Shown here: positions 1 to 34,310 of the stretch, piece after piece
Layout: the number at the start of each line of letters is the position of its first letter
Position numbering within the stretch: the first letter of the stretch is position 1
Assembly (NCBI GenBank): GCA_030148745.1
Contig: JASBSV010000047.1
Coordinates: forward strand, 1-34,310
Direction of reading: 5' to 3'
Source of the DNA: Paracoccaceae bacterium
GTDB taxonomy: Bacteria > Pseudomonadota > Alphaproteobacteria > Rhodobacterales > Rhodobacteraceae
DNA length: 34,310 nt
Translations under genes and position numbers: made by a program
The notes under the pieces: model-generated
Database searches by the model: none
What the model saw: only the letters and a program-made list of their open reading frames with translations
What the model was told of the DNA's origin: nothing

Positions 1-1374
1 AGGCGCGCTGCGCGCCGCGCCGGCCAGCGCGATCGCGGCCATCGCATCGCCGATCCCCGACAGCGGCAGGATGCCGGCGCCGGTCAGATCGCGTGCGATG
101 CCCTCGGGCATGTTTTCGGGAAGCGTGGCAAGCGCGGCGAAACGCGTGCCGGTTAGCCGGGCGGCATCCTTGATCGCCTGAACGGTAATGCGCCAGTCGT
201 CCAGATCGCACAGGTCGATGCGCGGAAAATCCAGAACGATCACGCTCAGGTCGATGCCGGGGCCGGTCATGGCGGCAAAGGCCCGGGCCATTGCGTCGCG
301 GTCGCGCCAGATGAATGTGTGATAATCGAGCGGATTGGCAAGCGTGACAAGCGGGCCCAGAAGCGCCGAGAGCGTGGCGCGCTGTTCCTGGCCCAGCGGG
401 GCAAAGCGCAGGCCGGCAGCCGCCGCGGCATCGGCGATCAGGCTGGCCTCGCCGCCCGAGCAGCTGAGTGAGGCGATGGTGGCGCCCTCAGGGCGGGGCG
501 GCAGGCGGCCGAACAGATGCAAAAGTTTCAGCGTTTCAAGAAATTCGGTCAGGGAATGGGCGCGCAGGATATCGAGCCGCGCCAAGAGCGCCCCGGCGCC
601 CGCATCGCTTCCGGCCAGAGAGGCGGTATGCGACACTGCGGCGCTGCGCGCCTCCTGCGAGGCGCCGACCTTTAGCGCGACAATCGGTTTGTCCAGATCG
701 CGCGCCAGCGCCGCCAGCGCCTCAAAGGCGCGCAGATCGCCAAAGCCTTCGATATGCAGGCCAAGGGCGGTGACACGCGGATCGCGCAAAACCTGCGCGG
801 CTATGGCGGCGATCCCCTGTTGTGCCTGATTACCGGCGGTCACCACATAGGCCATCGGCAGTCCGCGTTGCTGCATCGTCAGGTTGATTGCGACATTCGA
901 CGATTGGGTCAGGATCGCGACCCCGCTTTCAACGGCCTCGCCGCCATGCTGATCGGGCCAGAGCGCAACCCGGTCGAGGTAGTTCAGAATGCCGTAGCAA
1001 TTGGGCCCAAGGATCGCCAGATCGCCGGCCGCCGCAAGCAGTTGCCGGTTCAGATCGTCATCCCCGCTTTCGCCAAAGCCCGAGGCGAAACAGACCGCCC
1101 CGCCGGCACCGGCTTCCGACAGCTCACCTATCACCGCGATGGTGGCATCGCGGTTGACGCCGACAAAGGCGGCATCGGGCGCGGCGGGCAGATCGGCAAT
1201 GCGCGCCACGGTTTTGACGCCGGCCAGTTCGCCCCGGTGCGGGTGCACCGCCCAGATCTGCCCCGAAAAACCGATCTTCCGGCATTGCTCCAGCACCGCC
1301 TCGCACCATGCGCCGCCGCCGATCACGGCGATGGATGCGGGCCGCAGAAGCCGCTCAAGATGGCTGCGCGGCAT
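1..1374 (-). CDS. ADP/NDP-forming acyl-CoA synthetase, 3' end outside window
   Basis: The frame is open on the minus strand from ATG at 1374 to the window edge (458 codons), so the C-terminus is missing. The N-terminus carries a Rossmann-type CoA-binding domain (VIGGG at residues 17-21), followed by GPNCYG at 123-128 and TQSSN near 155, which belong to the succinyl-CoA ligase-like region. The motif NPLDYH lies near residue 345. This order is that of the acetate-CoA ligase (ADP-forming) / NDP-forming acyl-CoA synthetase family, which makes an acyl-CoA from a free acid through a phosphohistidine; full proteins are usually near 700 residues, with an ATP-grasp part that would lie beyond the edge. 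It starts 5 bp after the stop of the upstream acyl-CoA dehydrogenase gene, so the two are probably co-transcribed and act on the same acyl group. The acid substrate cannot be read from the sequence. Confidence 0.88.
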   Translation of the reverse strand, partial: MPRSHLERLLRPASIAVIGGGAWCEAVLEQCRKIGFSGQIWAVHPHRGELAGVKTVARIADLPAAPDAAFVGVNRDATIAVIGELSEAGAGGAVCFASGFGESGDDDLNRQLLAAAGDLAILGPNCYGILNYLDRVALWPDQHGGEAVESGVAILTQSSNVAINLTMQQRGLPMAYVVTAGNQAQQGIAAIAAQVLRDPRVTALGLHIEGFGDLRAFEALAALARDLDKPIVALKVGASQEARSAAVSHTASLAGSDAGAGALLARLDILRAHSLTEFLETLKLLHLFGRLPPRPEGATIASLSCSGGEASLIADAAAAAGLRFAPLGQEQRATLSALLGPLVTLANPLDYHTFIWRDRDAMARAFAAMTGPGIDLSVIVLDFPRIDLCDLDDWRITVQAIKDAARLTGTRFAALATLPENMPEGIARDLTGAGILPLSGIGDAMAAIALAGAARSAP

Positions 1375-1379
1375 TGGCG

Positions 1380-2540
1380 TCAGGCCCCCAGCGGGCGCAA
1401 AAGGTCGCGGCTGATGATATGGCGCTGAATTTCCGATGTTCCGTCCCAGATCCGCTCGACCCGGGCGTCGCGCCAGAACCGTTCAACCGGGAAATCATCC
1501 ATCAGGCCCATGCCGCCGAAAATCTGCAGCGTCCGGTCGGTCACCCGCGCCAGCATTTCCGAGGCATAAAGCTTGGCCGATGCGATCTCGCGGTTGGCCT
1601 CAAGCCCGCGGTCCAGACGCGCCGCCGCCGCCAGCGTCAGCCAGTCGGCCGCGTCAATCTCGGTGATCATATCGGCGATCTGAAACGACACGCCCTGAAA
1701 CCGGCCGATTTCCTGCCCGAACTGGCGCCGCTCGGCGGCATAGTTCAGCGCCAGATCGAAACAGCGCCGCGCGCGCCCCACACACATCGCCGCGACCGTG
1801 ATGCGCGTGGCATAAAGCCAGTCGTTCATCACCGCAAAACCGCCGTCGACCTCGCCCAGGACCTGCGCATCAGGCAGGCGACAATCGTCGAACTCAAGGA
1901 TCATGTTGTGATAGCCCCGGTGGCTGACCGAGCGATACCCCTCGCGGATCGTAAAGCCGGGCGTGCCGCAGTCGACCAGAAAGGTGGTGATCCGTTTTTT
2001 GGGCCCTTTGGGCGTTTCATCCTCGCCGGTGGCGACAAAGACGATGATGAAATCAGCGTGTTCGGCGCCCGAGATGAAATGTTTGCTGCCGCTTAGCACC
2101 CAATCGCCGCCCTCGCGCCGGGCGCTGCATTTCATGCCCCGCACATCCGATCCTGCGTCAGGTTCGGTCATTGCCAGTGCGTCCATTTTCTCGCCGCGCA
2201 CGGCAGGCAAAAGATAACGCTCGATCTGATCGCCCTGACAGGCCATCAGGATGTTTTGCGGGCGGCCAAAGAAATGCGTCAGCGCCATTGATCCGCGTCC
2301 CAACTCGCGCTCGACCAGTGCGAAATCCAGATGGCTCAGCCCCGCGCCGCCGACGCTTTGGGGAAAGTTGCAGGCATAAAACCCAAGTTCGATGGTTTTG
2401 GATTTGATCGCCTGCGCCAGCGCTGCAGGCACGGCGCCGGATCGCTCGACTGCGGCCTCATGCGGATAAATCTCACGCTCGACAAAGGACCGAACCGTTG
2501 CCACGATCATCTCTTGCTCGTCTGTCAGGCTGAAATCCAC
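1380..2540 (-). CDS. acyl-CoA dehydrogenase
   Basis: This 386-residue protein has the usual length and plan of a flavin acyl-CoA dehydrogenase: an N-terminal helical domain starting MDFSLTDEQ, a middle beta domain (TEPDAGSD near residue 125) and a C-terminal helical domain with RRQFGQ and QIFGGMGL. It should oxidise an acyl-CoA to the 2-enoyl-CoA and pass electrons to ETF. The position that holds the catalytic Glu in medium-chain enzymes (motif YEGTSQIQ) reads WDGTSEIQ here, so the base would be Asp366. The alternative Glu site of isovaleryl- and long-chain enzymes is Thr (ATRITV), as in MCAD. The start is GTG at 2540 behind a strong AGGGGGG ribosome-binding site. The acyl-CoA synthetase follows 5 bp downstream, suggesting a short activation-oxidation pathway. 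The chain-length class is not determined. Confidence 0.93.
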   Translation of the reverse strand: MDFSLTDEQEMIVATVRSFVEREIYPHEAAVERSGAVPAALAQAIKSKTIELGFYACNFPQSVGGAGLSHLDFALVERELGRGSMALTHFFGRPQNILMACQGDQIERYLLPAVRGEKMDALAMTEPDAGSDVRGMKCSARREGGDWVLSGSKHFISGAEHADFIIVFVATGEDETPKGPKKRITTFLVDCGTPGFTIREGYRSVSHRGYHNMILEFDDCRLPDAQVLGEVDGGFAVMNDWLYATRITVAAMCVGRARRCFDLALNYAAERRQFGQEIGRFQGVSFQIADMITEIDAADWLTLAAAARLDRGLEANREIASAKLYASEMLARVTDRTLQIFGGMGLMDDFPVERFWRDARVERIWDGTSEIQRHIISRDLLRPLGA

Positions 2541-2600
2541 TGGCGCCCCCCCCTTTTGCTGCCCATCCTTGCGCGGCTAGGGGCGGGGTCCATCCCCTAA

Positions 2601-2617
2601 GCGACATCGCTTGTCGC
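2601..2617. other. small inverted repeat between truA and the acyl-CoA dehydrogenase gene
   Basis: GCGACA and TGTCGC are separated by five bases (2607-2611) in the 112-bp gap between truA and the next minus-strand gene. It could be a weak terminator for truA or an operator. There is no T-run on either strand, so I cannot assign a role. Confidence 0.25.
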
Positions 2618-2652
2618 AATCGGTCCGCGTTACCGCGCGCAGGCGGCGGGGC

Positions 2653-3423
2653 TCAAATGGCGAAGGGATCGCTTGGGTATTCCACCCCGGCAAGGTAAAG
2701 CCCGTCCGGCGGGGCCACCGGGCCACAGGCCGCACGATCGCGCGCCTCCAGCGCCGCGCCGACATCCTGCGGCGTCCAGCGGCCCGCGCCGGCACGTTCC
2801 AGTGTTCCGACAAAACTGCGCACCTGATTGTGCAGAAAGCTTCTGGCCCGGACATGAAAGCGAAACTCGCGCCCGCCCTGCGGCAGATCCAGCACCTCGA
2901 TCCGCAACTCATCAAGGGTTTTGACCGGCGATGCTGCCTGACATTCGGCTGAACGAAAGGTCGTGAAATCATGCCGGCCAACCAGCATATCTGCTCCCGC
3001 CTGCATCGCCGCCGCATCCAGCGGATGAGCCACCCGCCATGCAAGGCCGGCCTGAAAGGTCAGCGGCGCGCGGCGGCTGATCAACCGGTAAAGATAGCGC
3101 CGCTCGAGCGCCGAGAACCGGGCGTGAAAATCCTCGTCCACCCGGGCGGCGGCGACGATGGCCACCGGCAGCGGCTTGAGGTGGAAATTAAGCGCCTCGG
3201 ACAGGCGGAAAGGCGACCAGTCCTTTGCCAGATCGACATGCGCCACCTGCGCCATGGCGTGAACCCCGGCATCGGTGCGCCCGGCAGCTGCGATGCTTTC
3301 GACCGGCTCCAGCTTATTGAGCGCAGCCTCGACCGCGCCCTGCACGGTGGCAAGCTCCTTTTGCCTCTGCCAGCCGGCAAAGGGCCTTCCGTGATATTCG
3401 ATCTTCAGGGCATAACGCGGCAT
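2653..3423 (-). CDS. truA: tRNA pseudouridine(38-40) synthase TruA
   Basis: TruA converts uridines 38-40 of the tRNA anticodon stem-loop to pseudouridine. The 256-residue length fits the family. The N-terminal [14 protein letters not shown] segment and the motif GRTDAGVHA are diagnostic; Asp51 in that motif is the expected catalytic nucleophile. The C-terminal half has the paired motif [14 protein letters not shown]. The start is ATG at 3423, giving the usual short lead-in [10 protein letters not shown]. It is divergent from ycjX, with about 100 bp between them, and is separated by 112 bp from the acyl-CoA dehydrogenase gene downstream, so co-transcription with that gene is possible but not clear. 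Confidence 0.97.
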
Positions 3424-3490
3424 GGACCCTGCCTAACCAAAGGCGGGCAAAGGAACAATCCCCGGCGCAAAGCTCTGGCGAAATGCGCCT

Positions 3491-3506
3491 CTCACGCTTA
3501 AGTGAG
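3491..3506. other. inverted repeat in the ycjX leader
   Basis: CTCAC, six bases, GTGAG lies 21 bp upstream of the ycjX start in the truA-ycjX divergent gap. It is a possible operator or leader hairpin. The stem is only five base pairs, or seven with one wobble, so chance is a realistic explanation. Confidence 0.25.
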
Positions 3507-3527
3507 GGTGTATCGAATGGAGAGAGC

Positions 3528-4946
3528 ATGGTTCTGGGCAATCTGGCCGATGGGATGACACGCGGCGTCGAAAATCTGGGTGACCGGATTTCCGGCGCAT
3601 TTTTCGAACCGGTGATCCGACTTGGCGTCACCGGCCTGTCGCGCGCCGGCAAGACGGTGTTCATCACCTCGCTGGTGGCCAATCTGATCGACCGCGGGCG
3701 GATGCCGCAACTGATTGCCGCTTCATCGGGGGCGATCCGCGCCGCCTATCTTCAGCCTCAGCCTGACGATACCGTGCCGCGCTTTGCCTACGAGACGCAT
3801 CTGGCCGCCCTCGGCGGACCCAGCCCGCACTGGCCCGAAAGTACCCGCGCGGTGTCGCAGTTGCGCCTGTCGCTGCGGGTTCAGCCTTCGGGGCTGATGG
3901 GCGCGCTTTCGGGGCCGCGCACGGTGCATGTCGATATCGTCGATTACCCCGGTGAATGGCTTCTGGATCTGGCGCTGCTGGACAAAAGCTTTGCCAATTG
4001 GTCGGCTGAAACCCTTGCGCGGGCGCGGTCCCGCCAGTCCGGCGCGGCCTTTCTGGCGCTGCTCGATCAGGCCGATGTCACCGCCCGCCATGACGAGCCG
4101 CGCGCGCAGGCACTGGCCGGGGCCTTCGGCGCCTATCTGCAAAGCGCGCGTGATGCGGGCGCCGCCGATCTGACGCCGGGCCGGTTTCTGCTGCCCGGTG
4201 AACTCGCCGGCTCGCCGGTATTGACTTTCGCGCCTCTGCCCGACCCCGGCCGCGCGCCGCGCGGATCGCTCTGGCGCGAGATGGAGCGCCGGTTCGAGGC
4301 TTATAAATCGCGTGTCGTCAAACCCTTCTTTCGCGATCATTTCTCGCGCATCGACCGGCAGGTGGTTCTGGTCGATGTTCTGGGAGCGATCCACAAGGGG
4401 CCCGAAACGCTGAATGAAACGCGGCAGGCCATGGCGGAAATTCTGGGCGCCTTCCGGCCGGGGCGAAACGCCTTTCTGTCCTCGCTTTTTCTGGGCCGGC
4501 GGGTCGAAAAGATCCTGTTCGCTGCCACCAAGGCCGACCATCTGCACCACAGCCAGCACCCGCGACTGACCGCGATTGTCGAGGCGCTGGTCAAAGAGGC
4601 CAAGGCGCGCGCCGATTTTGCCGGCGCCAATACCGGCGCCATGGCCATTGCCGCGCTCAGGGCCACCGTCGAAGACCGGATCGAGCATCAGGGCCGCACA
4701 CTTGACGTGGTGCGCGGAAAACTCGCCGACACCGGTAAGGAGGCGGCGCTTTATCCCGGCGATCTGCCCGAAGACCCCGCCCAGCTTCTCAGCCCGGCGC
4801 GGCAGGGGCACACCGAATGGCTGCAGCAGGATTACCGCATCATGCGTTTTGCGCCCGCCGCGATGCAGCTGAAACCGGGCGACGGGCCGCCGCATATCCG
4901 GCTTGATAAAGCCGCCGAATTTCTGCTGGGGGATCGCCTGACATGA
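3528..4946 (+). CDS. ycjX: YcjX-family (DUF463) stress-associated P-loop protein
   Basis: The product is 472 residues from ATG 3528. I chose this start over an in-frame upstream one at 3483 because GGAG lies five bases before it and because the homologous N-terminus begins near here. A P-loop GLSRAGKT is at residues 36-43, followed by the DYPGEW segment that replaces a normal G3 motif in this family. YcjX proteins are GTPase-like; in Escherichia coli ycjX and ycjF lie beside the phage-shock genes and respond to envelope stress. The stop overlaps the ycjF start in an ATGA, so the two are translationally coupled, as in other proteobacteria. The cellular role here is inferred only from the family. 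Confidence 0.92.
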   Translation: MVLGNLADGMTRGVENLGDRISGAFFEPVIRLGVTGLSRAGKTVFITSLVANLIDRGRMPQLIAASSGAIRAAYLQPQPDDTVPRFAYETHLAALGGPSPHWPESTRAVSQLRLSLRVQPSGLMGALSGPRTVHVDIVDYPGEWLLDLALLDKSFANWSAETLARARSRQSGAAFLALLDQADVTARHDEPRAQALAGAFGAYLQSARDAGAADLTPGRFLLPGELAGSPVLTFAPLPDPGRAPRGSLWREMERRFEAYKSRVVKPFFRDHFSRIDRQVVLVDVLGAIHKGPETLNETRQAMAEILGAFRPGRNAFLSSLFLGRRVEKILFAATKADHLHHSQHPRLTAIVEALVKEAKARADFAGANTGAMAIAALRATVEDRIEHQGRTLDVVRGKLADTGKEAALYPGDLPEDPAQLLSPARQGHTEWLQQDYRIMRFAPAAMQLKPGDGPPHIRLDKAAEFLLGDRLT

Positions 4947-5968
4947 CAAACCCGCCCAACAATGCGCCCGGCAAGAAATCCGCCCCCAAACCGGTGCTGA
5001 TAGAGCTTGAGGGCACGGCGCCGGCCTCGCCCGCCGATGCCCCGCCCGTGCCAGATGATCAGCCGATCCTGACCGAGGGCCGCGCGATGCAGCGGCTGGC
5101 GCGGTTGACCGCGCGGCGCAGCTCGTTTCTGGGGCGCTGGTTCTGGCGTATCGGCGGGGCACTTTTGGGCTTTGTGATCTCGCTTATGGCGTGGGATTTC
5201 GTCACCGGGCTTTTGGCGCGCAACAGCTATCTGGGTGGCGCGGCGCTGATCCTGACGGGGCTATTTGCGCTGGTGCTTCTGGCGCTGGCAATCCGCGAAT
5301 GGGCGGCCATTGCGCGGCTGGGACGGATCGACGGCCTGCGCCGCGCCGCGCAAAGGGCGCTTGTCGCCGCCGATCTGGGGCAGGCGCGCAGCGTCACCGA
5401 TCGGCTTGCCGCGCTATATGCCGGCCGGGATGAGCTTGGCCTTGCACGCGAAAAGCTTGAGGACGGCCGCGCCGATATCCTCGACGCCGACGCCCTGCTG
5501 GAATTTGCCGAAACGCAGCTTCTGGCGCCGCTCGACGCCTCGGCCCGGCTTGAGGTTGAGGCCGCCGCGCGGCAGGTCGCCACCGTCACCGCCATTGTGC
5601 CGCTGGCGCTGGCCGATGTGGTCGCAGCGCTTAGCGCGAACCTCAGGATGATCCGCCGCATTGCCGAAATCTACGGCGGTCGGGCGGGGCTGATCGGCTC
5701 GTGGCGGCTGGCGCGCACGGTGATGACGCATCTTGTGGCAACCGGCGCGGTCTCGGTCGGCGATGATCTGATCGGCTCGGTCGCAGGTGGCGGCATCCTG
5801 TCGAAACTCTCGCGCCGCTTTGGCGAGGGGCTGATAAACGGCGCGCTGACCGCCCGCGTCGGTGTCGCCGCGATAGAGGTCTGCCGCCCGCTGGCGTTCC
5901 GGGCCCGGCCGCGGCCTTCGGTCTCCTCTCTGGTCAAACGGGCGCTGACGGGGCTTTTCCCCGGCTGA
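4943..5968 (+). CDS. ycjF: YcjF-family (UPF0283 / DUF697) inner-membrane protein
   Basis: This 341-residue protein follows ycjX with a 4-bp ATGA overlap. Its first 50 or so residues are Pro/Ala-rich and probably cytoplasmic. Two closely spaced hydrophobic helices follow (roughly residues 66-84 and 90-111). The C-terminal half is an Ala/Leu-rich domain containing the GLIGSWRLARTVMTHL and GVAAIEVCRPLAF segments typical of the UPF0283/DUF697 family. It is an integral inner-membrane partner of YcjX; the biochemical function of the pair is not established. It is followed by a 201-bp gap before ileS. Confidence 0.9.
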   Translation: MTNPPNNAPGKKSAPKPVLIELEGTAPASPADAPPVPDDQPILTEGRAMQRLARLTARRSSFLGRWFWRIGGALLGFVISLMAWDFVTGLLARNSYLGGAALILTGLFALVLLALAIREWAAIARLGRIDGLRRAAQRALVAADLGQARSVTDRLAALYAGRDELGLAREKLEDGRADILDADALLEFAETQLLAPLDASARLEVEAAARQVATVTAIVPLALADVVAALSANLRMIRRIAEIYGGRAGLIGSWRLARTVMTHLVATGAVSVGDDLIGSVAGGGILSKLSRRFGEGLINGALTARVGVAAIEVCRPLAFRARPRPSVSSLVKRALTGLFPG

Positions 5969-6032
5969 TACGCCGCATAAGACGTGGTTTTGAGCGCTTT
6001 ACGCCCCCCCGCTGCACGCCTATAACGCCGCC

Positions 6033-6060
6033 ATGACACGCAAAGCTGCGATCATTATAC
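6033..6060 (+). promoter_or_regulatory. possible ileS promoter
   Basis: ATGACA at 6033-6038 and TTATAC at 6055-6060 are separated by 16 bp in the AT-richest part of the ycjF-ileS gap. The match to a housekeeping sigma-70 promoter is moderate and rests on sequence inspection alone. Confidence 0.3.
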
Positions 6061-6169
6061 GAATTATATCCCCGGCGCTCTGAACATATCCGAGCTGCCG
6101 GGAAAAAGGCGTCTGACCCGTCGCGCCGCCCCACCCTGATTGAAATACTCCGATATTGGACCGCCAAAC

Positions 6170-9088
6170 ATGTGCGCCGACACGCCCTCAGACAAACCCG
6201 ACTACAAAGACACGCTGAACCTTCCCGTCACCGATTTTCCCATGCGCGCGGGCCTGCCCAAGCGCGAGCCTGAGTGGCTGGCCAAATGGGAAAAGATCGG
6301 CGTCTACGACCGCCTGCGCGAAAAGACCGGGCGCCAGCCCTTTACCCTGCATGACGGCCCGCCCTATGCCAACGGCCATCTGCATATCGGTCACGCGCTG
6401 AACAAGACAATCAAGGATATGATCGTGCGCAGCCATCAGATGATGGGGCGCGATGCGCGCTATATCCCCGGCTGGGATTGTCACGGCCTTCCCATCGAAT
6501 GGAAGATCGAAGAGCAATACCGCAAGAAGGGCCGCAACAAGGATGAGGTGCCGATCAACGATTTTCGCGCCGAATGCCGCAAATTCGCCGAAGGCTGGAT
6601 CGATATCCAGCGCGAGGAATTCAAACGCCTTGGCATCACCGGCAACTGGGCCGATCCCTATATCACCATGGATTTCCACGCCGAACGGGTGATCGCCGAG
6701 GAATTCATGAAATTCCTGATGAACGGCACGCTTTATCAAGGCTCCAAACCCGTCATGTGGTCGCCCGTCGAAAAGACCGCCCTGGCCGAGGCCGAGGTTG
6801 AATACCACGACAAGGAAAGCCCGACGATCTGGGTGAAGTTCAAGGTCGCCGGCACCGGCGACAAAACGCTCGATGGCGCTTATGTCGTGATCTGGACAAC
6901 AACGCCATGGACGATCCCCTCCAACAAGGCCGTAGTGTATGGCGAGGGTATTTCCTATGGCCTTTACGAGGTGACAGGCCGGCCCGAAGAATGCTGGGTC
7001 ACGATTGGCGATCGCTATCTTGTCGCCGATGATCTTGCCGCCGATGTCTTTGCCCGCGCGCGCCTTGACGACACCATGTATCGCCGCCTTTGCGATATCA
7101 CGCCCGATGATCTGGCCAAGATCAAACTGACCCACCCGCTGGCCGGGGCAGAGGGCGCAGGCGGCGAATGGGATGATCTGCGCGATTTCCGCGCCGCCCC
7201 CTTTGTCACCGATGACGAAGGCACAGGTTTCGTCCACTGCGCCCCCTCGCACGGGATGGAGGAGTATGAGCTTTACCGCGATCTGGGCATGCTGGATCAG
7301 GTCATCACCTATAACGTGATGGATGATGGCAAGTTTCGCGACGATCTGCCGTTCTTCGGCGGCCATTACATCCTGAACCGCAAGGGCGGTGAGGGTACGG
7401 CAAACAAGGCGGTGATCGACAAACTGGTCGAGGTCGGCGGCCTTCTGGCGCGCGGCAAGATCAAACACTCCTATCCGCATTCATGGCGCTCCAAGGCGCC
7501 GGTGATCTATCGCAACACGCCCCAGTGGTTTGCCGCCATCGACAAACCGGTGGGCGACGGGCAGGACCAGTTCGGCAAGACGATCCGCGAGCGCGCCCTG
7601 ACTGAGATCGACAACGTCAAATGGACCCCTGCAAAGGGCCGCAACCGGCTTTATTCGATGATCGAGGCGCGCCCCGACTGGGTGCTTTCGCGTCAGCGCG
7701 CATGGGGCGTGCCGCTGACCTGTTTCACCAAGGTCGGCGCCCTGCCGACCGATGATGATTTCCTTCTGCGCAACCCGCAGGTCAATCAGCGTATTGTCGA
7801 GGCGTTCGAGGTCGATGGCGCCGATGTCTGGTACGCCGATGGCGCCAAGGAACGCTTTTTGTCCGGCATCGTCGATCCGGCCGAATACGATCAGGTCTTT
7901 GACATCCTCGATGTCTGGTTCGACAGCGGCTCGACCCACGCCTTTGTTCTGCGCGACCGCCCCGACGGAACGGAAGACGGCATCGCCGATGTCTATATGG
8001 AAGGCACCGACCAGCACCGCGGCTGGTTCCACTCTTCGCTGTTGCAATCTGTGGGCACCACGGGCCGCGCGCCTTACCGCAATGTCGTCACCCATGGTTT
8101 TACCCTCGATGAAAAGGGCATGAAGATGTCCAAATCCTTGGGCAACACCATCGTTCCCGAGCAGATCGTCAAACAATATGGGGCCGATATTCTTCGGCTC
8201 TGGGTGGCGCAGGCCGATTATACCTCTGATCAGCGGATCGGCCCCGAGATCCTGAAAGGTACCGCTGACAGCTATCGCAGGCTGCGCAACACGATGCGCT
8301 TCATGCTGGGCTCGCTGGCTGATTTTTCTGATGCTGATCGCGTCGCGCCCGCCGATATGCCCGAGCTTGAGCGCTGGGTGCTGCACCGTCTGGCGCAGCT
8401 CGACCTTCAGGTGCGCGAAGGCTATCAAAGCTTCGATTTCCAGTCGGTGTTTCAGGCGATTTTTACCTTTGCGACGGTCGATCTGTCCTCCTTCTATTTC
8501 GACATCCGCAAGGACGCGCTTTACTGTGACGGTGACAGCCTGCGCCGCCGCGCCGCGCGCACGGTTCTGGACATCCTGTTTTTCCGGCTGACCGCATGGC
8601 TGGCACCGATCCTGGTCTTTACCATGGAAGAGGTCTGGCTCGAGCGTTTTCCGGGCGAGGACAGCTCGATCCACCTGCAGGATTTTCCCGATACCCCGGC
8701 CGACTGGCGCGACGACGCGCTGGCCGCGAAATGGGCCGAGGTGCGTCGCGTGCGCCGGGCGGTTACCGCCGCGCTGGAAATCCAGCGCCGCGACAAGACT
8801 ATCGGCGCCAGTCTCGAGGCGGCGCCGGTCGTCCATCTTGGCGATCCGGCGGTGACCGAGGCGCTGCGCTCGGTCGATTTTGCAGATATCTGCATCACCT
8901 CGGACATCAGCCTGACCAACGATCCCGCCCCGGCCGAGGCGTTCCGCCTGCCCGAGGTTGAGGGCGTGGGTGTGGTGTTCGAGCCCGCCGAGGGCCGCAA
9001 ATGCGAGCGCTGCTGGAAGATCCTGCCCGATGTGGGCAGCCATGATCACGCCGGTGTCTGCGCCCGCTGCGACGAAGCACTCGGCTGA
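6170..9088 (+). CDS. ileS: isoleucyl-tRNA synthetase
   Basis: IleS charges tRNA-Ile with isoleucine in the cytoplasm and edits valine. From ATG 6170 it has 972 residues. The class I signature HIGH is at residues 72-75 within PYANGHLHIGH, and KMSKS is at 652-656. The C-terminal zinc finger has Cys945, Cys948, Cys964 and Cys967. An in-frame TTG at 6140 exists, but the ATG gives the N-terminus MCADTP known from Rhodobacterales relatives. Its stop shares one base with the ATG of ogt (TGATG), so ogt is probably read from the same message. The zinc-finger form and length fit the ordinary bacterial IleS, not the eukaryotic-like, mupirocin-resistant type. Confidence 0.98.
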   Translation: MCADTPSDKPDYKDTLNLPVTDFPMRAGLPKREPEWLAKWEKIGVYDRLREKTGRQPFTLHDGPPYANGHLHIGHALNKTIKDMIVRSHQMMGRDARYIPGWDCHGLPIEWKIEEQYRKKGRNKDEVPINDFRAECRKFAEGWIDIQREEFKRLGITGNWADPYITMDFHAERVIAEEFMKFLMNGTLYQGSKPVMWSPVEKTALAEAEVEYHDKESPTIWVKFKVAGTGDKTLDGAYVVIWTTTPWTIPSNKAVVYGEGISYGLYEVTGRPEECWVTIGDRYLVADDLAADVFARARLDDTMYRRLCDITPDDLAKIKLTHPLAGAEGAGGEWDDLRDFRAAPFVTDDEGTGFVHCAPSHGMEEYELYRDLGMLDQVITYNVMDDGKFRDDLPFFGGHYILNRKGGEGTANKAVIDKLVEVGGLLARGKIKHSYPHSWRSKAPVIYRNTPQWFAAIDKPVGDGQDQFGKTIRERALTEIDNVKWTPAKGRNRLYSMIEARPDWVLSRQRAWGVPLTCFTKVGALPTDDDFLLRNPQVNQRIVEAFEVDGADVWYADGAKERFLSGIVDPAEYDQVFDILDVWFDSGSTHAFVLRDRPDGTEDGIADVYMEGTDQHRGWFHSSLLQSVGTTGRAPYRNVVTHGFTLDEKGMKMSKSLGNTIVPEQIVKQYGADILRLWVAQADYTSDQRIGPEILKGTADSYRRLRNTMRFMLGSLADFSDADRVAPADMPELERWVLHRLAQLDLQVREGYQSFDFQSVFQAIFTFATVDLSSFYFDIRKDALYCDGDSLRRRAARTVLDILFFRLTAWLAPILVFTMEEVWLERFPGEDSSIHLQDFPDTPADWRDDALAAKWAEVRRVRRAVTAALEIQRRDKTIGASLEAAPVVHLGDPAVTEALRSVDFADICITSDISLTNDPAPAEAFRLPEVEGVGVVFEPAEGRKCERCWKILPDVGSHDHAGVCARCDEALG

Positions 9089-9540
9089 TGCCCGTCCGGC
9101 GGATCGACAGCCCGGTCGGTCCGCTAGCGATTGTTGCACGCGGTGACCAGATCGTCGCGATGAATTGGGGGCAGGCGGGCGATGATCGCTCGCCCGTCCT
9201 TGATGCCGCCGCCGAACAGCTGGACGCCTATTTCGGGGGGCGGCTGACGCGGTTTGATCTGCCGCTCAGCCCCGGCGGTTCAGAGTTTCAGCGGGCCTTT
9301 TACGCCGCGCTTTGCGCCATTCCCTACGGGCAGACGCAGACCTATGGCGAACTGGCGGCCCAGCTTGGCGTTTCGGCCCAAGCCATCGGTCAGGCCTGCG
9401 GCGCCAACCCGATCCCGATCCTGATCCCCTGCCACCGGGTTCTGGCCGCCGATGGTCTGGGCGGCTATTCCGGCGCCGGCGGTATCGAGGCCAAGGTGAC
9501 GCTTCTGAAACTCGAAGGCGCGGCCTCGCTCTTGCTCTGA
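9088..9540 (+). CDS. ogt: methylated-DNA--[protein]-cysteine S-methyltransferase
   Basis: The 150-residue protein has the active-site motif PCHRV with Cys115 as methyl acceptor. It repairs O6-methylguanine and O4-methylthymine in DNA by a suicidal transfer. The IPYGQTQTYGELA segment is the DNA-binding helix-turn-helix region with its arginine-finger neighbourhood, and the C-terminus has GYSGAGGIEAKVTLLKLEG. There is no Ada-type N-terminal zinc domain, so it is the constitutive Ogt-like form. It starts on the last base of the ileS stop codon. Confidence 0.95.
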   Translation: MPVRRIDSPVGPLAIVARGDQIVAMNWGQAGDDRSPVLDAAAEQLDAYFGGRLTRFDLPLSPGGSEFQRAFYAALCAIPYGQTQTYGELAAQLGVSAQAIGQACGANPIPILIPCHRVLAADGLGGYSGAGGIEAKVTLLKLEGAASLLL

Positions 9541-9600
9541 GCGATTGACGCAGGCTTGCCCCGGCGCGCATAGTTGCGCCCCAAGCAGCAAGATACAGGC

Positions 9601-10437
9601 ATGAGTTTTCCCGTCTTTCTGGCCGTCATAGGTGCGGCATTCCTGCATGCGCTGTGGAACGCGCTGATCAAGACCGGCGCTGACAAGCTGGCCGGGATGC
9701 TGCTGATGACCGTGGTGCAGGGCGGTTTTGGCCTGTTGCTGGCGCTGGGACGCGATTTTCCTGCCGGGCAGGTCTGGCTCTGGCTTCTGGCCTCGGGCGG
9801 TTTTCACACCGTCTATAAGCTCTTTCTGGCCTATGCCTATCAGCATGGCGATCTCAGCCGGGTCTATCCGATCGCCCGCGGCGCGGCGCCGCTGATCGTG
9901 CTGGGCATTGGGTTTGTGTTTCTCTCTGATGTGGTCTCGGCGCCGGAATACGCCGGCATCATCGTGCTGGGCCTTGGCATTCTGCTGATGGGGCGGGGGG
10001 TTTTTGCCGCGCGCGAGCCTGCCCGGCTGGTGCCGCTTGCGCTGGGCTCGGCCATGGCGACGGCGGGGTATTCGATTGTCGACGGAATGGGCGCGCGGAT
10101 TTCAGGCGATGCGGTCACCTATGTGGCATGGCTTTTTGTGATGGATGCCGCGTTTTTTCTGCCCGTCACCGTGATGCTGCGCGGGCGCGCGATATTGGTG
10201 CAAAGCCCGCGCATCTGGCGGCTGAACGCGGTTGCGGCGCTGGCCTCATATGGCGCCTATGCGATTGCGGTCTGGGCCATGACGCAGGCGCCCATCGCGC
10301 TGGTCACCGCCACGCGCGAGACTTCGATCCTTTTTGCTGTGCTGATCGGCTGGATCCTCTTTCGCGACCGGATGGGCGGGCAGAAGATACTGGCAGCGGC
10401 GCTGATTGTCGGCGGGGTGATCCTGACCCGGATCTGA
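9601..10437 (+). CDS. EamA/DMT-family membrane permease
   Basis: This 278-residue, very hydrophobic protein has about ten predicted helices in two halves, as in the drug/metabolite transporter superfamily. The N-terminus AAFLHALWNALIKTGADK is typical of EamA proteins, and the C-terminal repeat holds APIALVTATRETSILFAVLIG, where a polar Thr/Arg/Glu motif sits at a helix start. Such proteins export or import amino acids, nucleosides or other small metabolites; the substrate cannot be read here. The start at ATG 9601 was chosen because in-frame codons upstream give no homologous extension. It lies 60 bp after ogt and converges with pcs, 39 bp away. Confidence 0.87.
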   Translation: MSFPVFLAVIGAAFLHALWNALIKTGADKLAGMLLMTVVQGGFGLLLALGRDFPAGQVWLWLLASGGFHTVYKLFLAYAYQHGDLSRVYPIARGAAPLIVLGIGFVFLSDVVSAPEYAGIIVLGLGILLMGRGVFAAREPARLVPLALGSAMATAGYSIVDGMGARISGDAVTYVAWLFVMDAAFFLPVTVMLRGRAILVQSPRIWRLNAVAALASYGAYAIAVWAMTQAPIALVTATRETSILFAVLIGWILFRDRMGGQKILAAALIVGGVILTRI

Positions 10438-10457
10438 GGCGCTTTGGGGCCAGCGCC
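10438..10457. terminator. possible weak terminator between convergent genes
   Basis: GGCGCT and AGCGCC pair around an eight-base loop just after the EamA gene stop, in the 39-bp gap to the convergent pcs gene. No T-run follows on either strand, so this would be a weak or factor-aided site. Confidence 0.3.
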
Positions 10458-10476
10458 GCGGCGACAAAAAGGGTGC

Positions 10477-11205
10477 TCAGGCCTTGCCCGATTTGCCCGG
10501 GCTGGCGGATTTGCCGGGTTTCAGCGGAAAAAGCTCCTGCAGCGCACCGGCCAGAACCAGATAGACCGAGGTGGCGATCAGCCCCCAATGCAGCCAGCTT
10601 TCCGGCCGGAAATCTTCCCATGCCGCCCATCCGGCAAAAACCGTCCAGGCCAGGGCCATCGGCAGCGACAGGGCGCGCCAGCGTTTGGTGCGCACCGGAT
10701 GGATGAATTTGATCGGCACGAACATCGCCGCGGCAAGGCTGCACACCAGCACCAGAATGACCCAGAAATTGGGCTGGGTGGCGAAAAGCACCAGAACCAC
10801 CATGTTCCAGCAGCCCGGAAAGCCGGAAAAGGATTTATCCTCGGTCTTCATCCGGGTGTCGGCGAAATACATCGCGCTGCCATAGGTGATGACGATGATC
10901 GCGATCCAGCCGGTCCAGCCCGGCAACAGCCCCGATTTGAACAGCGCATAGGCGGGAATGAAGACATAAGTGAGATAATCGATGATCAGATCCAGCAGGA
11001 CGCCATCGAACTGCGGGGCGAATTTGGCGACATCGTATTTGCGCGCCATCGGCCCGTCGACGCCGTCGACGGCAAAGGCCACGACCAGCCACAAGAACAT
11101 CAGGCTCCAGTTTTCATCGACCGCAGCCAGCATGGCCAGCATGGCAAAGACCGCGCCGGTGGCGGTCAGAAGGTGGACGAAAAGGGCGCGTATCTGAGGT
11201 GTCAT
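10477..11205 (-). CDS. pcs: phosphatidylcholine synthase
   Basis: Pcs condenses CDP-diacylglycerol with free choline to give phosphatidylcholine in the inner membrane. The 242-residue protein carries the CDP-alcohol phosphotransferase signature in the form DGVDGPMAR (Asp47, Asp50) with the second pair at residues 67-76 (FDGVLLDLIID). The extended spacing and the IIDYLTYVFIP segment distinguish Pcs from phosphatidylserine and phosphatidylglycerophosphate synthases. About eight hydrophobic helices are visible. This is a hallmark of alphaproteobacteria that take up choline. The ATG at 11205 has a poor ribosome-binding site. The C-terminus is Lys/Gly/Ser-rich. xerC lies upstream, 99 bp away, with a repeat element in the gap. 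Confidence 0.93.
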   Translation of the reverse strand: MTPQIRALFVHLLTATGAVFAMLAMLAAVDENWSLMFLWLVVAFAVDGVDGPMARKYDVAKFAPQFDGVLLDLIIDYLTYVFIPAYALFKSGLLPGWTGWIAIIVITYGSAMYFADTRMKTEDKSFSGFPGCWNMVVLVLFATQPNFWVILVLVCSLAAAMFVPIKFIHPVRTKRWRALSLPMALAWTVFAGWAAWEDFRPESWLHWGLIATSVYLVLAGALQELFPLKPGKSASPGKSGKA

Positions 11206-11260
11206 CGAACTGTCATGCCGGAAAATTCAGCACGGCGCAAACGCTTGTCGCCGCAGGGAA

Positions 11261-11301
11261 AGGAATTTTGCCTCCGGCGGAGATATTTTGCCAAGTGGAA
11301 G
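11261..11301. repeat. short interspersed repeat with terminator-like hairpin, copy 1
   Basis: The core is CTCC (11272-11275), GGC, GGAG (11279-11282), followed by ATATTTTG. The flanks (AGGAATTTTGC before, CCAAGTGGAAG after) match copy 2 at 25642-25684 with few changes. It sits directly downstream of the xerC stop on the minus strand and before pcs. On the minus strand the same stem is followed by GCAAAATTCC, so termination is possible in both directions. I recall near-identical intergenic repeats in other Rhodobacteraceae genomes. Confidence 0.6.
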
Positions 11302-11304
11302 CTG

Positions 11305-12225
11305 TCAGGCCTTGGGGTGAGAGGCCTCGTAAACCTCCATCAGGCGGGCGGTATCGACCGCCGTATAGGCCTGCGTCGTGGAGAGCGAGGCATGGCCCAG
11401 AAGTTCCTGAATGCTGCGCAGATCGCCGCCAGCGGCCAGAAGATGAGTGGCAAAGGAATGGCGCAGGGCGTGGGGGGTGGCGCTGGCCGGCAGGCCCAGT
11501 TGCAGCCGTGCCTGTTCGGTCACCTTCTGAACCGCGCGCGGGTTCAGCGGTCCGCCGCGCAGGCCGCGGAATATGGGCTGATCGGCGCGCATCGGGTGGG
11601 GGCAAAGCGCGACATAGCCGGCGACCGCCTGCCGGGCCGGGGCGATGAGGGGGACCAGACGCTCTTTACCGCCCTTGCCGGTGATTGTCATGACCTCGCC
11701 GAGCGGCAGATCGGCGCCGGTCAGGCCAAGCGCTTCGGAAATGCGCAGGCCCGAGCCGTAAAGCAATGTCACCACGGCGGTATCGCGGGCGGCGATCCAG
11801 GGCGCCGTGGCCTGAAGTTCGACCCGCTCGAGCATGGCGCGGGCGGCGTCGGGGGCGAGCGGGCGGGGGAGTTTTCGCTGGAACCGGGGGGCGCGGGCCG
11901 CCAGCACCGCGGTCGGCTCGAAACTCTCGCGCTCGGCCAGCCAGCGGAAGAAGCCTTTGACCGCTGAAAGCGAGCGGGCCAGCGAGCGCGCCGCGACGCC
12001 GCGGCCGCGTTCATGTGCCATCCAGGCCCGCATATCGCTTACGGTGATTGTTGTCAGTGCGCCCAGCCCCTGCGCTTCGCCCCGGTGCTGACCGATGAAA
12101 GCCAGAAAGCCACTGACGTCGCTTTGATAGGCGGATCTGGTGTTTGCGGCGGCGTTGTCAAGCGCCTGCAGATGCGCAAGCCAGCCCTCCAGCGCGCCCC
12201 GCGCCGCAGGGGAGATCAGGCTCAT
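11305..12225 (-). CDS. xerC: tyrosine recombinase XerC
   Basis: XerC acts with XerD at dif to resolve chromosome dimers at division. The 306-residue protein has the N-terminal SAM-like core-binding domain (about 10-110) and a C-terminal catalytic domain with the complete active site: Arg161 in GSGLRISE, Lys184 in TGKGGKE, His252 and Arg255 in HALRHSF, His278 in LGHAS and the nucleophile Tyr287 in TTQAYTAVD. It overlaps the upstream DUF484 gene by ATGA, a classic pairing in proteobacteria. It is not flanked by att-like repeats or phage genes, so it is the housekeeping recombinase and not a phage or island integrase. Confidence 0.95.
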   Translation of the reverse strand: MSLISPAARGALEGWLAHLQALDNAAANTRSAYQSDVSGFLAFIGQHRGEAQGLGALTTITVSDMRAWMAHERGRGVAARSLARSLSAVKGFFRWLAERESFEPTAVLAARAPRFQRKLPRPLAPDAARAMLERVELQATAPWIAARDTAVVTLLYGSGLRISEALGLTGADLPLGEVMTITGKGGKERLVPLIAPARQAVAGYVALCPHPMRADQPIFRGLRGGPLNPRAVQKVTEQARLQLGLPASATPHALRHSFATHLLAAGGDLRSIQELLGHASLSTTQAYTAVDTARLMEVYEASHPKA

Positions 12226-12941
12226 GCCAGCCAGCGGCGCATCGCACGTTCAAAGATGCCACCGAAAAACGCCAGAAGGTCGGTACCCTGATTTGGCTTG
12301 AACTGATGCGGGTCCTCGGCCCCCATCACCAGCATCCCCGGCAGCCGGCCTTGACCGAAGTCAAGCTTCAGGCAGGCCTCTGAGCGGATCCAGTCGCCGG
12401 TGTCGCCATGGATCGAGCTTGCATTTGTGCCCAGCTGGCGCAGTGTGACCTGCCGGATCGGCAGGTTGCGGCCCTGAGTGATATATCCATCGACAAAGCC
12501 CGGCTCGACCACCGAGAGGATATGGCTGAGCCGGTCAAGACCGCCCTGGCCCGCGTCCTGATCATTGTCCTGGGCAGTTTCCAACACCAGTTTGATCGAA
12601 TCGACGCGCAGCGTTTCGGCCACCTCGCCATCGAGGTTATGCAGGAAATCCTCGAATTTCACCGGATCGAGCATTTTCAGGATCGCGCGATGCACCTGAT
12701 TGGTACCGGCCAGATTCTCGTAAGCGGCGGCGATAACGGTGCGATGGGTGTCTTCCAGCCGGTCAAGACGCGCCTCGAGCCGTTCCATAGCGATGCCGCG
12801 CAGATCGACGATATTGCCGCCCATTGCGCCTTCGTTGGCGGCCACAAGCGCGCGCATCAGATCGGGGTCATCCAGAATGACATCGGGTTCACGAATGATA
12901 CGCGCACGCAGTTCATCTGCGATCTTGGCGGTGCTGCTCAT
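12222..12941 (-). CDS. DUF484 family protein
   Basis: From ATG 12941 the product has 239 residues. I preferred this ATG (GAGG five bases before it) to an in-frame GTG at 12968, which adds nine residues. The family has a short N-terminal helical part, here with a predicted coiled coil near residues 45-75 (MERLEARLDRLEDTH), and a GAF-like domain behind it ending in DLLAFFGGIFERAMRRWL. DUF484 genes usually sit next to xerC, as here with a 4-bp overlap, but their function is unknown. A cytoplasmic sensor or scaffold linked to XerC would be inference only. Confidence 0.9.
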   Translation of the reverse strand: MSSTAKIADELRARIIREPDVILDDPDLMRALVAANEGAMGGNIVDLRGIAMERLEARLDRLEDTHRTVIAAAYENLAGTNQVHRAILKMLDPVKFEDFLHNLDGEVAETLRVDSIKLVLETAQDNDQDAGQGGLDRLSHILSVVEPGFVDGYITQGRNLPIRQVTLRQLGTNASSIHGDTGDWIRSEACLKLDFGQGRLPGMLVMGAEDPHQFKPNQGTDLLAFFGGIFERAMRRWLA

Positions 12942-12980
12942 GCTTGCCTCGTTTTTGCTTTCGCTCACTATAGCACCCGG

Positions 12981-13634
12981 TTACAGAATTTTCTGCCCTG
13001 TTTTTTGCCAATCGCTCAGAAATGCTTCCAGCCCCTTGTCGGTCAGCACGTGATCGGCCATCTTCTTGATCACGCCCGGGGGGGCGGTGGCCACGTCGGC
13101 GCCGATTTTAGCGGCTTCGGTCATGTGGTTGACCGATCTGATCGAGGCCGCCAGAATCTGCGTCTCAAAGCCGTAGTTGTCATAAATCTCGCGGATATCC
13201 GCGATCAGATCCATACCGTCGAGGTTGATGTCGTCCAAGCGCCCAATAAACGGTGAAATGAATGTCGCCCCCGCCTTGGCGGCCAAAAGCGCCTGGTTTG
13301 CCGAAAAGCACAGCGTGACATTCACCATGCGGCCTTCATCTGTCAGGACCTTGCAGGCTTTCAGGCCGGCCCATGTCAGCGGCACTTTGACCGCGATATT
13401 ATCGGCGATCTTGGCCAGTCTGCGGCCCTCGGCGATCATGGCGTCCGCTTCCAGCGCGACAACCTCGGCACTGACCGGGCCATCGACCATCCCGCAGATC
13501 TCTTTGGTGACCTCCAGAATATCGCGCCCCGATTTGAGGATCAGTGAGGGGTTGGTGGTAACGCCGTCGACCATGCCAAGATCGTTCAGTTCGGCAATGG
13601 CGGCAACATCGGCGGTATCTACGAAAAACTTCAT
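12981..13634 (-). CDS. fsa: fructose-6-phosphate aldolase / transaldolase-like protein
   Basis: The 217-residue, single-domain TIM-barrel protein belongs to the small transaldolase family (FSA/TalC/MipB). [10 protein letters not shown] is the typical N-terminus, VTTNPSLI is the conserved second strand, and Lys83 in AVKVPLT is the Schiff-base lysine. It either splits fructose 6-phosphate to dihydroxyacetone and glyceraldehyde 3-phosphate or acts as a transaldolase of the pentose phosphate pathway; the sequence does not settle this with confidence. The ATG at 13634 is preceded by AGGA; longer in-frame extensions lack homology. It is divergent from priA across 81 bp. Confidence 0.93.
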
Positions 13635-13715
13635 CGGAGTGTTCCTGAGAATTGAGTGGGGTTCGGCTCTTTCTAACGCAAGCGGCGCGCCACAGAAAGC
13701 CCCGGGACGCACGGA

Positions 13716-15902
13716 ATGAGTTTCTTTGATCAGGGCGCGTTGATCGGGGTGATGACGACCCAGCCGCTGGACCGTCTGTTGGATTACAAGGCGCCGCCGG
13801 GCGGCTGCCAGACCGGCGATTTTGTCGAGGTGCCCCTGGGCCCGCGCAAGGTGCTGGGCGTGGTCTGGGGTAAGGGGCAGGGCGGCTATGATCCCGCCAA
13901 ACTGCGCAGCGTGATCCGGGTTCTGGATGCCGCGCCCATGCGCGAAGAGATGCAGGCGTTTCTGACCCGCGCGGCGGAATATACCCTGACCCCGATGCCG
14001 GCGATGCTGCGGCTGGCCACACGCTCGCCCGGGCTGGGCGATCCGCCTTCGATGCGGCGGGTCTACCGGCTGGGCCGGGGCGCGCCCGACCGGCAGACCG
14101 ACGCGCGCCGGCGGGTTGTCGAGACGCTGAAGGACTATGGCGGGCTGGCCTTTACGCTGGGCGAGCTTGCCGAGGCCGCAGGCGTCAGCACCAGTGTAAT
14201 CAAGGGGCTTGTCAAACAGGGCGTCGTGTCGGAAGAGGACAGCCCCCGCGATCTGCCCTATCCGGCGCTTGATCCGGGCTATGGCGGCGCGGTGCTGACC
14301 CCCGATCAGGCCGCAGTTGCCGAACCTCTGATCGCGGCGGTGCGGGCGGGCGATTACGGCACCACGCTGCTTAAGGGGGTGACCGGATCGGGCAAGACCG
14401 AAGTTTACCTCGAAGCGGTGGCCGAATGCCTGACGCGCGGGCGTCAGGCGCTGGTTTTGTTACCCGAGATCGCCCTGACGGCCGAATTTCTGACCCGCGT
14501 TGAAAAGCGCTTTGGCGCGCGCCCTGCCGAATGGCATTCGGGGGTGACCATGACCGAACGGCGCCGGGCGTGGCGCATGGTCTCGGAAGGGGGGGCATCG
14601 CTGGTCGTTGGCGCGCGCTCTGCGCTTTTTCTGCCGTTCCGCGATCTTGGGCTGATCGTCGTTGATGAAGAGCATGACACCTCCTACAAGCAAGAGGACG
14701 GGGTTTTTTATAATGCCCGCGATATGGCGGTTCTGCGCGCCTCGATCTGTTCGGCGCATGTGATATTGGCCTCGGCCACGCCCAGCCTTGAAAGCTGGGC
14801 CAATGCCGAGGCGGGCAAATACAGCCGCCTGACGCTGGATGCGCGTTTCGGCGCCGCGCAGATGCCCGATATGCGCGCGATTGACATGCGCGGCGAAACC
14901 CTGCCCTCCAGCCGCTGGATCTCGCCCCGGCTTCAGCGCGAGGTTGAGGCGCGGCTTGAGCGCGGCGAACAGGCGCTTTTGTTCATCAACCGGCGCGGCT
15001 ATGCGCCGATCACCCTGTGCCGGGCCTGCGGCCATCAGATCGGCTGTGATCATTGCGACGCGCGCATGGTCGAGCATCGCTTTCTCAAACGCCTCGTCTG
15101 CCACCAATGCGGCGAGACCAAGCCGATGCCGTCCCAATGCCCCTCCTGCGAGGCCGAAGATCGCCTTGCCCCCGTCGGCCCCGGCGTTGAGCGTCTGGCC
15201 GAAGAAACCGCCGGGCTTTTCCCAGATGCCCGTATCGCGGTTTTATCCTCGGACCTTTACGGCTCGGCCCGGGCGCTGAAGAAGCATATCGTCCGGATCG
15301 CCGAAGGTCAGGCCGATATCATCATCGGCACGCAACTGGTCGCCAAGGGCCATAACTTTCCGCTGTTGACGCTGGTGGGAGTGATCGATGCCGATCTGGG
15401 GCTTCAGGGGTCAGACCTGCGCGCCGCCGAACGCACGTTTCAACTGATGCGTCAGGTGGCCGGCCGCGCCGGTCGCTCGGACCGGCCCGGCACGGCGCTA
15501 ATGCAGACCTATCAGCCCGATCACCCGGTGATCCGCGCCATCCTTTCGGGCGATGAAGAGGGGTTCTGGCGCGCCGAAGCGGCCGAGCGTCAGGCCGCGG
15601 GCGTGCCCCCTTTCGGGCGCATGGCCGGGATCGTTCTGTCATCGCCCAATGTGCAGGAGGTTTTTGATCTGGGCGCCGAAATGGCCCGCAACGACGGCCC
15701 CCTGCGCCAGATCGGCGCGCAAGTCTTTGGCCCCGCCCCCGCGCCCATCGCCCGTATCCGCGGCCGCCACCGGGTGCGGCTTCTGGTGAAGGCAGACAAA
15801 GGCGCGCCGGTTCAGGCCGCCGTGGCCCGCTGGGTGGCCCAGTTCAAATGGCCCGCCTCGCTGCGCCTGTCCATCGACATCGATCCGCAGAGCTTTTACT
15901 GA
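13716..15902 (+). CDS. priA: primosomal replication restart helicase PriA
   Basis: PriA recognises stalled forks and D-loops and reloads the replicative helicase. The 728-residue protein has the N-terminal 3' DNA-binding domain ([18 protein letters not shown]), Walker A GVTGSGKT at 221-228, the DEEH Walker B box at 317-320 followed by DTSYKQEDG, a zinc-binding insertion with eight cysteines (about residues 435-480), motifs [21 protein letters not shown] and [13 protein letters not shown], and the C-terminal domain. All key parts are intact. Its stop overlaps by 7 bp the stop of the convergent small exported-protein gene. Confidence 0.97.
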
Positions 15903-16369
15903 GCGGTTTTTGCCATAGGAAAAGTCATCCCGAAACTGAAAATCGCCTCCACCGGTTGCCCGTCCGACGGTATCACCTGAACAAAGGCTTTGCCCAGCCG
16001 CGCCTGCACTCCGGCCACCGGAACGAAATCACCCAGATGGGCGCGAAAACGCCGCCCCTCGACGGGGTAAAGCGCCGTGCCCCCGAATACAGCCAGTTGA
16101 AAGGTGCCGCGCTGATAAAGCGGATAGGCGGCCACCGCCGCCACCGCTGGCCGCCCATAGCTGTTGCGAAAAAGGCCCAGCGAGAAATCGAACTGCCTTT
16201 CCCACGTCAGGAAAATGCCCGGATTGACCTCTTCAAATCCGCTGGCCCCGATGTGTTTTGACCCCAGCAAAAGCGAAAACCGATCCGGTCCGGCTGCTGC
16301 CGATGTTGTTAGTGAAAGCACTGCGACAAGTGCTGCCAGCGGGTGATGGCGCAAGGAAAAGTTTTTCAT
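15896..16369 (-). CDS. small exported protein of unknown function, beta-barrel-like
   Basis: I do not recognise a named family. The 157-residue product starts with a signal peptide (charged MKNFSLRHH, hydrophobic core, TTSAAA cleavage region near residue 26). The mature part alternates polar and aromatic residues in short strands (FLTWERQFDFSLGLFRNSYG, QLAVFGGTALYP, FVQVIPSDG, AIFSFGMTFP), as in a small outer-membrane barrel. There is no lipobox. The last residues end in a polar tail and not in a classic terminal Phe. It ends inside the last codons of priA (7-bp convergent overlap), with no room for a terminator between them. Similar proteins seem to occur in other Rhodobacteraceae, from memory. 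A PagP-like or structural role is a guess. Confidence 0.75.
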   Translation of the reverse strand: MKNFSLRHHPLAALVAVLSLTTSAAAGPDRFSLLLGSKHIGASGFEEVNPGIFLTWERQFDFSLGLFRNSYGRPAVAAVAAYPLYQRGTFQLAVFGGTALYPVEGRRFRAHLGDFVPVAGVQARLGKAFVQVIPSDGQPVEAIFSFGMTFPMAKTAQ

Positions 16370-16425
16370 GGCGCATGGTTAGTTGGTCAGACGCTTGCTG
16401 TCACCCTGGACATCCGGCCCTGCGG

Positions 16426-16452
16426 CACCCTGTGCCGGGGTGTGTCTTTTTT
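16426..16452 (+). terminator. terminator-like hairpin with T6 on the plus strand
   Basis: CACCC (16426-16430) and GGGTG (16438-16442) pair around seven bases and are followed by TGTCTTTTTT. Alternatively GGCAC and GTGCC pair within the same stretch. Both flanking genes are on the minus strand, so this would stop plus-strand read-through, for example from priA, or form the 5' leader of the exported-protein gene when read in reverse. Confidence 0.5.
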
Positions 16453-16492
16453 GATCCGCCGTGATCCCTTGTGGTTCGTTGCCACAGCGTTA

Positions 16493-17575
16493 TCAGCCCG
16501 GGATCGCGCCCAGCCTTCTGGGCCGCTGATCAATCAGAAAATCGGTGGCCATAGCCCCGACCCACATCGCCGTCAGCGCAATCCAGGCCGTGCCCGCAAA
16601 GACCGAGCCGCCGGTCAGCCCGTTCCCGATCGCACAGCCCCCCGCCAGCATCCCGCCAAAGCCCATCATCGCCGCCCCGGCCATGGCGCGGCGCATGTTT
16701 GCCTCGCCCTCAAACCCCTTGAAGGCAAATTCCCGGCTGACGACTGAAGCCAGAAAAGCGCCCAAAAAGACACCCGGTACCAGACCGATGTCGAAATTCA
16801 AAACAGGGTCGGGCGTCAGAAAGAACATCAGCGTATTGGCCGAAGGGCCGGTAAATGTGGCGCTGGTGATGGTCACGGGATCAAAACTGACCTGACTCAG
16901 CCGATAGGTCAGAACATAGCCCATCGCGACCGAAAACCCCACGCCCGAGCCAAAGATCAGCCGCCGCGCGCCCAGCTGGTTGCGCCATGCCTCGTAAATC
17001 GCCAGTGCCGCCAGAAGGATGCCAAGCGCCAGACCGCTCCACTGTGGCAGGCCCGACCACGCGATCAGATCCAGGTTGCGCCCGCCGCCGGTGATCGACA
17101 GTCCGGCCAGCTTGTCGCGCAGCGGCGCCAGCCAGCCGCGCAAACTCATCTGCGCCACCACCGCAAAGATCAGCCCCGAAACGATCGACCGCAGATTGCC
17201 GGTCGCCCCCAGAACCAAAAGGCGCCCCGAACAGCCGCGCGCCAAAATCATGCCGACGCCAAAGATAAGCCCGCCCAAAGCCGCCCCCGACCATGATCCG
17301 GTCTGCGCCAGAAACCGCGTCTCGCCTGTGTTCAGAAACCCCGCCAGCCCCGCTGCCTGAACCCAGAAGAGAGCGGTCGAAAAGGTCAGCAGCCAGACCG
17401 ACACGCTGGGCCCCATCCGCCCGCGTGCAAATTCCACTGTGGCCGCGCGCAGACAAAACCGCGAGCGCTGGGCCGCCACGCCAAAGGTCAGCCCGGTGGC
17501 CAGCCCGAAAAGCGCCGCAGTGCGGCTTTCGCCGATGTAATCGGCCATGGCGGCGACGAAATCGAGCATGTTCAT
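16493..17575 (-). CDS. YeeE/YedE (TsuA-like) sulfur-compound transporter
   Basis: The 360-residue, strongly hydrophobic membrane protein belongs to the YeeE/YedE family, whose structurally studied member TsuA imports thiosulfate. Conserved cysteines that would relay the substrate are Cys41 in SRFC, Cys115 in RGCSGR and Cys314 in GGCAIGNG; the GxGMILARGCSGR and GMLAGGCAIGNGLTGGS segments are pseudo-symmetric halves. The start ATG 17575 follows AAGGAG with seven bases spacing, better than the in-frame codon at 17611. No TusA/YeeD gene is adjacent. It is divergent from the MFS gene across a gap containing an FNR-type box. The substrate (thiosulfate or another sulfur species) is inferred from the family. 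Confidence 0.9.
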   Translation of the reverse strand: MNMLDFVAAMADYIGESRTAALFGLATGLTFGVAAQRSRFCLRAATVEFARGRMGPSVSVWLLTFSTALFWVQAAGLAGFLNTGETRFLAQTGSWSGAALGGLIFGVGMILARGCSGRLLVLGATGNLRSIVSGLIFAVVAQMSLRGWLAPLRDKLAGLSITGGGRNLDLIAWSGLPQWSGLALGILLAALAIYEAWRNQLGARRLIFGSGVGFSVAMGYVLTYRLSQVSFDPVTITSATFTGPSANTLMFFLTPDPVLNFDIGLVPGVFLGAFLASVVSREFAFKGFEGEANMRRAMAGAAMMGFGGMLAGGCAIGNGLTGGSVFAGTAWIALTAMWVGAMATDFLIDQRPRRLGAIPG

Positions 17576-17634
17576 CCCGGAACTCCTTATCCTGCCGGTC
17601 CGGCCCAGCATGACCGCTTGCGCCCGCGCCCGCC

Positions 17635-17648
17635 TTGATTGAGATCAA
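17635..17648. promoter_or_regulatory. FNR/FnrL binding site (perfect palindrome)
   Basis: TTGAT-TGAG-ATCAA is an exact match to the FNR consensus TTGAT-N4-ATCAA, extended to CTTGAT...ATCAAG. It lies in the gap between the divergent YeeE-type transporter gene and the MFS gene. Its centre is 30 bp before the centre of a perfect TATAAT on the plus strand, close to a class II activator position (about -40). FnrL is the oxygen-sensing FNR protein of Rhodobacterales. Confidence 0.85.
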
Positions 17649-17668
17649 GTCGTATCGCGATCCGTGAA

Positions 17669-17674
17669 TATAAT
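17669..17674 (+). promoter_or_regulatory. -10 element of the MFS gene promoter
   Basis: TATAAT, a perfect -10 hexamer, is 20 bp downstream of the end of the FNR box. Transcription would start near 17681, leaving a leader of about 67 bases. There is no good -35 hexamer, as expected for an activator-dependent promoter. Confidence 0.65.
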
Positions 17675-17723
17675 TCCCTGCCGCCCGAAGCCCCGGGGCT
17701 GACGATTCCCTCTCGCCCTGACC

Positions 17724-17747
17724 GGCAAAGCGGCCTAAAGCTTTGCC
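17724..17747 (+). promoter_or_regulatory. 8-8-8 perfect hairpin touching the MFS start codon
   Basis: GGCAAAGC, an eight-base loop GGCCTAAA, and GCTTTGCC run directly into the ATG at 17748. The hairpin occupies the whole ribosome-binding region, where no Shine-Dalgarno sequence is visible. An in-frame TAA at 17736 lies in the loop, so no earlier start is possible beyond four codons. It could be a translational switch or a protein-binding DNA palindrome. Confidence 0.6.
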
Positions 17748-18989
17748 ATGGTCTTTTCACGAACACCCGTCACCCTCGCGCAGGCGGGGCAGCTTCCGCT
17801 CTGGCGCCGTCCAATCGCGCTTTTGCTGCTGACCGCGGTGGCGATGCCCATAGCCTTTTCCACATGGTCGGCGCTGCTCAACAATTTCGTCATCGAGGTG
17901 GCCGGCTTCGACGGTATCGACATCGGCCTTCTGCATATGGTGCGCGAGGTGCCGGGGTTTCTGGCCATTGGTGTGATTGCCATCATCATTTTTGTCCACG
18001 AACAGGTGCTGGCGCTGTCGGCGCTGGTGCTTTTGGGCGTGGCCACGGCGATCACCGCCAAATTCCCCTCGCTCGGGGGGCTTTTGACGATCACCATGCT
18101 GTCCTCGATCGGTTTTCACTATTACGAGACGGTAAATCAGTCGCTTCAGCTTCAGTGGCTGGAAAAGCTGCGCGCGCCGCGGGTCTTGGGCTGGCTTGTG
18201 GCAGCAGGATCGGCGGCGACGCTGGTGGTCTATCTGACCATCGTGGCTACATGGAAGGCCTTCGATCTGTCCTATAACACCGTCTATATGGCCTCGGGCG
18301 GGCTGACCGCGCTGATCGCGCTGTCGGCCTTTATCATCTTTCCGCGCTTCGAGGCGCCCAATCCCCAGACCAAACGCCTGATCCTGCGGCGCCGTTACTG
18401 GCTCTATTACCTGCTTCAGTTCTTTGCCGGGGCGCGGCGGCAGATCTTTGTGATCTTCGCCGGCTTCATGATGGTTCAGAAGTTCGGCTTTGAGGTGCAG
18501 GAGGTCACAGCGCTCTTCATGATCAACCTTGTGGCCAATATGGTCTTTGCCCCGCTGATGGGCCGGGCCGTCGGCCGCTTTGGCGAGCGCGGCGCGCTGA
18601 TCTTTGAATATACCGGTCTGATCGCGATCTTTCTGGCCTATGGCGGCATTTATTATTTCGGTTGGGGCGTGGTTCTGGCGGCGGTGCTTTATATCGTCGA
18701 TCACCTGTTTTTCGCGCTGGCCTTCGCGCTGAAAACCTATTTTCAGAAAATCGCCGATCCCGCCGATATCGCCCCCACCGCCGCCGTGGCCTTTACGATC
18801 AATCATATCTCGGCGGTCAGCCTGCCTTTGCCGCTGGGCTTTCTCTGGGTCTATTCGCCGGGCCTGGTCTTTGTCGCGGCGGCGCTGATCGCGGCCTGTT
18901 CGCTGCTTCTGGCGCTGTTGATCCCGCGCCACCCCGCGCCTGGAAACGAGACGGTGCTGTCGCGTTTAACCGCTGTGCGCCCCGCCTAG
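17748..18989 (+). CDS. MFS-type permease, probably under FnrL control
   Basis: The 413-residue protein has about twelve hydrophobic helices and the general plan of a major facilitator; a central basic loop ([13 protein letters not shown], near residue 205-218) separates the halves. Conserved positions such as [22 protein letters not shown] resemble the MFS motif A between helices 8 and 9. The substrate is unknown. The leader has an FNR box, a perfect -10 box and a hairpin immediately before the ATG, so expression is probably raised at low oxygen and may be controlled at translation. msrA follows after 53 bp. The start is fixed by an in-frame stop at 17736. Confidence 0.88.
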
Positions 18990-19042
18990 AAACCCCGGCC
19001 CGAAACCTTATATCTCTTCATGACAGGACGAGGAGGATAAAG

Positions 19043-19693
19043 ATGTTCACCGCCCCCCGCAAAAAGTTGGAAATGATACCGCCCGATCAGGCGCTGGCCG
19101 GCCGGCCCGATCCCATTGCCACCGCCGAGACCCATTTTCTCAACGGTCGCCCGCTCAAGTCGCCGGTGCCGCCCGGCTTTGAACAGGCGATCTTTGGCAT
19201 GGGCTGTTTCTGGGGGGTCGAGCGGATGTTCTGGGGCCTTGAAGGCGTCTGGCTGACCATGGTGGGCTATAGCGGCGGCTATACCCCCAACCCGACCTAT
19301 CAAGAGGTCTGCACCGGCCAGACCGGCCATAATGAGGTTGTGCGGGTGATCTTTGATCCCGCCGTGATCTCCTACACCGATCTTCTGCGTGTCTTCTGGG
19401 AAGGGCACGACCCGACCCAGGGTATGCGCCAGGGCAACGATATGGGCACCCAGTATCGATCGGGTATCTACACGTTTTCGGATGCGCAAAAGACCGCCGC
19501 CGAAACCACGGGCGCCGATTTCGCGCCGCGGCTTCTGGACGCCGGCTATGGCCCGCTGACAACCGAAATACGCCCCGCCAGCGCGTTTTATTTCGCCGAG
19601 GATTATCATCAGCAATATCTGGCCAAGAACCCCGCGGGCTATTGCGGCATCGGCGGAACCGGGGTCAGTTGCCCGATCGGCACCGGGCTATGA
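19043..19693 (+). CDS. msrA: peptide-methionine (S)-S-oxide reductase MsrA
   Basis: MsrA reduces methionine S-sulfoxide in proteins with thioredoxin. The 216-residue protein has the catalytic motif GCFWG with Cys55, followed by GYSGG, and the C-terminal resolving cysteines Cys201 and Cys210 in [11 protein letters not shown]. The start ATG 19043 has AGGAGG six bases upstream. A much longer open frame extends upstream inside the MFS gene in another frame and is not real. The stop overlaps the next gene in an ATGA. There is no fused MsrB domain. Confidence 0.96.
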
Positions 19694-20238
19694 CCGCCGA
19701 CCCTCTGGCCCTGATGATCAGTGGCGAGTGGTACTGCTGTTTCGACCCGCTACTCGAGGCCGAGCGCCTTCTGACCCGTCGCGCGGTGCATCAGCACGCG
19801 ATGCTGCCGCCCGATCAGCGGCTGCCCTGCGGCCCGATGCTGCGCGACCGGCTGGGCGCCATATCCGCCACCGCCCGGATCGAGGCGCCGTTTCACGCCT
19901 CTTACGCCTTTAACACCTATATCGGCGAGGCGGCCTATCTGAACACCGGTTGCGTGATCCTCGATACCGCCCGCGTCAGTATCGGCGATCACAGCATGCT
20001 GGGCCCCGGGGTTCAGATCTATACCGCTGATCACCACCGCGACCCCGATCAGCGCCGACAAGGCATTGAACGGGGGCTGGCGGTAAGTATCGGCAGCGAT
20101 GTCTGGATCGGTGGCGGCGCGATCATCCTGCCGGGCGTCAGTATCGGCGACGGCGCCATCGTCGGGGCCGGCAGTGTCGTCACCCGCGATGTCCCACCGC
20201 GATCGCGGGTTGCAGGCCAGCCTGCCAGGGCGCTATAG
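19690..20238 (+). CDS. hexapeptide-repeat O-acetyltransferase (LacA/Maa-like)
   Basis: The 182-residue protein starts in an ATGA overlap with msrA. An N-terminal helical cap (about 1-60; [14 protein letters not shown]) is typical of maltose/galactoside acetyltransferases. It is followed by a left-handed beta helix made of hexapeptide repeats ([45 protein letters not shown]). The catalytic His is probably in YTADHH near residue 116. It transfers acetyl from acetyl-CoA to a sugar hydroxyl; the acceptor is unknown. A link to the msrA-prmA operon is positional only. Confidence 0.9.
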
Positions 20239-20263
20239 CCGCGTCAGATCCAAAGGACAGGCC

Positions 20264-21154
20264 ATGACCACATTCACCGCACTGACGACACTGACCGGCA
20301 AGGACCGCGCCGAGGCGCTGGGCGAGGCGATGGAACGGGTTCAGCCCGAACCGACCGGCGTCGGCGTTTTCGAGGTCGAAGACGGCTCGGGCCTGTGGGA
20401 GGTCGGCGGCTATTTCGAGGGCGCGCCTGACCCCGCCGCCCTTGCGCTTCTGGCCACCGCTTTCGGCGCCAGACCCTTCGCGGTGTCCGAACTGCCCGAA
20501 ACCGACTGGGTCGCCAAGGTACGGCGCGAGCTGGCCCCGGTCGAAGCAGGGCGCTTTTTCGTCTACGGCAGCCATGATGCCGACAAAAAACCGACCGATC
20601 CTGACCGCATCGCGCTGCTGATTGAGGCGGCGATGGCCTTTGGCACCGGCCACCACGGCACCACATTGGGCTGCCTGCGCGCGCTTGACCGGCTTGTGGT
20701 TCAGGGATTTGCCCCCAAAACCATCGCCGATATCGGCTGTGGCACTGCGGTTCTGGCCATGGCGGCCAGCGCGGTCTGGCCCGTCGTCTCGCTGGCCAGC
20801 GATATCGATGCCGTCGCTGTCGAGGTCGCTCAGGCCAATGTCGATGCCAATGGCATGACCGGAAGCGTGCGCTGTCTCGAGGCGGCCGGCGTCGATCACC
20901 CCGAACTGGCGGCGGCGGCGCCTTTCGATCTGATCTTTGCCAATATCCTCAAAGGTCCGCTGATCGAACTGGCACCGGGAATTTCCAGCGTTTCTGCCCC
21001 CGGAGGAAAGCTTATCCTGTCGGGGATTCTGAACGAGCAGGCCGATGAGGTTTTGCGCGTTTATTGCGAAAACGGCTTCAATCCCGATCAGCGCGAAGAG
21101 ATTGTTGAGTGGACGACTCTGACCCTCACAAAAAAGAATCCAGTAAAGTCTTAA
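20264..21154 (+). CDS. prmA: ribosomal protein L11 methyltransferase PrmA
   Basis: The product has 296 residues from ATG 20264, preceded by AAAGGA. PrmA trimethylates lysines and the N-terminus of ribosomal protein L11 using S-adenosylmethionine. It has the N-terminal substrate-recognition domain (about 1-90), the linker MAFGTGHHGTTLGCL near residue 125 and the methyltransferase motif ADIGCGTAVLAMAA, then FDLIFANILKGPLIEL. These are diagnostic. The gene is 25 bp behind the acetyltransferase gene and ends in a TAA that is part of a CtrA-like site. Confidence 0.94.
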   Translation: MTTFTALTTLTGKDRAEALGEAMERVQPEPTGVGVFEVEDGSGLWEVGGYFEGAPDPAALALLATAFGARPFAVSELPETDWVAKVRRELAPVEAGRFFVYGSHDADKKPTDPDRIALLIEAAMAFGTGHHGTTLGCLRALDRLVVQGFAPKTIADIGCGTAVLAMAASAVWPVVSLASDIDAVAVEVAQANVDANGMTGSVRCLEAAGVDHPELAAAAPFDLIFANILKGPLIELAPGISSVSAPGGKLILSGILNEQADEVLRVYCENGFNPDQREEIVEWTTLTLTKKNPVKS

Positions 21155-21165
21155 TTTTACCTTAA
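21151..21165. promoter_or_regulatory. CtrA-like site TTAA-N7-TTAA
   Basis: TTAA (21151-21154), seven bases, TTAA (21162-21165) is a full match to the core of the alphaproteobacterial CtrA consensus TTAA-N7-TTAA(C); the base after is T, not C. It overlaps the prmA stop and lies 85 bp before the start of the next gene, in an AT-rich gap. Confidence 0.5.
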
Positions 21166-21250
21166 TCACGCCCGATTGCCCCATTTTTGCCGCAATCGAC
21201 ACAGAGTTTATTGGCCTCGTTAAAAAACCTGGGTGTTTTTGGGGGCTATT

Positions 21251-21604
21251 ATGACGAATACTTACTTTACGGACTTTGACGACAGAACAAGACGAATTGA
21301 AAAAGCGCACCGCCGACTGGCGCGCGGCTATGTCACCACGGTCACCCGTGACGGGGTGATCATCCATCGTCCGATACGGCGCTACGGGCCGTCACTGCGG
21401 GGGATATTTCTGACCTTTGCCGCGCTCTTGGGGTTCAAGGTGCTGCTTTATACCTACCTTGGCGCCATCGCCTATGACGGGCGCGTTGCCGATCTTGCCG
21501 GCGGCACGGTGATCGAATCCATCGGCGCCTGGGTGATGCAGGCGGATCCGGTCACGGTCTGGATCTCGCAAGGGGTGCTTGAGCTGCTGGCGCAGTTCAA
21601 CTGA
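21251..21604 (+). CDS. small membrane protein of unknown function
   Basis: The 117-residue product is not recognised. Residues 1-48 are charged and probably cytoplasmic (DDRTRRIEKAHRRLARGYV), then one clear membrane helix runs from about 51 to 70 (FLTFAALLGFKVLLYTYLG). The rest, IAYDGRVADL to WISQGVLELLAQFN, would be periplasmic with a weakly hydrophobic amphipathic end. The start at ATG 21251 follows a GGGGG ribosome-binding site. It stands alone between prmA and a bidirectional terminator, with its own 96-bp upstream gap containing a CtrA-like site. Unknown function; a cell-cycle link would be inference from that site. Confidence 0.75.
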   Translation: MTNTYFTDFDDRTRRIEKAHRRLARGYVTTVTRDGVIIHRPIRRYGPSLRGIFLTFAALLGFKVLLYTYLGAIAYDGRVADLAGGTVIESIGAWVMQADPVTVWISQGVLELLAQFN

Positions 21605-21660
21605 GCCAAGGGCTCAGGGGCTGGAAAAGCTCAGCGGCTGGAAAAAGTCGACCTAAAATG

Positions 21661-21696
21661 AAAAAGGCCATCGGGCTTGCCCCCATGGCCTTTTTT
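21661..21696. terminator. bidirectional rho-independent terminator
   Basis: AAAAAGGCCAT (21661-21671) pairs with ATGGCCTTTTT (21685-21695), with an inner GGG/CCC pairing in the loop, followed by a further T. The A-run and T-run on the two sides serve both strands, exactly as expected between the convergent small membrane protein gene and the DUF1127 gene. Confidence 0.93.
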
Positions 21697-21717
21697 GCGG
21701 TCCGTTGGATCCGGTGA

Positions 21718-21930
21718 TTACCGGCGGAACTGATTTGCCACGACGGCATCGATGTCGGCGCGCGACAATCCGATATCGTCCAGCTCGCGTGCTGTAAGGC
21801 GCGACAGGGCCTTGCGGGTCATGCGGGCATCGTTCCAGACCGCGACAGCGGCCAGAAGGTTGGCAAAGGAAAAACGGCGACCGGCAAGGGCGGCGCCGCT
21901 CAGCGGGCGAAATGTATCAAAAGCGGCCAT
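21718..21930 (-). CDS. DUF1127 family small protein
   Basis: The 70-residue protein ends with the DUF1127 (YjiS-like) motif: WNDARMTRKALSRLTARELDDIGLSRADID. The N-terminal part (MAAFDTFRPLSGAAL) is variable. I chose ATG 21930 because TGAGGA precedes it; an ATG at 21945 in the same frame lacks a ribosome-binding site. DUF1127 proteins are abundant in alphaproteobacteria; some affect RNA turnover and phosphate or carbon metabolism in Agrobacterium, but the general role is unclear. The gene has a long upstream region with a palindrome about 90 bp before its start. Confidence 0.9.
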   Translation of the reverse strand: MAAFDTFRPLSGAALAGRRFSFANLLAAVAVWNDARMTRKALSRLTARELDDIGLSRADIDAVVANQFRR

Positions 21931-22021
21931 GATTGGCATCCTCATCGAAAGGGTGTTGGGAAGGACGTGATGTCTGGCGGCGACCTAGTCCTGTACGGCA
22001 GGGCTCACAACCGCCAATCTT

Positions 22022-22050
22022 TGCATAGGCCCTATGCAGTTGCAGCATAG
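22022..22050. promoter_or_regulatory. 17-bp palindrome with a third half-site
   Basis: TGCATAGG (22022-22029), one C, CCTATGCA (22031-22038) form a perfect palindrome. A third copy of the GCATAG core follows at 22045-22050, so there are three alternating half-sites. This is a strong candidate operator upstream of the DUF1127 gene. The regulator is unknown. Confidence 0.55.
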
Positions 22051-22093
22051 CGCGGCCGCGTGGCAAAGTTCTGTTAATCAATAAAAAATTGTG

Positions 22094-22142
22094 GATGTCG
22101 CAAATGACGCATTTTCGCTTATTTTGGCCTGAAAGCGACATC
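22094..22142. other. 8-bp inverted repeat with 33-base spacer
   Basis: GATGTCGC (22094-22101) and GCGACATC (22135-22142) are exact inverted copies flanking an AT-rich 33-base segment. It might be two operator half-sites or the stem of a small RNA; the wide spacer makes a role uncertain. Confidence 0.25.
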
Positions 22143-22169
22143 TCCAGCGCAGTATTCTGCAATTCGGGC

Positions 22170-22195
22170 GACGATTGCTGCGTTGCAGCATCGTC
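22170..22195 (+). other. stable hairpin upstream of ruvC
   Basis: GACGAT, a bulged T, GCTGC, loop GTT, GCAGC, ATCGTC: an 11-bp stem with one bulge and a three-base loop, 71 bp before the ruvC start. No T-run follows. It may be a leader structure of the ruv message. Confidence 0.4.
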
Positions 22196-22266
22196 CGGGA
22201 TCTTGGCGAATGTTCGCCTTTCGTGCTAAAGATCAGGCAAGAGCAGAAAACAAAGCGGGGTCAGGA

Positions 22267-22773
22267 ATGCGCGTTTTGGGGATCGACCCCGGTTTGCGCA
22301 CCCTCGGGTGGGGCATAATCGACGTCGCCGGCGTCCGTCTGAGCCATGTGGCAAACGGCCATTGCAAGACCACCGGCACCGATCTGCCGCTCAGACTGCT
22401 CAGTCTTTTTGACCAGCTCTCAAAGGTGATCGCAGAATTTGCGCCGACCACGGCGGCGGTCGAACAGACCTTTGTCAACCGCGACGGGGCAGGCTCGCTC
22501 AAACTCGGTCAGGCGCGCGGGATCGCGGTTCTGGTGCCGGCGCGCGCGGGGCTTGCGGTGGGCGAATATGCGCCCAATGCCGTCAAAAAGGCCGTGGTCG
22601 GGGTGGGCCATGCCGACAAGAAACAGATCGCCCATATGGTGCGGCTGCAATTGCCCGGCGTTCAGATCACCGGACCCGACGCCGCCGACGCGCTGGCCAT
22701 CGCCATCTGCCACGCTCATCATGCGCAATCCTCGGGCCGGTTGCAGGCGGCGCTGGCGCGGGGGGTAGCATGA
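22267..22773 (+). CDS. ruvC: Holliday junction resolvase RuvC
   Basis: RuvC cuts Holliday junctions as a dimer bound to RuvAB. The 168-residue protein has the four catalytic acidic residues at the classical positions: Asp7 in GIDPG, Glu66 in AVEQTF, Asp138 and Asp141 in [11 protein letters not shown]. The start ATG 22267 is adjacent to AGGA, with GGGG further upstream. The stop overlaps the ruvA start in an ATGA. It is the first gene of a ruvCA-htpX-ruvB cluster. Confidence 0.98.
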
Positions 22774-23450
22774 TCGGGAAAATCGCCGGGCGGGTCGAAT
22801 ACCGCGCCACCGATCACGTCATGATCGATGTGCGCGGGGTGGGCTATATCGTCTATTGTTCCGAGCGTACTCTGGCGGGCCTGCCGCCGGCGGGCGAATT
22901 TACCGCGCTTTACACCGAACTTCTGGTGCGCGAGGACAATCTTCAGCTTTTCGGCTTTACCACGCTTCTGGAAAAGGAATGGCACCGGCTGCTGATCTCG
23001 GTTCAGGGGATCGGCGCCAAGGCGTCGATGGCAATTCTGGGCACATTGGGGGCCGAGGCGCTGGCCCGCGCGATCGCATTGGGCGACTGGGGCGCGGTCA
23101 AGGCGGCGCCGGGCGTAGGCCCCAAGATTGCTCAGCGTGTTGTTAATGAGCTGAAGGAAAAAGCGCCGGGGGTGATGGCCCTGGGCGCCAGTCCGGGTGC
23201 GACGCTTCGGGCCGGCGGCATGGCGCCCGGCGATGAGGCGCCCGATCCGGTGATCGAGGTGCAGCCGGCGCCGCAACCGGGCGCCGCCACCGGCATGGCG
23301 CAGGCCGAGGCTTTGTCGGCGCTCGCCAATCTTGGCTATGCGCCGTCGCAGGCGGCCTCGGCCGTTGCCGAAGCGGCTGGCGCAAGCCCTGGTGCCGATA
23401 CCGGCGCGCTGATCCGCGCGGCGCTGAAACTTCTGGCGCCGAAAGGTTAG
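22770..23450 (+). CDS. ruvA: Holliday junction DNA helicase subunit RuvA
   Basis: RuvA tetramers bind the junction and load RuvB. The 226-residue protein has domain I ([13 protein letters not shown], an OB fold), the helix-hairpin-helix domain II ([18 protein letters not shown] and [20 protein letters not shown]), a Gly/Ala/Pro-rich flexible linker (about 135-175) and domain III ([21 protein letters not shown]), which contacts RuvB. All are present. It overlaps ruvC by 4 bp and is followed by htpX after 76 bp. Confidence 0.97.
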
Positions 23451-23460
23451 GCGGGCAGGG

Positions 23461-23489
23461 CTTGAACGGCTCTGCACTCCTTTCCATAT
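23461..23489 (+). promoter_or_regulatory. possible heat-shock (RpoH-type) promoter for htpX
   Basis: CTTGAAC (23461-23467) and CCATAT (23484-23489) are separated by 16 bases in the ruvA-htpX gap, 38 bp before the htpX start. The -35 half fits the sigma-32 consensus CTTGAA; the -10 half and the spacing fit only partly. Confidence 0.35.
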
Positions 23490-23526
23490 TCAGGAATGCT
23501 GGAAAAACTGTGTCTGGACAGGTGCA

Positions 23527-24483
23527 ATGTCTACGCTGAAAACGGCTGTTCTACTTGCTGCAATGACCGCCCTTTTTATGGGGATCGGTGCCCTTCTGGC
23601 CGGGCAGACCGGCGCGATCATCGCGCTGGCTGTGGCGGGCGGGATGAATATTTTCGCATGGTGGGGCTCGGACCAGATGGTTTTGCGGATGCAGAACGCG
23701 GTGGAGGTCGACGCCCGGCAGGCCCCCGATCTGGTCGCGCTGGTGCGCGATCTGGCCGCGCAGGCCGGCCTGCCGATGCCGCGGGTCTATCTGATCGACA
23801 CCGATCAGCCCAATGCCTTTGCGACCGGGCGCAACCCCGATAATGCCGCCGTCGCGGTCACGCGCGGCATCCTGCGCGCGCTCAGCCGCGCCGAACTGGC
23901 CGGGGTCATCGCCCATGAGCTGGCACATATCAAACACCGCGACACACTGACCATGACGATCACCGCCACGCTGGCCGGTGCGATCACCATGATCGCCAAT
24001 TTCGCGCTGTTCTTCCGGCTGGGAAACCGCGGCGGCGGGCCGGGCATTCTGGGCACTCTGGCGCTGATGATCCTTGCGCCTTTGGCGGCGGCAATGGTGC
24101 AAATGGCGATCTCGCGCACCCGCGAATACGAGGCCGATCGCGAGGGCGCGGAAATAAGCGGCGATCCCGGCGCGCTGGCCTCGGCGCTGCTGCGGATCGA
24201 CGCGCTGGCTCGCGGGGTCGAAAACCCCGCCGCCGAGGCCAATCCGGCGATGGCGCATATGTTCATTATCAACCCGCTCAGCGGGCGCGGAATGGATAAT
24301 CTTTTCTCCACCCACCCATCGACCGAAAACCGGGTGGCAGCGCTGCGCGCGATGACGCCCGCAGTGCGCCGCGAGGGCGCCGCGCCCCATGGCGCGCGGC
24401 TTTCCGAAACCTCGGTCCCGCGTGCCGGAGGGCGGCGCGGCGGCAGGGGCGGCACCGGCGGGCGGCGCGGTCCCTGGTCCTGA
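23527..24483 (+). CDS. htpX: HtpX-family membrane zinc metalloprotease
   Basis: HtpX degrades misfolded membrane proteins together with FtsH. The 318-residue protein has two N-terminal membrane helices (about 5-25 and 28-47), the zinc motif HELAH at 130-134, further helices near 143-165 and 175-195, and SRTREYEAD at 197-204 supplying the third zinc ligand. The C-terminus is a Gly/Arg-rich tail with RGG-like units (GGRRGGRGG). The gene sits between ruvA and ruvB and may have its own heat-shock promoter. ftsH, coding for the other membrane protease, is about 8.8 kb downstream. Confidence 0.95.
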
Positions 24484-24525
24484 AGCCCCGGTCCCGAGGC
24501 GGCGCCCTGAGGCGCTAAATCCCCC

Positions 24526-24546
24526 CGCCCGGCGCCTGTCCGGGCG
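24526..24546 (+). other. GC hairpin between htpX and ruvB
   Basis: CGCCCGG (24526-24532), seven-base loop, CCGGGCG (24540-24546) is a strong seven-pair stem 61 bp before the ruvB start. Without a T-run it is not a standard terminator; it may stabilise one end of the htpX message or limit read-through into ruvB. Confidence 0.35.
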
Positions 24547-24607
24547 ATGCGGGCCTTGAACCCGGAGCGGTTTGCGGGGAAAGTCGGCGCAATCAGAAAG
24601 GCCCGCG

Positions 24608-25630
24608 ATGACCCAGCCCGACCCAACCCTGCGCCCCGAGCAGCGCCCCGGCGACGCAGACCGCGCGCTGCGCCCTCAGGCGCTGAGCGAGTTCATCGGT
24701 CAGGCCGAGGCGCGCGCCAATCTGAAGGTCTTTATCGAAAGCGCCCGCCAGCGCGGCGAGGCGATGGATCACACCCTGTTTCATGGCCCTCCCGGTCTGG
24801 GCAAGACGACACTGGCCCAGATCATCGCCCGCGAGCTGGGGGTGAATTTCCGCATGACCAGCGGGCCGGTTCTGGCCAAGGCGGGTGATCTAGCGGCGAT
24901 CCTGACCAATCTTGAGGCGCGCGATGTTCTGTTTATCGACGAGATCCACCGCCTGAACCCGGTGGTCGAAGAGATCCTCTATCCCGCGCTGGAGGATTTC
25001 GAGCTGGATCTGGTGATCGGCGAGGGCCCTGCCGCGCGCACCGTGCGGATCGAGTTGCAGCCCTTCACGCTGGTCGGGGCGACCACCCGGCTGGGCCTTC
25101 TGACAACGCCGCTGCGCGACCGTTTCGGCATCCCCACCCGGCTGCAGTTCTATTCCGAGGATGAGTTGCACCAGATCGTATCGCGCGCCGCGCAGCTGAT
25201 GAGGATGGATAGTGACGAAGATGGCGCACGCGAGATTGCCCGCCGCGCCCGCGGCACCCCGCGCATCGCCGGTCGGCTGCTGCGCCGGGTCGTGGATTTC
25301 GCGCTGGTTGAAGGCGACGGGAGGGTGACGCGCGATCTGGCAGATGGCGCGCTGACCCGGCTGGGGGTGGATCATCTGGGACTGGACGGCGCCGACCGGC
25401 GCTATCTGAGCCTGATTGCCGAAAATTACGCCGGCGGCCCGGTCGGGATCGAGACGCTTTCGGCGGCCTTGTCCGAAAGCCGCGATGCGCTGGAGGAGGT
25501 GATAGAGCCCTTCCTGTTGCAGCAGGGTCTGATCCAGCGCACGCCGCGGGGCCGGATGCTGGCCGCGCGGGCCTGGAGCCATCTGGGGTTGGATGCGCCG
25601 CGCGGGCAGGGCGGGCTCTTTGACGATTGA
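24608..25630 (+). CDS. ruvB: Holliday junction DNA helicase subunit RuvB
   Basis: RuvB is the AAA+ motor that drives branch migration on RuvA-bound junctions. From ATG 24608 it has 340 residues. The N-terminus has [12 protein letters not shown], Walker A GPPGLGKT at 60-67, Walker B FIDEIH near 109-114, sensor [10 protein letters not shown], the arginine-finger region LRDRFG and a C-terminal winged helix ([15 protein letters not shown]). The upstream in-frame start at 24572 adds twelve residues without homology. It is split from ruvCA by htpX, and a repeat element lies directly after its stop. Confidence 0.98.
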
Positions 25631-25641
25631 GCCTGTGCGCG

Positions 25642-25684
25642 GGAGGATTTATGCCTCCGGCGGGAGTATTTTTGCAAAGAAGAA
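25642..25684 (+). repeat. short interspersed repeat with terminator-like hairpin, copy 2
   Basis: The core is CTCC (25655-25658), GGCG, GGAG (25663-25666), then TATTTTTGC. The loop is one base longer than in copy 1 while the stem is unchanged. It starts 12 bp after the ruvB stop on the same strand and looks like the ruvB terminator. The next gene starts 14 bp after the repeat. Confidence 0.65.
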
Positions 25685-25697
25685 AGGGCGGGGGCGG

Positions 25698-26327
25698 ATG
25701 ACGGCGCAGGAGATTGAGGCAATGTTCACCCGCGCGGGCGAGGGATTTGTCTTTGCCCGTTGGGGGCGGCCGATCGCACCGATCATTTTCGGGGTCGACG
25801 ATGCTTCGCTTGCGGTTCTGAAAGGCGCGATCGAGGCGATGGTGAGCCTTGCCGGTCATCAGATGGCCGAGACCGATCCTGAGCTGGGCGCCAATCTGAT
25901 GCTGTTTTTCATCCGCGACTGGGACGAGTTGACCGAGACGCCCAATCTGGCCGAGCTGGTGCCCGATCTGGGCCCGTTGGTGGCGCGGCTTGAGGCGCAG
26001 GGCGCCAGCCAGTACCGTATGTTCCGCTTTGACGAGGCCGGCGCCATTCGCGCCGCTTTTGTGTTCGTGAAGATGACGGATGAGATGGCGGCGCAGCCGG
26101 CCGCGACGCTGGCGCTGTGGCAGATGGTACAGGTGATCCTGCTCTGGTCGGAGGCGGCATTTGCCGGGGCTTCGCCGCTGATGCGCCCCGAGGGGCAGGA
26201 TATGGCGGTGCTCAAACCGCAGATCGCGGCGCTGATCAGGGCCGCTTACGATCCGGTTCTGCCGGCGGCAAGCCGCGAGCCCAGTCTGGCGCTGCGGCTT
26301 TTTGCGCGTCTGCAGGTGATGTCGTGA
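25698..26327 (+). CDS. conserved-looking protein of unknown function coupled to ybgC
   Basis: The 209-residue product is not recognised as a named family. It has no signal peptide and no clear membrane helix, so it is probably cytoplasmic. It is rich in Ala, Glu and Leu, with FVFARWGRPIAPIIFG near residue 17-32, NLMLFFIRDWDELTETPNLAELVPDLG in the middle and several long helices. The ATG at 25698 follows GGCGGGGGCGG. Its stop overlaps the GTG start of ybgC, so it is translated together with the Tol-Pal gene cluster. From memory, similar proteins occupy this position in other Rhodobacterales; any role in Tol-Pal is inference from position. Confidence 0.8.
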   Translation: MTAQEIEAMFTRAGEGFVFARWGRPIAPIIFGVDDASLAVLKGAIEAMVSLAGHQMAETDPELGANLMLFFIRDWDELTETPNLAELVPDLGPLVARLEAQGASQYRMFRFDEAGAIRAAFVFVKMTDEMAAQPAATLALWQMVQVILLWSEAAFAGASPLMRPEGQDMAVLKPQIAALIRAAYDPVLPAASREPSLALRLFARLQVMS

Positions 26328-26713
26328 AGGGGCGCTTCGATGTTCATGTCTATTACGAGGACACCGATCTGGCCGGGATCGTCTATTACGCCAATTACCT
26401 GCGGTACATCGAGCGCGCGCGCACCGAATGGGTGCGGATGCTGGGCATTGATCAGCGGGCGCTGAAGGCCGAGCGCGGAGTCGTTTTCGCGGTGCGCCGG
26501 CTGGAGGCCGATTATCTGGTCCCGGCGCGGTTTGACGAGGATTTGACGGTGCTGACCGAGCCAAAGGAGATCGGCGGCGCGCGGCTTGTGCTGGAGCAGG
26601 GGGTCTGGCGCGAGGGGCAGCTGTTGTTTCACGCCATTGTGACCCTTGTGGCGCTGGGCGAGGCAGGGCAGGCGGTTCGAATGCCAGCAAACATCCGCCG
26701 ACGATTGCAATAG
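26324..26713 (+). CDS. ybgC: Tol-Pal associated acyl-CoA thioesterase YbgC
   Basis: The 129-residue hotdog-fold protein carries the 4-hydroxybenzoyl-CoA thioesterase signature YYEDTDLAGIVYYANYL at 10-26, with an acidic catalytic residue in EDTD. The start is GTG 26324 overlapping the previous stop (GTGA). YbgC hydrolyses short or medium acyl-CoA and is the usual first gene of tol-pal clusters; why it travels with them is not known. About 100 bp separate it from tolQ, and this gap has its own promoter-like sequences. Confidence 0.95.
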   Translation: MKGRFDVHVYYEDTDLAGIVYYANYLRYIERARTEWVRMLGIDQRALKAERGVVFAVRRLEADYLVPARFDEDLTVLTEPKEIGGARLVLEQGVWREGQLLFHAIVTLVALGEAGQAVRMPANIRRRLQ

Positions 26714-26747
26714 TTCGCCGCCCCGACCTGTTTTCTTGGCAATCCCC

Positions 26748-26776
26748 TTAATTTGTGAGTAACTAGCGCGTAACTA
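26748..26776 (+). promoter_or_regulatory. three 11-bp phased half-sites upstream of tolQ
   Basis: TTAAT (26748), GTAAC (26759) and GTAAC (26770) recur with an exact 11-bp period; the last two extend to GTAACTA. The first pair is also TTAA-N7-GTAAC, one mismatch from a CtrA site. A TTGGCA at 26736-26741 could be a -35 element with TAACTA as -10. Tandem sites spaced 11 bp are typical of OmpR/PhoB-family regulators. Confidence 0.5.
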
Positions 26777-26812
26777 AGGGCGACGAACGGCCCGGCAGGA
26801 GCGAGCAGGCAT

Positions 26813-27478
26813 ATGGATGACTTTTCGATGTGGGCACTTTTTGCCCGCGCGACCCCGATAGTGAAACTGGTAATTCTACTGTTGATCGGGGCCTCTTTCT
26901 GGGCATGGGCGATCATTTTCCAGAAACTGATCAGCTATCGCGAGGCGCGGCGTGAGGCGGCGGTTTTCGACCGCTCTTTCTGGTCAGGCGAGCCATTGGA
27001 TGAGCTGTTCGAAACGCTGGGCCCCGAGCCGAAGGGCGCCTCGCAAAAGATCTTTGCGGCGGGGATGAGCGAATGGCGCCGCAGCCACCGTGAGGACGGC
27101 AGGCTGATCGCCGGGGCGCAGGCGCGGATCGACCGGTCGATGGATGTGGCGATCGCCAAAGAGGCGGAGAAGCTTAACAAGGGGCTGGCGTTTCTGGCCA
27201 CGGTCGGCTCAACCGCGCCCTTTATCGGGCTTTTCGGGACGGTCTGGGGCATCATGAACGCCTTTGTCGAGATTGCCGCCCAGCAGAACACCAACCTTGC
27301 CGTGGTGGCGCCGGGCATCGCCGAGGCGCTTCTGGCGACCGGCTTTGGCCTTTTGGCGGCCATTCCGGCGGTGATATTCTATAACAAGCTTTCGGCTGAC
27401 AGCGACCGCATCACTGGTGGTTACGAGGCCTTCGCCGATGAATTTGCGACAATCCTCAGTCGCCAGCTGGACAGCTGA
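26813..27478 (+). CDS. tolQ: Tol-Pal motor protein TolQ
   Basis: TolQ forms, with TolR, the proton-driven stator complex in the inner membrane. The 221-residue protein has one N-terminal membrane helix (about 16-36), a large cytoplasmic loop and two helices in the second half (around 120-145 and 160-185). GSTAPFIGLFGTVWGIMNAF and the IAEALLATGFGLLAAIPAVIFYN segment are the family signatures; the Thr and Glu residues in them lie near the proton path. The start is ATG 26813. tolR follows after 3 bp. Confidence 0.96.
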   Translation: MDDFSMWALFARATPIVKLVILLLIGASFWAWAIIFQKLISYREARREAAVFDRSFWSGEPLDELFETLGPEPKGASQKIFAAGMSEWRRSHREDGRLIAGAQARIDRSMDVAIAKEAEKLNKGLAFLATVGSTAPFIGLFGTVWGIMNAFVEIAAQQNTNLAVVAPGIAEALLATGFGLLAAIPAVIFYNKLSADSDRITGGYEAFADEFATILSRQLDS

Positions 27479-27481
27479 GCG

Positions 27482-27967
<486 letters not shown>

Positions 27968-27974
27968 GGCGCGG

Positions 27975-29084
27975 GTGCAGACCGGCACCTATATCTCGGG
28001 CGCAGCGCATGCGGCCCTTATCGCCTGGGTCCTGTTTGGCGGGGCCTTGCAGAAAAAGCCGGCCGCGCCCATGCCTGAGAATATGAATGTTTCGGTGATC
28101 TCGGCGGCTGAGCTTGCCGCGATGAGCGCGCGACAGCCCGATGCGCCCGCCGATGCACCGGCGCCGCCGCCGGTGCCGCCGCAGGAAAACGCGCCGCAGG
28201 CTCCGGCTGCCGAACCGCCGGTTAAGACCACCGATGCGCCTAGCCCAAAGGCCCCGCCCGCCGCCGATGCCAGCCCCGATGTCACCGCGATCGAGCCTTT
28301 GCCAAAGGCGCCCTCAGGTGAAACCGCCCCCGCCGCCCCGCCGTCGCCCGATACCCAAACCTCGGCCCGGTTGGTCGTGAAAACGCCCCAGCCGCCGCAG
28401 CAGCAGGCGGCGCCCCGCGTGGCGCCCAAGGCCGCCCCGGCGCCGCCTAAGGATGCGCAGATCTCGGATCAGGCGCAGAAAGAGGTGGCGCCCGATCCGC
28501 TGGCCGCCGACAAGACGCCGCAAAAACCCAAAGAGGCCAAGGCCCCGGCGCAGGCCGCGACCGAGATCGTGACCGAGGCGGAAAAGCCCAAAGCCCCGCT
28601 TAAATCTCAGCGCCCCAAGACCCGGCCATCCAGACCCGCCGCCCCCAAAGTTGCGGCTAATCCGGCCAAGCCGCCGAAACCGCCGGCTAAATCGGCAACC
28701 GACAGCGCCGTTGCCGCCGCGCTGGCCGCTACCGCGCCGGCGCCCGCCGCCCCCAGCGGACCGCCCCTGACGGGAGGCGAGAAAGATGCGCTGCGCGTTG
28801 CGGTGCAGGCTTGTTGGAATGTCGGCTCTCTATCGTCCGAGGCGCTGGCCACGACGGTGGTTGTCGGTGTATCGATGAACCGGGACGGCACCCCGGACGC
28901 AGGCTCGATCCGGATGTTGTCGTCCGAGGGTGGATCAGCCGCCGCGGCGAAACAGGCCTATGAGACGGCGCGCCGGGCGATCATTCGCTGTGGTGCGGGT
29001 GGCTATAATCTGCCGGTCGAGAAATATGGACGTTGGCAGGATATTGAAATGACATTCAATCCGGAGAAAATGAGGATCAAATGA
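27975..29084 (+). CDS. tolA: Tol-Pal protein TolA
   Basis: TolA spans the periplasm and connects the TolQR motor to TolB-Pal. From GTG 27975 it has 369 residues. A single N-terminal helix (about 7-25) is followed by a Pro/Ala/Lys-rich central region (about 40-265) and a C-terminal TonB/TolA-like domain beginning [20 protein letters not shown]. The central region is PA/PK-rich and not the Ala-Lys-Glu helix of enterobacteria, typical for alphaproteobacteria. The two C-terminal Cys (WNVG and IIRCG segments) could form a disulfide. The GTG was chosen because the frame upstream lies inside tolR. Confidence 0.92.
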
Positions 29085-30406
29085 GAAACCTCGCTTCACT
29101 AGTTCTGTTGTTGCTCGCCTTTGCGGCGCCCCTTTCGGCTCAGGAACGGTCCGGACCGCTCAGGATCACCATCACCGAAGGCGTGATAGAGCCTTTGCCC
29201 TTTGCCGCCCCGGCCTTTATCGCCGAAAACCCCGCAGCGGGGGAATTTGCCCGCGATATCGCGCAGGTGATTGCCGATGATCTGGCCGGCACCGGGCTTT
29301 TCCGTCAGATCCCGGCCGAGGCGTTCATCAGCCGCATCACCAGTTTCGATGCGCCGGTCCAATATGCCGACTGGAAGGCGATCAATGCTCAGGCGCTGAT
29401 CACCGGCGCGGTCAGCGCCGGGACCGATGGGCGCATGACGGTGAAATTCCGGGTCTTCGATGTTTTCGCTCAGGCCCAGTTGGGCGATGGGCTTCAGTTT
29501 GGCGGCTCCACGGGAAGCTGGCGGCGCATGGCCCATAAAGTGGCTGATGCCGTCTATAGCCGGATCACCGGCGAGGGCGCCTATTTCGACAGCCGTGTGG
29601 TCTTTGTCGCCGAAAGCGGGCCCAAGGACGCTCGCAAAAAGCGGCTGGCGATCATGGATTACGATGGCGCCAATGTGCAATATCTGACCGACGACCGCTC
29701 GATCGTTCTGGCGCCGCGCTTCTCGCCCACCGGCGACCGGGTGCTCTATACCTCTTATGAAAGCGGCTTTCCGCGGATTTACGAGATGAACGTCGCCTCG
29801 GTCACCCGCCGCGCGCTTGACGAACAGCCCGGCACGATGACCTTTGCGCCACGCTTTGGACCCGATGGTCAGGCGGTGGTGTTTTCGCTGTCCTCGGGCG
29901 GCAACACCGATCTTTATAAGCTGAATCTTGCCAGCGGCGCGCGTCAGCGCCTGACCTCGGCGCCTTCGATCGAAACCGCGCCCAGCTTTTCGCCCGACGG
30001 TAGCCAGATCGTCTTTGAAAGTGACCGCTCGGGCAACCAGCAGCTTTATATCATGCCCTCGGGCGGCGGCGAGGCGCAGCGCATCAGCTTTGGCAAAGGC
30101 CGCTACAGTACGCCGGTCTGGTCCCCGCGCGGCGATCTGATCGCCTTTACCAAACAATATCAGGGCCGTTTTCATATCGGCGTGATGCGCGTGGACGGCA
30201 GCGAAGAGCGGCTTTTGACCTCATCTTTCCTCGATGAAGGGCCGACATGGTCGCCCAATGGCCGGGTGATCATGTTCTCGCGCGAAAGTCAGGGCGCACA
30301 GGGAAGCTCGACCCTCTATTCGGTCGATATCACCGGGCGCAATCTCAAACGCGTTCCCACCCCCGGCGGCGCCTCCGACCCCTCGTGGTCACCGCTACAG
30401 AAATAG
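29081..30406 (+). CDS. tolB: periplasmic Tol-Pal protein TolB
   Basis: TolB is a periplasmic protein that binds Pal and relays TolA. The 441-residue product has a signal peptide ([21 protein letters not shown]), an N-terminal alpha/beta domain (about 25-165) and a six-bladed beta-propeller with WD-like repeats such as [38 protein letters not shown] and [14 protein letters not shown]. It starts in an ATGA overlap with tolA. pal follows after 69 bp. Confidence 0.97.
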
Positions 30407-30475
30407 GATGCGTTTTCAAATCGAACGTAAAATGGTACAGATAATGCAACCAACAAAAATGAGCAGGACAGAGAC

Positions 30476-30973
30476 ATGAAGACATCATTCAAACTCGCGG
30501 CCCTCGTTCTGGTGCTGGGGCTCGCGGCCTGCACCAACCCCGACCGTTTCGCCGGCGGCAATTCGGTTGATCTGAACGCCAGCGCCAATGCCGCTGCCGA
30601 TCCCGCCTCTCCGGCCTATTTCCAGAACACCGTGGGCGACCGCGTGCTTTTTGCCGTCGATCAGTCCACGCTGAGCGACGAGGCGCGCCAGACCCTGACG
30701 GCTCAGGCCGCATGGCTTCAGGCCAACACCGATTACAGCGCGACGATCGAAGGGCACGCAGACGAGCAGGGCACCCGCGAATATAACCTTGCGCTGGGCG
30801 CGCGCCGGGCCAGCTCGGCCAAAGAGTTTTTGGTCAGTCGGGGCATTGCCGCCGACCGCCTGCGCACCGTAAGCTATGGCAAGGAACGCCCCATTGCGAT
30901 CTGTTCGGATGAATCATGCTACTCACAAAACCGTCGTGCCGTAACCGTTCTGCGCGTGGGGACAGGCGGCTGA
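30476..30973 (+). CDS. pal: peptidoglycan-associated lipoprotein Pal
   Basis: Pal anchors the outer membrane to peptidoglycan. The 165-residue protein has a lipoprotein signal with lipobox LAAC and lipidated Cys19, a flexible linker (20-50) and the OmpA-C domain (about 55-160) with YSATIEGHADEQGTREYN and LGARRASSAKEFL, the diaminopimelate-binding elements. The codons before position 31 code for the export signal. The end of the gene overlaps the probable start of cpoB. Confidence 0.97.
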   Translation: MKTSFKLAALVLVLGLAACTNPDRFAGGNSVDLNASANAAADPASPAYFQNTVGDRVLFAVDQSTLSDEARQTLTAQAAWLQANTDYSATIEGHADEQGTREYNLALGARRASSAKEFLVSRGIAADRLRTVSYGKERPIAICSDESCYSQNRRAVTVLRVGTGG

Positions 30974-31824
30974 CCCTGCGCGGCCTGATCCTGGCGCTCA
31001 GCCTTGCTTTGGCGCCCGTTCAGGCGCCGGCGCAGGCCAGCGACCAGACCCTTGCCGACATCCGGCAGGAGCTTTCGGTGCTTTATGTCGAACTGCAGCG
31101 CCTCAAGCGCGAGCTTTCCACGACGTCAGGCCCCTCGGTCCCGGCGGCGGGCAGCGCGCCTCTGGAACGGCTCGACGCGATCGAGATCGAGATGCAGCGC
31201 CTGACGGCCAAGACCGAACGGCTTGAGTTCCGGCTCAACAGTGTGGTCAAGGACGGGACCAACCGGATCGGCGATCTTGAGTTTCGCCTGTGCGAGCTTG
31301 ACGCCAAATGCGACATCTCCAAACTGCCCAAGACCGGCATTCTGGGGGGCGGCAAACTGCCCGCCACGGCAGCAGCGCCTGCCGCGGGCGGGGCTGGCAC
31401 TGATACCGGCACAGGCACAGGCGGGGCCACCACCGAACTGGCGGTCGCCGAACAGGCCGATTTCGACGCCGCCAAAGCCGCGCTTGACCAAGGCCAGTTC
31501 GTCAATGCCGCCGCCGGTTTCGAGGCATTTGTGAACAATTATCCCGGCGGGCAGCTGACCTCGGCGGCGCAATATTTCCGGGGCCGGGCTCTGGAAGGTC
31601 TGGGCGAAACCTCTTCGGCGGCGCGCGCCTATCTGGAAAGCTTTTCAAGCGATCCCACCGGTGCCAATGCGCCGAACGCGCTCTTGCGGCTGGGGGTCAC
31701 GCTGGCCGCGCTTGGCCAGACTTCCGAGGCCTGCGTCACTTTGGGCGAGGTTTCGACCCGCTTTCCTGGCGGTAAACCCGATGCCGAGGCCCAGAAGGCG
31801 CGCGGCGATCTGGGCTGTTCGTGA
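30916..31824 (+). CDS. cpoB: Tol-Pal system protein CpoB/YbgF
   Basis: CpoB coordinates peptidoglycan synthesis with Tol-Pal constriction. The 302-residue product has an N-terminal signal peptide core (LRGLILALSLALAPVQAPAQA), a coiled coil (about 42-100: DIRQELSVLYVELQRLKREL), a Gly/Thr/Ala linker with CELDAKC, and three TPR-like repeats (about 180-300). The only canonical start, ATG 30916, lies 58 bp inside pal and gives an unusually long, Arg-rich n-region. A CTG at 30970, overlapping the pal stop (CTGA), would give a normal signal peptide. The tilS GTG overlaps its stop. Confidence 0.9.
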   Translation: MLLTKPSCRNRSARGDRRLTLRGLILALSLALAPVQAPAQASDQTLADIRQELSVLYVELQRLKRELSTTSGPSVPAAGSAPLERLDAIEIEMQRLTAKTERLEFRLNSVVKDGTNRIGDLEFRLCELDAKCDISKLPKTGILGGGKLPATAAAPAAGGAGTDTGTGTGGATTELAVAEQADFDAAKAALDQGQFVNAAAGFEAFVNNYPGGQLTSAAQYFRGRALEGLGETSSAARAYLESFSSDPTGANAPNALLRLGVTLAALGQTSEACVTLGEVSTRFPGGKPDAEAQKARGDLGCS

Positions 31825-33164
31825 CGCTCAGGCAGGGCTTTGCCGATCAGATGGGGCAGCTTTTGGGCCCCCGCCCGCCCGGTGACATCGGGCTTGCCGT
31901 CTCGGGCGGCAGCGACAGCATGGCGCTTATGCATCTGGCCGCCGGCTGGGCCCGCGATCGCGGCGTCACGCTTTGGGTGGTAACCGTCGATCACGGGCTG
32001 CGCCCCGCCGCCGCGCAAGAGGCGCAGCAGGTCGCGCAGGCCGCGGCCGGGCTTGGCCTTTCTCACGCCACGCTGAAATGGACGGGCCATGACGGGCAGG
32101 GCAACCTGCAGGATGCCGCGCGCCGGGCCCGGCTGGCCCTTTTCAGCCGCTGGCGTGGCCGGGTGGGGCACATCCTTTTGGGTCATACCGCCGACGATCA
32201 GGCCGAAACCATCCTGATGCGGTTGGCCCGTGGCTCGGGGGTTGAGGGGCTCTCGGGCATGGCCGCGCGCCGCATCGTGGCCGATATCGCGCCGCCGGGC
32301 GATCTTGCGGATGCCCCTGACGATGCTCCCGCCCGCTCGGCTGGCTGGCCGCCCCGGGAGGCGCGTAAAAGTGGGAATTTTGAAATTCTAAGGCCGCTTC
32401 TGGGCTTAAGCCGCGCCCAATTGCGTGAATTTCTACAAGATCTCGGGGTCGGCTGGGTCGATGATCCCTCAAACGATGATCTGCGTTTTGACCGGGTCAG
32501 GGCGCGCAAGGCGCTGGCGCTTCTGGCGCCGTTGGGGGTGACGCCGGCTGGGCTGAACCAGACCGGCGCACGTCTGGCGCGCGCGCGCGAGGCGCTGGAC
32601 CGGCGCGCCCATCAGGTCGCCTGCGCGATTGTCACGCAAGAGGATGGCGATCTGATTTTCGACCGCGCCGGCCTGCAACAGACCGAGCGTGACACACAGC
32701 TGCGCCTCTTGGCCGCAGCGCTCAAATGGGTCTCGTCGGCCGATTACCGCCCCCGCGCACAGCCGCTGGAACAGGCGCTTTTGGCGGCTTTAGCGCGAAA
32801 ATCCGCCACCCTGCACGGCTGCCTGATCCATTCGGGCAAGACGCATCTGCGCGTGACGCGCGAATATGCGGCGGTTGCGACACTGGCCTGCCCCGCCGGG
32901 CCGGGGCATCTGTGGGACCGGCGCTGGTTGGCCCAGGGGCCTGATATCAAAGGCTTCGAGCTCCGCGCTCTGGGCCCCGAGGGGCTTGCCCGGATCGGCC
33001 CGCCCCCGCCGGGCAGCGCCCCGCGCGCGGCCCTTGCGGCGGTGCCCGCGCTCTGGGATGGCGAGGATCTGATCGCCTGCCAAAGGCTGGGGTTCGGTCC
33101 GCGCTACAGCGAAACGCTCTGCCCGCCCGCCGGCCCCTTTCACGCGACGTTTTTATCGCATTGA
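31821..33164 (+). CDS. tilS: tRNA(Ile)-lysidine synthetase TilS
   Basis: TilS converts cytidine 34 of tRNA-Ile(CAU) to lysidine and so changes its codon and its charging by IleS; the enzyme is essential in most bacteria. The 447-residue protein has the PP-loop SGGSDS at 28-33, VDHGLRP, and GHTADDQAETILMRLARGSG. A Pro/Ala-rich insertion lies at about 160-185. The C-terminal domain (about 330-447) is degenerate, as usual in alphaproteobacteria. It starts with GTG in a GTGA overlap with cpoB. Position before ftsH is conserved widely. Confidence 0.95.
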   Translation: MTLRQGFADQMGQLLGPRPPGDIGLAVSGGSDSMALMHLAAGWARDRGVTLWVVTVDHGLRPAAAQEAQQVAQAAAGLGLSHATLKWTGHDGQGNLQDAARRARLALFSRWRGRVGHILLGHTADDQAETILMRLARGSGVEGLSGMAARRIVADIAPPGDLADAPDDAPARSAGWPPREARKSGNFEILRPLLGLSRAQLREFLQDLGVGWVDDPSNDDLRFDRVRARKALALLAPLGVTPAGLNQTGARLARAREALDRRAHQVACAIVTQEDGDLIFDRAGLQQTERDTQLRLLAAALKWVSSADYRPRAQPLEQALLAALARKSATLHGCLIHSGKTHLRVTREYAAVATLACPAGPGHLWDRRWLAQGPDIKGFELRALGPEGLARIGPPPPGSAPRAALAAVPALWDGEDLIACQRLGFGPRYSETLCPPAGPFHATFLSH

Positions 33165-33188
33165 ACCGGCCCGGTTAGTGACTATGTT
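33161..33188 (+). promoter_or_regulatory. possible ftsH promoter
   Basis: TTGAAC (33161-33166) and TATGTT (33183-33188) are 16 bases apart, starting at the tilS stop. Each matches the sigma-70 consensus at four of six positions. The TTGAA could also be half of a heat-shock promoter, but no CCCCAT-like partner is visible. Confidence 0.35.
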
Positions 33189-33196
33189 ATGGCAAA

Positions 33197-33216
33197 GCCC
33201 GGTATCCTGTCCGGGC
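33197..33216 (+). other. hairpin in the ftsH leader
   Basis: GCCCGG (33197-33202), eight-base loop, CCGGGC (33211-33216), followed by CCGCTATATTTT. It could be a terminator of the tol-tilS transcript or, because ftsH begins 27 bp later, a leader structure. Confidence 0.4.
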
Positions 33217-33242
33217 CCGCTATATTTTCAAGGAGACCACCT

Positions 33243-34310
33243 TTGGGCAACGCGAGAAATGTCGCATTCTGGGTCGTGCTGTTTTTGCTCGTCCTGGCCT
33301 TGTTCAACCTCTTTTCGGGCGGGCAGTCTGCGATGTCGTCGCGCTCGATCGATTATTCCAGTTTTGTAACCAGCATCGAAAACGGCAATGTCGCTTCGGC
33401 AACGCTGGATGGCGAACGGGTGACCTATCGCACCACCGATGGCACCCAATACACCACCATCAAGCCAAGCGAATCCGGTCTGACCAAACTGCTGATCGAC
33501 AAGAAGGTGCCGTTTCAGGTCAAGCCGCAGGAACAGTCGGGCTTTACCGCTGTTCTGATGACCTTCCTGCCCTTCATCCTGCTGATCGGCGTCTGGATCT
33601 ATTTCATGAACCGGATGCAGGGCGGCGGCAAAGGCGGCGCGATGGGCTTTGGCAAATCCAAGGCCAAGATGCTGACCGAAAAGCATGGCCGCGTGACCTT
33701 TGACGATGTCGCCGGTATCGACGAGGCCAAGGAAGAGCTGGAAGAGATTGTCGAGTTTCTGCGCAACCCGCAAAAGTTCAGCCGCCTTGGCGGCAAGATC
33801 CCCAAAGGCGCGCTTTTGGTCGGCCCTCCGGGTACCGGTAAAACCCTTCTCGCCCGCGCCATCGCCGGCGAGGCGGGCGTGCCCTTCTTCACCATCTCGG
33901 GCTCGGACTTTGTGGAAATGTTCGTCGGTGTCGGCGCATCCCGTGTGCGCGACATGTTCGAGCAGGCCAAAAAGAACGCCCCCTGCATCGTCTTCATCGA
34001 CGAGATCGACGCCGTCGGCCGCCACCGCGGCGCAGGCTATGGCGGCGGCAATGACGAACGCGAACAGACGCTGAACCAGCTTCTGGTCGAAATGGATGGT
34101 TTTGAGGCCAATGAAGGCGTGATCATCGTTGCGGCCACGAACCGTAAGGACGTGCTTGACCCCGCGCTGCTGCGCCCGGGCCGTTTTGACCGTCAGGTCA
34201 CCGTCCCCAACCCCGACATCAAGGGGCGCGAGAAAATTCTTGCCGTTCACGCCCGCAAGACACCGCTTGGCCCGGACGTCGATCTGCGCATCATCGCCCG
34301 CGGCTCGCCC
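33243..34310 (+). CDS. ftsH: ATP-dependent zinc metalloprotease FtsH, 3' end outside window
   Basis: FtsH is the essential membrane AAA+ protease for damaged membrane proteins and regulators such as LpxC or RpoH. The first 356 codons are present. Translation starts at TTG 33243, seven bases after AAGGAG; no ATG or GTG gives the conserved N-terminus [13 protein letters not shown]. There are two membrane helices (about 6-21 and 100-120) enclosing a periplasmic domain, Walker A GPPGTGKT at 194-201, the pore FVG loop, Walker B FIDEID and the second region of homology ([21 protein letters not shown] is split here by the motif limits). The protease domain with HEXXH is beyond the edge. Confidence 0.97.

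Follow-up and report, generated by a model that had tools for sequence, protein, structure and literature searches.

The interval 26748-26776, which lies between ybgC and tolQ, is most probably the downstream half of a sigma-70-type core promoter of tolQ together with its transcription start, and we put the probability of this reading at about 80%. Three TAA-type motifs within the interval, which the preliminary description of this DNA had taken for half-sites of a regulator of the OmpR/PhoB family, are best read as part of the promoter spacer, as the -10 hexamer and as the start region, their 11-bp phasing being incidental. RNA polymerase would recognise TTGGCA and TAACTA, 18 bp apart, and transcription would begin near A26772, so that the leader would be some 41 nt long and have a short hairpin close to its 5' end. 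We infer the sigma factor, the exact start site and the promoter activity from sequence comparison. The features discussed below are collected in Table 1. The window is the whole stretch of DNA analysed (34,310 nucleotides), and it belongs to an assembly of 2.87 Mb in 140 contigs that is 87% complete.

Table 1 Predicted and compared features around the start of tolQ in the window
Feature	Positions	Strand	Basis or remark
ybgC-tolQ intergenic region with putative tolQ promoter and leader	26714-26812	+	99 bp; ybgC stop codon 26711-26713, tolQ ATG 26813
Place of the relatives' CenR box, decayed here (CCGACCTGTTTTCTT)	26723-26737	+	matrix score -6.0; L002 -7.6
Putative -35 element TTGGCA	26736-26741	+	TTGGC 83-100% per base in 72 promoters with 18-bp spacer
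TTAAT, part of the -35/-10 spacer	26748-26752	+	promoter alignment
CtrA-like TTAA-N7-GTAA	26748-26762	+	one mismatch
Weak CenR-like match in reverse orientation, TTACGCGCTAGTTAC, spanning -10 to +1	26759-26773	-	matrix score 7.4
Putative -10 element TAACTA (second motif GTAAC, 26759-26763)	26760-26765	+	aligned to TAGAAT/TAGCGT of relatives
Third GTAAC, inferred transcription start region	26770-26774	+	+1 at about A26772, 6 nt past the -10; inferred
Candidate hairpin GGGC-8-GCCC early in the presumed tolQ leader, close to the mRNA 5' end	26778-26793	+	covariation in relatives
GAGCAG, ribosome-binding-site region	26803-26808	+	nearly invariant in 66 aligned leaders
tolQ (221 aa)	26813-27478	+	

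The phased repeats

Across the interval the window reads ...TTGGCAATCCCCTTAATTTGTGAGTAACTAGCGCGTAACTAAGGGCG..., and the letters and positions of the repeats are as first described: TTAAT begins at 26748 and GTAAC at 26759 and 26770, in exact 11-bp phase upstream of tolQ, and GTAACTA is common to the last two motifs (26759-26765 and 26770-26776). In dinucleotide-shuffled sequence a phased triple with at most one mismatch is expected 0.02 times per 34 kb (2 of 100 shuffles held one), an expectation that is qualified by the pattern having been fixed post hoc from this very sequence. The exact triple is found once in the assembly of the organism, as is the reversed control pattern, while GTAAC-N6-GTAAC is found once against four occurrences of its backward control. 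Neither the triple nor the pair is thus commoner genome-wide than its controls, and this search for the 11-bp tandem motif gives no sign of a regulon carrying it.

Conservation was judged on 109 distinct regions upstream of tolQ, the window included. They derive from 80 named loci, the best 80 of at least 561 encoding a relative, and from 28 loci of genomes of the same family, taken from the 30 best matches minus the window itself and L083; L082 and L083 were dropped as duplicates of the window and of L002, respectively. Closely related species, many of them Ruegeria, are over-represented and species may recur across both sets as different strains, so that counts given here are not counts of independent events. 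One assembly of the same genus was found, G001, with a tolQ that is 91% identical; the 90 bp before tolQ are the same in G001 and in the Paracoccaceae MAG that contributes L002, and both were counted as one. Only the window and L002, 2 of the 109 regions and both of a single genus, have the TAA triple or the TAAC pair; the other 107 lack them. The conservation upstream of tolQ that a regulatory array would lead one to expect is therefore nearly absent, which argues against a tandem array of the OmpR/PhoB type.

The probable tolQ core promoter

A two-box promoter model, seeded with words picked by eye, refined by EM, and both fitted and counted on the same sequences, was confident in 80 of the 109 regions at rounded thresholds and in 79 at the unrounded threshold, with 29 regions not confidently placed. 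It describes a promoter of the form TTGGC-N18-TAnnnT, with A or T following the TTGGC, that is common across the family, and 72 of the 79 located promoters, including that of the window, have the 18-bp spacer. In these 72 promoters T26760 and A26761 are invariant (72/72), the GG of TTGGC is kept in 97-99%, and the two adenines at 26772-26773 are found in 60% and 89%, respectively. Of the three repeats, one thus falls on the -10 hexamer, one on the presumed start and one in the spacer, where TTAA is seen in 6 of the 79 located promoters (window, L002, L031, L040, L061 and L062). The -35 element of the window stands at the conserved place and agrees with TTGACA in five of six bases. The -10 element, 18 bp away, agrees with TATAAT in two of six and lacks the final T that 85% of the relatives have. 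Because this -10 element is weak, and because a generic consensus scan of 26600-26900 reported no promoter, the promoter assignment rests on positional homology. A reading of TTGGC as part of a sigma-54 element (TTGG-N10-GC) was rejected, as that pattern is present in only 8 of the 79 located regions.

Comparison of the two members of the genus points to constraint on these bases. The window and L002 are identical at 25 of 29 positions in 26748-26776, compared with 67% of third codon positions in tolQ (n = 220) and 49% in ybgC (n = 127), so that the bases of the interval look constrained. From the -35 element to the hairpin 52 of 62 bases agree, whereas only 10 of 22 do so just upstream of the -35 element, which suggests that the core is constrained in the genus and that the stretch expected to hold a CenR box is not. 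Between the two boxes the window has changed bases that the relatives conserve, at A26752 (85%) and G26758 (81%), yet window and L002 mostly agree there too, including all three TAA cores. This agreement suggests some genus-specific constraint beyond what the promoter reading explains.

Part of the interest of the case is that short repeats phased by 11 bp in a promoter can be merely its spacer, its -10 hexamer and its start site.

Transcription units

The preliminary description had proposed that tolQRAB-pal-cpoB is regulated apart from ybgC. The promoter outlined above supports a start of tolQ's own, and the placing of pal-cpoB in the same unit is left without support. In Rhodobacter sphaeroides tolQRAB is described as a transcription unit whose start site has been mapped, and pal-cpoB as a separate unit that is not CenR-regulated (PMC9275681, PMC10470753); ybgC has no mention in the available part of PMC9275681. 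R. sphaeroides and the window are alike in that tolQ has, or is predicted to have, its own promoter. The gap between tolB and pal in the window (30407-30475) is 69 bp long and AT-rich, and the best match to the CenR weight matrix in it scores 3.6, which is not a good match.

CtrA as a possible regulator

The first pair of motifs had been noted to fit the CtrA full site, TTAA-N7-TTAA, with one mismatch. The mismatch count is right, whereas the full motif is not present and matches of this quality occur at chance level: with at most one mismatch the window holds 2 (one of them exact, at 21151) against 1.21 expected, and 31 of 100 shuffles reach 2. It is conceivable that CtrA binds TTAA-N7-GTAA and represses tolQ, since the match overlaps the -10 element, as the half-sites of CtrA-repressed promoters are described as doing (PMC6180460, which also gives the full site), and CtrA is encoded in the genome. 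Against this stand the chance-level frequency and the presence of a CtrA-like match in only 4 of the 109 tolQ regions (window, L002, L024 and L100), and we consider repression by CtrA very improbable; CtrA binding at tolQ in the window is possible but unsupported. The exact CtrA-type full site, TTAATTTTACCTTAA at 21151-21165, overlaps the stop codon of an ORF, which we take to be PrmA-like, and lies about 85 bp before the ATG at 21251.

Regulators encoded in the genome

Eleven proteins of the genome match the OmpR-type DNA-binding domain, 10 of them above the cut-off, and 8 of the 11 were covered by an NCBIfam scan. It assigned L119 to CtrA (427.7 bits, cut-off 350) and L113 to PhoB (341.3, cut-off 296.2). 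L117 is presumably a ChvI-like regulator. L121 fell below the cut-off of every NCBIfam family among the 25 listed. When numbered from a start at MGTLKK, L121 has D at positions 11-13, 51 and 56, and no other start tried in the 11 proteins gives this match; the same positions are discussed for CenR of R. sphaeroides (PMC9275681). The DNA upstream of L121 carries ACACGTCCGCGTGAG, which agrees with the published cenR site, ACACGAGCGCGTGAG, at 13 of 15 bases and scores 5.9 on a matrix from which the published cenR site was left out, and a reversed match overlapping it scores 9.8. We regard L121 as a good candidate for CenR.

The CenR box at the -35 element

The preliminary description had pointed to control of envelope genes, including tol-pal, by CenKR in R. 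sphaeroides. For tolQRAB this is borne out, as CenR activates these genes directly according to ChIP-seq, RNA-seq and gel shift data (PMC9275681), a link repeated in PMC10470753 and cited in PMC10746171; it does not extend to pal-cpoB, which according to PMC9275681 is not CenR-regulated. The CenR site at tolQ of R. sphaeroides is TGACGCAGATGTGTT, the CenR consensus is TGA-N8-TGA, and the box at tolQ was proposed to be conserved in alphaproteobacteria (PMC9275681). As reported there, 28 of 31 CenR sites are directly upstream of the -35 element and all 31 are less than 100 bp upstream, and CenR-repressed genes have their sites between the -35 element and the start, reversed in two cases out of three.

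A CenR weight matrix was built from the other 30 sites in Table 1 of PMC9275681, the tolQ site being excluded, and on it the 31 published sites score between 1.0 and 15.0. TGACGCAGATGTGTT recurs letter for letter in L039, L043, L070, L071 and L098, where it runs into the GGC of the same TTGGC -35 element that is found in the window. In relatives that have it, the CenR box overlaps the -35 element and begins 25 bp upstream of the position of the first TAA repeat. At this fixed place 32 of 80 located promoters score at least 4, and in 26 of 80 the fixed place is the best of 292 placements. Those scoring at least 4 include Frigidibacter, Rhodovulum, Salipiger, Seohaeicola, Shimia, Aliiroseovarius, Gemmobacter and one of two Tropicimonas. 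Scores are low in Leisingera and in Ruegeria, where the best is 4.0 in L055, the sole Ruegeria to reach that value. This suggests that only some of the Rhodobacteraceae compared have a recognisable box where it would be expected. Where the CenR box overlaps the -35 element elsewhere, Ruegeria and Leisingera show GGTGGTT(C/A)TGTTGGC and variants of CCTGTTTTATTGGC.

In contrast to the tolQRAB promoter of R. sphaeroides, that of the window has no recognisable CenR box, and its TAA repeats lie downstream, over the spacer, the -10 element and the start. Like the CenR consensus, they consist of short half-sites that begin at 11-bp intervals (3 + 8; PMC9275681 speaks of 10 bp). They differ from it in their half-sites, which read TAA(C/T) on the plus and TTAC/TTAA on the minus strand, in their position and in not being kept outside the genus. 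The published motif TGA-N8-TGA is not found in the repeats, the conserved place itself scores -6.0, and the interval is located downstream of the -35 element, unlike the CenR sites of activated genes. Due to the decay of the box in this genus, CenR control of tolQ would here be either lost or exerted from elsewhere. Among the matches listed in our literature search, titles and abstract openings contained no report that the CenR box had been lost, which is no proof of absence. The case of the TAA repeats illustrates that a published link between a regulator and a gene needs checking against the position of the box in relatives.

Could CenR act on tolQ from another place?

One such place would be 26759-26773, where CenR, bound in reverse over the -10 element and the start, might repress tolQ in this genus in place of an activating box at the -35 element. 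Among 292 placements within the 160 bp preceding tolQ, this match shares the top score with 26737-26751 on the plus strand, and that score lies within the range of the published sites (1.0-15.0), only 2 of 31 of which are lower. Position and reverse orientation would also suit the sites of repressed genes in PMC9275681, which lie between the -35 element and the start and are reversed in two of three cases, and a CenR candidate is encoded in the genome. However, 45 of 109 orthologous regions have a match of at least 7.35 outside the conserved place, and the position equivalent to 26759-26773 in L002 scores 5.3; for these reasons the match is not counted as a CenR site. Its half-sites, moreover, are TTAC, whereas the cenR candidate of this genome has a GTGAG-type site, as in R. 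sphaeroides, so that the CenR recognition sequence is not obviously changed. Repression of this kind is, in our view, quite unlikely. Unlikely, too, is the wider proposal that tolQ has been rewired in the genus, with loss of the CenR box at the -35 element and gain of a phased array over the -10 element and the start that would be read by reversed CenR or by another regulator of the OmpR family. If true, such rewiring would have turned control of tolQ from activation to repression.

A different place is offered by the best match to the CenR matrix in the 34-kb window, TCACGCCATTGTGAC at 26629-26643 inside ybgC, from which CenR might control tolQ instead of from 26748-26776. With 15.0 it equals the best published CenR site, it precedes the tolQ start by 184 bp, and at the homologous ybgC codons 19 of 100 aligned relatives reach 7.35 and 10 of 100 reach 9 (8 of 108 could not be aligned there). 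On the other hand, L002 scores -0.4 at these codons, the 31 sites of PMC9275681 are all closer than 100 bp, and the encoded peptide FHAIVT, written in random synonymous codons, attains a score of 15 or more in 10% of draws and of 9 or more in 51%. Control from within ybgC is therefore highly improbable, and the match, which is not shared with L002 and follows largely from the peptide, was treated as a coincidence. The second-best match of the window to the CenR matrix is at 3491-3505 on the minus strand (13.6), with a match of 9.7 on the opposite strand one base on.

The tolQ leader

Downstream of the inferred start, many relatives carry inverted repeats of differing sequence, such as GGCCG/CGGCC, GCCGC/GCGGC, GGTCG/CGACC, GCCTC/GAGGC and GCCCC/GGGGC. 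An alignment of 66 of the 109 leaders, from which poorly located promoters and rows more than 80% alike were omitted (L002 among them), contains a helix of six pairs with changes on both sides at all six, a number reached by 9 of 500 shuffles. Paired cells make up 73.5% in this helix; shuffled alignments give 68.2%, with none of 500 reaching the observed value, and sliding the helix gives 43% at most. The stem of the window itself is displaced by one base relative to this helix. The 5' arm scores 13.4 on average against its own 3' arm and 11.6 against swapped arms (sd 0.23, largest of 1000 = 12.4), with a score of at least 12 in 58 of 65 usable rows, which 56% of swapped pairs attain likewise. 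In a scan of all 109 leaders the best stem averages 14.2 compared with 11.5 after shuffling, a modest difference; 23 of 109 are clearly above, and some of the best stems are elsewhere. RNAalifold predicted no pairs on the leader alignment. Of four leaders (4/109) folded singly against shuffles, the window (z = -0.38), L039 (-1.19) and L070 (0.01) were not clearly better, and L062 was (-2.08).

Taken together, the aligned leaders suggest a short covarying hairpin right after the inferred tolQ start in many Rhodobacteraceae. A hairpin at the 5' end of the mRNA might possibly slow its decay and act as a stabiliser. Titles and abstract openings among the literature matches listed made no reference to a tolQ leader hairpin, which does not prove that none has been described. 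The 7 Rfam matches with E values up to 10 in 26000-27600 were all far below the gathering scores, and none of them covered 26714-26812. The GAGCAG that precedes the start codon of tolQ differs from the textbook AGGAGG and is nevertheless nearly invariant in the 66 leaders.
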